Below, in pieces: positions 1 to 64,000 of a stretch of DNA of 64,000 bases. Within the stretch, counting starts at the first letter, position 1. The number at the start of each line of letters is the position of its first letter. Under the pieces are notes generated by a model. The model was not told the DNA's origin, made no database searches, and saw nothing but the letters and a program-made list of their open reading frames with translations. The stretch covers positions 42,551-106,550 of the forward strand of contig NZ_JAIEME010000025.1 of the NCBI RefSeq assembly GCF_019752415.1, written 5' to 3'. A program made the translations under genes and the position numbers. This stretch comes from Nitrosomonas sp. (GTDB lineage Bacteria; Pseudomonadota; Gammaproteobacteria; Burkholderiales; Nitrosomonadaceae).

Positions 1-256
1 ATTGATTTCTGTCTACTTTCTGTTCTGCCGCTGTTTTGGCACGATCACGCAAAGTCAGACTGCCATCTGCTTTAATGATCACTTCCAAAGGCGCTACTGG
101 TGTCGCTAAGGATTTACCAATTTGTGGTAACTCGATCTGTCCATGGTTAATCATCGGCGCTGTAATCATAAAAATAATTAACAGTACCAGCATCACATCA
201 ATGTACGGCACCACATTGATCTCATTCATTAATCGATGTTTGGCACGACGCGCCAT
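1..256 (-). CDS. tolR: TolR/ExbD-type biopolymer transport protein (partial, runs off left edge)
   Basis: Reverse translation gives MARRAKHRLMNEINVVPYIDVMLVLLIIFMITAPMINHGQIELPQIG, the ExbD/TolR N-terminus; lies just downstream of tolQ. Confidence 0.9.
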   Translation of the reverse strand, partial: MARRAKHRLMNEINVVPYIDVMLVLLIIFMITAPMINHGQIELPQIGKSLATPVAPLEVIIKADGSLTLRDRAKTAAEQKVDRNQ

Positions 257-275
257 AAAATCCCCTCAGTTCTTT

Positions 276-956
276 CTATTCGGCTGCTCGCCGTTGCAAC
301 ACATTGGACAATTCTTCCATAAAGCTCTCAAACCGCGTTGCCAGTTGATCCGTTCTGCTGGCGTAACGGTTATAAGCAACTACCGCCGGAATTGCCGCAA
401 ACAAACCCATCGCCGTTGCTATTAAGGCTTCCGCAATTCCGGGTGCAACATGTGCAATGGTTGCTTGCGTAACGCTGGATAAGCTGCGGAAAGAATTCAT
501 AATTCCCCAGACGGTGCCTAACAAACCAATATAGGGACTGACTGATCCAACGGTGGCCAAGAATGACAAGTGAGATTCCAAATAATCCATTTCCCGTTGA
601 TAGGTAGCGCGCATGGCTCTGCGGGTACTTTCCATCACTGCGTCAAGGTCAGATCCGACCGGATGCTTGTTAAACTCACCAAAACCGGCAGCAAATATTC
701 GCTCCAAACTGCCTGACTCATAACGTGAACTGATGATGCGTTGATGCAATGCATTCAAATCGACACCACGCCAGAAAATATCTTCGAATTCATCTGTTTT
801 CTTTATTTCATAGCGGATGACGAATAATTTACGAAAAATAAACCACCACGATGACAGTGAAATCAATACTAAAATCAACATCACCAGTTGCACCAGCAAA
901 CTGGCGCTACTGATCAGATGAAGAAATGACATGTCTTGTGTTACTGTTGTACTCAT
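276..956 (-). CDS. tolQ: TolQ proton channel protein (MotA/TolQ/ExbB family)
   Basis: ORF with GLLGTVWGIMNSF and APGIAEALIATAMGLFAAIPAVVAYN motifs; order ybgC-tolQ-tolR. Confidence 0.93.
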   Translation of the reverse strand: MSTTVTQDMSFLHLISSASLLVQLVMLILVLISLSSWWFIFRKLFVIRYEIKKTDEFEDIFWRGVDLNALHQRIISSRYESGSLERIFAAGFGEFNKHPVGSDLDAVMESTRRAMRATYQREMDYLESHLSFLATVGSVSPYIGLLGTVWGIMNSFRSLSSVTQATIAHVAPGIAEALIATAMGLFAAIPAVVAYNRYASRTDQLATRFESFMEELSNVLQRRAAE

Positions 957-1363
957 GCGAACTTCCCAATTTTCTCACGTAATGGCACAGGGATACTCAC
1001 TGGCTTGAGCTTTTCTGCGCCGACACACACCACATGAATCGTGGCACTCACTAGCTTGACATGGTTGCATAAAATTTCCTGAGATAACGTGATTCGACTT
1101 CTGCCTATCTCTGCAACTGCTACCGTCACATTCAATAAATCATCCAGTACCGCTGGCTTGAAATACTCGATTTCAAGCGAACGCACCATGAACAAGATCT
1201 TATGAATTTCAATCAATGAATTGACATTAAATTCCAACTCCCTGAGCCATTCATAGCGTGCCCGCTCCATAAAATTCAGGTATGTTGAATGATATACCAC
1301 GCCACCCGCATCAGTATCCTGATAATAGACACGAATAGGGAGTGAGAAGTTATTGTTTAACAT
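953..1363 (-). CDS. ybgC: Tol-Pal associated acyl-CoA thioesterase YbgC (4-hydroxybenzoyl-CoA thioesterase fold)
   Basis: VYYQDTDAGGVVYHSTYLNFMERARYEWLRELEF signature; overlaps tolQ by 4 nt. Confidence 0.93.
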   Translation of the reverse strand: MLNNNFSLPIRVYYQDTDAGGVVYHSTYLNFMERARYEWLRELEFNVNSLIEIHKILFMVRSLEIEYFKPAVLDDLLNVTVAVAEIGRSRITLSQEILCNHVKLVSATIHVVCVGAEKLKPVSIPVPLREKIGKFA

Positions 1364-1664
1364 TCCGAGCTGGGTACCTAAATTGTACTGATACTTTGCG
1401 TATCTTATTCAGATGGCTAACAGAATCTGAATCCTGTGCATTATTAACCTGCTCCAGCGTCATGTTATAACCACAAGTCAGCAGGTCAGTCTGATGTAAA
1501 ACCTGGATATTTATTCTAATAACAAACTCAGCCAATTCTCTTACGCCTTGCGTAAGCGATACAAATTATAAATTATAAACGTTGCCTGATTGAACTTTAT
1601 TGCAAAAAATTCTGTGTCGCACTTACTTAAAATTGAAGATGCACCAATTTCCGTTCAAATTTCT

Positions 1665-2552
1665 CTAAGCAGGAAAAACCCCGGTAGACAAATAACGATC
1701 GCCGCGGTCACAAACAATCAGCACAATCACCGCATTCTCAACTTGAGCGGATATCCTTAACGCAGCCGCCAAGGCCCCTCCTGATGAGATGCCTGCGAAA
1801 ATTCCTTCTTCTCTGGCCAGCCGTCGCGTCAGGTCTTCAGCTTCGTTTTGAGAAACGAACAACAGTTCATCAACCCGTTTCGGGTCATATATTTTAGGCA
1901 AATAAGCTGGGGACCATTTGCGAATGCCTGGAATTTGCGCTCCCTCTTCCGGCTGCACACCAATAATTTTAATCGTTGATTGTTGTTCTTTAAAGAATCT
2001 CGCACAACCCATGATCGTACCAGTAGTTCCCATACTACTGACAAAATGTGTAATCTTTCCTTGGGTATCCCGCCAGATTTCTGGTGCCGTACCTTCGTAA
2101 TGCGCCAAAGGATTATCCGGATTAGCAAATTGATTAAGAATTATTCCTTGTCCTTCATTCTGCATCTTCTCCGCTAAATCCCGCGCATGCTCCATACTTC
2201 CTGCTTTTGGAGTGAGTATAATTTTTGCGCCGTATGCGCTCATGGATTGCCGCCGTTCTATACTCAAATTCTCTGGCATGATCAATACCATGCGATAACC
2301 CATAATTGCGGCAGCCATTGCCAGCGCGATACCGGTATTACCACTGGTCGCTTCAATCAGCGTATCGCCCGGTTTAATTTCTCCACGTTGCTGTGCATGA
2401 GAAATCATCGACAACGCCGGCCGGTCTTTTACCGAGCCGGCCGGATTATTACCCTCGAGCTTGGCGAGTATGACATTACTGGTTGCTCCAGGCAGGTGCT
2501 TAAGTTTTACTAAGGGCGTATTACCAACAAAATTCTCAATCGTTTTATACAT
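1665..2552 (-). CDS. cysM: Cysteine synthase B (PLP-dependent)
   Basis: MYKTIENFVGNTPLVKL, GSVKDRPALSMI (PLP Lys) and TSGNTGIALA motifs; ATG at 2552 preferred over the ORF-track start at 2594. Confidence 0.92.
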   Translation of the reverse strand: MYKTIENFVGNTPLVKLKHLPGATSNVILAKLEGNNPAGSVKDRPALSMISHAQQRGEIKPGDTLIEATSGNTGIALAMAAAIMGYRMVLIMPENLSIERRQSMSAYGAKIILTPKAGSMEHARDLAEKMQNEGQGIILNQFANPDNPLAHYEGTAPEIWRDTQGKITHFVSSMGTTGTIMGCARFFKEQQSTIKIIGVQPEEGAQIPGIRKWSPAYLPKIYDPKRVDELLFVSQNEAEDLTRRLAREEGIFAGISSGGALAAALRISAQVENAVIVLIVCDRGDRYLSTGVFPA

Positions 2553-2627
2553 GAGCGCTAATCTTATATTAGATCGTTTGAGATTATCACACATGCGGCC
2601 TGCAATGAAACACTGCGCTCATCCAAA

Positions 2628-2670
2628 TAAAAACCCCCTCTGAATTTTCTTCAGAAGGGGTTTTTTAATC
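2628..2670. terminator. Rho-independent terminator between comEA-like and cysM genes
   Basis: aaccccctctgaattttcttcagaaggggttttttaa: GC hairpin followed by T-run. Confidence 0.75.
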
Positions 2671-2683
2671 TAAAACAAAAACA

Positions 2684-2971
2684 TTACTCCGGTTTAGATG
2701 GAGCCTCTGCGCTTTTCTCGCCTTCTACGGTAACCACATCACGCAGCTGTTTGACAGTTCCAGAGCCAATGCCACTGACCTTCTCCAAATCATCTATCGA
2801 AGCAAAGAGACCGACTTTCTCACGATACTCAATGATCGCTTTTGCTTTGGTAGGGCCAATCCCTTGCAGAGCTTCCAGCTCAGCTTGCGAAGCTGTATTG
2901 ATATTAACAGCTGCAAATGCAGTGCCGGTAAACAGGAACATCAGAGCCATTATAAGAAAAAATTTCTTCAT
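2684..2971 (-). CDS. ComEA-like helix-hairpin-helix DNA-binding protein, secreted
   Basis: Signal peptide MKKFFLIMALMFLFTGTAFA then VNINTASQAELEALQGIGPTKAKAIIEYRE (HhH). Start ATG 2971 preferred. Confidence 0.88.
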   Translation of the reverse strand: MKKFFLIMALMFLFTGTAFAAVNINTASQAELEALQGIGPTKAKAIIEYREKVGLFASIDDLEKVSGIGSGTVKQLRDVVTVEGEKSAEAPSKPE

Positions 2972-3191
2972 AGAATCTCCTTTATCAAGTACAAACACTG
3001 ATGCATGAAACAAAAAACGCTTCAGTTTTTGTGGGTTAGAAAATACCCGCATACATAACTCGAAACCGCTATGCACACCGGCAAAAGTGATAACGGATTC
3101 AGCAGGAATTAATTTAGCCGCACATGAATCATCTATATTTCAGATACTTGACTATACAGTCTGTGAAAAAATTGAATAGAGCCGGGGTTAA

Positions 3192-4844
3192 TCAAGCGTT
3201 ACGAAAGCGTGAGTGTTTAACGATCAGAATCGTAATCAGCGGCAATACAAATCCAATAATTGTGACGGTAATCAACAGATGCCCTAACTCGCTATAGTCT
3301 GCCGGAATAGTCACTTGACCTGAGGCAATATCTTTCACCTCACGTTTCACTTCATAAAACTGATTGAGATACTTGGTTCCCAGTTGCGAGGCGGACAAAG
3401 CCAAGTTCGTAAAGGATGCCATCACCGCAAAAAAAGTAGCTTTAAGTTTTTCCGGTGCAGAATTTGCAATCCAGGCCAACATCGGGATCATAGCAATCTG
3501 ACCCAGCGGTGATTCCAGTGCGGTATCAATCAGCACAATGAAACGCGCATCGACCACTCCCCCCGTTACTGACGCAGTCCACTCATGCAGACCAAAATAC
3601 ATGCCAATAATCGGCGCCGAAAGGAAAGTACCGACGACGGTAAGAAAGCCGATGATGTAAGCAATCGAGCGCTCGGCCATAAAGCGGCGGAAAATAAACA
3701 TGCCGAATAGTGTCAATACGGCGCCAACCAAAGACAATACGGCGAGAAACTGCTGATCAAAGCCCAATGTATCAATCATCCACCAAGTGGAACCGGCACC
3801 CGGTCCGGGAATCGCACGGAAAACGAATATCATCACGGCTGTACCGACCAGCACATTACGCGCATCCGGTTCAAGCTCTCCAGTCAATCGCCACATCAGA
3901 AATATCACGATTGCCATGGAAATAATAAATACGATTTCTTCTCCACCGGATATACGGCTCAGACCGACGCCCAATGACAAGATAGTAAAAACTAATCCCC
4001 CGCCCAGAATCCACCAGTTAATGGATGGTGGTTCTGAATGAAGACCCATTAATACACCCGCCTCCTGCCGGCTATGACCTTGCGCAAGAAAACGTTTCAT
4101 GTCACGCCGCTGCAACCAAGATGCGAAAACCACACCAAAAATTGAAACCAGCGGAATAATTAATGCCAATTGATAAACAAATAAATAGACAGCTTCTTTC
4201 TCAGCTTCTGGCAGCGTTCCAGCATCACGTAACAAAAAAACATTGGCGATGGATACCAGCACACCCCCGCCTATGATGGCGACACGCCCTAAGGTTTGCA
4301 TGGTGACATGCATTAATTTACGTTTATCCGGATCCAGCTTCTGACCATTCTCATCGACACGCGGCACTGCTTCAACGGTCATAGCATCTGCCACCACATC
4401 CTGTAAAACATAACCAATCGGTGCCAGTAAAGCCGATATCACAAACCAAGTTTCAACCGAAGCCATGTTTGCCATCGCTTCGGTATGTCCAAGTAATCCG
4501 ATCATGATCAGCAAGCTCAGCATGATCAAGCTGGCTCCTAAATACACCAGCAAACCTTTCCAACGCCACACCAGATCGACCAAATGACCTAAAGGCATCT
4601 TTAACGCCCACGGCAACATCATCCAGAATCCAAGCATGGCTAGAAATTCGGCGGAGAGTCCAAGCTTTTCCTTCACGTAGAAAGTGCCAACAATACCAGT
4701 CAGACCGGAAATGCCTGCAGCAACATATACCATCAGCGGCGGCAAATAAGACAGCCGCATTTCACGCCCTAATGCAAGAATATTAGCGCTAAACCATTGG
4801 GAAATGACGGATAAAAATCCGTTAGCTGGTAATAGATTCTTCAT
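3192..4844 (-). CDS. MFS / folate-biopterin (BT1)-like membrane transporter
   Basis: 550 aa, many TM segments, PLGHLVDLVWRWKG loop; BT1-like architecture judged by eye. Confidence 0.65.
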   Translation of the reverse strand: MKNLLPANGFLSVISQWFSANILALGREMRLSYLPPLMVYVAAGISGLTGIVGTFYVKEKLGLSAEFLAMLGFWMMLPWALKMPLGHLVDLVWRWKGLLVYLGASLIMLSLLIMIGLLGHTEAMANMASVETWFVISALLAPIGYVLQDVVADAMTVEAVPRVDENGQKLDPDKRKLMHVTMQTLGRVAIIGGGVLVSIANVFLLRDAGTLPEAEKEAVYLFVYQLALIIPLVSIFGVVFASWLQRRDMKRFLAQGHSRQEAGVLMGLHSEPPSINWWILGGGLVFTILSLGVGLSRISGGEEIVFIISMAIVIFLMWRLTGELEPDARNVLVGTAVMIFVFRAIPGPGAGSTWWMIDTLGFDQQFLAVLSLVGAVLTLFGMFIFRRFMAERSIAYIIGFLTVVGTFLSAPIIGMYFGLHEWTASVTGGVVDARFIVLIDTALESPLGQIAMIPMLAWIANSAPEKLKATFFAVMASFTNLALSASQLGTKYLNQFYEVKREVKDIASGQVTIPADYSELGHLLITVTIIGFVLPLITILIVKHSRFRNA

Positions 4845-4884
4845 AAATTTTAGTTTGCTTCAGATTTGATTTTCTTGAATACGA

Positions 4885-6030
4885 TTACTGTTGTTTAGGC
4901 CGTATACCTACTTTGACTTGGATTGTTTTTTCCTGCTTATTGCGGATCACAGTGACCGCAACCGTGTCGTTGGGTGATAACGCCGCAACCCGATTAAGCA
5001 TGTCTGATGAATTCTTCATCGGCTTACCTTCGACAGCTATGATGATATCGCCAGGTTTGATGCCCGCCTTGTCTGCCGGACCATCTCTGAGCACACTCGC
5101 CACCAAGGCTCCGATTGGATTATCTAGGCCAAAAGATTCTGCCAGGTCTTGTGTCATATCCTGCATACTGACACCCAACCAGCCTCGAGTCACGCTGCCA
5201 GACTGGATAATTTGTTCCATGACCTGTTTAGCCACATGAATAGGAATGGCGAAACCAATGCCCAGTGAACCACCGCTGCTGGAATAAATCGCCGTATTAA
5301 TACCGATCAAGTTTCCAGACGTATCGGTCAGCGCCCCTCCCGAATTACCCGGATTGATCGCCGCGTCGATTTGAATAAAATCTTCAAAAGTATTAATCCC
5401 AACTCGGCTCCGGCTCATTGCACTGACTATACCCATGGTAACACTTTGCCCGACGCCAAAGGGATTTCCTACTGCCAGCACCACATCACCGACCTTAACC
5501 TGTTGTGACTGGCCAAAAGTAATGGCAGGTAATTCTTTCAGTTTTATCTTCAGCACTGCCAGATCTGTTTCAGGATCTGAGCCGATAATGCTCGCTTTGG
5601 CTTTTCTACCGTCGACCAAGGCAATTTCAACTTCATCCGCAGCTTCCACCACATGATGATTGGTCAATATATAGCCATTAGGACTGACAATCACGCCGGA
5701 ACCCAGACTTGATGTACGGCGCGCTTTGGTTTCAGATTGTTCACCAAAGAATCTGCGAAACATGGGGTCATTCAGCAACGGATGAGAAGGTTCTTCTTTT
5801 ATTTCTTTACGGGTGAAAATGTTGACAACGGATGGCATAGCTATTTCGGCCGCCTTGGAATAACTGTCTGATCTTTCCGCATCAACGACAGGTGCGGCCT
5901 CTTTGACCGTCACGATTTCTCCCCGGGGTTTCCAGGGAAGCAATTCAGGCCGGAGCGTGGAGATCACAAAAAAAATAGCCAGCAATACCGCAGCCGTTTG
6001 TGCAAAAATCAACCAGAGTCTGTACATCAA
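4885..6030 (-). CDS. Do/DegS-like periplasmic serine protease (trypsin-like + PDZ)
   Basis: TNHHVV, DPETDLAVLKI and NPGNSGGAL triad motifs; C-terminal PDZ; single N-terminal TM. Confidence 0.92.
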   Translation of the reverse strand: MMYRLWLIFAQTAAVLLAIFFVISTLRPELLPWKPRGEIVTVKEAAPVVDAERSDSYSKAAEIAMPSVVNIFTRKEIKEEPSHPLLNDPMFRRFFGEQSETKARRTSSLGSGVIVSPNGYILTNHHVVEAADEVEIALVDGRKAKASIIGSDPETDLAVLKIKLKELPAITFGQSQQVKVGDVVLAVGNPFGVGQSVTMGIVSAMSRSRVGINTFEDFIQIDAAINPGNSGGALTDTSGNLIGINTAIYSSSGGSLGIGFAIPIHVAKQVMEQIIQSGSVTRGWLGVSMQDMTQDLAESFGLDNPIGALVASVLRDGPADKAGIKPGDIIIAVEGKPMKNSSDMLNRVAALSPNDTVAVTVIRNKQEKTIQVKVGIRPKQQ

Positions 6031-6100
6031 AGCGTGTCACTCCAAAATTAAAATTATTGCGGTACTATTGATAGTAGTATATGCGCGAAGGAGAAAATCA

Positions 6101-6847
6101 ATGCATAGAGATGAATTGGAAAATCATCTGAATCAATTACTGGATATACCCCGCTTCCATGATTATTGCCCAAATGGCTTGCAAGTGGAAGGGCGCAGCA
6201 ACATTCTTACCATGATTAGCGGCGTTACGGCTTCACTCGATCTTCTGCAAGCAGCCGCAGCAGCCAAGGCAGATGCCGTTCTCGTTCACCATGGCTATTT
6301 CTGGCGCGGAGAGGATACACGCATCACCGGCATGAAAGCCCGTCGCATTGCGTTGCTTATGCACCAACAAATGAATTTATTTGCCTATCATCTGCCGTTA
6401 GACGCGCATCCGCAGTTCGGCAACAATGCGCTATTAGGAAAGAAACTGGGATTTATCGAAACGGGTCATTTTGGCGATCAGGATATTGCTGTACAGGGAG
6501 AATTGGCCCAAGCTACAACCCTGAGTGCTTTGGGGGAGAAAATATCACGGACTTTGTTACGCAAACCGAAGATGATCGGTGATCCGGATAAAACTATCCG
6601 GCGCATCGCATGGTGCACCGGTGCCGCGCAAGGCTATTTTGAAGCAGCGATTCAGCAAGGTGTTGATGCCTACATCACCGGTGAAATCTCAGAGCAAAAT
6701 GTTCATGCCGCACGGGAATCCGGTGTCGCATTTATCGTTGCGGGACACCATGCAACTGAGCGTTATGGTGTCCAAGCATTGGGCGACCATCTTGCACAAA
6801 AATTCGGCATCCAGCATCAGTTTATTGATATTGAGAATCCAGTCTGA
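6101..6847 (+). CDS. Nif3-like dinuclear metal centre hexameric protein (YbgI family)
   Basis: MHRDELENHLNQLLDIPRFHDYCPNGLQVEG, LVHHGYFW, YITGEISEQNVHAARESG; ATG 6101 preceded by aaggag. Confidence 0.9.
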   Translation: MHRDELENHLNQLLDIPRFHDYCPNGLQVEGRSNILTMISGVTASLDLLQAAAAAKADAVLVHHGYFWRGEDTRITGMKARRIALLMHQQMNLFAYHLPLDAHPQFGNNALLGKKLGFIETGHFGDQDIAVQGELAQATTLSALGEKISRTLLRKPKMIGDPDKTIRRIAWCTGAAQGYFEAAIQQGVDAYITGEISEQNVHAARESGVAFIVAGHHATERYGVQALGDHLAQKFGIQHQFIDIENPV

Positions 6848-6910
6848 CAGGTCATAATCTGGCAATATTTCAATCAGAATATATAATAACGCGTTGAATG
6901 GCCGTTGCTA

Positions 6911-7021
6911 TCAATCTTTGTTTTCATCATCTTTCTTTTTTTTACCTGAAAACATGGTCCACCAGATAATAAAAGCTAATAATACCAATACCACAGCTGC
7001 TTCGACTGCAAGTAACCACAT
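6911..7021 (-). CDS. 36-aa single-pass membrane small ORF
   Basis: Manual translation: MWLLAVEAAVVLVLLAFIIWWTMFSGKKKKDDENKD*; hydrophobic TM plus basic/acidic tail; absent from ORF track (below length cutoff). Confidence 0.5.
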   Translation of the reverse strand: MWLLAVEAAVVLVLLAFIIWWTMFSGKKKKDDENKD

Positions 7022-7075
7022 AATTTAAGTTTGCTATATCATTAAAAATCAAGCCGTCACTTTAACCAATATTTG

Positions 7076-8275
7076 ATGAAAAACCAATTAAGTTTTATTG
7101 TAGCCGCTTCGTTCCTGTTGCTCGCCGCCTGCACGACAGGAACAATCAGTCCCACCCTGCCACCGAGTCAGCCGACCGAAACTGTAACACCACTGCCGGA
7201 GAAACCGCTGACAAAATCCATCCATAAACGCGCTCAATGGTCTGCGTTAACTGGTTGGGCGGATGATGATCTGTTCCCTGCATGGCAGGCTTTTTTGAAA
7301 AGTTGTACGGTTTTAAGCAAACAACCGGTCTGGAAAGAAAATTGCAAAGCGGCTATTTCACTGCAGAAACCCAATAACACAACACTGAGAAATTTTTTTG
7401 AAAGCTATTTCACGCCCTACCAGATTATCAATACCGATAACAGTGAAGAAGGATTAGTGACGGGCTACTACGAACCGCTGCTTAAAGGCAGCCGAAAACC
7501 CTCCAGCCGTTATCGCTACCCGATTTATGCTACACCCAATGAACTGCTAACCATAGATTTAGGCGCAGCATATCCGGAACTTAAAGATCTACGCCTGCGT
7601 GGCCGCCTGGATGGGCGCAAAATAGTCCCTTATTACAGCCGGGCAGAAATCATGACTAACCCGAAAATATTGAACGGTTATGAACTCTTGTGGGTAGAAG
7701 ACGAAGTGGAATTGTTTTTTCTGCACATCCAAGGTTCCGGTAGAATCGTTTTCGATAATGGAGAAATGATGAAAATAGGCTTTGCCGATCAGAACGGCCA
7801 CCCGTATAACTCCATTGGCAAGCTTCTGGTACAACGCGGCGAACTACCCCTGGAAAAAGCATCCATGCAAGGCATCAAGCAATGGGGGCAACAAAAACCG
7901 AGTAAGTTGCCTGCGTTGTTGCAACAAAACGCACGTTACGTATTTTTTCGTGAACTACCCGCCGATTTATCCGGCCCAATCGGCGCTCTGGGTGTGCCAT
8001 TAACAGCTGGGAGGAGCATCGCCATCGATCCGCTCTCAATCCCGCAAGGCGCACCGGTATTTCTGGCAACCACCTGGCCAAACACCAATAAGCCTTTGAA
8101 TAGACTCATGGTAGCCCAGGATGTCGGTAGCGCCATCAAAGGCGGAATTCGCGCGGATTTCTTCTGGGGATTTGGCCATGAAGCTGGCAATCAAGCGGGC
8201 AGAATGAAGCAATCTGGGAAAATGTGGGTGTTGATGCCTCGTAGTTATACGGCACCTGCATTGACGCGGCAATAG
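7076..8275 (+). CDS. mltA: Membrane-bound lytic murein transglycosylase A
   Basis: Lipoprotein signal (LLLAACTTG), GLVTGYYEPLLKGS, LFFLHIQGSGRI, VAQDVGSAIKGGIRADFFWG motifs of MltA/3D domain. Confidence 0.93.
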   Translation: MKNQLSFIVAASFLLLAACTTGTISPTLPPSQPTETVTPLPEKPLTKSIHKRAQWSALTGWADDDLFPAWQAFLKSCTVLSKQPVWKENCKAAISLQKPNNTTLRNFFESYFTPYQIINTDNSEEGLVTGYYEPLLKGSRKPSSRYRYPIYATPNELLTIDLGAAYPELKDLRLRGRLDGRKIVPYYSRAEIMTNPKILNGYELLWVEDEVELFFLHIQGSGRIVFDNGEMMKIGFADQNGHPYNSIGKLLVQRGELPLEKASMQGIKQWGQQKPSKLPALLQQNARYVFFRELPADLSGPIGALGVPLTAGRSIAIDPLSIPQGAPVFLATTWPNTNKPLNRLMVAQDVGSAIKGGIRADFFWGFGHEAGNQAGRMKQSGKMWVLMPRSYTAPALTRQ

Positions 8276-8276
8276 A

Positions 8277-8312
8277 AAAAGCTTGCTGAATTACTCCAGC
8301 AAGCTTTTTAGC
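8277..8312. terminator. Bidirectional-type terminator between mltA and dsbC
   Basis: aaaaagcttgctgaattactccagcaagcttttta: perfect stem with A/T flanks. Confidence 0.8.
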
Positions 8313-8329
8313 GTGATTACCTTGAAACT

Positions 8330-9052
8330 TTATTTGCTCTTACTTGCGCTTTCCAGTTTTTCCTCAATCGCTGCCGCCGGAATCATGCCGCCCACAATCG
8401 AACCATCTGCAAAAACTAATGTTGGCGTGCCGCTTACTTTATTCTCTTGACCAGACTTTACCAGTACGTCCAAAGGTGTTTCGCAATCTTTACTCGTCGG
8501 CGCAACACCCTTCAGCATAAAATCATCCCAAGCTTTTATTTTATCATCTGAGCACCAGATCTTTTTGGATAACTCCATCGATCCTTTGAGCACCGGATAC
8601 AGCAAGGTATAGATCGTAACATTCGTCACATTGAGCAATTCTTTTTCCAATTGCTTGCAGTACGGACAATTAGGATCGGTAAAAATCGCCACTCGGCGCT
8701 TGCCGTCACCCTTCACGATCTTGATCGCCGATTGCAACGGCAAAGAATCTAGCGGAACACGTCGAGCTGCCTTGATCTCCTGAATCCGTTCATTGGTCAT
8801 GCTCGTCCGGGTCTTGGTGTCGATCACATGACCAAAAAAGAAATAATCGGCTTTAGCATCAGTATAAAACACCTCATCGCCCACAACCACTTCATACAAC
8901 CCTAAATAAGGCGTTTTCTTCACGCTCTCAATTTTACTATCCTCAAAATGAGGCTGAATGGCCTTTCTTAAAGCTGCTTCATCAGCCCAGATTGCTTCAG
9001 AAAAAAAACCAAATACCAAGATTGAAATGAAAAGCTTCCAGCGCATAGTCAT
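8330..9052 (-). CDS. dsbC: Thiol:disulfide interchange protein DsbC
   Basis: FTDPNCPYCKQLEKEL (CPYC active site), SGTPTLVFADGSIVGG; signal peptide. Confidence 0.93.
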   Translation of the reverse strand: MTMRWKLFISILVFGFFSEAIWADEAALRKAIQPHFEDSKIESVKKTPYLGLYEVVVGDEVFYTDAKADYFFFGHVIDTKTRTSMTNERIQEIKAARRVPLDSLPLQSAIKIVKGDGKRRVAIFTDPNCPYCKQLEKELLNVTNVTIYTLLYPVLKGSMELSKKIWCSDDKIKAWDDFMLKGVAPTSKDCETPLDVLVKSGQENKVSGTPTLVFADGSIVGGMIPAAAIEEKLESASKSK

Positions 9053-9078
9053 GATGACTCCAGTTTTAAAAATGTAAT

Positions 9079-10248
9079 TTAATTCAAAGCGTTCTGCATT
9101 AGTTGATTCTTAATCAGCGGCAAGTGATTAGTTATCTCAAGGCCTAGATTCCGTAACCTGGCCAGTGTCGGATTGGAATTGTTGAATAATTTCTGCAAGC
9201 TATCGGTCACTAACTCTAAAGCCAATATGTCTTCCTTGCGCGCCAGCTCGTAACGCCGTAATAGCATAAAATCACCGCAATCTGTTTGCAATCCCCGTGC
9301 GCCGAGTACCGCGGCAAGTTCTCGCGTATCCCGCAAACCCAGGTTAACACCCTGACCGGCCAGCGGATGTATGCCATGCGCTGCGTCACCGATCAACACC
9401 AGTCTTGGCTTGACCAATTTCTCCACATGCACAAAATTTAACGGGAAACCCACTGGCGGTGTAATCAGTTGTAATGCCCCCAGCGTATGCGAAGCGGCCG
9501 CTTCCACCCGCCGGCAGAGATCTTCCGCCGGTAAATTGCGCAGTATCTCGGCCTGCTCTTCACTGGTTGACCAAACCATGGATACCCGCTTATCCGGTAA
9601 TGGCAGCAACGCCAACACGCCATCTCGCCTGAACCATTGATGCGCAATATGACGGTGCGACAATTCCGCGCTAAAATTTGCCACCACACCAATCTGGTTG
9701 TAGGCGTGTTGTTTCACATCGATTTCAGCTTGCCTGCGCACCCAGGAATTTACGCCATCCGCACCTACCACCAATGCAGCCTGAAGCTGACTGCCGTCTG
9801 CCAATTGCACATCGACATGCGACTCCTGCCAGACAATTGCAGTACATTTTGCTGGGCAAAATATTTGCATATTCTCGTTCGGGGATTTAAGCACTTCCCA
9901 AACGGCTGTTTGCAGCTGGCGATTTTCCGCGATAAACGCAAGCTCCGATATGCCAATCTCATACGCGCTAAAATTAATGTGCGCGCTATTGTCATCACCA
10001 AATACCGCCATCTCATAAACCGGTGCCACACGTTCAGCTTCCAAGCGCTGCCACACCCCCAATTCTCCCAGAAAAGCCGCACTCCCCGGGCTGATCGCAT
10101 AGACCCGGCTATCCCAACTCTCATCTCGCGGCAATGGCATAGGTTCATGCGGCTCTATCAGCGCTATTTTCAATCCGCTATCCTTCAGCGCAGCCACCAG
10201 GCTTGCTCCAACGAGTCCGCCACCAATCACTATCATATCGAATTTCAT
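9079..10248 (-). CDS. UbiH/UbiF/COQ6-family FAD-dependent ubiquinone biosynthesis hydroxylase
   Basis: MKFDMIVIGGGLVGASLVAAL (GxGxxG), DGVNSWVR, LIGDAAHGIHPLAGQGVNLGLRD. Internal ATG at 10248 preferred over 10365. Confidence 0.9.
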   Translation of the reverse strand: MKFDMIVIGGGLVGASLVAALKDSGLKIALIEPHEPMPLPRDESWDSRVYAISPGSAAFLGELGVWQRLEAERVAPVYEMAVFGDDNSAHINFSAYEIGISELAFIAENRQLQTAVWEVLKSPNENMQIFCPAKCTAIVWQESHVDVQLADGSQLQAALVVGADGVNSWVRRQAEIDVKQHAYNQIGVVANFSAELSHRHIAHQWFRRDGVLALLPLPDKRVSMVWSTSEEQAEILRNLPAEDLCRRVEAAASHTLGALQLITPPVGFPLNFVHVEKLVKPRLVLIGDAAHGIHPLAGQGVNLGLRDTRELAAVLGARGLQTDCGDFMLLRRYELARKEDILALELVTDSLQKLFNNSNPTLARLRNLGLEITNHLPLIKNQLMQNALN

Positions 10249-10511
10249 AAAACTGATTATACAACCGCTTTGCAACGGGCGGGTAACACAAACTGCATAC
10301 TCGCTGCGCACAGGATTTTGTTCATTAACTCGACGAATCCGATGCCCGTGCAACTTAGTCAACAAACTTTAATCCTAAACACTGAATTAAAGTGCAAACG
10401 AACTGGTCTCAATCCCATGAAAACACGCATAAACCCTTGTCAAGTCACATTTTTGAGCTTGACAAACTATCCTCTCAAAGGCAGAATGCCGCCTCTTGCG
10501 TCTATGCATAT

Positions 10512-10587
10512 GGCGAATTAGCTCAGTGGTTAGAGCAGCGGAATCATAATCCGTTGGTCCCCAGTTCGAATCTGGGATTCGCTACCA
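10512..10587 (+). tRNA. tRNA with CAU anticodon (tRNA-Met or lysidine-type tRNA-Ile2; cannot be separated by eye)
   Basis: ggcgaattagctcagtggttagagcagcggaatcataatccgttggtccccagttcgaatctgggattcgctacca: 7-bp acceptor stem, D-arm, loop ATCATAA (CAT), T-arm GTTCGAAT, encoded CCA. Confidence 0.93.
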
Positions 10588-10593
10588 AATAAA

Positions 10594-10632
10594 ACAAGGG
10601 GTTATCTTAACAGACTAATCCCTTTTTCTTTT
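10594..10632 (+). terminator. Terminator downstream of the tRNA
   Basis: aaggggttatcttaacagactaatccctttttctttt: stem and T-run. Confidence 0.55.
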
Positions 10633-10969
10633 CTGTGGGGCACTGTTGGGGCCATCTCAAAAAACAAACCACAGAAAATTACTCATCCTTATACTTCCAT
10701 ACCCTCATACTTCCGCGTCTTATATGCTAGATAAGACACTGTTCAATCTTGTTTTTCATATCTTAACAAATCCACCACAAAACCCACAAAAGCACTCTAT
10801 TTTATTTTTAATAGCCCCATAGTTGCCCCATACAATAATTAATTAATTATATCTAATTGATAATTAATTACTGTACTTATGTTTACACGTGATTATATGT
10901 CCGTTGTTGCTATTTATGGTCACTATGTTGTAATCTGCTCAAAGTGATTAATCACTTGCAGGAGCAATT

Positions 10970-12049
10970 ATGGCAAATATCGAAAAGCGTGTTTCTAATG
11001 ATGGAAAAATCAGTTATCGGGTAAAGATAAGATTAAAAGGTTATCCAAGCCAATCCGCCACATTTGAACGCCTTACTGATGCGAAGAAATGGACGCAGCA
11101 AACAGAATCAGCAATTCGTGAGGGTCGCCACTTCAAAACCACAGAAGCGAAACGCCATACCCTAACCGAATTGATAGACCGCTATTGCCGGGATGTATTA
11201 GCTAAAAAAACAAAGAATGCCCGAGACCAAATACGGCAATTTGAATGGTGGAAAGCTGAAATAGGTAGTCATGCCCTATCAGATGTAACACCGTCTCTGC
11301 TTGTTCAGTACCGTGACAAACTAACTAATGGCATGACTTCGCATGGTAAGCTTCGCTCACCAGCTACCGTGAATCGGTATATGGCCGCCCTATCAGTTGC
11401 CTTCACTACAGCCGCAAAAGAATGGGGATGGATTGATGATAACCCCATGCGCAAAGTAACCAAGCCCAGAGAATCACGCGGGCGCGTTCGTTTCTTGTCC
11501 GATGAAGAACGTATATGCTTATTAAAAGTCTGCAAAGAATCCAGCAGCCCATATCTATACCCTGTTGTGGTGCTGGCATTGTCTACTGGAATGCGCCGAG
11601 GTGAAATTATGGGTCTGACTTGGGACGTGATAGATTTAAACCAAGGCCGTGCAATACTGCATGAAACTAAAAACGGCGAACGCCGCGCCGTGGCGATTAC
11701 TGGTCATGCTTTGGAATTATTAAAGGAATTGTCCAAAGTTCGCCGGATTGATAGCAATTTAATTTTTCCATCCAAGGAAAACGCACCACAAAAGCCACAG
11801 AAGCCTATAGATTTACGCACACCATGGGAAACAGCCGTAAAAAAAGCCGAGCTACAAGATTTTAAATTTCATGACCTACGTCATAGTGCTGCAAGCTACT
11901 TGGCTATGAATGGCGCAAGCCTAGCCGAAATTGCCGAAGTATTAGGACATAAAACCTTGCAGATGGTTAGGCGATACGCTCATCTATCGGAAGGCCATAC
12001 CGCCCGCGTAGTGGCTTCCATGAACGACAAGATTTTTGGAAACGTGTAG
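10970..12049 (+). CDS. Tyrosine recombinase / phage-type integrase
   Basis: ALSTGMRRGEIMGLTWDVIDL, FKFHDLRHSAASYLAMNGASLAEIAEVLGHKTLQMVRRYAHLS: catalytic R..HxxR..H/Y pattern. Confidence 0.95.
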   Translation: MANIEKRVSNDGKISYRVKIRLKGYPSQSATFERLTDAKKWTQQTESAIREGRHFKTTEAKRHTLTELIDRYCRDVLAKKTKNARDQIRQFEWWKAEIGSHALSDVTPSLLVQYRDKLTNGMTSHGKLRSPATVNRYMAALSVAFTTAAKEWGWIDDNPMRKVTKPRESRGRVRFLSDEERICLLKVCKESSSPYLYPVVVLALSTGMRRGEIMGLTWDVIDLNQGRAILHETKNGERRAVAITGHALELLKELSKVRRIDSNLIFPSKENAPQKPQKPIDLRTPWETAVKKAELQDFKFHDLRHSAASYLAMNGASLAEIAEVLGHKTLQMVRRYAHLSEGHTARVVASMNDKIFGNV

Positions 12050-12054
12050 TTGCC

Positions 12055-12624
12055 ATGTCTGAAAATATAACTCAAAGCAATCTCGAACTATGGGATGTAG
12101 TCGAAGCAATTAAACAAATAACACATGACGGTCTGCTAGATACAATTGAAATTATGAATCAACCTAATTTTTTCGTAGATCGATATGTTCGAGGTGGCAT
12201 GCTGAGAGCTGAGGCTGAAATCAGAATTAGCGGAATGATTAATATTGCAATAAGGACAGGTCAAATTAAAGACCTTGACACACCAGCAAATTGGATTGCA
12301 TGGGCAAAGCGCAATGGTTTCGCTACTGATCATCTTAAATCTTCAAACCAAGAAGAAAAAACTGATTCAAAATCAGATAATAAAAAGGAAAATGAGTTAC
12401 ATAGTTTGATAGAAGATATCTATAAAAGCCTTGGTTGCCCAAAAAACAATGGAATTATTTGGAAAACACTGAAATCAGATCAAAAAGATAAGGCATATGA
12501 TAAAAATGAGATTGTGCAGGAAATTACAGGAGATATTATTTATTGGACTTCCCGCCGTGGAATAGAGCAAACGATGAAACGAAAAACTTTTGATAATTTT
12601 CTTTCAACATTACGAAAAAAATAA
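12055..12624 (+). CDS. Hypothetical protein, follows integrase
   Basis: 189-aa ORF starting 6 nt after integrase stop; no recognised motif. Confidence 0.6.
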   Translation: MSENITQSNLELWDVVEAIKQITHDGLLDTIEIMNQPNFFVDRYVRGGMLRAEAEIRISGMINIAIRTGQIKDLDTPANWIAWAKRNGFATDHLKSSNQEEKTDSKSDNKKENELHSLIEDIYKSLGCPKNNGIIWKTLKSDQKDKAYDKNEIVQEITGDIIYWTSRRGIEQTMKRKTFDNFLSTLRKK

Positions 12625-12753
12625 TTTATCCCGGCTACCGTCCCGCCTTCCCGATGTGATGTTAGCTGGGAAATGTGCAGTGTAGAGTCTTAGCCAGAAC
12701 ATCCTGTTACATAGCAATCTTGCGCCGTAACGGGTAACTGAAAAGGATTTACG

Positions 12754-13041
12754 ATGCATAATAATATTACCGTAACGCAAGCTATTAAATCAGCTTATCC
12801 CGATTTACCTTCACAACCCCGCACACTGTTGACTGTTCGCCAGTTCAGCGACAAACATTCGGCTTTCACGCAAGGCGCAATCCGCAATCTAATTTTTTTA
12901 GCTGAAAGTAGAAAAACATCAAGAGGCATTATCACAGGCAATGGTCTGAATATTGCCCTGGTAAGAATAGGCCGAAAAGTGCTTATTGATGAAGCCAAGT
13001 TTTTTCAGTGGATTGATGAACAGCAAGAAATCAGCAAATGA
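12754..13041 (+). CDS. Small DNA-binding/excisionase-like hypothetical protein
   Basis: 95 aa; TVRQFSDKHSAFTQGAIRNLIF..GRKVLIDEAKFFQWI resembles an excisionase/wHTH pattern; overlaps the next ORF. Confidence 0.55.
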   Translation: MHNNITVTQAIKSAYPDLPSQPRTLLTVRQFSDKHSAFTQGAIRNLIFLAESRKTSRGIITGNGLNIALVRIGRKVLIDEAKFFQWIDEQQEISK

Positions 13042-13337
13042 AGGCACTTGCTCAATCACTTCAGAACGTTAAGGCTTATATTCGCCCCGTTGATTTTTAC
13101 CGCAGCGAATTACCCGCAATGCCGCCGCAGCGTGGCAGTGGATGGCGTGATGGCGGATTATGTCCATTTCATCTTGATAAGCACGCCGGAAGCTTTCGAG
13201 TAAATCTTGAAACCGGTGCTTTCCTTTGCTTTTCTTGTGGTTCCAAGGGTGGGGATATTATCGCATTCATTCAACAGCGAGACGGCCTGAGCTTTCCGGA
13301 AGCAGTGCAAAAACTATCGAATGAATGGGGGTTATGA
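13038..13337 (+). CDS. CHC2 zinc-finger (DnaG-like) primase domain protein
   Basis: GGLCPFHLDKHAGSFRVNLETGAFLCFSCGSKGGDIIAFIQQRDGLSFPEAVQKL: CHC2 zinc ribbon. Confidence 0.85.
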   Translation: MKALAQSLQNVKAYIRPVDFYRSELPAMPPQRGSGWRDGGLCPFHLDKHAGSFRVNLETGAFLCFSCGSKGGDIIAFIQQRDGLSFPEAVQKLSNEWGL

Positions 13338-14545
13338 TGCAGGGCATACCCGAAAAATTCAAAGGCAAACTGCGCCGATTTGTTTGGGAGTATCGAAACC
13401 CTCAAAGTGAAACACTTGGTTATGTTGCCCGCTTTGATGATGATGGCAAGAAGAAAGAGATTGTGCCCTATTTTAAACGCAGCAACGGGCGCGACTGGCA
13501 GCATGGCAGCGCAATCGAACCGCGCCCATTGTTTGGATTGGATGTATTAAATCAAGCTGAACTTAAGCGTGCTGTATTCATTGTTGAAGGCGAAAAAGCC
13601 GCCACAGCCTTGCAATCTTTGGGATTGGTGGCGATTACTTCGCAAGGCGGTAGCAAAGCAGCCCTTAAAACAGACTGGAAACCATTAAATGGGCGTGAAT
13701 TCGTTTATATGCTTCCTGACAATGATGAGGCTGGGGAAAGCTATATTAAGGTCGTGGCTGCAATCCTGATGAACCTTGATAAACCGCCTACGATAACCAT
13801 AGTACGTTTACCCAATCTTCCGCCTGCTGGTGATGTTGTTGACTGGATAACATCTAAAATTGTTGAAGTTTTACTGGATTGGGATGGTTATGAGCCAATA
13901 CCAAAAAGTGTGATTGATAATGGCACTTTGCTGAATGATTTTAAAGAAGCAGTAAAACAGCATAGCGAACCAGTGCCCGATGAATGTAAAGCTGATTCAG
14001 AGCAGCTAAATATGAACAACTGGCCAGCGCCTATCAGCTTGGAATCCGTCAGGCTTCCGCCATGGCCGGATGATGTCTTTCCTGGCAGCATTCAGGACTT
14101 TGTAACTGCTTTAAGTAAATCCACAGAAACCCCGCCTGAATTATCTGCAATGATGGTGCTGGCAGCAATCAGCGCCGCCGCTCAAGGCAAATACCGGGTG
14201 CGTGTTAAAGCTGATTATTTTGAGCCTGTAAATATTTGGACATGTGCAGCGCTTCCACCGGGTAGCCGGAAAACAGCCGTACAAATGGCAGCAACTGCGC
14301 CGTTGACCAAATGGGAAAAACTGCAACGTGAAGAATTAGAGCCTGCAATTCAGAAAGCACAAGCCGATGATGCAACCATACGCGAACAAATAAACTTCTT
14401 ACGCAAACAGGCAAGTAAAGCCAAGGGCGCAGAGTTTGAACAGCTAAAAAAAGAGATTGCCGATATTGAATGTTGTAGGGCGGGTTATTTGGTATGGGCG
14501 AAGAATATGAAAAATATTAAATCATGCATTTATTGTTTATGTTAG
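13325..14545 (+). pseudogene. Toprim/DUF3987-like primase-helicase protein, 3'-truncated
   Basis: Toprim-like VFIVEGEKAATALQSLG and YMLPDNDEAGESYI; DUF3987-like WPAPISLESVRLPPWP...PPELSAMMVLAAISAAAQGKY...PPGSRKTAVQM (A..GSRKT Walker A-like); ends abruptly after ~14470 in unrelated sequence. Confidence 0.7.
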
Positions 14546-14581
14546 AGCAAAACTAATCTCATTTATTTCTAATTTGAACAA

Positions 14582-15937
14582 ATGGAAGAATTCGATAACC
14601 AATCAGAAGCTCTAATTACTGCAGCCAAAAATGAATTGGCGCGTCGAGGAATGCCGTTTTCAGAAAAAAATTTTATACGCTACGTAAAAAGTGGTAATGC
14701 TAATGCGGTGCAACTGTATTTACGTGCGGGTATATCACCAAATGCAAGACTTGATACGGAAAGTGCCTTAGCCGCCTCAGCGAATCATGGCCACAGGCAG
14801 ATAACAGAACTACTTCTTAACGCTGGCGCTAATCCCGTTTCTTTGCTGGATGGTCTTAAAATCAGCAAATCTTCACGAGACGTTTGGGATCGACTATCGA
14901 GTCTTACAGGGGTATTTACCTTTCTTTCTAGCTTGTTCATTGCAGCTATTGGGTGGCATTTTACTAGCTCCTATAACGAGCGGCAACTAGCACTGACAAG
15001 TTCACAAGTGCGTCAAGAACAAGCGAATAAGCAATATCAAAATCGATTATTAGAAATGCAAACCGTAGAAAAGATGATTCCCCACCTTATTAAAGATGAA
15101 CCGAGCAAGCAAGCAGCTGTAATAGCTATTAGTGCTTTAGCATCACCCGAAGTCGCCGCACGAGTAGCAGAAACATATGGAGGACAAGGATCTATTAATG
15201 CATTAGCGCAGTTGGCAAGAACTGACTCGGCAAATTCATCAGCTCCCGCCATCACGGCTCTGACTAACATTGCGTCACGTGAGTCGGAATCTTATAAACC
15301 GGCTCATGAGGCACTTGGCAGCGTGCTTGAAGGGAGAGATAGAGCAATCGTAAAGCTTTTGGAAAATGAAGTAGCCATTTGCAATGGTTTCGTAATTGGA
15401 GGGAAGCAAGGTTGGGTTGTAATACCAAGATACTGCATTGATCGAACTAAATCGACAAAGTCCTTAATGTCGATCCAATTTGGGGATGGAAAGAAAGCTC
15501 AGGTCACTTCTCGAAGAAATAGTCCAGAAGGTTTGCTCGTTTTTCTGAAGCTAGATGCTGAATCGCCTACTTTTTTACATCTATCTAGAAAACAATTGCC
15601 AGTTGGAAGTGCTGTTTCTCACATCTCCTACCATCTAAACTCTTTAAACACTAACGACCGTAGTCTACTTAGTATAGTTCTGGGGGTAGTAGTTGAGTCT
15701 GGAAAAATGTCATTTCTAGATGTAGTTTCCCGCGATAAGGATATTTCTGCATATGGCTTAAAAGTAAAATTGAATATCAACAATCAAGACTATCTTTTAG
15801 GTACAGGAGGGGGTCCACTTCTAGATGACGAGGGAAATGTTGCATGTATGACGTTTATGCGTGATGCAAAAGGCAATGAGCAATGCGTTTCTGCAGAAGT
15901 GATTTCAACTGCTCTCAGCTCATTAAAGGCTGAATAA
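14582..15937 (+). CDS. Ankyrin-like / TM / coiled-coil / ARM-like / degenerate trypsin-like protein
   Basis: N-terminus: NANAVQLYLRAGISPNARLDTESALAASANHGHRQITELLLNAGANP (ankyrin-like); TM FTFLSSLFIAAIGWHF; C-terminus GFVIGGKQGWVVIPRYCID...YLLGTGGGPLLDDEGNV resembling trypsin without the triad. Confidence 0.7.
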   Translation: MEEFDNQSEALITAAKNELARRGMPFSEKNFIRYVKSGNANAVQLYLRAGISPNARLDTESALAASANHGHRQITELLLNAGANPVSLLDGLKISKSSRDVWDRLSSLTGVFTFLSSLFIAAIGWHFTSSYNERQLALTSSQVRQEQANKQYQNRLLEMQTVEKMIPHLIKDEPSKQAAVIAISALASPEVAARVAETYGGQGSINALAQLARTDSANSSAPAITALTNIASRESESYKPAHEALGSVLEGRDRAIVKLLENEVAICNGFVIGGKQGWVVIPRYCIDRTKSTKSLMSIQFGDGKKAQVTSRRNSPEGLLVFLKLDAESPTFLHLSRKQLPVGSAVSHISYHLNSLNTNDRSLLSIVLGVVVESGKMSFLDVVSRDKDISAYGLKVKLNINNQDYLLGTGGGPLLDDEGNVACMTFMRDAKGNEQCVSAEVISTALSSLKAE

Positions 15938-16079
15938 TATAATACTTTAGTTTGAAATAAATCAAATTTTTAACTACAGCATACAAATGCAAGTAAGTTA
16001 TATGCGGAAACTGATGTTGAAACAAATTCAACAATTTACCCAAAAAGTTATTGCAATTAGTATTTATTCTATTTATGAA

Positions 16080-16272
16080 TCGAATAGGACGCAAATTATT
16101 ATACTTTTGTCCTAATAAGTGCCAAATAAGACGCAAAAAAATTCTATTTTCGTCCTATTTTTTGATATTTTGTACCAAATTAGTTTTTGCTTGATATTTT
16201 TTCTAACACATTGGTTCATGCTCTTTTCGCGCTTTTTTTCTTTCTATTTATTTAGTACCAAATAGGACGCCC
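16080..16272. repeat. Dispersed direct/inverted copies of an AATAGGACGC-like motif in an AT-rich spacer
   Basis: aataggacgc at 16083 and 16261, aataagacgc at 16125, inverted gtcctatt ~16152, inverted-like gtccta ~16109. Confidence 0.55.
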
Positions 16273-16403
16273 CCTCACAGATTGCAAGCTGTGGCAAGGT
16301 ATTTTCTCGGTTACTTTCAATAAAAAACCGCCCTATCTGTCCATATACAGACTAAAATAAAAAAAGTAGCAGAAAATTTAATTATCAATGGATTATTTTC
16401 TCA

Positions 16404-16769
16404 ATGAAGAAAAAATTATCACTTACATTAATAGCAGCAATCCTCCTGCTTAATGGATGCGGATCAGTCAGAGAAAATAGAATCAGACAAGATGTATTAT
16501 CTGACAACAGCATGCCGGAAGAAATACGCAGGGCGATCGATCTTAAGGAGCTGGTCGTTGGCATGACACAAGAACAAGTGATAGCTTCCTGGGGGCTTCC
16601 TTGTAAATGGTGTTATGGAACGCGCAAAAGCGCAAGTGGAGACACATGGGAATACCATCTTCCCGGCGCTGATTTTTTAGTGGTTGGCGCTGATTTTTTG
16701 GGTGTTGGAACCGGAACTTATGTGTACTTTGATAGCAGCCAAAAACTTAAGCACTGGTCCCAAAAATAG
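16404..16769 (+). CDS. Small lipoprotein, BamE/SmpA-like
   Basis: Lipobox LLLNGCGS; VVGMTQEQVIASWGLPCKWCYGTRKSASGDTWEYHLPG. Confidence 0.6.
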   Translation: MKKKLSLTLIAAILLLNGCGSVRENRIRQDVLSDNSMPEEIRRAIDLKELVVGMTQEQVIASWGLPCKWCYGTRKSASGDTWEYHLPGADFLVVGADFLGVGTGTYVYFDSSQKLKHWSQK

Positions 16770-16822
16770 AACTGGTATTCCGTGCTAGAACCCTTTCTTT
16801 AGCGCAATCCCCTGAATTGACT

Positions 16823-18302
16823 TTAATCTGACAGCGCCGCTGCAATTTCTCTGAAGCTGTTCAGCCCGGCCTCAAGATTCTCGATGATTTCACCCGCCAG
16901 CACATCCGGCTCGGGCAGATTGTCCAAATCGGCCAAACTCTTATCCTTTAGCCAAAAAATATCCAGACTGGTTTTGTCGCGTGCGATGATTTGCTCATAA
17001 CTGAATTTGCGCCAGCGGCCCTCCGGATTGCTTTGCTCGTTCCATGTCTCCTTGCGCTCGTGGCGGTTCAGCGGGTTATAGCAAGTGATGAATTCCTGCA
17101 AATCCTCAAAGCGCAGCGGTTTCTTTTTTAACGTGTGATGGATATTGGTGCGGTAATCGTAATACCAGACTGCTTTTGTCCACGGTTCTTTGCTGGCTTC
17201 CCGGTTATCAAAAAACAGCACGTTTGCTTTCACGCCGTTGGCGTAGAAAATGCCGGTAGGCAATCGCAAGATCGTGTGCAAATCGGTGGTTTCCAGTAGT
17301 TTCTTGCGTACTGTTTCCCCCGCCCCGCCTTCAAACAGCACATTATCCGGCACCACCACCGCAGCCCGCCCGGTTGTTTTCAGCATGGTGCGGATATGCT
17401 GCACGAAGTTGAGTTGTTTGTTGGAAGTCGTTGCCCAGAAATCCTGCCGGTTATAAGTCAGATCGTCTTTTTCCTGTTCCCCTTCATCATTGGTGAAACT
17501 CATCGCGCTCTTCTTGCCGAACGGCGGATTCGCCAGCACGTAATCGAAGCGGCGCCCGGAATCAGCCACTAGCGCATCATTGGGCGAAATCATGCTATCG
17601 CCGTCGATCTCGCCAATGTTATGCAAAAACATATTCATCAAAGCGAGTCGGCGTGTACTCGCGACAATTCATTGCCGAAAAACGTTTCGTATTTGAGAAA
17701 TGCTTTTTGTGTTTTATCCATCGCATGCTCGGCGACCAGAAAATCATACGCCGCCAGAAAGAATCCGCTTGTGCCGCACGCCGGATCGGCAATGGTCTTG
17801 CCGGGTTCCGGGCGCACGCATTGCACCATTGCCCGGATCAATGCGCGCGGCGTGAAGTATTGCCCTGCACCGGACTTGGTATCTTCCGCGTTGCGTTCCA
17901 ACAGTCCCTCGTAGATGTCGCCCTTCACATCAGCGCCCATCGTCACCCACTGGGTTTCGTTCACCATATCGATCAGGCGGTACAGTTTGGCCGGGTCCTG
18001 GATTTTGTTTTGCGCCTTGGTAAAAATCGTCCCCAGCATTCCCGGCTTTTTGCCCAGCTCCATCAGCAGCGTCACATAATGCACCTCCAGTTCCGCGCCA
18101 CGCTTGAGCTTAAGGCTTTGCCAGTTGTACTCGGCAGGAATATCCACGGTGCGGTTATACGGCGGCTGGCTGTATTCATCCGCCATCTTCAGGAAAATCA
18201 AATACGTGAGTTGCTCCAGATAATCGCCATAACCCACCCCGTCATCGCGCAACGTGGTGCAGAAACTCCAGACTTTTGAAACGATGGAGCAGTTGCGTTC
18301 AT
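16823..18302 (-). pseudogene. hsdM: Type I restriction-modification methyltransferase subunit HsdM, split by frameshift(s)
   Basis: ORFs 17638..18327 and 16823..17641 overlap by 4 nt; together they give N-terminal HsdM, DPACGTSGFFLAAYD (SAM) and FDYVLANPPFGKKS (NPPF). Confidence 0.88.
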
Positions 18303-18321
18303 GTCTTTGCCCCGAATACTT

Positions 18322-18350
18322 CGTCATTCCCGCGTAGGCGGGAATCCAGC
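18322..18350. repeat. Palindromic repeat (family A half-site)
   Basis: cgtcattcccgcgtaggcgggaatccag. Confidence 0.8.
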
Positions 18351-18351
18351 C

Positions 18352-18555
18352 TTACACCAAGTCCGGCCATAAATCTTTCCATGTCGGATTCATCTTTTCG
18401 ATCAAATTTATTTTCCATTGTCTATTCCAGCTTTTTAAGCTGCTTCTCGCGTTGAATCGCTGCCAGACTCGTTGAATCAGATTACTGGTTACTCCGATAT
18501 ACAAAGTGCCGTTATATTGGCTCGCCAGAATATAAACCGCAGCTTGTTTTTCCAT
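18352..18555 (-). pseudogene. GIY-YIG nuclease-like fragment with internal deletion
   Basis: MEKQAAVYILASQYNGTLYIGVTSNLIQRVWQ then WNRQWKINLIEKMNPTWKDLWPDLV: both ends of a short GIY-YIG protein without the middle. Confidence 0.7.
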
Positions 18556-18607
18556 TATGCAACCGTCCTCGTTTTTTTCACAGGCAAGGAATCAGCCCTT
18601 AATCAAC

Positions 18608-18637
18608 ATGGATTCCCGCCTGCGCGGGAATGACGGC
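18608..18637. repeat. Palindromic repeat (family A half-site)
   Basis: catggattcccgcctgcgcgggaatgacgg. Confidence 0.8.
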
Positions 18638-18662
18638 AAGGGCGCCCTTGCTACTTTCGACA

Positions 18663-18728
18663 GTTATTACCCTCTCTATTACCCTTACTAAAGGGTAATT
18701 ACCCTTACTAAAGGGTAATTACCCTTTC
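18663..18728. repeat. Tandem palindromic TTACCC.../GGGTAA repeat at the Fic stop codon
   Basis: tattacccttactaaagggtaattacccttactaaagggtaattaccctttc: 20-nt unit attacccttactaaagggta repeated, each unit an inverted repeat. Confidence 0.8.
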
Positions 18729-19765
18729 TTTTTCCATCGAGCCGCTGGACCTCTGCCCTGGCATTCGACTGCGTTTGCATTTTGCTGCTCGCGCAAAACA
18801 CGACGCACCATGTCTTTGCTCACACCGGGACAAGACTGCTCCACCTGAGCCACAGTAAATTCGCCCACAAAGCGGTCGATAGCTGCCAACACCAGATTGG
18901 TTTTCGAGCCGCGTGGCGCTTTCACTTCACCCACACACTCAGAAAATTCGCGGTAAGCCATCTTGAGAATGGACAACACGTAGTTGATGTAAGGCCACGG
19001 ATCATGCTTGCCATCATGCCAACCCTGCGAGCTGTGCTCCAGCGTCTCGTAATAGCGATTCTTGTTTTCTTCGATCAAACGCTCAAGGCTGATATAGCGC
19101 CCCACCTCATAGCCCGATTGATAACACTGAAGCAAAAGCGCCAACCGCGACACGCGCCCGTTGCCATCGCGGAAAGGATGAATGCACAGAAAATCCAGAT
19201 TGAATGCCGCCATCGCAATCAGCGGATGCGCCCAACGATCATCCAGGCAATGCTGCCAATCAGTAACCAGCTCCATCATTGCGGCAGGGGTGCCCGCCGC
19301 AGACACCGGGCGGAAACGCACCCGTTCACGACCATTCGCATAACGCTCGATGATGTCGCCGTCTTTTTCCTTGTATTGGCCCGCATCCCAGATTTGCCCG
19401 CGTGCCAGCCGGTGCAGCTCGCATATCGCCGCCTCGCTCACCGGCATGTGCGCAGCCCCTTCATGAATGAGCTTCAACGCATCGCGATAGCCGCGCACCT
19501 CTTCCTCGTCGCGATCCCGGAACAAAGGATTGGCCGCAACCAGCACCTCGCGCACCCGCGACGGATCAACCGACACGCCTTCGATACGGTTGGAAGAAAC
19601 CGCGCTCTCGATCAGCGCATGCTCGCGCAGGGTTCTCAGCCGCTGCGGCGACTGCTGCGTATAAAGCGCCTGCTTGCCGCGGAATTCGCCGAGATCGGCG
19701 AGATACCAGGATGTGCTTGCGGGAATGGAAAAATCTTTTAAAGCAAAAAGGTGCAGCGTGTTCAT
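18719..19765 (-). CDS. Fic family protein (class II-like, N-terminal inhibitory motif)
   Basis: HPFRDGNGRVSRLALLLQ (Fic HPFxxGNGR) and SAVSSNRIEGV (inhibitory-helix-like); C-terminal wHTH-like. Confidence 0.92.
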   Translation of the reverse strand: MNTLHLFALKDFSIPASTSWYLADLGEFRGKQALYTQQSPQRLRTLREHALIESAVSSNRIEGVSVDPSRVREVLVAANPLFRDRDEEEVRGYRDALKLIHEGAAHMPVSEAAICELHRLARGQIWDAGQYKEKDGDIIERYANGRERVRFRPVSAAGTPAAMMELVTDWQHCLDDRWAHPLIAMAAFNLDFLCIHPFRDGNGRVSRLALLLQCYQSGYEVGRYISLERLIEENKNRYYETLEHSSQGWHDGKHDPWPYINYVLSILKMAYREFSECVGEVKAPRGSKTNLVLAAIDRFVGEFTVAQVEQSCPGVSKDMVRRVLREQQNANAVECQGRGPAARWKKKG

Positions 19766-21417
19766 GTCGTTTTCCTTTTTGTCTTGAGCGCAGTATCAGC
19801 CCGCTCCGCCTTGATGCGCGTCAGCAGCGCCGAAGCAGGTTCGTCATTCGGGTCTTGCGGCACCAGTTGGCCGGAAAAAGCTTTTTTCAGGATGGATTGG
19901 CGCAGGGCTTCGGCTTGTTGTAGGGAGGTGGTGATGGTTTGGTCGAGTTGGTCGGTTTCGGATAATTGTGTGTCCAAAAGCTCCACGATTACTTCTTGTT
20001 CTTCTGCGCCACAAATAGCGACAAGCACTGAGCCCAGCATCTCTTGATTAACTGTATTCTGCCCGGCACTTGAAACCTTGTTTAGTTCAACATACCGCCT
20101 AACGCTCAGAGTGTTAAAAAAGTGTTGTAAATAGATAGGAGAAATAATTTTGTTAAGTAACCTATAGCGAATAAAGTGATCGCAGTATGCAACTTCCATG
20201 TCTTCTTTTATCGAAATTATCCTCCCAACCAAATCTGCGCTCCCATTAACACGAATGCAAATTAAGTCATTTTTGAAAAGTCTGTAATTATTAATCTCAT
20301 TTTCAGTAAGCAATATTTTTCGTGGGTTATCGAGAGATATTTTCTGGTCAGTGATGTCCGCCAGTCTTAAGACAACAAGTTCTCTTCCTGTTTCGCCACT
20401 TCTTTTAGAAATGCCATTTTGTGAGCCTACGGTTAATTCACCATATTTAACCCACCCCCATCCCTCCGGCAATTCAGGTAATCCGGCCAGTTCTTCAGCA
20501 GTGAGTGGCGGCAAGGATTTAGGGGGTTTGGGTTTTGAAATCCCCCCTCGCCCCCCTTTTTCTAAGGGGGGAATGTGCGCGGTGCTGGCTGGCTTCCCCC
20601 TTTGTAAAAGGGGGATAGAGGGGGATTTTTCCCAGTCGGCGAGTTGTTGCTGGTAGCGTTGCGCGCGCTCTTGCTGGATGCGTTTCAGCAAGGCTTCGGC
20701 GGTTTCGAGGGGTTTGTCATTCCCGCGAAGGCGGGAATCCATGTCGTTCAAAGGCTGGGCCCCCGCCTTCGCGGGGGTGACGTTCCGCTCCGCGCGCCAC
20801 TGTGCAGTGAGCTTGCCTTCGAACGCGTGCTTCAGCAGCGCTTGGCGATACACTTTGAGCTGTGATTGGGCGGTTTTCAGGTTCTCGATGCCCTTGTCCA
20901 GCTCGGAAAATAGTTCTTCGATTTTGGCGACGATGCGGTATTGTTCTCTAAGTGGAGGAAGCGGGAAATCCAAATCCTTTAGTTGCTTCTTCGTTATCCC
21001 TGAAATGGTTGTTCCACGCCCATCAAATTTTAAGAATTGAAGTTTATAGCTAAGAAGATAGAGTGTGTATTCAGGAAATATCAGCTTTGGATTCTGGATT
21101 AATCCTTGCAAGTCTTGACTGAAACAAATTGGTTCTTCAGCGATTGCTATTTTTCCAAGTCCAACACGAGTTACAACTAGAAGAGTTTTGGCTGGAACTC
21201 TGTTGGTTGTACTTCCAGAGATACCTTTTTCAGTAACGTACTTCCGAATATTTATCTGACGCACACCTTCAATATCAGCACTCGTAATCCAAGGGATGTC
21301 GCCGTCCCAGTAACCAGGAATTTCGGTTGAAGGGGTGCCGCCGCCAATTACCTGATATACCTCACCTAAAGTGGTTAGCTCCCAAGTCTTGTGCAAATCC
21401 TTTGTAAAGCTACTCAT
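19762..21417 (-). CDS. hsdS: Type I restriction specificity subunit HsdS with repeat-derived linker
   Basis: WELTTLGEVYQVIGGGTPST, PLPPLREQYRIVAKIEELFSELDKGIENL, second TRD PEGWGWVKYGELTVGSQNGISK. ATG 21417 preferred. Confidence 0.93.
   Translation of the reverse strand: MSSFTKDLHKTWELTTLGEVYQVIGGGTPSTEIPGYWDGDIPWITSADIEGVRQINIRKYVTEKGISGSTTNRVPAKTLLVVTRVGLGKIAIAEEPICFSQDLQGLIQNPKLIFPEYTLYLLSYKLQFLKFDGRGTTISGITKKQLKDLDFPLPPLREQYRIVAKIEELFSELDKGIENLKTAQSQLKVYRQALLKHAFEGKLTAQWRAERNVTPAKAGAQPLNDMDSRLRGNDKPLETAEALLKRIQQERAQRYQQQLADWEKSPSIPLLQRGKPASTAHIPPLEKGGRGGISKPKPPKSLPPLTAEELAGLPELPEGWGWVKYGELTVGSQNGISKRSGETGRELVVLRLADITDQKISLDNPRKILLTENEINNYRLFKNDLICIRVNGSADLVGRIISIKEDMEVAYCDHFIRYRLLNKIISPIYLQHFFNTLSVRRYVELNKVSSAGQNTVNQEMLGSVLVAICGAEEQEVIVELLDTQLSETDQLDQTITTSLQQAEALRQSILKKAFSGQLVPQDPNDEPASALLTRIKAERADTALKTKRKTT
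20536..20640. repeat. Palindromic repeat pair inside hsdS coding sequence (family B)
   Basis: aatcccccctcgcccccctttttctaaggggggaatgtg...ttccccctttgtaaaagggggatagagggggattt: two inverted hairpins read in frame as SPSIPLLQRGKPASTAHIPPLEKGGRGGIS. Confidence 0.85.
20714..20786. repeat. Palindromic repeat element inside hsdS coding sequence (family A)
   Basis: gtcattcccgcgaaggcgggaatccatg...gcccccgccttcgcgggggtgacg; read in frame as NVTPAKAGAQPLNDMDSRLRGNDK. Confidence 0.88.
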
Positions 21418-24232
21418 CAACCCACCAGCACTTCATTCAATTCATCCAACAACGGGGCTCCATCCTTGCCCCAAACAACTGATGCATCCTCCCCAATCCG
21501 CCTTGTGCGTCGAGCGGCGCCATTTCCAAGTCGCCGCGTTCAATGTGGAAGGAGTTCGCAACGTGATCGCGGATCATGTGCAACCAGTGCATTTGTTCTT
21601 CGTTGAACTTCTCACCGCTGCCGGCGTGGCGTTGCATAATCCAGCTTTGGAAATTGCGGCGCACGGTGTCGTCGAAGGGGGTTAGGATTTTGTCCCAGCC
21701 GCATACACGGCGAATCAGTGCGACCAGTGTGGTGAGTTCATTGACTGGATTTCCGCCTGCCCCCCGCCTTTTCGAGGGTGACAGGGAATGCCGGGATTCC
21801 AGTTGTTGATACGCTTGCCACACGCGCAGCGGCACGAGTTTGGGTTTGTCGGTTTTCAGTTTATCCAGCACTTGGCGGATCAGGGCATAGCTGAGTTCGC
21901 GCCTGCGATACGGCTGGCTGAAAAAGATGGTCAGTGCGGCGATGTTGTCCTGATTCGATTTCAGGTAACCGGCAAATTCATCGGTTAAAGCTTGCGCATT
22001 ATTGGCGGCGTCTTTGTCCCATTCGGCGCGCAACACTGTGTCGATGTTGTCGTGGTCGATGGTTTGTTCCTTGTCGCGGCGGATGGATTCGATGAGTTCG
22101 ACCAGTTCGCCGTTCAATACTTTCGCGGCTTCAGTTACTAATTGCTGTTGCGCCTGTTGGCGTTTGTCGTCGCCGGGGTCTGAGCCGATGGGGAGCTTTG
22201 CCAGTTCCAGCGCACGGGCTTCGATGTTGTCGGCGTCGATTGCGCTGAATAATTTGCCGACAAACTGGGTGAGTTCCATACCGCCGGAGAGTTCGCGGAT
22301 GCGGCGCTGGTCATCGGTATCGAGTTGTTTGTTGAGCCGCGCCAGGCGACCGGCGAGCGAGCTGACAGTGTCTTCATCGGTTGCACCCATCATCACGCTC
22401 ATCGCCAAATCCTTGAGTGGCACGCTGGGTTTGGTAATGAGCGGCTGGCTGGCGGTCTTGAGCGATTGGGTGACGCCGATGGCATCGACGATCACATAGT
22501 GCGTTTTGGCGCTGACGGCGGAGGGCGTGACCTTTTTCAGGTCATCCTTGTCCAGCGTGCGCGTGCCACGGCCTTTCATTTGCTCGAAGTAGTTGCGGCT
22601 TTTCACGTCTCGCATGAACAACAGGCATTCCAGCGGCTTGACGTCGGTGCCGGTGGCGATCATATCCACAGTGACGGCAATGCGCGGGTAATATTCATTG
22701 CGGAATTGCTGCAACACGGACTTGGGGTCTTCCTCGGTTTTGTAGGTGAGCTTTTTGCAAAAGGCATTGCCCTCACCGAATTCCTCGCGCACGGTCTGGA
22801 TGATGTCGTCAGCATGGCTGTCGGTTTTGGCGAAGATCAGGGTCTTTGGCACCTCGCGGCGTTCGGGAAAAATCTCCGGCAGCTTGTCGCGGAAAGTGCG
22901 GATGACAGTGCGGATCTGATCAAGATTGATAATGTTGCGATCCAATTGCGTGGCGGAATAGGCTTCGTCTTCGTCCTGCATCTCCCAGCGCTTTTTGCGC
23001 GTGAGCTTTTCGCGTTTTTCCACCTGTTGCTTGGCGGCGATCTGCGCGCCTTGCTGGGTGATCTGTGTTTCGATCACGTAGACCTCATTGCCAACGTTGA
23101 CGCCATCGGCCACGGCTTTTTCGTGGCTGTAATCGCTGACTACGTTTTTCTTGAAGAAGCCGTAAGTGCGATTGTCCGGCGTGGCGGTGAGGCCGATCAA
23201 GCTGGCATCGAAATAGTCGATGACTTGTTGCCACAGGTTGTAGATGGAGCGGTGGCATTCGTCGATAAAGATGAAATCGAAGAATTCCGGCGGGACTTTT
23301 TCGTTATACACCACGGGCATCGGCGTTTTGGGTAGCGCCAATTCTGCGGGGTTGATTTCTTCGGCGGCATCATCGAGCGGCGTGTCTTTCAGGATGGAAT
23401 ACAAGCGCTGGATGGTGCTGATGCACACTTGGCTATCCTTGGCGACGAATGAAGATTTGAGCCGCTGCACGTTGTACAGCTCGGTAAACTTACGATTATC
23501 GTCGAGCGGCACATACGACATCATTTCCTGTTCAGCCTGCTCGCCAAGATTTTTGGTATCGACCAGAAACAGAATGCGCTTGGCATCCGCGTATTTGAGC
23601 AGGCGGTAAATAGAGGTGATGGCGGTGTAGGTTTTGCCCGCACCGGTTGCCATTTGAATCAGTGCACGTGGTCGATCTGCCTTAAATGAGACTTCCAGAT
23701 TGATGATGGCGATTTCCTGACAATCGCGCAGGTGCAATTCCCTCGCGGGCAAATGATCGGGATTGAGCAGCGGAATGTGGTGCAGACGTTCGCGCAAACT
23801 GATACCTTGTGCCATCCATTCCTTCAGCGTTTCCGGGCGATGGAAGCAGAACACTTCACGCGAGCAGGGTTTGGGATCACGACCATCGGTGAAGCGGGTG
23901 ATGATGCCGGTGCTTTGGTAGAGAAAAGGTGACGGTTTTTTGTTATTGATCCACTTGAGCGTAGCCGCCGCGTAGTCTTCAGTTTGCGCTTCATGAGCAG
24001 TGAGCCGTTGACCTTCTTCTTCACGTTTGGCTTCGATTACGCCGATTGCTTTTTTATCCACGAACAGCACGTAATCCGCCGGACCGGCATCGGTCTGGTA
24101 TTCACGCACCGCTTGGCCTAATCCAACATTCAGATCGATCTTTTTGGCTGATTGAACAACCCAGCCCGCTTGCCTAAGCAATGCATCAATGTTATCGCGG
24201 GCTTTTTGTTCCGGATTCTGGTTTTCAGTCAT
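21417..24232 (-). pseudogene. hsdR: Type I restriction endonuclease subunit HsdR, nearly full length, apparent frameshift near C-terminus
   Basis: Helicase motifs MATGAGKTYTAI, FIDECHRS, LTATPDNRT; N-terminal nuclease domain ADYVLFVDKKAIGVIEAKR; start ATG 24232. ORF track ends at 21437 with a non-canonical tail. Confidence 0.88.
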
Positions 24233-24434
24233 ATTCACCACCAAGCAACCATTTGCTTTTACCTGTTCCACCTATTCATTCAGCACATGATAGCGCACGG
24301 CGTTTAAAAAGCCACGAAGTACCGTGCTGCAAAAGGAGATACTGCAAGCATATTTAAGGATTCATTGTGCAACCCATAAGTAATCCTTCTCCATGAGTAA
24401 ATCTGATAATATTTTTATTTCAGGATGAGAACCC

Positions 24435-25217
24435 ATGATTATTGTTATTTCGCCGGCAAAAACACTGGATTTTGAAACGCCAGCCATCACGCAGAAACAT
24501 ACGCAGCCCGGTTTTCTCGATGACTCAACCGAACTGATTGAGCAACTCAGAAAACTGGAACCGGATCAAGTCGGCAAGTTGATGTCGATCAGCCCTAATC
24601 TCGCTGTTCTAAATTCAAACCGCTATTTCGCCTGGAATCGCCCATTTGACATGAAAAATGCCAAACAGGCAGTACTCGCTTTTAAAGGAGATGTTTACAC
24701 AGGTTTGGATGCAGATACACTGACCGTTGCAGATTTGGCTTTTGCGCAGGATCATTTACGCATTCTGTCCGGATTGTATGGCGTGTTGCGCCCGCTGGAT
24801 CTGATGCAGGCTTACCGGCTGGAAATGGGCACCCAGTTCAAGAATTCGCGCGGCAATAATCTGTACGAATTCTGGGGCGATAAAATTACCCAAGCACTCA
24901 ATCAGGATCTAAAAAAACAAAAATCAGATATTCTGATCAACTTGGCTTCCATTGAATATTTCCAATCCGTCCAGAAGAATAAATTAAATGCGCGCATCAT
25001 CACCCCGGTCTTCAAAGATGAAAAAAACGGTGTTTACAAAATAATCAGCTTTTTCGCCAAGAAAGCGCGTGGCTTGATGAGCCGCTATATCATCCAGAAC
25101 AAGCTGACAAATCCTGAAGATATCAAACACTTCACTAGCTCAGGTTATCAGTTTAGTGAAGATGCCAGCAGCCGGGATGAGTGGATTTTCACTCGCGCGG
25201 AATCAAAATCAGTGTGA
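24435..25217 (+). CDS. yaaA: YaaA-family peroxide stress protein (DUF328)
   Basis: MIIVISPAKTLDFETP, FKGDVYTGLDADTL, LSGLYGVLRPLDLMQAYRLEMGT. Confidence 0.93.
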   Translation: MIIVISPAKTLDFETPAITQKHTQPGFLDDSTELIEQLRKLEPDQVGKLMSISPNLAVLNSNRYFAWNRPFDMKNAKQAVLAFKGDVYTGLDADTLTVADLAFAQDHLRILSGLYGVLRPLDLMQAYRLEMGTQFKNSRGNNLYEFWGDKITQALNQDLKKQKSDILINLASIEYFQSVQKNKLNARIITPVFKDEKNGVYKIISFFAKKARGLMSRYIIQNKLTNPEDIKHFTSSGYQFSEDASSRDEWIFTRAESKSV

Positions 25218-25261
25218 TGCGTAGCGAGCAGCGCTACGAATTTCTTGACAGATAAAATGCA

Positions 25262-25627
25262 ATGGATACCAATAAATCGATTGAACTGGCAAAAAACTAT
25301 GTGACGTTATCCAACGATCACAATCTCCCGCTGATTCAACTCCTGTTCGCAGACAATGCCACCTACCATTCTGCTTATTTTGGTGAATACAAAGGCAGCA
25401 CAGCGATTCATGCCATGATGACCAGCTTTTTCACCCTCTTCCCTGATGCTTACTGGGAGGTAGCGAAATATCGTTGCATTGGAGATAATGGCGTGGAATT
25501 CGCGTTTGTAATGACCGGAATGGATGCCTCTTCCGGTGAGCAAGTGGAACGACAAGGATTGGAGCGCATCTACTTCACTCCGGATGGTTTGATCAAGCAT
25601 ATTGCAATTCTAAAACCGCACAATTAG
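25262..25627 (+). CDS. SnoaL/NTF2-like ester cyclase-family protein
   Basis: Short alpha+beta cone protein: NHDLPLIQLLFADNATYHSAYFGEYKGSTAIHAMMTSFFTLFPDAYWEV. Confidence 0.7.
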   Translation: MDTNKSIELAKNYVTLSNDHNLPLIQLLFADNATYHSAYFGEYKGSTAIHAMMTSFFTLFPDAYWEVAKYRCIGDNGVEFAFVMTGMDASSGEQVERQGLERIYFTPDGLIKHIAILKPHN

Positions 25628-25803
25628 CTTGTGCTTATCAAACGATCACTTGTCTAATTTGGGTAATCATGCAATCAACAGAACCGTGAAAAGAAAATTT
25701 CACTGCCAGCATCTGATGAGTATCCAGAATGTCCGATTTGTAAATAATAATCCGGCGTATTAGGTTAAAATTTCACACATTCACTTCTGCCCCGCATCAT
25801 GTT

Positions 25804-26916
25804 ATGCCACATCACAAAATCAAAGTAGTTCGAATTGAAGAAGGTCAGCAACAGACTTATCTTTCACCTGCACAGAAAAAATTTAATGGATTAATTCAGA
25901 AAATTGATGCGCAGAAGAAGCTACTGGCCACGTGGCAGGAAGTAATGCCTCAATACCAGCAGGAAATTGCCGGGAAACTGATCCCGCTACGTAATTCATT
26001 CTGCGATCATCAAGCTGAAATGGTGATAATGCTGGATACTTTGTATAGTACTCAGAAGCTCGCCCACAACCAGCGAGATAAAATTGCACATCTGATTACC
26101 AGCATATGCGAGGAACTGATCGGTCAACACGGACGCGAGGATTTAAAACCGCTTTATGATTGTTACAGCGAGCAGGATTACGATGCCGCAGTTCAGGAAA
26201 CCGATGAAATGGCCAGAGAATATATGAAATCGATGTTCGAACAGGAATTCGGTGTCGAACTGAACGATGATGAATTTGACTGTTCCAACCCTGAAGAAAT
26301 GGCGGCACGCTTGGCTGAGAAAATGCAGGAGCGGCAGAAACAAGCCCAAGAATCCCGCTCCAAGCGGAAAAAATCCGCCAAACAATTGGAGAAGGAAGCG
26401 CGTGAGCAGGAAGAGGAAGCCAATGTCAGCAAATCGATCCAAGCAGTTTACCGGCAACTGGTAGCAGTGTTGCATCCAGACCGAGAGCTGGACCCAGCGG
26501 AGCGCGAACGTAAAACCGAATTAATGCAAAAAGTAACGGTTGCTTATGGAAAAAGAGACTTGCTGCAACTGCTGGAATTACAACTGAGTGTCGAGCAAAT
26601 TAATCAGAGCAAAATTAACAATATTGCCGACGATCGCTTAAAGTATTACAACAAAATCTTGCAAAACCAGCTGGAAGAACTTCAGCAAGAAGTGGCACAT
26701 ATGGAATTGGACATCAGGCGAATGACTGGGCTTGCACAATATGCGCATTTGACGCCCAAGCGGGTGTTTGCTCTGTTGAATGAAGACATACGCACGATAC
26801 GGAATCAGATCAACCGCATTCAACATGATTTGATGCTATTCAATGATGTAAAACAGTTCAAATCATGGCTCAAAAGCTACCGGATTCCCACAGCGAGGTT
26901 TGATCCGTTTTTCTAA
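25804..26916 (+). CDS. J-domain-containing coiled-coil protein
   Basis: QAVYRQLVAVLHPDRELDPAERERKTELMQKVTVAYGKRDLLQLL: DnaJ HPD motif within a long coiled-coil protein. Confidence 0.72.
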   Translation: MPHHKIKVVRIEEGQQQTYLSPAQKKFNGLIQKIDAQKKLLATWQEVMPQYQQEIAGKLIPLRNSFCDHQAEMVIMLDTLYSTQKLAHNQRDKIAHLITSICEELIGQHGREDLKPLYDCYSEQDYDAAVQETDEMAREYMKSMFEQEFGVELNDDEFDCSNPEEMAARLAEKMQERQKQAQESRSKRKKSAKQLEKEAREQEEEANVSKSIQAVYRQLVAVLHPDRELDPAERERKTELMQKVTVAYGKRDLLQLLELQLSVEQINQSKINNIADDRLKYYNKILQNQLEELQQEVAHMELDIRRMTGLAQYAHLTPKRVFALLNEDIRTIRNQINRIQHDLMLFNDVKQFKSWLKSYRIPTARFDPFF

Positions 26917-27191
26917 CACTATACTGCGCTCGACTCAATCTTTACTTGCTGCAGTAACATTAAAATTGAAAGTGTGACCAATGTAATTATATCTTCATAT
27001 AACTATGTAAAAATTAACTTTCTCTTAGTATCTTTATACTTCAATCTTAAAAGCTTATTGCCCATAATAATTTTGTATATTCTTTTCCGAATTCTCCAAA
27101 TTTTATTTTCGGCAGCCAGAAGCATTGTTTAAATTTACAGATAACGCTATCCTGATAAGCGATATTAATTTTTTGTCAACATAAGGCCATA

Positions 27192-27851
27192 ATGACACAA
27201 GACGAACAAAAACGCGCTGCAGCAGCTGCTGCAATCCAGCATATTCCGGTTGGTTGTATTGTTGGGGTGGGCACAGGTTCTACCGCCAATTACTTTATCG
27301 AAGAGCTGTCTAAAATAAAAAATAAAATTGAAGGTGCTGTCGCAAGTTCGGATGTGACTGCTCAGAGACTGAAGAGTTACGGTATCGAAGTGCTTGATCT
27401 CAATAATGTCATTGATTTGCCCGTTTATGTAGACGGTGCGGATGAAATTACTGAACATTTGCATATGATTAAAGGTGGCGGCGGTGCTTTAACGCGGGAA
27501 AAAATTGTAGCTGCTGTCGCGCGCAAATTTATCTGCATTACAGACCAAAGCAAACTGGTAAGTGTCCTTGGCAACTTTCCATTACCCGTTGAGGTCATAC
27601 CCATGGCACGCAGCTATGTCGCACGTGAAATTGTGCACCTGGGAGGACAGCCGGCTTTACGCCAGGGATTCGTCACTGATAATGGCAATGTGATTCTTGA
27701 TGTACATAACTTGCAAATTTTGAATCCAGTTGAACTGGAAGCGACACTGAACCAGATTACAGGTGTTGTAACAAATGGTCTTTTTGCCCGGCGCTCAGCA
27801 GATACTTTATTACTGGGAACCGATAATGGAGTGCGGACAATTACTGTCTGA
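27192..27851 (+). CDS. rpiA: Ribose-5-phosphate isomerase A
   Basis: [43 protein letters not shown]. Confidence 0.95.
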
Positions 27852-27919
27852 TTTACAATGCTAATCTTTAGCAGCCGCAAACTTAACGCATCACATATTC
27901 CATACCAAAAAGGCACGCC

Positions 27920-28627
27920 ATGGTAACCAAAGAACATATTTCCAAGCAGTTTGATGCTGATCTTGAAGAAGTGCGCACACGTGTTTTGCAAATGGGTGGT
28001 TTTGTTGAAGAACAAATCGAGCATGCAATTGAGGCATTGACAAGCGGCAATGAAGAATTGATTGATCAGGTAATTGCGCGTGACCATCGCGTTAACTCAA
28101 TGGAAGTATCGATTGATGAGATCTGTAATCAGATTATTGCCCGTCGGCAACCCACTGCAGGTGATTTACGCATGATCATGATGGTTATCAAAACCATTAC
28201 CGATTTGGAGCGCATTGGCGACGAAGCTGCGAAAATTGCACGAATGGCGAAATTGATCTATTCAACAGATCGTATGCATATACCACGCTTTATTGAAATC
28301 AAGCATGTAGCCAATATTGCTATGGACATGCTTCATAAAGCACTCGATTCCTTTGCCCGGTTAGATTTGCATGCTGCCGCGCAAATTGTACGGCAGGACG
28401 AATTTGTAGATGAAGAATTTCGTTCCATCTTACGACAATTGATTACGTTCATGATGGAAGATCCAAGAAAAATCTCCACTTGCTTGGAGATAGTATTTAT
28501 CGCCAAAGCAATCGAGCGTATTGGCGATCATGCAAAAAATATGTCCGAGTATGTTGTTTACATGGTGAAGGGTAAAGATGTGCGCCATGTGACGGCCGAT
28601 CAGATTGAACAGGAAATTCGAGAATAA
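27920..28627 (+). CDS. phoU: Phosphate transport system regulatory protein PhoU
   Basis: Two PhoU repeats: DLRMIMMVIKTITDLERIGDEAAKIAR and CLEIVFIAKAIERIGDHAKNMSEYVVYMVKGKDVRH. Confidence 0.95.
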   Translation: MVTKEHISKQFDADLEEVRTRVLQMGGFVEEQIEHAIEALTSGNEELIDQVIARDHRVNSMEVSIDEICNQIIARRQPTAGDLRMIMMVIKTITDLERIGDEAAKIARMAKLIYSTDRMHIPRFIEIKHVANIAMDMLHKALDSFARLDLHAAAQIVRQDEFVDEEFRSILRQLITFMMEDPRKISTCLEIVFIAKAIERIGDHAKNMSEYVVYMVKGKDVRHVTADQIEQEIRE

Positions 28628-28662
28628 ATAAACTGTTTCTTATCTGTTTATTTACGTATTTA

Positions 28663-29121
28663 CTATCGATTCCAGCACATTGCAACATCACCTCCCGCAC
28701 CCTGTGCTCCTGCATTTGTCAGCGTAAGCACGCCACAAATATCGCCGGCCATTGAGCCGACCGGAGTCGCCCGGAGTGTGAAATTCGCATTTCCTACGAC
28801 CAGAAAGTCAATATTGTACTGGGCAGTTCCTGTTCTTGGTGATTGTAAAATAGGCAATACAACGACTGTATCATCACCCGTATTGGCGATCCCATCTGCT
28901 CCTACAGTCGCATCATATTGGTTGTTTTCCGTATAGAATCGTTCTAGAAATTGCGCATTCTCATAAAGTATTGACTTAGCGACAGCGCGGTTGGAATCTC
29001 TCACGTAATTTTGGTAAGAAGGAACGGCAACTGATGCGAGAATGCCAACAATTGCAACGGTGATTAATAACTCAATAAGTGTGAAACCGTTTAATCTCAT
29101 AATATGTTCTCCAGAGTTCAT
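28663..29121 (-). CDS. pilE: Type IV pilin-like protein (PilE family)
   Basis: Prepilin motif GFTLIELLITVAIVGILASVAVPSYQNYVRDSNRAVAKSIL. Confidence 0.9.
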   Translation of the reverse strand: MNSGEHIMRLNGFTLIELLITVAIVGILASVAVPSYQNYVRDSNRAVAKSILYENAQFLERFYTENNQYDATVGADGIANTGDDTVVVLPILQSPRTGTAQYNIDFLVVGNANFTLRATPVGSMAGDICGVLTLTNAGAQGAGGDVAMCWNR

Positions 29122-29226
29122 ACAACTTTATCCTATATCATTCTAATTTAATGAATCGTTACATTTGCGAAATACGATTGCTTTAATTACTCGGTATGCG
29201 CGATTGATGTTACTTCTACAAGAATG

Positions 29227-32200
29227 CTACTGTACCAGCTCATGCCAAGTAATCCGCCCGCGAAGCCCGGCAAGCCCTTTTGTTGCTGTTGTTTGAATTA
29301 ATGTCCCATCTGGTCCAGAAGATATGAGAACATCATCCGCGTTCCCTCTAATTCTTGTCACGCCGCCAGGAGAAAAACTAATTTCTATGCCTGCTGACAA
29401 ACCGTCATCATAACCAATTGTTCTGTTTCTATTAATATCAAACGCAGGAAAAGGAAGCATACTGCCTGTTAAGAAATCAATAGTATTCACAAAACCTCTT
29501 CCACCAAAATCACACGGCGACGTGGAGGGTGCGATCGTAGTAAATGCAAATAGGCCATCTTCCAGACTCAGCGCACCAGTTACGCGTTCACCACTGATCG
29601 GCAAATTCAAATACCAGCCTTTTATTGTGGCGGAATAAGTCACCGCGTTTTGTGTCCCTGTTCGGATTGTGGCATCCGTGAATACCTGCTGTACCAGGTT
29701 GCCGGCTGCTACAGTAGCCGTGGTGGCGTTGTCCCATACGGCGTAAATAGTTTGTGCCGCAGTATTGGTAGTGTCGGCTGTCTCAAGATATTTACCCGTA
29801 CCAAATAAGACCAGTTGCCCTCCTTTCGGATGAAGACTGACTGCGGGTGGAGCAATAATGGGCTTAGTGATACCCGAGATAAATAATGGTAAACCGCTTA
29901 TTGCCACATTCCAGCTCGAAGGCGTCGTAGTGCTCACATCAAATTTCCATAAATTACCCTTGATGTCACCCGCATAAATGACGTCGACTTTACCATTTCC
30001 ATTAGAATCAAATGGCATCGGTGTAGAAAGACCATTACCAGGACCGGCATTGGCAACGAGCTTGATGTAGTCTGTGCCAAGTGTCCAACTACCATCTTCC
30101 CCCCCTGTTATAAAAACTATATAAAGTACTGCTTTACCGTTATCACTGTTATAACCGTTGCCGACAATAACTGCCCATTGCCCATTCTCCATTTTCACAA
30201 TTTGTTTGGCTTGGCCGTTATATGGATCTACTACCGGCTGGTTGTAGCTATAACCCATATCCACATCATCGGCATCAGAAAATTCCCACAGAACCAGGCT
30301 TGCTGCATTCGCAGCGGAAAAGATGGGCGCTGACTGGGATGTATCCGACGGATTGGTCACATCAAGCGCATAGAAGCCTTTGCCGCCACCATTTAGACTG
30401 CCAATCAGCACGCTTCTCCAGCTTGATGTAGAGCTGTTATACGTATCAGCCACCATGGGAGAACCATCGACAAAATAGCGATGGTTGGCGTTGTAATCCT
30501 TATCAGACAATCGACTTAAATTCGCAAATACCGCACTGGGAATATAAGTAATTAATTCCTTCCCGGCATCTGCAACCACACAACCCGAGGTTACCCCGGG
30601 AATGCAAGCATTAAAGCCATGCAGCGTACCGTCATTGGAGCCTACATATACCATTGGCAGCCGATTTTTATAGGCGGCGCTGAACGCTGCGTAGCCTGCA
30701 TGATCTACATTGGAGTATCCTGCGCTGGGTTTACCCACATAGAAAGGGTTTGAATTAATAATATCGCCGAGCTTACTCGTGGCACGGCTACGGAATTTAT
30801 TAACTGTCGTAGCGCTTGCGCAGCTAAATGTCCCGCTTAAACCTTCATTGGTACTGCTACCACGCAAAAAAGCGACTCTTTCCGGTCCGCAGTTATCAGC
30901 AGTTGCGGCTGCATTTTTATTAAGCAGCGTTTTCTGGGCATCTGTTAAGTTAGCATATTCGAATGCAACACCATCTGTGCTGCCTTTTGTAATCACAACC
31001 CGCGATGTTGAGTTGACAGTAGCAGGGCCCAATGAAACTGAACCGGCTTCCCATTCTGGGATTCCCCTATTCCCGGCTGCATCAATAGGAATCGATAATA
31101 ATTGACCACTCCAATCACCACTATTAAATTTCGCCTGGTAAATACGTCCATTGGTCCTGAGTGTACTGGAATTGCTAGCCACTGCGGAAGCTGAGCCTGT
31201 CCGCGCGATGATCTGTGACAATGTATTCGATAAAGCATTTGCAAACATGGTCGGATCAGCGGCACTAAAAAAAGCACCTCGGCTATTCACGGCAGCATGC
31301 CAGAGATCGTCTATCTTTGCCTCATTGCTCGTGGTTGGATCAGGCCATGACTCCGACCCCGATGGTAATGTAGTGCGTAATCCAGTGACCCCTAAACCCA
31401 CTGTAAAAGTGACCATATGCTGCCAGAAAGCAGGATCTGAGGGGTTGGTTGGTACTTTGTTGAGCAAGTCGGTGCGCAAATCATTTTTCCAATATTGCAT
31501 TGCGGCATCTGCTAATGTGTCAGCATAAGCATCTGAATAGGGAAGCGCCGGGATATAGGTATAAGAGGCTGGCGTTGCCGGAGAAGAATGATTTGTGATA
31601 GTAGAGCCAGACGAGTTATCGGAATTATCTAAACTCGAAACAGAGCCTTCTGTCCAATAGCCATCCGTCATCAGAATATTATAATTCTGACGGCATACGT
31701 GTTGCGTGCCTCCGGTTGAACCTGGTGTCTCACCCCAAGGACCTTGATCGTCAGTTCTTTTGAAGTATTCACCCACTGCAATCACTGCCTGCCGCAGCGG
31801 TGTTCCTGCTGCTGGAATATCATGATCATAAAGATTGGTAAAGAAATTCGTTCTATCTGTACCTGTAAATTGCCTTACACCAGTTTTTACAACGCTCGTC
31901 GCCACGCCATCTATCGTTGTGGAGCCTTTATTAATGGCCGCAAAGCCTACGCGCATGGTATTTCCTTGTTCGGAAAATGCTTTGCCAACACCTGCACGGG
32001 CTAACAATACGCGAGAACGATAGTAGGTATACCAATTCGCAAAATTCTGAATCTCTTCACTATAAGTACAGGTAGTCACGGCAGCACAATCTAAACGATT
32101 GGTACCACCGGCATATGTAGATATTGAAGATTTGATTTCTACCTGTGTATAACTGGTAGCATCATTAATACTGCCACTGTTATATTTGAAATACACTGCA

Positions 32201-32736
32201 GGATAGAAAGTTTTTGATGAACTGGAAGACAGGGTTCCGTCACTTTTCAACCAAGCCGCAGTTTGTGTATTGTTAGCCGTCAGATCGCGGCAACCTATCG
32301 CAGTATTGTATGGATTGTGATAAGCACAAGTAGGACTGGCATTACTCATCAGCGATCCATCAGAATTACTCCAGGGTTGGTATCTTACGGTAGGATCGTA
32401 ATAAATTTTGTTGACGTAACTGGAGCGCAATGAAGCGGTGTATTTGTTAGTAGAGTCAAAGTCGACGACATAATTGCTGTAATCATCCGAACCATAAACA
32501 CCTGACGTACGGGGAAACATGTAGCGTACTTCTTGGAGAATCAAGTCCTCCGGCATGATCTCGAAGTGCATTGATCCCGAGTCATCCAGGGTAAACATCA
32601 CATTGGGAGAGATATTTCCACCCAAGAATAATGGGCCATTCGATAATGGGGGCAATGCGTAAACTTGACTTGCCCAGAAAATCTGTAAGACGAAAGACCA
32701 AGTCAATAGTATTGAACGTATTAGATTCTCGTGCAT
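29227..32736 (-). CDS. pilY1: PilY1-like type IV pilus tip/biogenesis protein
   Basis: MFTLDDSGSMHFE (vWA MIDAS-like), PMVYVGSNDGTLHGFNA beta-propeller, calcium loop DSNGNGKVDVIYAGD. Start ATG 32736 preferred. Confidence 0.92.
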   Translation of the reverse strand: MHENLIRSILLTWSFVLQIFWASQVYALPPLSNGPLFLGGNISPNVMFTLDDSGSMHFEIMPEDLILQEVRYMFPRTSGVYGSDDYSNYVVDFDSTNKYTASLRSSYVNKIYYDPTVRYQPWSNSDGSLMSNASPTCAYHNPYNTAIGCRDLTANNTQTAAWLKSDGTLSSSSSKTFYPAVYFKYNSGSINDATSYTQVEIKSSISTYAGGTNRLDCAAVTTCTYSEEIQNFANWYTYYRSRVLLARAGVGKAFSEQGNTMRVGFAAINKGSTTIDGVATSVVKTGVRQFTGTDRTNFFTNLYDHDIPAAGTPLRQAVIAVGEYFKRTDDQGPWGETPGSTGGTQHVCRQNYNILMTDGYWTEGSVSSLDNSDNSSGSTITNHSSPATPASYTYIPALPYSDAYADTLADAAMQYWKNDLRTDLLNKVPTNPSDPAFWQHMVTFTVGLGVTGLRTTLPSGSESWPDPTTSNEAKIDDLWHAAVNSRGAFFSAADPTMFANALSNTLSQIIARTGSASAVASNSSTLRTNGRIYQAKFNSGDWSGQLLSIPIDAAGNRGIPEWEAGSVSLGPATVNSTSRVVITKGSTDGVAFEYANLTDAQKTLLNKNAAATADNCGPERVAFLRGSSTNEGLSGTFSCASATTVNKFRSRATSKLGDIINSNPFYVGKPSAGYSNVDHAGYAAFSAAYKNRLPMVYVGSNDGTLHGFNACIPGVTSGCVVADAGKELITYIPSAVFANLSRLSDKDYNANHRYFVDGSPMVADTYNSSTSSWRSVLIGSLNGGGKGFYALDVTNPSDTSQSAPIFSAANAASLVLWEFSDADDVDMGYSYNQPVVDPYNGQAKQIVKMENGQWAVIVGNGYNSDNGKAVLYIVFITGGEDGSWTLGTDYIKLVANAGPGNGLSTPMPFDSNGNGKVDVIYAGDIKGNLWKFDVSTTTPSSWNVAISGLPLFISGITKPIIAPPAVSLHPKGGQLVLFGTGKYLETADTTNTAAQTIYAVWDNATTATVAAGNLVQQVFTDATIRTGTQNAVTYSATIKGWYLNLPISGERVTGALSLEDGLFAFTTIAPSTSPCDFGGRGFVNTIDFLTGSMLPFPAFDINRNRTIGYDDGLSAGIEISFSPGGVTRIRGNADDVLISSGPDGTLIQTTATKGLAGLRGRITWHELVQ

Positions 32737-32776
32737 GATTTCAACATCCTTTCTGATTACTCGATACCTAGAGACA

Positions 32777-33346
32777 CTACGGCCTGAATATTTCCTGTAA
32801 TTGAGCCACTGTCCCTTGTCTGAGACCCTGCGCACGTACAGTAATGCGGTAGTAATAGCGCTCACCGCTACCCGGTGGTGTTTTTTTTATCCCCTCAATG
32901 ATGTAAGTCGGTGCAGGCAAACCCGCGGGCAATGCGGGTGCTGTATAGGCCACACCGTCTACCCGGAAAACTGTGCCCGCTACATAGCTAATAGGACAAT
33001 TTGGCGTACAGTAGGTCACCCAGGCCGGACTGGGTGCTACAGCCCCTGCACCGTAGTAACACAATCCTGCTGTGCAAGTAGTGTCAAAGTCGACCACCCC
33101 ATCAATCGGACTTGGTGTATTAGTTGTCGGATCGTTATCACGAATATGCTGTTCTGCATAACGTAGCGTCATTTCTGCCGCTTGAAGCGCGATATTACGG
33201 TCCCGCAAATTACCCGACATGCGTTCTTCCATGCTCGCCGTTTTCATTGCCGTAACACCAAACATGGTTAATACAACGAGAAAAATCAATCCCGTAACAA
33301 AAGTCGCTCCGCGTTGTTTTTGAGGCAAATTAAATCTGATGATCAT
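32777..33346 (-). CDS. pilX: PilX-like minor pilin assembly protein
   Basis: QRGATFVTGLIFLVVLTMFGVTAMKTASMEERMSGNLRDRNIALQAAE. Confidence 0.88.
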   Translation of the reverse strand: MIIRFNLPQKQRGATFVTGLIFLVVLTMFGVTAMKTASMEERMSGNLRDRNIALQAAEMTLRYAEQHIRDNDPTTNTPSPIDGVVDFDTTCTAGLCYYGAGAVAPSPAWVTYCTPNCPISYVAGTVFRVDGVAYTAPALPAGLPAPTYIIEGIKKTPPGSGERYYYRITVRAQGLRQGTVAQLQEIFRP

Positions 33347-34107
33347 GGCGAGATATTGACTCGATTGCGCAAATTGAATGTGGCGGAAAAAGCACGCCTT
33401 AATCGCCGGTCAGTTGGAACAGCAACCGCAGCGCCATTACAATTCAAGTAACTTCCAGCAGAAACAATATTGGTCTTTTCAGAGCGAACCAGTACACAAA
33501 CACGGGCGGTAACAACTTGATCCCAATTGGCTGGCAATGCCACGTACTGGTTCGCTGATTGGTCTCCATTTGTATCAATCCCATAAAGAATCTGGAGATC
33601 TTCCACATTTTCGACCAATTCTATGCCTGAAGGCGGCGCACCCGGTGCAACTGGCGCAACAGCAATAGTGCCATCACATTGTAATCGTGCATTTACTGCG
33701 TCGATATTAAAGTGATTCTGGATGATAGTGCCTGTTGCAGTCACTGGATTACCCTCACAATCCCTATCATCAATAGCACCGTCATATTGTATAGTGAGTG
33801 TATCCGCTACCCCTGCGGCACCTGCTGTCCCATTAATCGCTGTGCCATCAAACTCAACCTTAAAACCTGTGAACGGAAAATCCACATGCCCTGCTTGCTT
33901 GATACTGCGCCCTAGTATCTCGAGTGCAAAACGACCGCTTTCTTGAATACGCGCGTTGTCTTCTTGCACACGAAAGGCTTGACGACTGCTTACAAAGGTT
34001 GTTCCAATAACCAATAGCAATACCAGACTGATTGTCAAAGCGATCATTAACTCAATCAAAGTGAAACCCTGTTGTATTTTGGGTGAAAAATTATTTATTA
34101 TGTGCAT
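33343..34107 (-). CDS. pilW: PilW-like minor pilin
   Basis: QQGFTLIELMIALTISLVLLLVIGTTFVSSRQAFRVQEDNARIQESGRFALEILGR. Confidence 0.88.
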   Translation of the reverse strand: MHIINNFSPKIQQGFTLIELMIALTISLVLLLVIGTTFVSSRQAFRVQEDNARIQESGRFALEILGRSIKQAGHVDFPFTGFKVEFDGTAINGTAGAAGVADTLTIQYDGAIDDRDCEGNPVTATGTIIQNHFNIDAVNARLQCDGTIAVAPVAPGAPPSGIELVENVEDLQILYGIDTNGDQSANQYVALPANWDQVVTARVCVLVRSEKTNIVSAGSYLNCNGAAVAVPTDRRLRRAFSATFNLRNRVNISP

Positions 34108-34143
34108 ATTTGATTAAATATGATGGGCATATGGATGCCAGTT

Positions 34144-34656
34144 TCAAGGCGAAAACTGCGTCAAGAAGCACCGTGTGCCGGCTGGTGTGCCTACTGGGCA
34201 TCTAGGATCCGATGTGTTCCCCATTTCCTTTTCAGTCCACATGACTGTGATTAAAAAACCGAGCGCCAAATTACCAGCCACTGTCCCAAGTCCCCCAGGT
34301 AATACTATAGAATTAGCCGCGTTCCACTGCGCATGGTCATAAACAGCCATCTGAGTAGCATCACATGCTGCGGCAGCACAATCACTACTAGTAGGAATAT
34401 TCGTTGCAAGATTATTGTAGGATCCATTGCGTACACCAGTTAAATTGGCACGCATCCGATCTGCAATATCCTGGGTTTGTTGCGTCGCAACTGAGCGATA
34501 ATGTGACGTGTTGTTGCTTTTCATACCGGTGGTCACCATGCTCGCCATTCCCAGCAATCCAAAAGAAAGTATCAGCACAGTAATGAGAACCTCCAACATA
34601 CTGAAACCAGACTGCTTTCTTGATCTAATAGAATTAAGACCAGGATTCATTAACAT
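34144..34656 (-). CDS. pilV: PilV-like minor pilin
   Basis: QSGFSMLEVLITVLILSFGLLGMASMVTTGMKSN. Confidence 0.88.
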   Translation of the reverse strand: MLMNPGLNSIRSRKQSGFSMLEVLITVLILSFGLLGMASMVTTGMKSNNTSHYRSVATQQTQDIADRMRANLTGVRNGSYNNLATNIPTSSDCAAAACDATQMAVYDHAQWNAANSIVLPGGLGTVAGNLALGFLITVMWTEKEMGNTSDPRCPVGTPAGTRCFLTQFSP

Positions 34657-35174
34657 GCACCTGTTCCTACTTCAGTACGTAACCGGCCTTGATTGTTAAG
34701 GACTAGAGCCCGCGAAGCGCTTGTACCACGATTGTCACACAAAGAGAAAGTGGCAAAAAAACCAATTGAAAAACCGCTTGCTGCAAATGTTACTCTTGTG
34801 CGAACACCATTGGATGTTAGTGTATTGCCACCTGACAACGCCGAACCGACATGAATAATCTCTTCACCTGCATCCACTGCACCATCACCATCCACATCTG
34901 CAAAAACTATCCAGCCATTGGACCAGACAGTTCCACCGGCACAACTCGTGCCATTTGTACTGGGGCAAATGGTCGCAAAACCACTTCTCTTGATAGCCTC
35001 ATTTTTCGCAAGCATCATCGCCGACAGAAAACTATTAACCTGTGTTATCAGAAGGTTATCTTGTACAAATACCCGATAATTGGGCACGGCCATCGTTAAC
35101 AGAATACTTGCCACACTTAACGTAACTAATAACTCTACTAATGTAAAACCCATATGGACGGTTCGACTAATCAC
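34650..35174 (-). CDS. fimT: GspH/FimT-family pseudopilin
   Basis: MGFTLVELLVTLSVASILLTMAVPNYRVFVQDN. Confidence 0.88.
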   Translation of the reverse strand: MISRTVHMGFTLVELLVTLSVASILLTMAVPNYRVFVQDNLLITQVNSFLSAMMLAKNEAIKRSGFATICPSTNGTSCAGGTVWSNGWIVFADVDGDGAVDAGEEIIHVGSALSGGNTLTSNGVRTRVTFAASGFSIGFFATFSLCDNRGTSASRALVLNNQGRLRTEVGTGAC

Positions 35175-35412
35175 TTTCCTTTCAACTCCAAACAGAATTA
35201 CTAGAAGTTACGGTCAGAATTTAGGTTTACTTAAGTGTTTTTGGGATTCTTAAAATCTAAGTGCAAAACTCCAAGGAATCTGGGCTTATAGTTGATCGCT
35301 CCAGAACTAGCTAATAAAGTGCTGTTTAGAGAGAATCATTGCACTAGGTTACAATCACAGCAAAGCCAACTTAATTAATTCTTTATCGTCATAAAAGCAG
35401 GCACAATCCATC

Positions 35413-36519
35413 ATGAAACAAGATGTAATCGTCATTGGTGCAGGAATCATAGGGCTTGCAACGGCAGAGCGCCTGCTATTACAAGGTGCGAAAGTTACGA
35501 TACTTGAGCGCAATAAAGCTGGGCAAGAATCATCCTGGGCAGGCGGAGGTATTTTATCTCCGCTTTGTCCATGGGATTATTCAGATGATGTCACACGCCT
35601 TACTAGCTATAGCGTGAAACAATTTCCGGCCTGGATTTCAGTCTTACACAAAGCATCTGGAATTGATCCGGAATATCAAATATCCGGTATGCTGATATTG
35701 CCACCCTACGATGTAGAATTTGCACAGCAATGGTGTTCAAAAAGAAAAATTAAAATAGAGCACCGAGGAATACTGGGTACTCCATCCATCGGAAACAACA
35801 CTGAGACTCATACCAGCAGAACATTTGATCGCACTTTATTCTTGCCTGATATTGCACAAGTACGTAATCCAAGATTATTACGCGCTTTACTTAGCCGAAT
35901 TGCGCAATTAGGTGGGAAAATCATAGAAAGCTGTACAGTGAATACCCTGAAAATAGCACATAAGCGAATTCAGTCTGTTACTTCGTCTTGCGGCGAGTTT
36001 ATTGCAGATTACACTATTGTTAGTGCAGGCGCATGGAGCAAAGAAGTATTAGGGAAACACGCACTTAAACTGGATATCAAACCGATAAGAGGACAAATGC
36101 TGTTATTTAAGTTTGATACACCACCCGTACATGCCATTCTTGTACAAAATGATTTATATATCATCCCTCGCCGGGATGGCCATTTACTCATTGGCAGTAC
36201 ACTCGAAGACGTGGGTTTTGATAAACAGACGACAATATCAGCACATGACAATCTGTTAATACGTGCGCAGGCTATTTTGCCAAAACTTCACAAAATGCCC
36301 ATAAAGCAACATTGGGCAGGATTGCGTCCAGCATCACCGGGCAACATCCCTACTATTGCTCGACATCCGCTGATCAGAAATTTATTTATCAACAGCGGTC
36401 ATTTTCGCTATGGCGTCACAATGGCACCAGTTAGTGCTGAGATCCTGGTTAATGAGATAACGAGCACCCCGCAACCTTTTGATACCACTCCCTATCAACT
36501 GGGATGGAACATAGATTAG
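35413..36519 (+). CDS. thiO: Glycine oxidase ThiO (FAD-dependent, thiamine biosynthesis)
   Basis: VIVIGAGIIGLATAERLLLQGAKVTILER, SSWAGGGILSPLCPWDY, HFRYGVTMAPVSAEIL. Confidence 0.9.
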   Translation: MKQDVIVIGAGIIGLATAERLLLQGAKVTILERNKAGQESSWAGGGILSPLCPWDYSDDVTRLTSYSVKQFPAWISVLHKASGIDPEYQISGMLILPPYDVEFAQQWCSKRKIKIEHRGILGTPSIGNNTETHTSRTFDRTLFLPDIAQVRNPRLLRALLSRIAQLGGKIIESCTVNTLKIAHKRIQSVTSSCGEFIADYTIVSAGAWSKEVLGKHALKLDIKPIRGQMLLFKFDTPPVHAILVQNDLYIIPRRDGHLLIGSTLEDVGFDKQTTISAHDNLLIRAQAILPKLHKMPIKQHWAGLRPASPGNIPTIARHPLIRNLFINSGHFRYGVTMAPVSAEILVNEITSTPQPFDTTPYQLGWNID

Positions 36520-36522
36520 TTA

Positions 36523-37467
36523 TCAGGCCTTTGGTAATGGAAACACAACCGATTCAACAACACCACTTAACTCTTCTATCATCACATCTTCACCGATTTG
36601 TTCGGCTCCGATTTGCTTGAGCCGGGATATTACTTGCTGTACCAGTATTTCCGGGGCAGAAGCTCCTGCCGTAATACCGATGATTTTCTTTCCAAGAAAC
36701 CAATCTTCCTGCAATTGTTCGGCGCGATCTACCATATAGGCTTCCACATTGGCATTTCTTGCCACTTCACATAGCCGGTTAGAATTTGAACTATTGGGAG
36801 AACCCACTACAATGACCAAATCGCATTGATCCACCATTTTCTTAACGGCATCCTGGCGATTCTGCGTGGCATAGCAAATATCATCTTTTTTAGGACCGGT
36901 GATCATAGGGAATCGTCTTTTCAAGGCATCGACAATGCGTGCAGCATCATCAACTGACAAAGTAGTTTGTGTCACATAAGCTAAGTTGGCCTCGTCATTA
37001 ACTTTCAAGACATCAACATCCATCACTGTTTCTACTAGATACATTCCTTTGTTTTCACCGTCAATTTGCCCCATCGTGCCTTCAACTTCCGGATGGCCTT
37101 GATGACCAATCATAATGATTTCCTTTCCATCCTTGCGCATCTTGGCTACCTCCACATGAACCTTGGTAACCAGTGGACAGGTCGCATCAAATACCTTCAA
37201 TTTGCGATCTGCAGCTTCTCGCCGGACAGCATGCGATACACCGTGTGCACTAAAAATCAGGATACTGTCTTGTGGCACCTCATCCAGATTTTCTACAAAA
37301 ACAGCGCCTTTCTTCTCCAGATTTTCAACCACAAAACGGTTATGCACAACTTCATGGCGCACATAAATCGGCGCGCCATGCATTGTGAGCGCACGTTCAA
37401 CAATTTCTATCGCACGATCCACACCGGCACAAAAACCTCTGGGATTAGAAAGTAGTACTTTGATCAT
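36523..37467 (-). CDS. ispH: 4-hydroxy-3-methylbut-2-enyl diphosphate reductase
   Basis: [66 protein letters not shown]. Confidence 0.96.
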
Positions 37468-37570
37468 TTATTTATCCTCCATCAATGGATATTTTGCCTA
37501 GACTAAATTCAGTGATAAGCGAATTTCGCATTCAATATCACAGATCTCAAGCATTGAAATTTAACTGCGT

Positions 37571-38689
37571 TTATATCTCTCGATAGCGTGCCGTCAATGC
37601 GACACGTTTTTCATAAGCTTCCCGTGCAATCTGAATATCTTCCAGAAATTGCGGCAGCTCCTTCATTAGCAGTGCTTGTGGCCCATCGACTAATGCTTTG
37701 CTGGGTGCCGGATGAAAGTCGACCAACACCATATTAGCACCAGCTATGACACCCTGAGCTGTTACATGCATAACGTCCAGAATACCATCCGGCGAGCTTG
37801 CGCGAGTACCCACTGAGTGCGAAGGATCAACACAAACTGGCATACGAGTTAACCTTCTAACAACAGGTACATGCGAAAAATCAACAAAATTACGATGCGG
37901 ATCACCCATATTTGTTTTCATACCGCGTAACCCGAAAACCACTTTGCGATTTCCCTCCGAAGCCAAATACTCTGCGGCATTCAATGATTCGTCCAGGGTA
38001 ATACCAAAACCACGTTTTATCAGCACTGGAAAATTCTGCTGACGGCCAACAATTTTCAGCAGCTCAAAATTCTGTGTATTCCTGGTCCCAATCTGCAACA
38101 TAACACCCGTTGCATTACCCGTCTGATACAACGCATTACGTATTTCTTCCAAGTGGGATTCATGCGTAATCTCCATCGCGATAACTTTTATGCCGTACTT
38201 TCCTGCCACATCAAAAACATAAGGAAGACAAGTTTTGCCATGCCCCTGAAATGAATAAGGACTGGTTCTTGGCTTATAGGCACCCATTCGCGTACAAACC
38301 TGCCCCTGATCACGCAATGCCTTCATCATCATTTCAACGTGCTCAATGGTATCAACCGCACACAATCCTGCGAACACATTCAGCGTGTCCTGCCCAAAAC
38401 GAACACCGTTATAATCAAAATGTGTCGGGCGATCATCATTCTTATGTCGTCCTAAAACCCGATATTCCTCGGAAACTCGAACTACCCGGTCAACACAAGG
38501 AAGCGAGTTAACATCCTCAATAGATAACACTTTAGTGTTACCTATTAAATATATCTCTGTCAGCGTTTGTTCAGTACCTACTTCAGTATGAACGCGCGTC
38601 GATATCCCTGAGAAATTGGCAAGGTGCCCCAACAACTGTTTATATTCCGGACTATCCAGCCGGGTATCTGGAACAAGGATAAGAATCAT
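37571..38689 (-). CDS. 3-deoxy-7-phosphoheptulonate synthase (DAHP synthase, class I beta-type)
   Basis: GAYKPRTSPYSFQGHG, PVLIKRGFGITLDESLNAAEYLASEGN, VCVDPSHSVGTR. Confidence 0.9.
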   Translation of the reverse strand: MILILVPDTRLDSPEYKQLLGHLANFSGISTRVHTEVGTEQTLTEIYLIGNTKVLSIEDVNSLPCVDRVVRVSEEYRVLGRHKNDDRPTHFDYNGVRFGQDTLNVFAGLCAVDTIEHVEMMMKALRDQGQVCTRMGAYKPRTSPYSFQGHGKTCLPYVFDVAGKYGIKVIAMEITHESHLEEIRNALYQTGNATGVMLQIGTRNTQNFELLKIVGRQQNFPVLIKRGFGITLDESLNAAEYLASEGNRKVVFGLRGMKTNMGDPHRNFVDFSHVPVVRRLTRMPVCVDPSHSVGTRASSPDGILDVMHVTAQGVIAGANMVLVDFHPAPSKALVDGPQALLMKELPQFLEDIQIAREAYEKRVALTARYREI

Positions 38690-39025
38690 AAAATAATTTC
38701 AAAAAGATAATGCTAATTCATTAGCATAAGATAATATAGCCCACGATTCTAACCGAAAAAACTATTGGTTACCATGATTCTGATAAACACTCGCGCTGAT
38801 TAAATCTCTTCAGAACCAGGGATTCTTCATCAAAGCAACATAATCAAACAATCATTAGCACAATGTGGTCGTATGTCAACAACTTTGCTCGAATTACGAA
38901 TCAAATTTTTGATACAACTATTCAACTTACCCTGAGACAATTTGTCACATAGCATTTCAAGAGAATTTAAGCTAATGTGCTACATTAGCTTACAATTAAA
39001 AAAGATTCATTGCGATATCCTCAAA

Positions 39026-40294
39026 ATGTTTAGTGACCTCAGTCAATCACCCCTCAGTAAAAATTTACAACGTTTATTTTGGCTCCGGAATATTGCCATC
39101 GTGGCGCAGTGCCTGACATTTGCAATTGTGTACTGGACCATCGATATTGTAATTCCATGGGCGCAAATGATCTCTGTCGTCGCAATACTCTCTCTGTTAA
39201 ATCTATTGACATGGGTACGATTACACCGTAAATGGCCGGTATCTCATACTGAGTTCTTTTTACAATTGCTGATTGATGTTCTGGCATTGAGTACACTATT
39301 GTATTTCAGTGGCGGCTCAACCAATCCATTTATTTCACTATATCTATTGCCTTTGACGATCGCAGCCGCCACACTGCCTTGGCGTTATACATGGGTTATG
39401 GCTATGGTCACAATTGCTTGTTATACGCTGCTATTATTCAAATATGTACCATTGCCGCACGAACATAGCAATCATCTCATTGAATTTGCGTTACATGTTT
39501 CAGGAATGTGGTTAGCATTTGTATTAAGTACTGTAATCATTGCATGGTTCGTCGTTAAAATGAGCTCCTCGATTCGAGATCGGGATCAGGATCTTGCTAA
39601 AGCGCGAGAACAGTCATTACGCAATGAACAAATTATCGCTCTGGGAACACTGGCAGCCGGTGCGGCACACGAACTTGGCACACCGCTCTCAACCATGGCA
39701 GTTGTGACTGGAGAATTACTCCAAGAATATAAAAATGATGTTGAATTTCAGAATAATATTCATATTTTGCGTGATCAGATTGCTCACTGCAAGCAAACTT
39801 TGACTCAATTACTGGCCAAAGCGGGTCAAGACAGAACTGAGAACGGTAGCGAACTTCCCGTCGATGAATTTCTTGATCAGGTTCTTGACAAATGGAAGTT
39901 GATACGCCCCTCTGTTAAATTTACTTACCAAAGTACAGGCACCCCCCCTACACCCAGGATTATGGACAATCAGCTATTGAGCCAATCCATACTTAATCTA
40001 CTTAATAACGCAGCAGATGCATCTTCAAAATGCATAGAGATCAAGAGTCATTGGGAAAATCTAATGTTGCATCTTGAGATTATTGATGATGGCGAAGGGT
40101 TGTCGGCAGAAGCCATGCAACGCGCTGGTGAAGCGTTTTTTTCCAGTAAGACACCTGGGCAAGGTTTTGGAATCGGTTTATTCCTGGCGAATGCAAATAT
40201 TGAGCGCTTTGGCGGTAGTGTTCGTTTGTTCAATCTTGAGACTGGCGGTGCTTGCACACAGGTCGTTTTGCCGCTATTAAAGCCAACATCATGA
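39026..40294 (+). CDS. RegB/PrrB-like sensor histidine kinase
   Basis: LGTLAAGAAHELGTPLSTMAVV (H-box), QSILNLLNNAADAS (N-box), GFGIGLFLANANIERFGG. Start ATG 39026 preferred. Confidence 0.88.
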   Translation: MFSDLSQSPLSKNLQRLFWLRNIAIVAQCLTFAIVYWTIDIVIPWAQMISVVAILSLLNLLTWVRLHRKWPVSHTEFFLQLLIDVLALSTLLYFSGGSTNPFISLYLLPLTIAAATLPWRYTWVMAMVTIACYTLLLFKYVPLPHEHSNHLIEFALHVSGMWLAFVLSTVIIAWFVVKMSSSIRDRDQDLAKAREQSLRNEQIIALGTLAAGAAHELGTPLSTMAVVTGELLQEYKNDVEFQNNIHILRDQIAHCKQTLTQLLAKAGQDRTENGSELPVDEFLDQVLDKWKLIRPSVKFTYQSTGTPPTPRIMDNQLLSQSILNLLNNAADASSKCIEIKSHWENLMLHLEIIDDGEGLSAEAMQRAGEAFFSSKTPGQGFGIGLFLANANIERFGGSVRLFNLETGGACTQVVLPLLKPTS

Positions 40295-40851
40295 TCGAAC
40301 TTTCATTAACTGACAACAACGAGTATCCCAGTTTAATCATTGTCGACGACGATAAAGTTTTTTGTGATGTGCTGGCAAAAGCGATGACAAAGCGTGGCTT
40401 CAGCGTAACGTGCGCATATACTATTGATGATGCATTAAAGCTGGCCGAAGCATCAACACCTGAATACGCAATTGTTGATCTGAAATTATCCAGCGAATCC
40501 GGATTGGTGCTGGTTGAGAAACTGAAAACCTTGGATCCCGGTACCCGCATTGTTATGCTAACGGGTTATGCCAGTATTGCTACGGCGGTTGAAGCCATAA
40601 AACTCGGTGCTACCCATTATCTTGCAAAACCAGTAGATGCCGATGATATTATGGCTGCTTTTGAACGTGTATCTGGCGAATCGAATATAGCTATCAGTGC
40701 ACATCCATTATCGGTAGGACGGCTTGAATGGGAATATATTCAGCGCGTTCTCACTGAGAATGATAACAATGTGTCAGTTACTGCCAGAATATTGAATATG
40801 CATCGACGTACATTACAGCGCAAGCTTGCCAAAAAACCACTACGTGAATAA
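40291..40851 (+). CDS. RegA/ActR/PrrA-like response regulator with Fis-type HTH
   Basis: LIIVDDDKVFCDVL, YAIVDLKLSSESG, VMLTGYASIATAVEAIKLGATHYLAKP; C-terminal HTH VSVTARILNMHRRTLQRKLAKK; 4-nt overlap with the kinase. Confidence 0.9.
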   Translation: MIELSLTDNNEYPSLIIVDDDKVFCDVLAKAMTKRGFSVTCAYTIDDALKLAEASTPEYAIVDLKLSSESGLVLVEKLKTLDPGTRIVMLTGYASIATAVEAIKLGATHYLAKPVDADDIMAAFERVSGESNIAISAHPLSVGRLEWEYIQRVLTENDNNVSVTARILNMHRRTLQRKLAKKPLRE

Positions 40852-40864
40852 AGAAAAATCTATT

Positions 40865-41956
40865 TTATAGAAACCTTGCAATTATCCGGACATCTTGCCC
40901 AACCATGCGTAAGTCATTTATTCTGAGAGTCTTCTTTTTCTCAAGATTCATTAATTCAGGTAACTGAACCATTCCCTGCGCATTATCACCTAGCAAATGC
41001 GGCGCAAGATAAATAATCATCTCATTAACTAATCCAGCCTCAACTAAAGCGCCATTCAGTCCACACCCAGCTTCCACCAATACTTCATTCATTCCAAAAT
41101 CAGCTAGCGCAGTAATCATTTTCCCCAGATCGACTCGGCCCTTGGCATTGGACAAAACTATGACCCGAACACCCATCTTACTCAGTGCCTCATTTTTTTC
41201 CGGATTGTTATTATTCGCGGTAAAGATAAATACCTCTTCTCCAGCTTGCAGTAATTTAGCATCCAACGGAATTACTAAATGACTGTCTACGATAATCTTT
41301 TTTGGTTGACGGCGTGTCTTGATGTGACGTACCGTTAACTGAGGATTATCGGATTTTACTGTACCGATACCTGTCAGGATGGCGCATGAACGTGCGCGCC
41401 ACCGATGCCCATCCTGTCGTGCAGATTCTCCGGTAATCCATTGACTAACACCATTATTCAGCGCAGTCTTACCATCCAAGCTTGCAGCTGTTTTTATCCT
41501 GACCCATGGCTTTTTGTGAATCATACGTGTAACAAAACCCACATTCAGCGCACTCGCTTCTGCTTCTAATAAACCGACCTGTACGTCAATTCCAGCCAAT
41601 TCTAATAAGGCTTTACCACGACCTGACACTAGCGGATTAGGATCTTCCATGGCGATGATGATCCTGGCAATGCCTGCAGCAATCAAAGCATTAACACACG
41701 GCGGCGTGCGTCCAGAATGGGCGCAGGGTTCCAGTGTGACGTAAGCTGTTGCGCCACGTGCTGCCTCTCCAGCACTATTCAGCGCATTAATTTCAGCATG
41801 TGGTTGTCCAGCCTTCTCATGCCAACCGCTCCCGACTATCTGCGCATTATGGGTAATCACACAACCAACACGCGGATTAGGTGTGGTATCGTATAGCCCT
41901 TTCTCAGCTAACCGTAGCGCATACGACATGAAAGCATAATCGGCGGGAGAGAACAT
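40865..41956 (-). CDS. ribD: Bifunctional riboflavin biosynthesis deaminase/reductase
   Basis: TTPNPRVGCVITH, GQPHAEINAL, YVTLEPCAHSGRTPPCVNALI. Confidence 0.95.
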   Translation of the reverse strand: MFSPADYAFMSYALRLAEKGLYDTTPNPRVGCVITHNAQIVGSGWHEKAGQPHAEINALNSAGEAARGATAYVTLEPCAHSGRTPPCVNALIAAGIARIIIAMEDPNPLVSGRGKALLELAGIDVQVGLLEAEASALNVGFVTRMIHKKPWVRIKTAASLDGKTALNNGVSQWITGESARQDGHRWRARSCAILTGIGTVKSDNPQLTVRHIKTRRQPKKIIVDSHLVIPLDAKLLQAGEEVFIFTANNNNPEKNEALSKMGVRVIVLSNAKGRVDLGKMITALADFGMNEVLVEAGCGLNGALVEAGLVNEMIIYLAPHLLGDNAQGMVQLPELMNLEKKKTLRINDLRMVGQDVRIIARFL

Positions 41957-42063
41957 CTAAGGAATTGTAAAATATGACTGCGATTGATTCACCCGGTCTA
42001 CTGCATTCCGATAAATGACCAGTAAAACATCAGGATGGTTTAGGTTGTTTTCTTCGATTGCAA

Positions 42064-42522
42064 TTATTGATTTGGTTTTTGTACTTCTTTGATCGCATCA
42101 CGAAAATCATCCACATCCTGAAAGCTTTTATAAACGGATGCGAATCGGATATAAGCTACTTCATCGAGCTTATAAAGTTCTTGCATCACACTCTCACCAA
42201 TACTACGTGATGAAACTTCGCGCTCTCCCATGCTTAAAAATTTTTGTACAATACGGTCGATCGCTGCATCCACATAACTTGTGGGAACAGGGCGTTTATG
42301 GAGTGCACGTTTAAATCCCGTCAACAGTTTGTTTCGATCAAACTCGGCTCGGCTACCATCATGTTTTACAACTTGAGGTAAACGTAATTCAACGGTTTCG
42401 TATGTCGTGAAACGTTTATCACAAGACTGGCACCGCCGACGCCGTCGTATTTTCTGGCCATCCTCACTCACGCGAGAGTCAATCACACTGGTGTCTTCTG
42501 CACAGCAAAAAGGGCATTTCAT
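42064..42522 (-). CDS. nrdR: Transcriptional repressor NrdR
   Basis: [42 protein letters not shown] zinc ribbon plus ATP-cone. Confidence 0.96.
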
Positions 42523-42590
42523 AACAAAATTTAGCCAGTATTAATCAAGTTGGTCAGATCATTTTTCAATATCTGGCCAACTTGGAAAAG

Positions 42591-43838
42591 CTATCCATAA
42601 ACTGGAAATTTTGCACACAATCGTTTTGCTTCGGTAGCCACTCGTGACAAAACCGCCGAATCCTCAGGTGCAGCAAGCACATCCGCTATCAAGTTGGCTA
42701 ATTGTTCCGCTTCCAGTTCTTTGAAACCTCGCGTGGTCATTGCTGGTGAGCCGACACGGATACCACTGGTAACAAATGGTTTCTGAGGATCATTAGGTAT
42801 GGCGTTCTTGTTAACCGTAATGTGTGCCAGTTCAAGTGATTCTTCTGCCTTCTTACCAGTCAGATTCATCGCACGCAAGTCAACCAGAAACATATGACAA
42901 TCTGTTTGTCCTGAGACAATTCGCAAGCCGCGATTGATTAGCACTTTTGCCATTACTCTTGCATTTTCAATTACTTGCTCCTGATAATCCTTAAACTCTT
43001 TACTGGCAGCTTCTTTAAATGCGACCGCTTTAGCCGCGATCACATGCATCAATGGGCCACCCTGAGTTTGTGGAAAAATGGCAGAGTTTAGCGCCTTCTC
43101 GTGTTCAGGTTTGGCCATAATAATACCGCCACGCGGACCGCGTAATGTTTTATGTGTAGTGCTCGTAACAAAGTCTGCAATACCAACAGGATTAGGATAA
43201 AAACCAGCAGCTACCAATCCGGCGTAATGAGCCATATCGACAAACAGGTAGGCATCTACAGCATCAGCAATTTTGCGGAAACGTTTCCAATCAATGACTC
43301 TCGCATAGGAGGAGGCGCCTGCAACTATCATTTTTGGTTTATGTTCATGGGCTAATTGCTCAACTTGATCATAATCAAGCAACTCAGTTTCCGGATGCAA
43401 GCCGTAAGAAATCGAATTAAAAATCTTTCCGCTCATACTAACGCTAGAACCATGCGTTAAGTGACCTCCATGCGCCAACGACATGCCCAGCAGGGTGTCG
43501 CCGGGCTTTAGCACTGATAGATAGACAGCGGCATTGGCTTGCGAACCGGAGTGCGGTTGTACATTAACATACTCAGCACCAAAGAGTGCCTTTAATCGGT
43601 CAATAGCCAGTTGCTCAACCTGATCAGCATACATACAACCGCCGTAATAGCGTTTTGTCGGATATCCTTCGGCATATTTATTCGTTAGAACAGAACCCTG
43701 AGCTTGCATAACTGCGGGGCTTGCATAATTTTCCGATGCAATTAATTCAATATATTCTTCCTGGCGCTGTATCTCGCCTTTAATCGCCTGCCATACTTCT
43801 GGGTCGACATTTTCTATAGTTTGTTTCTGCGAAAACAT
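42591..43838 (-). CDS. glyA: Serine hydroxymethyltransferase
   Basis: [55 protein letters not shown]. Confidence 0.96.
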
Positions 43839-44205
43839 GGTGATACCAATCCTTTGAAATATTTTTAAACCGAGAAAATACGTATATTACCATTACCTGC
43901 CGAAATGCAGATAGCTGATCACAAGCAGCAGAATAAAAAAGAGAAGAATTTTTCTTTATCAATACCAATATTTATTGCCGCCCGATTTATACAAATGGAG
44001 TGGTTGTAAGAAAGTGGAGAGACTATCCCTTGTAATCGTATAATTTGGGTAAAAAAACTGCCAAGCTCCACTGGTAAGTTTGAACGGAAGCAGTCCGTAC
44101 TAGGGATAAAAAACAGTGTAGAAAATTTATACCCTATAATCTGTAGCTTGCTTCTCCAGAACAATGAAACAATAGAACAGTTCCTGTAAGTGTCTCAGCT
44201 ATCGA

Positions 44206-46476
44206 TCAAATAATTGCGGCTTCTTCTTCAAAGAGAAGTTTTACTTTCTCATCACTATCACTATCACTATTAATATCAACCGTTACTTTACCGCCATTGA
44301 CCAGGCGCCCGAACAATAATTCATCAGCCAATGCACTACGAATCGTATCTTGGATAAGCCGTTCCATAGGCCGGGCACCCATGAGTGGATCAAAGCCATG
44401 TTTTGCAAGATACTTACGTAATTGTTCCGTAAACGTTGCCTCCACTTTCTTTTCGTGAAGTTGTGTTTCAAGTTGAATCAGGAATTTATCGGTTACTCGC
44501 AAAATAATTTCCTGACCTAAAGAGGCAAATGAAATGATCGCATCTAGCCGATTACGAAACTCAGGAGTAAATAGTTTCTTGATATCAATTAATTCATCCC
44601 CTGCAAATTTTGATTTTGTAAATCCCATCGAAGATCTAGTAAGGGATTCAGCGCCTGCATTGGTAGTCATTATAATGATTACATTGCGAAAATCTGCTTT
44701 ACGCCCATTATTGTCTGTCAGCGTTCCATAATCCATGACTTGCAACAGGATATTGAAAATATCTGTATGCGCTTTTTCGATCTCATCTAATAATAAAACC
44801 GAATAGGGATGCTTAATTACTGTTTCTGTCAACAATCCCCCCTGATCATAACCCACATATCCAGGTGGTGCGCCAATCAGACGGGATACTGCGTGACGTT
44901 CCATGTATTCAGACATATCGAATCGATGCAAGTGAATGCCGAGGGCATAGGCTAATTGCCTTGCCACTTCGGTTTTTCCGACACCTGTTGGCCCTGAAAA
45001 AAGAAAAGAACCCACGGGTTTCCGCGGATTTCCCAGTCCACTTCTCGACATTTTTATGGCCGCAGTCAACGCATTAATTGCATTGTCCTGCCCAAAAACA
45101 ACGGCTTTCATATCACGGCCCAATGTTTTCAATTTATTGCGATCGTTCGCAGAAATATTTTGTGGAGGAATTCGCGCAATCTTGGCTACCACATTCTCAA
45201 TTTCACTTTTACCGATGACCTTCCGTTTCTTCGATTTTGGTAATATACGTTGGGCAGCACCGGCTTCATCCAGCACATCAATTGCTTTATCTGGCAAATG
45301 TCTATCATTAATATAACGTTCCGATAGTTCTGCTGCAGAAACTAATGCACTGGCAGTATATTTAACCTTATGGTGCTGTTCATAACGAGATTTCAAACCA
45401 CGTAAAATAGCTACTGTTTCATCTACACTGGGTTCGTTAACTTCTATCTGCTGGAAACGCCTTGATAGCGCATGGTCTTTCTCAAAGATCCCGCGGTACT
45501 CCTTAAAGGTTGTGGCACCGATACATCGTAGTTGCCCAGTACTTAAAACCGGCTTCAACAGATTGGATGCGTCCAGAACGCCACCTGAAGCAGCACCAGC
45601 ACCAATGAGTGTATGGATCTCATCTATGAACAAGATAGCCATTGGATTATCAGTTAACTGTTTTAGCAATGTTTTCAAGCGTTGTTCAAAATCTCCGCGA
45701 TATTTGGTGCCCGCCAATAAAGCGCCCATATCAAGCGAATAAATTTGATGCTTCAAAAGTAAATCAGGCACATCTTCTTCAACAATACGTTTTGCCAAGC
45801 CTTCTGCAATTGCAGTTTTTCCTACACCAGCTTCACCAACTAATAAAGGATTATTTTTACGGCGTCGGCACAACGTTTGTATGACTCGCTCAATCTCCTT
45901 CTCACGCCCCACCAAGGGATCTATTTTATTAATTAACGCCAGGTGATTGAGATTTATCGTGTAATTCTCGAGCACGCCCCCGCTCGAATTGGTTTCGTGC
46001 TCAGTGTCCCCTTCATTTCCAGTTTTAGCGTCATTCTCGTGCGGTACTTTCCGAATATTATGTGAGATGTAATTCACTACATCCAAACGGGTCACACCTC
46101 TCTGATGTAAGAAATAGACGGCATGTGAATCTTTCTCACCAAAAATCGATACCAAAACATTGGCGCCAGTAACTTCTTTCTTTCCAGATGACTGTACATG
46201 CAATATCGCTCGTTGAATGACGCGCTGAAAACCTAATGTAGGTTGCGTATCAACTTCTTCTTTACCATTGATTACCGGTGTATGGCGTGTAATATGGTCC
46301 GCTAATACTGATCGCAAACCATCAATGTCTACCAAGCAAGCATTTAATACCTCAGCGGCGCTTGCATTATCCAGCATTGCCAGCAGTAAGTGTTCTACTG
46401 TAATGAATTCATAACGTTTTTGTCTGGACTCTACAAACGCCATATGTAAACTGACTTCTAAATCTGGCGCAATCAT
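44206..46476 (-). CDS. clpA: ATP-dependent Clp protease ATP-binding subunit ClpA
   Basis: Two AAA domains ([34 protein letters not shown]); clpS directly upstream. Confidence 0.96.
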
Positions 46477-46477
46477 T

Positions 46478-46786
46478 TCAGTTTTCCTCCATTATACACC
46501 TAAGTGGGTGCTGATTTTTTCTAGCAAATTCAACCACCTGCTTGACCTTCGTACTTGCAATATCACTTGGGTATATACCACACACACCGACCCCCTGCAT
46601 ATGTACCTCTAACATTATTCGTGTTGCCTGTTCTTGATTCATGGAAAAAAATATTTTCAACACCTCAATCACAAACTCCATAGGTGTGAAATCATCATTC
46701 AATAATAAAATTTTGTACATGGAGGGAGGTTTTCGTTCAACTTTTTCCTGTACAAGCATAACGGCTTCTGGGTTACTCTCCGTCAT
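46478..46786 (-). CDS. clpS: ClpS adaptor protein
   Basis: [43 protein letters not shown]. Confidence 0.96.
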
Positions 46787-47068
46787 AACTGTTTTCCCTA
46801 CTCATTCTTTCTATAAAAATATATTGTACTAAATACTTCATTATCGACATCTTTGACGATTACGACAAAATTTTCAAGTATCTTGAGACAATTACCTAGT
46901 TCTTGCACACAAATATGTTGTAACGGCTTGACTTTAACCCTGGATTTGCGTAAAACTGCAAATGGCGTTTGGCTTCAAGTTCTCTGCGGTCCCGGTTTTA
47001 TCCGTCAATGGTCTTGAAATTCAAATAGTGTTAGGGTTTCCGGCCCAGTTTTTATATAGGAAGTAGAA

Positions 47069-47272
47069 ATGGCAACAGGTACAGTAAAATGGTTTAACGA
47101 TTCCAAAGGTTTTGGTTTTATTACTCCCGACGATGGCAGTGAAGATTTGTTTGCACACTTCTCAGCAATCAATATGTCTGGATTTAAAACTCTTAAAGAA
47201 GGCCAAAAAGTGAGTTTTGATGTCACTCAAGGACCGAAGGGAAAACAGGCCTCTAATATCCAATCCGCTTAA
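47069..47272 (+). CDS. CspA-family cold shock protein
   Basis: [34 protein letters not shown] (RNP motifs); ggaagtag RBS region. Confidence 0.95.
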
Positions 47273-47360
47273 CTTTCATAAAAATACTGGCTTAGACCGT
47301 TTGTTTTAGTAGCAATAACAATAGAAATAAAGTAAGTAAGAAGAATACAACCTCATATTA

Positions 47361-47392
47361 CCCCTTTGTTAGTATGGCAAGGGGTTTTTTCT
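47361..47392 (+). terminator. Terminator downstream of the cold-shock gene
   Basis: ccccttTGTTAGTATGGCaaggggtttttt. Confidence 0.75.
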
Positions 47393-47468
47393 TTGTTCTT
47401 TGTTCTTTGTTCTTTGTTCTTTGTTCTTTGTTCTTTGTTCTTTGTTCTTTGTTCTTTGTTCTTTGTTC
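47391..47468. repeat. Heptanucleotide tandem repeat (CTTTGTT)11
   Basis: 11 perfect copies counted from 47391 to 47467, followed by one c. Confidence 0.95.
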
Positions 47469-47479
47469 ACACGCTACAA

Positions 47480-48727
47480 CTACATACGTTCAATCATGGC
47501 ACTACCAAAATCCGAAGAAGAAACCTGTTTAGCATCAGTCATCTGTCGCGCAAAGTCATAGGTAACTATCTTGTCTTGAATAGTTGTTTCCATTGCTTTG
47601 ATAATCAAATCGGCCGATTCTACCCAACCCAAATGCCGCAACATCATTTCCGCTGATAATATGATTGAACCAGGATTTACTTGATCTTTCCCCGCATATT
47701 TAGGTGCCGTACCGTGTGTTGCTTCAAAGATAGCGATGGAATCGCTAAGGTTTGCCCCTGGTGCTATCCCAATTCCGCCTACCTGTGCAGCCAATGCATC
47801 AGAAATATAATCGCCATTTAAGTTCAGAGTAGCTACTACGTCATACTCTTCTGGACGTAACAAGATTTGCTGTAAAAAAGCATCCGCAATCACATCTTTA
47901 ATAATAACCCTGCCTTTTTCTAGCGGCAATTTCATCCACGGTCCCCCATCCAGCAATTCTGCTCCAAATTCTTTAGCAGCCAAAGCATAGCCCCATTTCT
48001 TGAATGCACCTTCAGTAAACTTCATAATATTGCCTTTATGCACCAAAGTAACCGATCGGCATTTATTATCAATAGCATACTGAATTGCCTTCCGGACAAG
48101 ACGTTCAGTCCCCTCTTTCGAAACAGGTTTGATTCCAATACCAGAAGTCTGAGGAAAACGTATACTGGTCACTCCCATATCTGTAATGAGAAAATCAATT
48201 ATTTTCTTTGCGGGCTCTGATTCTGCCTCCCATTCGATACCTGCATAGATATCTTCAGAATTTTCTCTAAAAATAACCATGTCGGTCTTCTCCGGATTCT
48301 TCACTGGGCTGGGTACACCACTAAAATAACGTACTGGCCGCAAACAAATGTATAAATCCAGCAGTTGTCGAAGCGCAACATTAATCGAACGTATACCACC
48401 ACCCACCGGTGTTGTCAGCGGACCTTTAATGGAAACCACAAACTCTCTAGCGGCTTGTAGAGTCTCTTCCGGCAACCACACATCAGGCCCATAAATTTGT
48501 GTTGATTTCTCGCCCGCATAGATTTCCATCCACGAAATTTTGCGTTGCCCGAGATATGCTTTCTTAACCGCTGAATCGACGACTCTCCGCATTACGGGAG
48601 TAATATCAACACCAATACCATCACCTTCAATAAAAGGAATTATTGGATTATCAGGTACATTTAACGAATTATTCTCATTAACCTGAATCCTTTCCCCATC
48701 ATTAGGTATTTTTATATGCTGATACAT
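47480..48727 (-). CDS. icd: NADP-dependent isocitrate dehydrogenase
   Basis: [57 protein letters not shown]. Start ATG 48727 preferred. Confidence 0.95.
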
Positions 48728-49019
48728 GACATCTCCAAGTATTCGAATACTATCTGTGCGATTACTAAATATTACCGGGCAGCTAAACATTATTGGATGA
48801 GAATGTTGTCACTTTTCTTCTTCATTGCATGATAAATTTTCTCAAACTAAAATAAAGTCCCGTGTTTAGACTATTATACGTGTAAATACGAAGCCTTTCC
48901 AAGCGACTGGAAAATCTGTTGCCACCTATCGATCATCCTAGTATTTTTTAAATGTATATCATTACTTCGGATAAGCAGCATTCACTCAATCTCCAGGACT
49001 ACTCAACAGCACCCACACA

Positions 49020-50063
49020 ATGAATTTAAACCTCCTCGTTCCCAATCTATTCTGGCCTGATATCTTGCAAACAGAAATCTATAATGATCTATCGGCGCCT
49101 TCTCTAGAAGTACTGTTATCAAAAAGTACCGCTACAACAACTCCGCCACAGGAAATAGAAGCGTGGCTATGTAAGGAGTTTAATGTAGCAAAGCAGAAAA
49201 ATGACTGGCCTATTGCGCCGCTCATGCTAATCACTGACGCACCCGCTTTGGAAAAAACAAGTAAAGATTTCTGGATGCGTGCCGATCCTGTCCACCTACG
49301 TATTGAACAAAACCATATCATGTTAGCTGATAGTCAAGCTTTCCAAATTTCTATAGAAGAAGCCGAACAAATAGTACGGGATCTTAATCTCAGTCTGGGA
49401 AATCATGATTTCTCTTTCTTCCCATTACATCCTGACCGTTGGTATATCCGAACCCCAAAAGCGCCAGAGATCTTCACGCACACACTCAGCCATGTCACAT
49501 GCAAGAACATTAATAATTTTTTGCCGTCAGGTGCTGAAAGTATCGCATGGCATAAAATTTTTAATGAGATTCAGATGCTCCTTTATGAACACCCAGTTAA
49601 TCAAGCTCGTGAATCTCGTGGAGAATTGACTATTAATAGTGTTTGGTTCTGGGGAGGAGGAACTATGCCGCAATCAACACTCTCTCTTTATTCGCATACA
49701 TGGAGTGATAATGACCTTCTGCGCGCACTAGCATTAGCCAGCAACACTGGCCACTCAGAGTTACCTGCCGATGCACAGGAATGGTTCCAAACCCAAATAT
49801 CCGGGAATCATCTCGTGGTATTGGATGCTTTGCAAGGAAAAGCCAAGTATAGAGATGCTTATGGCTGGCGTGAGGCGCTCGTGAACATGGAGAAAAATTG
49901 GTTTTTACCTGTATATATGGCACTTAAGAAAGGAAAAATCAACCAATTGACCCTCACAGCGCTTAACGAAACTTCATCTCAGCGTTTTGAGATAACACGC
50001 TCTGATTTATGGAAATTCTGGCGAATAACTAAACCACTTCCCGCTCATATAGAAACACACTAG
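49020..50063 (+). CDS. Conserved protein of the COG4255-like group (often labelled phosphoglycerate mutase/regulatory)
   Basis: HPDRWYIRTP, NEIQMLLYEHPVNQARESRGELTINSVWFWGGG; family recognised by eye. Confidence 0.65.
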   Translation: MNLNLLVPNLFWPDILQTEIYNDLSAPSLEVLLSKSTATTTPPQEIEAWLCKEFNVAKQKNDWPIAPLMLITDAPALEKTSKDFWMRADPVHLRIEQNHIMLADSQAFQISIEEAEQIVRDLNLSLGNHDFSFFPLHPDRWYIRTPKAPEIFTHTLSHVTCKNINNFLPSGAESIAWHKIFNEIQMLLYEHPVNQARESRGELTINSVWFWGGGTMPQSTLSLYSHTWSDNDLLRALALASNTGHSELPADAQEWFQTQISGNHLVVLDALQGKAKYRDAYGWREALVNMEKNWFLPVYMALKKGKINQLTLTALNETSSQRFEITRSDLWKFWRITKPLPAHIETH

Positions 50064-50081
50064 CAAGAATAAGGAAACATC

Positions 50082-51584
50082 GTGCAAAAAATCTCTCTTC
50101 TTAGTAACGTTAAACCTTATCTCGCAATTTGCATTGCGCTAATACTTGCAATCGTTCTGATAGCTGACACCTATTTTATCAATGAAATCCCATCGCACTT
50201 GCAAGCAGCACTCTGGTTTTCCTTGGTCTTTGCAATACTAATAGCAATGATCCAAGTAGCGGGTGCGGAGAAAAATATCAAAAACTTTTCCGATCAACTC
50301 CAAGTTAGCAAGGAAAGACTCGGGAATGAGATTAAGCACCGGTTATGGGCTGAGAAAACAGCTTCTGAAAGCAAAATAAAATCACAGTTTGTTGATGAAA
50401 ACATGCCTGTCATGCTGGCTTATTTTAATGGTGATCTTCGTTGCCGTTACCATAATAGAATATTTCGCCGATGGTTTGGATTAAAGCCAGATCAAATAGA
50501 TGGCCGGCTTTTAAACGAATTCTCAAATGAAGAGTTTTTCTCTGATATTCAAAATAGTATCGAAGAAATACTGGCCGGAAAAACCGTGCATAACGAACGT
50601 GTACTTAAGTCGACCAAGGGCTTCCCTTATATTTTTACGGAGCAATATCTTCCTCATCTTGATAGCAAGGGAAAGGCTATCGGTTTCTACACGCTACACA
50701 CTCCCCGGGCGCAAGAAAAAAACCGTGATTCTTCGAAAAAGAAATTAGAGAGCCCAACCAAACCAGAACCAGAAAAAGCCAACAAAATACTGACTAAAGA
50801 CAATACAAACCCGCCACCGAGTACTCAAACATCCAAATCAGGAATTACCGCTGCACGTATTACTCAGGCCATTGAGGGGGGGGAATTTAATCTTTATTGC
50901 CAGGAAATAACCCCTATCAAATCTTCTATCACATCAGTCTCACATTATGAGATTCTCATTCGTATGCATGAGGAAGAAAATAACTTGATGCCCCCTGGCT
51001 CATTTCTACCCCTTGTCGATCAATTTAAAATGATGCCCAAACTGGATCGGTGGATAATCAATCACATCGCCCAGTGGTTATCAGTTCACCCAAAATCCAA
51101 CTCTGTATTTTATGTTAATGTCGCTAAAGATACGTTAAGTGACCGGGCCTTTCCTGGTTTTATTCAAGATCAATTACAAAAAATAAAAGCCCCGGCTACC
51201 AATCTTTGCTTTGAGGTTGAAGTATCAGACGCAGAAGCCAATACAGCCGATACACTTATTTTTACGCAGAAAATTCGAGAGCTGGGCTGCTTGGTTTCGC
51301 TATGCAGCTTTAGCGGCAACCCAGAATCGTTAAATCTGCTCGACAAAATGAAAGTCGATTTCCTGAAAATTGATGGCAGTTTAGTATGCAATATCCTTCG
51401 TGATGAGGAAGATCTCGATAAAGTAAAAACCATCAATCAACTTGCGCACAAGGCAGAAATTAAGACAATAGCCGAATTAGTTGAATCAGATGACATCATC
51501 GTAAAGCTACAGGAAATTGGCATCGATTATGCGCAAGGATTTGGTGTTGCTAAGCCTCATCCCTTCAAAGATCTCGAGTCATAG
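50082..51584 (+). CDS. TM-PAS-degenerate EAL domain protein (c-di-GMP related)
   Basis: N-terminal TMs; PAS-like MPVMLAYFNGDLRCRYHNRIFRRWFGL; EAL-like FNLYCQEITPI...HYEILIRM...VDFLKIDGSLV. Confidence 0.85.
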   Translation: MQKISLLSNVKPYLAICIALILAIVLIADTYFINEIPSHLQAALWFSLVFAILIAMIQVAGAEKNIKNFSDQLQVSKERLGNEIKHRLWAEKTASESKIKSQFVDENMPVMLAYFNGDLRCRYHNRIFRRWFGLKPDQIDGRLLNEFSNEEFFSDIQNSIEEILAGKTVHNERVLKSTKGFPYIFTEQYLPHLDSKGKAIGFYTLHTPRAQEKNRDSSKKKLESPTKPEPEKANKILTKDNTNPPPSTQTSKSGITAARITQAIEGGEFNLYCQEITPIKSSITSVSHYEILIRMHEEENNLMPPGSFLPLVDQFKMMPKLDRWIINHIAQWLSVHPKSNSVFYVNVAKDTLSDRAFPGFIQDQLQKIKAPATNLCFEVEVSDAEANTADTLIFTQKIRELGCLVSLCSFSGNPESLNLLDKMKVDFLKIDGSLVCNILRDEEDLDKVKTINQLAHKAEIKTIAELVESDDIIVKLQEIGIDYAQGFGVAKPHPFKDLES

Positions 51585-51655
51585 GCTGAGCGGCAGGGAA
51601 TTTTTGTAAACCCCTGCCTCTAAAATCCGATTTCAGACTATCCCACAAAGCAGGA

Positions 51656-52315
51656 TCAATCATTCTTCATCGGCTTACTGGCACGGTATAAAGCGATCGT
51701 GCCGACCAAGGTACGATGCTGAGCAGTCTCTTCTACCGGGTGGAATCCGGCATCCATTATAAATGCCGGCAAGCGACCCAAAATGTGATCGTGAATTTCT
51801 TCAAACCAGCGCATCATCAAAGAGATTAACCACATGACAAAATCATGTGGCTTTCCGAAATCCGCGATATGCAGCTCTCCGCCAGGCTTCAATACGCGGA
51901 AAGCTTCTCTGAGCATTTGCTGTTTATCTTGCCGCGTCAGATGATGCAGCATCAGACTGGTGAATACACGGTCGAAACTTCCATCCGGGTAGGGCAAACA
52001 AGTCGCTGTGCCCTGTTGCAAGATGATGGCTTCTCCTGCTTGCTGCCCGTCCTTTCTTCGCGCAATGTCCAACACCTGGGGATCCACATCAAGTCCATAG
52101 ACTATGGCACCCGGCTCGGTTTGTTTGATCAACATAGTGAGCGTGCCGGTACCGCAACCCGCATCCAACACGATCTGGCCGGGCTGAATATGGGCCTGCG
52201 CAATCAATGCCGCCTTGGTTCCCGATTCTGGAAACAGGCACCGCATCATGGGATCGTACCAGCGCGTCAGCCAGTGGAAATGTAATGCCGGGATAAAATG
52301 AGGCTGCTTTTTCAT
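51656..52315 (-). CDS. SAM-dependent class I methyltransferase (UbiE-like)
   Basis: QIVLDAGCGTGTLTMLIKQ, FDRVFTSLMLHHL, EAFRVLKPGGELHIADFG. Confidence 0.9.
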   Translation of the reverse strand: MKKQPHFIPALHFHWLTRWYDPMMRCLFPESGTKAALIAQAHIQPGQIVLDAGCGTGTLTMLIKQTEPGAIVYGLDVDPQVLDIARRKDGQQAGEAIILQQGTATCLPYPDGSFDRVFTSLMLHHLTRQDKQQMLREAFRVLKPGGELHIADFGKPHDFVMWLISLMMRWFEEIHDHILGRLPAFIMDAGFHPVEETAQHRTLVGTIALYRASKPMKND

Positions 52316-52324
52316 GAAATCAGA

Positions 52325-53202
52325 TTATTTCCGATAGTTGCGTGCGGCGAGGCGAGTTGCCAGCAAATTTATACAAAGACCTACAATAATTAAAGCAGCT
52401 GCACCGATTTTCCACGGATGGATGGGTCGTCCATCACCCATGCGGAACTCGCCAACCCGAACACTGGTACAAGCAGCGAGAATGACGCTACTGTCGCGGC
52501 CGGATAATGACTCAATAGCCAGTTCCATGTCGCAAAGCCCAACAGGGTAACCGGATACGCATTATAGCCAATGGCGGCGGCAGAGCGCCACGTGAGCCCG
52601 GATAAGCCTTCGAGATCCCAAAAGTTTTGTTCAAAGATGAACGACACCAGCAAGAGCGGAGGCCAAGCAACGAAACTTCCCCAAATGACCAGCGCCAGCA
52701 TATCGATCTTGCCGAACCGTTTGGAAATCAGATTGCCCGCGCCCCACGAAGCCGCGGCTGCAATGATCAGGCCCATGCCCAGCGCCGAGATATCACCGCC
52801 CAGATTGGCGGCGACAAGCCCGATACCGGAAAATGAAATAATCGCCCCGGCGATCTGCCAAACAGATGGCTTTTCATGCAGAAACATGACTGCCAACAAG
52901 ATGGTAAAGAACACCTGAATTTGCAACAGCAACGAAGCGAGACCAGCTGTTGTCCCGGCAGCCATGCCGAAAAATAGCAAAGTGAACTGCAATGCAAACA
53001 TGACAAACCCGAAAACCGCCACTTGCCGGAATGCGATACTAGGCCGCCGGATGAAAAAGACCGCCGGAAACGCAGCAAAAAAGAAACGCAACGCGCACAG
53101 CAGAATCGGCGGCAGCTCGTCAAGCCCCGCTTTGATCATGACGAAATTGAATCCCCAAATCACCGCCACCACGATGGCCAGTGCAATATGATGCAGGTGC
53201 AT
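52325..53202 (-). pseudogene. EamA/RhaT-family DMT exporter with C-terminal frameshift
   Basis: ORF 52390..53202 encodes EamA repeats; its last residues lose the pattern while overlapping ORF 52325..52528 carries PIHPWKIGAAALIIVGLCINLLATR in another frame. Confidence 0.85.
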
Positions 53203-53220
53203 TATTTTTTTGTATTTAAT

Positions 53221-55389
53221 TCAGTTAAGACAGCATTTTTTGTATTTCCGCCCGCTACCGCATGGGCAAGGATCGTTCCGGCCAATCTTCTTCACTCGAT
53301 TTCTTCCCTTCATCAGTACCTGAAGAGCCTGGTCGATGGGAACCGCCTCTCTCATATCTTTGGTTTTCTCATCCATTTTCTCATCTTGAGTCCACGGAAA
53401 GGCAAGGGAGACACCGAATCTCACGTCAGGGCCCGTTGAGGTCATGCAAAGACCAAACCACTTCGTGGCTTTCTCCCGGTATTTACGAAGCTTGCAGTAA
53501 GACTTCAGGCGAGGACTAGCCACTTTTGCTGGCTCATCGGTGCAGTGGAAGGTAATGCCTGTACCTTCCTTAAATCCGAACGTGGCATCATGCACCTTGC
53601 CATCAGCACGAGTCCAAGCAGCCAACCTGTCTACGGCACGACTCATTTCGGTCACAGCCTGCTCGCTCATTGCCAGGAGTAAAAAACCGAGATCAATCGT
53701 TGCTGGGTCTGGTCTGGCTTCAATTTCCTTCACCAATCGACCAATTGTCGTTTTTTTAGACCGAGTCAGAACACCATCGGGTGTGGCGGCTCCTTGCACC
53801 CCAGCTCGCCTCACCAATATCGCAATGTCTAATTCAGCCGAAAAATCATCAGATAAAAGCATCAGGTTAACGTCAGGCTGCACCCAGAGGTTTTTCTTCA
53901 AATGATAGCCAAGAATCGTTAATTCCTGCGATGCCATAAGTTGCTCAGCGTAGTTTGCCCGGCGGTTTACATAGCTAAGAAACTGTAGGGGAGACTGCAG
54001 CATCTCGGTCATGGCATCCAAAGCAAATACGTCCATAACCAACGGTGCTTGTACCAGATCGATGGATTCTGTCTTCAGGAATTGCCGTGCCTGAAAGCTC
54101 AAGGCTGGATAGTGATCACTAACGACACAGAAGATGTAAATCTCCTCGATGCCCTCCGTCAGTAGGATCTCGCGCTCGTCAGAAGCTACCAATCTATAAC
54201 CCTTATCAAGCAAGCATTTGGCACACGCGGCACCTTGGTCGTAGGCAGCCTGTACCGCCTTCTTGAAGTCGTTGCGAATAACCTGGTCATTCCCTTTTCT
54301 CGACTCAAGCGTCAGGCGCTTTGATTTTGCCTGCACGATGATGGCCCGATTGCCCCAAACGACAAGCACGTCGACGTCAGAAACTTTCGTCGACTTGGTC
54401 TTGAAGACATCAACGTTCAAATGAACGCACTTATTCCCAAACACCAAGCCGAGACGCTCGGCAACAAAATTTTCAGTGAAGTCGCCACGATTCTTCGAGA
54501 GTGTTGGACGATACTCTTCATCTTGATACATCCAATGATGGGGCGATTCGTATATCGCTTCGGCAAGAGAGTAGGCTTGTAATGATAGAAACTCTCCACC
54601 TGGCATCCGCAATAGGGGCATAGCCGTGATGACATTGAAGTCATGGAGGGCATTGAACCCTTCATTGCGTTCTATAGATGACAATTCAAATGCCACGAGT
54701 ACTCGCCTCACGATTTCGGTAGCAAGATTTGTCTTTACTGCAATTTCATCGGCTGTGAAGGCGAAAAGAGTAAGCATTGTCGATTCGTCCGGGTGCTGCT
54801 TTATCATGCGTTCACGAATTGCGCTAAAGTGATCGGCGTGGACTTCCTCGACTGCTTTCGCGACACGCGAAGCGTGGCCGATGTTAAAGCCTCGGTTTGC
54901 CTGGAGCCATTGCGCGTCAGCCGCGTACTTACGAACAGCTAGGTCCAAGTACTGAAAGTTGTACGCTGCTTCCCCGCTATAGAAAATCGGCTCCCGCAGC
55001 ACTTCCCCGCATTCAAATGGGTTGAAACCACTCTCTACCGCTTCCTTGGTCAGGCCTGACCAGAATTCTCCGGACAGGCATTGGTGTAACTCCTCAAGGA
55101 GTTGCTCTGTCGCATCAATGTATTCCTGCACTGTTCTTGGTGAAGGTAGCATCCAGTCGATATTGGCTTTTATCATCAAGCCGAGCAAAGTATTGATCTC
55201 CGTTCGGATGAGCCGTGAGGAAGAGAACATCTTCCTTATATCGGTTTCCTTCATGTCATCCGCGTGGAGGATCACGTTGTCACGGAAACAGATGTGGGCT
55301 ACTGCATGCACGTAGCCGGGTTGGCAACAAAGCACAGCTAGATCGGCAAAGACCTCTCGCTCTGCTCGCATGGTTTTCCTGTCAGTCAT
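53221..55389 (-). CDS. 722-aa PD-(D/E)XK-like (QAK variant) nuclease-signature protein with C-terminal SEC-C motif
   Basis: GDFTENFVAERLGLVFG ... SDVDVLVVWGNRAIIVQAKSKRLTLES (E-D-QxK pattern); C-terminus IGRNDPCPCGSGRKYKKCC. Confidence 0.75.
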   Translation of the reverse strand: MTDRKTMRAEREVFADLAVLCCQPGYVHAVAHICFRDNVILHADDMKETDIRKMFSSSRLIRTEINTLLGLMIKANIDWMLPSPRTVQEYIDATEQLLEELHQCLSGEFWSGLTKEAVESGFNPFECGEVLREPIFYSGEAAYNFQYLDLAVRKYAADAQWLQANRGFNIGHASRVAKAVEEVHADHFSAIRERMIKQHPDESTMLTLFAFTADEIAVKTNLATEIVRRVLVAFELSSIERNEGFNALHDFNVITAMPLLRMPGGEFLSLQAYSLAEAIYESPHHWMYQDEEYRPTLSKNRGDFTENFVAERLGLVFGNKCVHLNVDVFKTKSTKVSDVDVLVVWGNRAIIVQAKSKRLTLESRKGNDQVIRNDFKKAVQAAYDQGAACAKCLLDKGYRLVASDEREILLTEGIEEIYIFCVVSDHYPALSFQARQFLKTESIDLVQAPLVMDVFALDAMTEMLQSPLQFLSYVNRRANYAEQLMASQELTILGYHLKKNLWVQPDVNLMLLSDDFSAELDIAILVRRAGVQGAATPDGVLTRSKKTTIGRLVKEIEARPDPATIDLGFLLLAMSEQAVTEMSRAVDRLAAWTRADGKVHDATFGFKEGTGITFHCTDEPAKVASPRLKSYCKLRKYREKATKWFGLCMTSTGPDVRFGVSLAFPWTQDEKMDEKTKDMREAVPIDQALQVLMKGRNRVKKIGRNDPCPCGSGRKYKKCCLN

Positions 55390-55739
55390 TGCTCATCCAA
55401 AGTTGTCTGCTTTTTAAGTTTTGCAGCTGTCGAAAATTGACCATTTTCCACTCGCCAAATTGGGGCGATTTCTTCCGACTACTAATGTCAGAAATCAACT
55501 GCTCGATTTGTCTGCGCGCAACCCGTTGAAGTGTAAAGATGCCTTGTTGTGGTCAAATAAACCCGGAGACTTTGTTAAGTCTTTTTCAAATTCTACCGGA
55601 GGCGGATTCGTATAATAAGTGTAATTTTCTGAATTAACCGGTCAGCTGTTACCACTTGACCATTTAACTCGCAAAAGGAATACCAAAGAGAAAGGCCAGA
55701 TCTTACAACTGACATCCCATCCATCTGTGCTAACGCATA

Positions 55740-55782
55740 ATCTTTGGTGGATGGCGCTACGCTTATCCACCCTACTGCTCTG
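55740..55782. repeat. Single copy of a dispersed palindromic repeat (GTAGGGTGGATAAGCGTAGCGCCATCCACC type)
   Basis: ggtggatggcgctacgcttatccaccctac; inverted-repeat arms gtggat/atccac. Confidence 0.65.
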
Positions 55783-55816
55783 GGTGCATTGCCGCATCAG
55801 TACCGCTGATTACCGG

Positions 55817-58800
55817 CTAATGCGCTGAAAGAGTTGTTTTCGCCGCACGCTGTATCGAAATTCCCTTCACCACCGCATACACCGCCGGGAAAATAATCAG
55901 TGTCAGGATCGTAGCCGAAACCATACCGCCCACCATCGGCGCCGCAATCCGGCGCATTATTTCAGAGCCGGTGCCAGTGCTGAGCATGACCGGCAGCAAG
56001 CCTACCACGCTGCCGACGATGGTCATCATCACCGGACGTATTCGATAGACCGCGCCTTGTACAACGGCCTCGTACAGATCCGTCAGCGTTACTTTTTCCG
56101 CCAGTGCTTTGCGCTGCCGGGAGATCGTACTGAGCGACTGGTCAATAAATACCAGCATGACCATGCCGGATTCCGCGGCAATGCCGATCAGCCCAATGAA
56201 GCCGACGACTGCGGCAATGCTCAGGTTGTATTCGAGCCAGTACATCAGCCAGATCCCGCCGACCAGCGAAAAAGGCACCGACAGCATGACGATCAGCGTT
56301 TCAGTCAAACGGCCGAAATTTAGATACACCAGCAAGAACACCATCAAAATGGTGAGCGGCACGACCAGTTTCAATTTCTCGGTAGCGCGTTGCATATATT
56401 CAAACTGCCCGCTCCAGGTCGCATAGTACCCCGGCGGGAATTGCACTTGATCGCGCACGGCTTGTTGCGCATCGGCAATATAACCGCCGATATCGCGGTC
56501 GCGGATGTCGACGAAGATGTAAGCAGACAGCAGCGCATTCTCCGTACGAATACTCGGCGGCCCCTGCACCAGCTTGACTTGCGCCAATTGACCCAGCGGA
56601 ATCATCGTGCCGCCCATGGCGGGCACCAGCACTTGCGTGGCGATGGCTTGCGGATCGCTACGCAGTTCTCGCGGATAGCGGATCGCCACGTCAAAGCGCT
56701 CACGGCCCTCGACCGTGGTGGTAATCACTTGCCCGCCTAACGCAACCGAAATAACCTCGAGCAAATCACCGACCGCCAATCCGTAACGCGCCAACGCCAG
56801 ACGATCCGGTTCGATATCCAGGTAATAGCCGCCGGTAATGCGCTCGGCATAGGCACTGGCGGTATCCGGCACTGTTTTCACCACGGCTTCGATCTTCCGG
56901 GCAATGGTTTCGATCTCATCCAGATTGCTGCCGAACACTTTGATGCCGACCGGTGTGCGGATGCCGGTCGCCAGCATGTCGGTACGGTTTTTGATCGGCA
57001 TGGTCCAGGCGTTTGCGACACCGGGGATTTGCAACGCCTGATCGAGCTCGGCGATCAGTTTGTCGATCGTCATACCCGTGCGCCATTCGTTTTCCGGTTT
57101 CAGGTTGATGATGGTTTCGGTCATTTCCAATGGCGCTGGATCGGTAGCGGTATCGGCGCGCCCGGCTTTGCCGAAAACAGAGGCGACTTCTGGGAAAGTC
57201 ATGATGATTTTATTTTGCGTTTGCATCGTTTCCGCCGCTTTAGTCACCGAAATGCCCGGTAACGTGACAGGCATATACAACAGCGTGCCTTCGTTCAATG
57301 TCGGCATGAATTCCGTGCCCAATCGCATCGCCGGATAAGCGGTGGCAACCAGTACGCCTAATGCGATTACCAGTATGGATTTTTTCCAGCGCATTACCCC
57401 GGCCACAATCGGCTGATACCATCGAATCATGAAACGGCCCAGCCGATTATCTTCCTCACGCGGGATACGACCGCGTATCAGCAACAGGATCAACACCGGA
57501 ACCAGGGTGATGGACAGGAGCGCCGCACCGGCCATGGCAAACGTTTTGGTATACGCCAGCGGTTGAAACATACGCCCTTCCTGTGCTTCCAATGCAAATA
57601 CCGGAAGAAACGATACGGTAATAATTAATAAGCTGAAAAATAAAGATGGTCCGACTTCCTTACAAGCGGCGATCACTGCATTCGTGCGCGACTCTCCCGG
57701 CCTGAGTCGCGCCAGATGTTTATGCGAATTTTCCACCATGACGATCGCGGCATCGGTCATTTCCGCGATTGCCAGCGCGATGCCGGCCAGACTCATAATA
57801 TTGGAATTGATTCCGAGTTGCGCCATGGCGATGAAAGCAATCAGCACGCCAATTGGCAACATGATAATCGCCACCAGTGCACTGCGCACGTGCATCAGGA
57901 ATACCACGCAAACCAGCGCCACGATGACGATTTGCTCGACAAATACTTCCTGGAGCGTCGTAATGGCACGATGAATCAGCTCGGAGCGATTGTAAATGGA
58001 TTCAATCGAAACATCCTGCGGCAAGCCGGATTTGATTTCGTCAATTTTTGCTTCGAGCGCATGAATCACATCCAGCGCATTTTCACCATAGCGCGCCACC
58101 GCGATGCCGGAAACGGCTTCCCCCTCGCCATTCAGCTCCGTAATGCCGCGGCGTTCTCCGGGGATCAACTCCACCCGGGCGATATCCCGCAACAAGACCG
58201 GCTTGCCGATATGCGCCCTAACCACCAGATTTTCCAGATCACTAATGCCGCGCAGGTAACCCCGGCCACGCACCATATATTCCGTTTCCGCCAATTCAAT
58301 GACGCGCCCGCCGACATCTCGATTGCTGGCGGCGATGACTTCGGTAATTCTTTTCAGTGGAATATCGTAGGCTTGCAGGCGGCGCGGATCGACCGTGATT
58401 TGATAGGTTTTAACAAATCCACCGACGCTGGCGACTTCCGATATTCCGTGCGTGGTGGTTAGTTGATAACGCAAGAACCAGTCCTGAATGGTGCGTAATT
58501 CATCCAGGGTGCGATCCTTAGCGGTGACAACATATTGATAAAGCCAGCCAACTCCGGTTGCATCCGGACCAAGCGCAGGCCGCACATCCCGAGGTAGTTG
58601 GTTTGCCGCAAAGTTCAAATATTCCAGTACCCGCGATCGCGCCCAGTAAATATCCGTGCCATCTTCAAAAATGACATAAATAAACGAAACCCCAAATGCA
58701 GACTGGCCACGCACAATTTTTGACCGGGGCACGGCGAGCATGGCCGTGGTGAGCGGATAGGTCACCTGATCCTCGACAACCTGCGGTGCCTGTCCGGGAT

Positions 58801-58957
58801 ATTCCGTATAAATGATGACTTGTACATCGGATAGATCGGGGATCGCGTCGACCGGCATCTTCCATACGGCGTATATTCCCCAGCCAATAATAAAGGCTGT
58901 GCTTAACAGCACCAGAAAAACATGCCGGATCGACCATTCAATAATGTACCTGAGCAT
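55817..58957 (-). CDS. CusA/CzcA-family heavy-metal RND efflux permease
   Basis: 1046 aa from ATG 58957; PVDAIPDLSDVQVIIYTEYPGQAPQVVEDQVTYPL and RND TM motifs. Confidence 0.94.
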   Translation of the reverse strand: MLRYIIEWSIRHVFLVLLSTAFIIGWGIYAVWKMPVDAIPDLSDVQVIIYTEYPGQAPQVVEDQVTYPLTTAMLAVPRSKIVRGQSAFGVSFIYVIFEDGTDIYWARSRVLEYLNFAANQLPRDVRPALGPDATGVGWLYQYVVTAKDRTLDELRTIQDWFLRYQLTTTHGISEVASVGGFVKTYQITVDPRRLQAYDIPLKRITEVIAASNRDVGGRVIELAETEYMVRGRGYLRGISDLENLVVRAHIGKPVLLRDIARVELIPGERRGITELNGEGEAVSGIAVARYGENALDVIHALEAKIDEIKSGLPQDVSIESIYNRSELIHRAITTLQEVFVEQIVIVALVCVVFLMHVRSALVAIIMLPIGVLIAFIAMAQLGINSNIMSLAGIALAIAEMTDAAIVMVENSHKHLARLRPGESRTNAVIAACKEVGPSLFFSLLIITVSFLPVFALEAQEGRMFQPLAYTKTFAMAGAALLSITLVPVLILLLIRGRIPREEDNRLGRFMIRWYQPIVAGVMRWKKSILVIALGVLVATAYPAMRLGTEFMPTLNEGTLLYMPVTLPGISVTKAAETMQTQNKIIMTFPEVASVFGKAGRADTATDPAPLEMTETIINLKPENEWRTGMTIDKLIAELDQALQIPGVANAWTMPIKNRTDMLATGIRTPVGIKVFGSNLDEIETIARKIEAVVKTVPDTASAYAERITGGYYLDIEPDRLALARYGLAVGDLLEVISVALGGQVITTTVEGRERFDVAIRYPRELRSDPQAIATQVLVPAMGGTMIPLGQLAQVKLVQGPPSIRTENALLSAYIFVDIRDRDIGGYIADAQQAVRDQVQFPPGYYATWSGQFEYMQRATEKLKLVVPLTILMVFLLVYLNFGRLTETLIVMLSVPFSLVGGIWLMYWLEYNLSIAAVVGFIGLIGIAAESGMVMLVFIDQSLSTISRQRKALAEKVTLTDLYEAVVQGAVYRIRPVMMTIVGSVVGLLPVMLSTGTGSEIMRRIAAPMVGGMVSATILTLIIFPAVYAVVKGISIQRAAKTTLSAH

Positions 58958-58958
58958 G

Positions 58959-60518
58959 TCAGAGCCTCCCGTGGCTGTGCGCACCGTTGGCTGCTTCCAT
59001 GCGCACTAACACAAATTCACCGGCTGATTCTTCCGCTATCTCAAAGCTAATTTGCTGACCCGGCTTGAGTGATTGGAGTAGAGCCGGTTCCAGAAAACGA
59101 AAATCCATTGTCATGGCAGGCCACTGAAGACTTTCAATCGGGCCATGCACAAGTGTGACCGTCGCATGGGCTAAATCAATGGCTTTGATCGTTCCCTCGC
59201 CGTGATAGGTCATGCGGGAAGCGCTGGCAATCTGTTCACTGGTGCTTGTTTCTTGATGGTTTTGTCCAAATCCACTTAATGCATTCTTGAAATTGCTTTC
59301 CGCATCGATCAGAAAATTCGCCTTGACCACCACGGCTTCTCCGGCTCGAAGCCCGCCCAGCACCTCGGCGTAGCCATCGGCATGCGTTCCGAGTTTCACT
59401 GTGCGCGGCTCAAAGCGGCCTGTACCAAGATCGATCAATACCACCCGGCGGGTACCGGTATCCAGTACTGCGGAATCAGGTACCGTTAACACTTTATTTT
59501 TGCTATGAAACGAAGCAAATTCGACGTGCGCATACATGGCTGGCTTTAGCAGACCATCGGAATTGGAGAGAATAATGCGTACGATGGCTGTGCGCGTTTC
59601 GGGCGTTACCGCCGGGTATATAAATGCCACTTCACCGCTGAAAACCTTATCAGGATAAGCATCTATTCGAACAGTAGCCAACTGACCCGGATGAATGAGG
59701 CCGAGATCCTGTTCGAACACATCGGCCAACATCCAAACACTCGACAAATCTGCGATTTGATAAAGCATTTCTCCCGGCATGAAACGTTGTCCCATGACCG
59801 CCTGCTTTTCCAGAACCACACCATCGACTTTCGCACGTAACGTCATGTACTGTTGCACTTCACCGGTTTGCTGCAGTCGCCGCAACTCAGCTTCTGCGAT
59901 GTCCCAGTTACGCAGTTTTTGCAATGCGCCAGCAATTAGCCGTTGCATAGCAGCACGCACGTCCGCATTGCTGTCGGCAACGGATTGCAGTCCTCTTACC
60001 GCAATCAGGTATTCCTGTTGCGCGGTAATCAGCTCAGGGCTGTAGACATCCATCAAGGCCTCGCCTTTTCTTACTGTTTGCCCTGTAGTGTTCACATACA
60101 GCCGTTGAATCCAGCCTTCAAACTTGGTCGCCACGGTGTATTGTTTGCGTTCATCAATCTGAACCGTCGCTACCGCGCGCACAGTACGTATCAGCTCACG
60201 CAATTTTGCTGCTTCCGTGCGCACGCCCAGTTTCTGCACTTTTTCCGTGCTGATGGTCACGACATTTAGATCCGATGGCGGTTCATCGCCGTCATAAACC
60301 GGCAGATAATCCATTCCCATTGGATCTCTTTTCGGTACTGGAGAAGTATCCGGCAGGCCCATCGGGTTGCGATAGTACAAAATTTTCTTGGTTTTTTCCG
60401 GTTGGACTGTATCGCCATGAGCAGATTTTTGCGATTGCGTGCTGCCCCACCAATAACCAGCGGACATCAAGGCGGCCACTGTTAAGGCAAGCAACAATAA
60501 TTTAACGATCGATTTCAT
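58959..60518 (-). CDS. CusB-family periplasmic adaptor with N-terminal metal-binding and C-terminal CusF-like domains
   Basis: YYRNPMGLPDTSPVPKRDPMGMDYLPVY; MFP core; GEGTIKAIDLAHATVTLVHGPIESLQWPAMTMDFRFLEP (CusF-like). Confidence 0.92.
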   Translation of the reverse strand: MKSIVKLLLLALTVAALMSAGYWWGSTQSQKSAHGDTVQPEKTKKILYYRNPMGLPDTSPVPKRDPMGMDYLPVYDGDEPPSDLNVVTISTEKVQKLGVRTEAAKLRELIRTVRAVATVQIDERKQYTVATKFEGWIQRLYVNTTGQTVRKGEALMDVYSPELITAQQEYLIAVRGLQSVADSNADVRAAMQRLIAGALQKLRNWDIAEAELRRLQQTGEVQQYMTLRAKVDGVVLEKQAVMGQRFMPGEMLYQIADLSSVWMLADVFEQDLGLIHPGQLATVRIDAYPDKVFSGEVAFIYPAVTPETRTAIVRIILSNSDGLLKPAMYAHVEFASFHSKNKVLTVPDSAVLDTGTRRVVLIDLGTGRFEPRTVKLGTHADGYAEVLGGLRAGEAVVVKANFLIDAESNFKNALSGFGQNHQETSTSEQIASASRMTYHGEGTIKAIDLAHATVTLVHGPIESLQWPAMTMDFRFLEPALLQSLKPGQQISFEIAEESAGEFVLVRMEAANGAHSHGRL

Positions 60519-60529
60519 GGGAGACTCCA

Positions 60530-61918
60530 TCATCTGTGTTCATCATGCCGCTTGCCGACCAACAGCTCGATTTCCGCCAGCGCCTTGTGGTAACTTGCGA
60601 TTGCGGTAACCAAGCTGGTTTCGTAATCGAACACGGTCATTTGGTTATCCAGTACAGTCAGAAAATCAACGCGATTCACCTTGTACGCTGACAATGACGA
60701 TTCAACGGTCAGCCGCGCTTGCGGCAGGATGGTCGATTGATAAAGCTGCGCCGATTTGTAACTTTGCTCCGCAATGGCGAGCTGTTGCCGCGATGTGGCG
60801 GCGATCTCGTTGATTTGCGCCTGATGCAGGCTCATGGCCTGGTCGCGTAACGCCAATGCTTCCGAGACGCGCGGCTCCAGCTTGCTTTTGCGCCATACCG
60901 GCAGATTCATGGTCACGGTGAAACTGACCTCGTCGGCGCGCCCGGTGCCATCCAACCGGCTTTCGCGTTGTCCGTACATCAAGCGCGGCGTGAAGTCAGG
61001 GTAATAATCTTTTTGCGCCAGATCCAACACTTTGTCGCTGCGCGCGATCAAACTTTTCAACGCCAGCAAGCGCGGACGCTGGATCAAGGCGGCCTCATAC
61101 AATGCTTCCAGTTTCAAAGCCGGTTCATGGTAAAGCTGTACCGACAGCGGCGTCGGTGCTTTACTACCCATGCCGCGCCCCAGCGCACGCAGCAGATTCG
61201 CTTCGAACATCGGCTGCTCACGCGCGAGGCCGATCAGGCGATCCATCATCCGCGATACTTGCGTCTGCGCTTTCAACACATCGGCCTGACTGCCTTGGCC
61301 GACTTGATAACGTTCTTCCGCAATGCGCAAAAAATGTTCGAGGGTTTGCTTATTCTTCTCGACCAGCTTGATCAGTTCGAGCGTGAGTCCGAGATCGAAA
61401 TAGGCGGTTTTGAGGTCATGCACGATACGATTGATGGTTTCCTGATAGCCGTACTCGATCGCCTCTGCATCCTTGCTGGCTACCGCTTCGCGCAGATCGC
61501 GCTTGCCCGGGAAGGGTAATGTCTGCGCCAACCCGATCATCTTCATCGTCATGTCTTCGGTGCGAAACGGCGATGCGGCAATCGGCATATACAACACACC
61601 GATTTCAACTTGCGGATCGTCCAATGCACCTGCCGGCGCGACCCTTTGCTGCGCGGCTTGATGTTCCTGAGCCGCCGCCCGGATTTCTGGATTATTTTTC
61701 AGAGTTTCCGCGATCAAATCAGATAACAGCGGGGTGTTATGCACCAGAAGCGCGTCCTCGGTTGCTCTTTCAATTGACTTGGAAAAAATAATAGAACGAG
61801 ATTCTTGTGCTTGAGCGGTTATCGCGGTGATTGTCCATATTAATGCGATCATACCTGCGCGAATCATCGGAGCCGATTGGATTTGAACAAAAAATATTAA
61901 ATACATCAATGCCTCCAA
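60530..61918 (-). CDS. CusC/TolC-type outer membrane efflux protein
   Basis: OEP repeats (LIAETLKNNPEIRAAAQEHQAAQQRVAPAGALDDPQVEIG); upstream of cusB-like gene. Confidence 0.9.
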   Translation of the reverse strand: MEALMYLIFFVQIQSAPMIRAGMIALIWTITAITAQAQESRSIIFSKSIERATEDALLVHNTPLLSDLIAETLKNNPEIRAAAQEHQAAQQRVAPAGALDDPQVEIGVLYMPIAASPFRTEDMTMKMIGLAQTLPFPGKRDLREAVASKDAEAIEYGYQETINRIVHDLKTAYFDLGLTLELIKLVEKNKQTLEHFLRIAEERYQVGQGSQADVLKAQTQVSRMMDRLIGLAREQPMFEANLLRALGRGMGSKAPTPLSVQLYHEPALKLEALYEAALIQRPRLLALKSLIARSDKVLDLAQKDYYPDFTPRLMYGQRESRLDGTGRADEVSFTVTMNLPVWRKSKLEPRVSEALALRDQAMSLHQAQINEIAATSRQQLAIAEQSYKSAQLYQSTILPQARLTVESSLSAYKVNRVDFLTVLDNQMTVFDYETSLVTAIASYHKALAEIELLVGKRHDEHR

Positions 61919-62056
61919 GCCGTAATCAATGATACTGCCATGGCAGAAAACCTGCCGGCAGGTTATCGAATAGGGTTAGCGTGCATAGTTCGCCAATGCT
62001 ACTTGGTGTACTGAGTCTCGCTTAATATCCCCTACTCGCGCTTGCCCGAGTAAGGA

Positions 62057-62431
62057 TTAGGCGGTTAGAGGTGGGCGTTGCGGCTGTTCGGGTACAAATG
62101 AAATAAAACTGGGATGCAATGAAGTAATAGCGGAAGTGTCGTTGGTTAACATAGAGGCAGTGTAGCCAGACAGGATCGGCGTATTACTGTATGCGTTACA
62201 AGAGGTATCATCGCACGGCAGGCTTGATAACAAATGATCGGTTGTATTATCTGCTGTTTGCTTATGACAAGCTTCGTGATGATGGCTGTCGATAGTTATC
62301 GTTGATTTGTTATGATGACTGTTGATATTTTTTTCCTGCACACAAACTGATAAAACAGCCGCTGCTGTGGCCTGCAATGGCAGCCACAGCATAAAAAAAA
62401 CCAATAACCATTTGTAATTGCGTCTTTTCAT
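62057..62431 (-). CDS. Small exported His/Cys-containing protein linked to efflux operon
   Basis: Signal peptide MKRRNYKWLLVFFMLWLPLQATAAA; SHHNKS, DSHHHEACH, CDDTSC clusters. Confidence 0.65.
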   Translation of the reverse strand: MKRRNYKWLLVFFMLWLPLQATAAAVLSVCVQEKNINSHHNKSTITIDSHHHEACHKQTADNTTDHLLSSLPCDDTSCNAYSNTPILSGYTASMLTNDTSAITSLHPSFISFVPEQPQRPPLTA

Positions 62432-62510
62432 TTGTTTATTATAAACAATTTCAGGCTTATCGCTACATAAAGATTAAGTAGCCCAATCGTGCTGCTTCAT
62501 CAATCGAATA

Positions 62511-62867
62511 TTACTTAATCTCTGCAGCCATCTTGCGATGGGAATCGGCCATATCCGTATTTGCTTTCGCAGCTTGCTCGTATGCATTAATCAAGTTCCG
62601 GCAGTGTGCCTGCAAATCTAACGCTTGCCTGCCATAGTGAGAAGTATTTGACTCATATCCTTCAAGCATTTTCTTATGTTCTTGTGCTTTTGACAACATT
62701 TCTTTAGCAGCATCTTCATAATGTTTAACTAGTGCATTATGGTCAGTAGGACTTTTTGCGTCCTGAATAGCTTTAGTCATATCCATAGGGTGAGGATTCA
62801 TTTGCGCACATGAAGCTAATAAACTTAATAAACCAAAAGCAATTAAAATTAAGATTCTGTTTTTCAC
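62511..62867 (-). CDS. Small lipoprotein, hypothetical
   Basis: Lipobox LLASCAQ; helical repeat-like EDAAKEMLSKAQEHKKMLEGYESNTSHYGRQALDLQAHCRNLINAYEQAAKANTDMADSHRKMAAEI. Confidence 0.7.
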   Translation of the reverse strand: MKNRILILIAFGLLSLLASCAQMNPHPMDMTKAIQDAKSPTDHNALVKHYEDAAKEMLSKAQEHKKMLEGYESNTSHYGRQALDLQAHCRNLINAYEQAAKANTDMADSHRKMAAEIK

Positions 62868-63120
62868 AACATTTCTCCATAATAAAAATTAATATAGCCC
62901 AATAAAACCATAATGCTACTATAGTTATAGATTTTTGCACAACAAAAAGTAAGACAAAGTTGATGAATCATCTAATTTAGGTGGATTCAAGGATGAAATG
63001 GAATTTTATTATGAGCTTTTAAGATTTTGATGTCGTCCGCCGGACGCGTAAAGATCTCATATCATAAATACCTAATTTATAACCTCGAGCTTTAATTTGT
63101 GAATAACGCATAGAACTGAC

Positions 63121-63582
63121 TTAATCCATATAAACGCCAGGTATTTTATTAGTTTCCGTGATAAGGCGATTTTCTAGCCAGTCCGCCCATTTAACAGCTT
63201 TGACAATCAAATCAGCCCGATACTTTGCATTATATTTTGGAGTACGTGAATGATAATTGGCCGCTTTTGTCCAAATATCGCCTTTATCATTCTTGATATG
63301 TAGCCGCACTCGCCATGCGGCCAGATCATAGGCATAACAACCCGGTTTTGCCACATGATCAGGCGTGATGCCATATTTGGATAAATCCTGAAGATATGAG
63401 GTATTAAATTGCATCGAACCAACATCGTGAGTCCCGTTACTGTTACTCACCCACTGACCCGGTTTACCACCCTCTTTTTCGGCTATCGCCAGTAAGATAT
63501 TGGCTGGTATTTCATATTTGACGGCAGCAGTGATTGAACACACCACCCTTTCTTGCATATCCGGCGGCAAATCCATCATCAA
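63121..63582 (-). CDS. SLT-type lytic transglycosylase of conjugation/T4SS type
   Basis: ILLAIAEKEGGKPGQWVSNSNGTHDVGSMQFNTSYL (SLT-fold E and GSMQ motifs), no obvious signal peptide. Confidence 0.75.
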   Translation of the reverse strand: MMMDLPPDMQERVVCSITAAVKYEIPANILLAIAEKEGGKPGQWVSNSNGTHDVGSMQFNTSYLQDLSKYGITPDHVAKPGCYAYDLAAWRVRLHIKNDKGDIWTKAANYHSRTPKYNAKYRADLIVKAVKWADWLENRLITETNKIPGVYMD

Positions 63583-63607
63583 GAGAATCGATTAAATACC
63601 TTATTCA

Positions 63608-64000
63608 TTATTTACCTTCTCCTTGCGAAATATTGTTCATACCTGACGATTCCTGAGCCTGGCCTTTTTCAATGGCACTGCGCAAAGCATCCGTCCCCGC
63701 ACTTCTTGCTGCTGTCAGCCGACCGGCTGCTAGTGTGCCACCATATGACGCAACGGCTGCCGCCGTACCTGCCGCTGCCATAAAACCACCGGCGCCATAA
63801 CTGCCAATTCCGACAGTCGAACCTATGCTACTACCCGTTATAATACCAGCCAGCAACAGCGGCAACCTGGAAATCAACACAAAAAATGCAATCGTAAAAA
63901 TCAGCATAACCGCCAGTTCTTCATAATTCAGAACGTTTTTACCCATTTTGGCGTAAAAACTAGATAACAGATCACTGCCAATACCGACGATCAGGAGCAT
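63608..64000 (-). CDS. TrbL/VirB6-like conjugative membrane protein C-terminus (possibly partial, at window edge)
   Basis: Hydrophobic segments LAVMLIFTIAFFVLISRLPLLLAGIITGSSIG and Gly/Ala-rich AGGFMAAAGTAAAVASYGG tail; adjacent to SLT gene. Confidence 0.5.
   Translation of the reverse strand: MLLIVGIGSDLLSSFYAKMGKNVLNYEELAVMLIFTIAFFVLISRLPLLLAGIITGSSIGSTVGIGSYGAGGFMAAAGTAAAVASYGGTLAAGRLTAARSAGTDALRSAIEKGQAQESSGMNNISQGEGK

Follow-up and report, generated by a model that had tools for sequence, protein, structure and literature searches.

The window analysed here, a 64,000-nucleotide stretch of Nitrosomonas sp. contig NZ_JAIEME010000025.1, carries a small mobile element at a tRNA-Met gene whose last gene encodes a protein of 451 aa with ankyrin units, a transmembrane (TM) helix, an armadillo-like region and a chymotrypsin-like domain that has lost its catalytic residues. 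We tentatively favour the view that this gene is cargo of a small tRNA-associated integrase-primase element and that its product is a membrane-anchored pseudoprotease serving as a binding or adaptor protein. Possible, if less probable, is that it is a pseudogene in the making: a former membrane protease, captured by a decaying element and now without active site or function. The window copy is probably one of these two, a binding-only adaptor or a decaying gene, and the evidence below is weighed mainly between them.

Domain layout and catalytic positions

When the bases of the ORF were shuffled the longest stop-free run was 169 codons, against 451 in the real sequence, and the codon-position G+C (0.53/0.42/0.31) resembles that of neighbouring genes. 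The absence of any stop or frameshift, together with this normal composition, argues against decay. The ORF and its parts are as follows.

14582..15937, +, ORF of 451 aa in an uninterrupted frame, encoding the ankyrin-TM-armadillo-pseudoprotease protein
14666..14842, +, ankyrin units, residues 29-87 (Pfam and PDB matches)
14894..14965, +, TM helix, residues about 105-128 (hydropathy, and conservation with the L022 and Salipiger homologues)
15050..15331, +, alanine-rich armadillo/HEAT-like helical region, residues 157-250 (homologue alignment and profile match)
15347..15919, +, chymotrypsin/HtrA-like domain without catalytic triad, residues about 256-446 (Pfam, AlphaFold2 and Foldseek)
15431..15433, +, Tyr284 at the catalytic His position (alignments)
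15533..15535, +, Leu318 at the catalytic Asp position, or E316 in an alternative alignment (alignments)
15806..15808, +, Gly409 at the catalytic Ser position (alignments)

An earlier note, made by reading the sequence without database searches, had described N-terminal ankyrin units, one TM helix and an ARM-like region, and each of these was recovered. Residues 63-85 match Pfam Ank (E=6.8e-4), residues 35-84 match Ank_2 (E=1e-3), and the ankyrin stretch matches PDB ankyrin designs with E values down to 6.5e-10. The peak hydropathy window covers residues 105-123, and the position of the TM helix is conserved in two homologues. A profile of the TM+armadillo module built from three homologous sequences matches PDB designed armadillo proteins (E=3.5e-8); Pfam Arm/HEAT matches to this region are sub-threshold only, and the coiled-coil stretch is a low-confidence long helix in the structure model. 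AlphaFold2 prediction of the whole protein from a two-sequence alignment gave a pLDDT of 41, and this model was set aside. Topology was considered by eye from the flanking charges: an additional hydrophobic segment at the N terminus of the Salipiger homologue would place its protease in the cytoplasm, while the protease domain of the window protein would lie outside if its ankyrins are cytoplasmic. The scanned region contained no promoter-like site on the coding strand of the gene and no terminator-like site.

For the C-terminal domain, Pfam Trypsin_2 matches residues 267-420 at E=3.7e-4, under the gathering score. AlphaFold2 modelling of residues 245-451 from a 28-sequence alignment gave a pLDDT of 81 and a pTM of 0.81; the predicted fold is that of chymotrypsin, with the caveat that the alignment was padded with HtrA-like sequences, taken from viral contigs and from the window's DegQ-like gene (4885-6030). 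Foldseek matched the model to HtrA1, Rv3671c, DegP, DegS and MucD at probability 1.00 with query TM-scores of 0.64-0.75, and the RsgI9 S1C domain was also among the matches. Independent support for the fold comes from homologues that align over the whole TM-to-C-terminus length and carry Trypsin_2 (E=1.6e-19 and 5.5e-19). When the window domain was compared directly by hhalign with its counterparts in the two homologues, no significant match resulted (probability 1.6), so homology of the domain to these relatives rests on colinearity, Pfam and the model. The AlphaFold/Foldseek check proposed in the earlier note agreed with its chymotrypsin-fold assignment. The domain has kept its match to the fold profile and models well, which counts against the pseudogene reading.

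The replacement of all three triad positions, likewise claimed from inspection, stands on alignment. The catalytic His motif reads IPRYC where the homologues have TAGHA and TTKHV, and the nucleophilic Ser motif reads GTGGGP where they have GFSGAP and GMSGSP. The catalytic Asp falls on L318 in two alignments; one alignment has a gap there and pairs the Asp with E316. The His-Asp-Ser triad of an active S1/HtrA-type protease is therefore lacking, and because Ser and His are both lost, serine-protease chemistry should, to judge from the sequence, be abolished. The structural glycines and the GxGGGP loop are kept despite the loss of Ser, which again speaks against simple decay.

Relatives and closest known systems

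The TM+armadillo module is very rare. Besides the window protein we found two relatives, one of 345 aa in an uncultured Chromatiaceae genome (L022/L055) and one of 389 aa on a Salipiger plasmid (WP_066110834). Both have the same TM-armadillo-protease order, an intact H/D/S triad and no ankyrins, so the death of the protease and the ankyrin fusion are specific to the window copy. On these alignments the dead state is not a family trait, and both homologues look like active membrane-anchored proteases; this favours decay. The earlier note had stated that its interpretation would fall if the homologues were ordinary active proteases outside defence or mobile contexts, and in part this is what we found, the two having intact H/D/S residues and Trypsin_2 matches of about 1e-19. 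Window, L055 and Salipiger proteins share a signature, consisting of a TM helix with D.WD...G...A.I...T...R and alanine-rich helices with QT....I..L..D, followed by the Trypsin_2 domain.

The module of the window protein is 42% identical to that of the Chromatiaceae homologue and 28% to that of the Salipiger homologue (45% and 30% over residues 157-250 alone), whereas the protease domains are 22% and 19% identical. Between the two homologues the values are 42% for the module and 27% for the protease domain. In all three proteins, by this comparison, it is the protease domain that changes fastest; the dead copy seems to exceed the others in this by a small margin. That it is the most divergent part of the window protein supports decay and counts against a cargo pseudoprotease; that the frame has stayed open across 58-72% divergence of the core module, with coding composition, counts for one. 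The dead triad is known from a single copy, which also counts against this reading.

The TM+armadillo profile proved specific, recovering only the known members, and gave no further one when run against the phylum (399 genomes), the order (300) and one family elsewhere in the phylum (199). With the full TM-to-protease length as profile, nearly every genome searched matched, almost always via the protease part, so that this profile was useless for delimiting the family. Scans of viral contigs revealed no relative of the TM-armadillo-protease family, and phage records no match to the whole window protein or to the TM+armadillo piece of a homologue. Searched at the protein level, 100 relatives of the host yielded ankyrin matches only; the absence of the gene from all 100 is a further point for decay. 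The TM + armadillo-like + trypsin family appears undescribed in Pfam, NCBIfam and PADLOC, and in the literature available as open-access full text.

In NCBIfam both homologues match the MarP family best (1.7e-11 and 9.6e-18), with scores of 43.8 and 64.4 bits against a cut-off of 250 bits for MarP NF033740; the window protein gives no match. Its structure is a variant of membrane-anchored HtrA-like proteins, in pseudoprotease form and with ankyrins added. MarP/DegS-type proteases, the nearest by Foldseek and NCBIfam, likewise have a TM anchor followed by an S1-type chymotrypsin-fold domain. The window protein differs in its ankyrin units, its armadillo-like region and its missing triad; even its active homologues score far under the MarP cut-off, and no PDZ domain was found. 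MamO, a functional HtrA-type pseudoprotease (PMC4794232), is a precedent for an HtrA-type fold that lost its activity and was given a new role (PMC4794232), but it is a magnetosome protein that keeps His and Asp and has Thr225 as nucleophile, whereas the window protein has lost His and Ser.

In vWA-MoxR conflict systems nearly all trypsin domains in the effector position are catalytically inactive, and they are proposed to be peptide-binding or dominant-negative (PMC7159879). The ternary systems of this kind likewise place an inactive trypsin fold in a multidomain protein in a conflict-type context (PMC7159879). The window gene, by contrast, stands alone: the element has no vWA, MoxR or VMAP gene, and the neighbouring ORFs are integrase, primase pieces and restriction-modification (R-M) genes instead of adjacent MoxR and vWA genes. 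Trypsin-like domains also occur in an immune context in nuclease-protease pairs and in Avs1, Hachiman, Lamassu and DRT (PMC12799240); beside the window gene no MBL nuclease partner was found, and its active-site residues are missing. The Chromatiaceae domain matches the RT-Protease_XI profile (2.2e-12) and, weakly, that of Avs1b (1e-4).

The homologues share no neighbour genes. The Chromatiaceae gene comes after a Ser/Thr kinase gene and PAAR, gp25 and baseplate J genes; L055 92-8945 reads as a phage-tail-like injection locus, then the kinase, then the apparently active homologue. The Salipiger plasmid carries IS3 transposases, and a type I-C cas8c gene lies about 9.5 kb from the homologue. 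An ORF around position 1501 of L002 (genome G038) encodes the pre-ankyrin/ankyrin unit of residues 15-89 of the window protein together with a TM segment and what by eye is a TIR domain; within this genus the ankyrin unit apparently behaves as a mobile module.

The element and candidate roles of its last gene

The other features of the element and its borders are listed here.

10512..10587, +, tRNA-Met gene adjoining the element (ARAGORN)
10632..16279, no strand, inserted mobile element of about 5.65 kb (comparison with sister genome G008)
10970..12049, +, tyrosine integrase, 359 aa (Pfam Phage_integrase 6.7e-36; phrog_1 integrase 9e-74)
12055..12624, +, element ORF, 189 aa (no Pfam, PHROGs or NCBIfam match)
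12754..13041, +, small element ORF, 95 aa (no Pfam, PHROGs or NCBIfam family)
13038..13337, +, CHC2 zinc-finger primase piece, 99 aa (Pfam Zn_ribbon_DnaG 1.7e-15)
13325..14545, +, truncated Toprim + DUF3987 primase/helicase gene (Pfam DUF3987 9.2e-23)
16256..16264, +, TACCAAATA, a weak candidate attR core (matches 10583-10591 at the tRNA 3' end)

In sister genome G008 (L089) the counterparts of window positions 9001-10631 and 16280-16901 are only 35 bp apart, an empty site, and the left flank is 93.6% identical to the window. Because both flanks are joined there with 35 bp between them, we place the insertion at about 10632-16279. An integrase, an adjacent tRNA-Met gene and an empty site in a relative are what is expected of an integrative element at a tRNA, and the tRNA-linked integrase element described in the earlier note is thereby corroborated. 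Its "primase remnants" are more exactly a CHC2 zinc-finger ORF and a Toprim/DUF3987 gene truncated at 14470. The DUF3987 match in the window copy spans only positions 2-111 of 364, and by blastn four related elements of the same genus (L110-L113) match the window exactly to 14470 and no further. The primase/helicase is intact, at 717-720 aa, in two related elements; in that of G019 a transposase-like ORF interrupts it. The pseudoprotease gene is the last of the element, with 111 bp between the breakpoint and its start. Directly beyond the breakpoint, at 14470-14490, stands TGTAGGGCGGGTTATT, which we take to resemble the start of a common short palindromic repeat and to be a possible recombination point.

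The far border is less clearly marked. The TACCAAATA repeat is 9 bp only, and a shared 9-mer arose in 244 of 5000 shuffles (about 5%). No second tRNA-derived att site was found in the window or the assembly at up to 2-3 mismatches, and the window holds no direct repeat of 20-24 bp at this border. The related element of G026 (L110, 1301-8649) is complete at 7.3 kb: each border (1301-1351 and 8599-8649) has one copy of a direct repeat that takes in the tRNA 3' end and measures at least 51 bp. Near its far border, at the position corresponding to our gene, it has an HSDR_N restriction-type gene (Pfam 2.7e-18). A related element in L112 with a homologous integrase adjoins tRNA-Lys (1004-1079) instead of tRNA-Met, an indication that more than one tRNA may serve this family of integrases.

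The damage to the host element, with its truncated replication gene and no convincing attR, supports decay and counts against a cargo pseudoprotease. The lack of promoter-like or terminator-like sites and of defence matches beyond the ankyrins also counts against the cargo reading. The HSDR_N gene in the matching distal position counts for it, as do the colinear homologues, the supported fold, the replaced catalytic positions and the empty site in G008, and the distal position itself suggests a benefit to element or host, as in P4-like satellites (PMC9122126). The defence hotspots of those satellites are likewise small integrase-primase elements at a tRNA with a variable gene (PMC9122126), although no P4 structural or capsid-size genes were identified in the present element.

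If the gene is functional cargo, it would go back to a TM - armadillo-like - HtrA/MarP-like protease core to which an N-terminal ankyrin unit was added and whose catalytic residues were lost. What is left of the protease fold, including its substrate groove, would probably serve at the membrane to bind a partner protein or a peptide, and further partners may be bound by the ankyrin and armadillo-like parts; all three parts of this single-pass protein, the dead protease included, have the look of surfaces for binding proteins or peptides. The inactive trypsin domains of vWA-MoxR systems (PMC7159879) and MamO (PMC4794232) are published models that bear on such a role. The product might serve the element or the host in a conflict such as phage defence.

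A more specific form of this explanation, an anti-phage system in which, during infection, the membrane-bound sensor or adaptor acts alongside a host protease or effector, we consider unlikely. The distal cargo position in an integrase-primase element, the HSDR_N gene at the matching place in G026, the proximity of the Salipiger relative to cas8c, and the known role of active trypsin-like proteases as bacterial immunity effectors (PMC12799240, PMC13236601) all point towards it. Against it, there is no conserved partner gene, the homologues are few and in unrelated contexts, and the R-M operon lies outside the element. Among PADLOC and NCBIfam defence families the protein matches only the ankyrin stretches of PDC-M72A and MzaA, and by the tests run it is in no known defence family; no direct sign of an anti-phage function turned up, and position in the element is the one thing that makes a defence role plausible. 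The suggestion in the earlier note of a sensor or scaffold, possibly anti-phage, is partly borne out: the membrane anchor, the dead chymotrypsin-like domain and the location in a tRNA-linked integrase element stand, while the active-looking homologues weaken it. The R-M genes lie outside the element, the PADLOC matches are confined to the ankyrin stretch and the homologues have no neighbours in common.

More doubtful still is a phage-unrelated membrane stress or signalling protein like MarP, DegS or the membrane-bound anti-sigma sensors, its dead domain sensing a ligand, for although MarP is the top NCBIfam family of both homologues, DegS, Rv3671c and the RsgI9 S1C domain are in the Foldseek list and a Ser/Thr kinase gene adjoins the Chromatiaceae homologue, the genes are carried by a mobile element and a plasmid, have no fixed chromosomal place and are absent from relatives. 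A long shot, and the least probable of these proposals, is the full scenario of a satellite-borne, membrane-anchored ankyrin-armadillo pseudoprotease that derives from an otherwise active, undescribed TM-armadillo-trypsin family, present on a plasmid and beside an injection-system locus, and has a non-catalytic part in phage defence as sensor or decoy.

Should the dead protease be functional, it would add to the rare HtrA-type pseudoproteases carried by mobile elements and would identify an apparently undescribed small TM + armadillo-like + trypsin family, whose active members lie one beside a kinase and a phage-tail-like locus and the other on a plasmid. It would also make it possible to test directly whether the inactive peptidase domains of conflict systems act as peptide-binding sensors. 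Should it be decaying, it would show a cargo gene and its element degrading together.

The adjoining type I restriction-modification locus

The type I R-M genes occupy 16823-24271 on the minus strand, outside the element. We considered the operon as part of the element and rejected this, since G008 has the sequence from 16280 onward beside the tRNA; the R-M genes that the earlier note had counted towards a defence island are not element cargo. HsdM (16823-18327, minus strand) is split into two overlapping ORFs near 17640, within the N6_Mtase domain, which indicates a frameshift or a sequencing error. The HsdS ORF (19762-21420, minus strand) reads through REP-like repeat DNA at 20713-20741, a repeat also present at 18320-18348, and contains a PPLEKGGRGGI segment, apparently between the two specificity halves. 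Within the operon lies a gene for a Fic/DOC protein (18719-19765, minus strand; PADLOC SoFic match E=5.3e-33), and between it and HsdM, at 18678-18717, is a perfect 20-bp tandem repeat of the palindromic unit ATTACCCTTACTAAAGGGTA.
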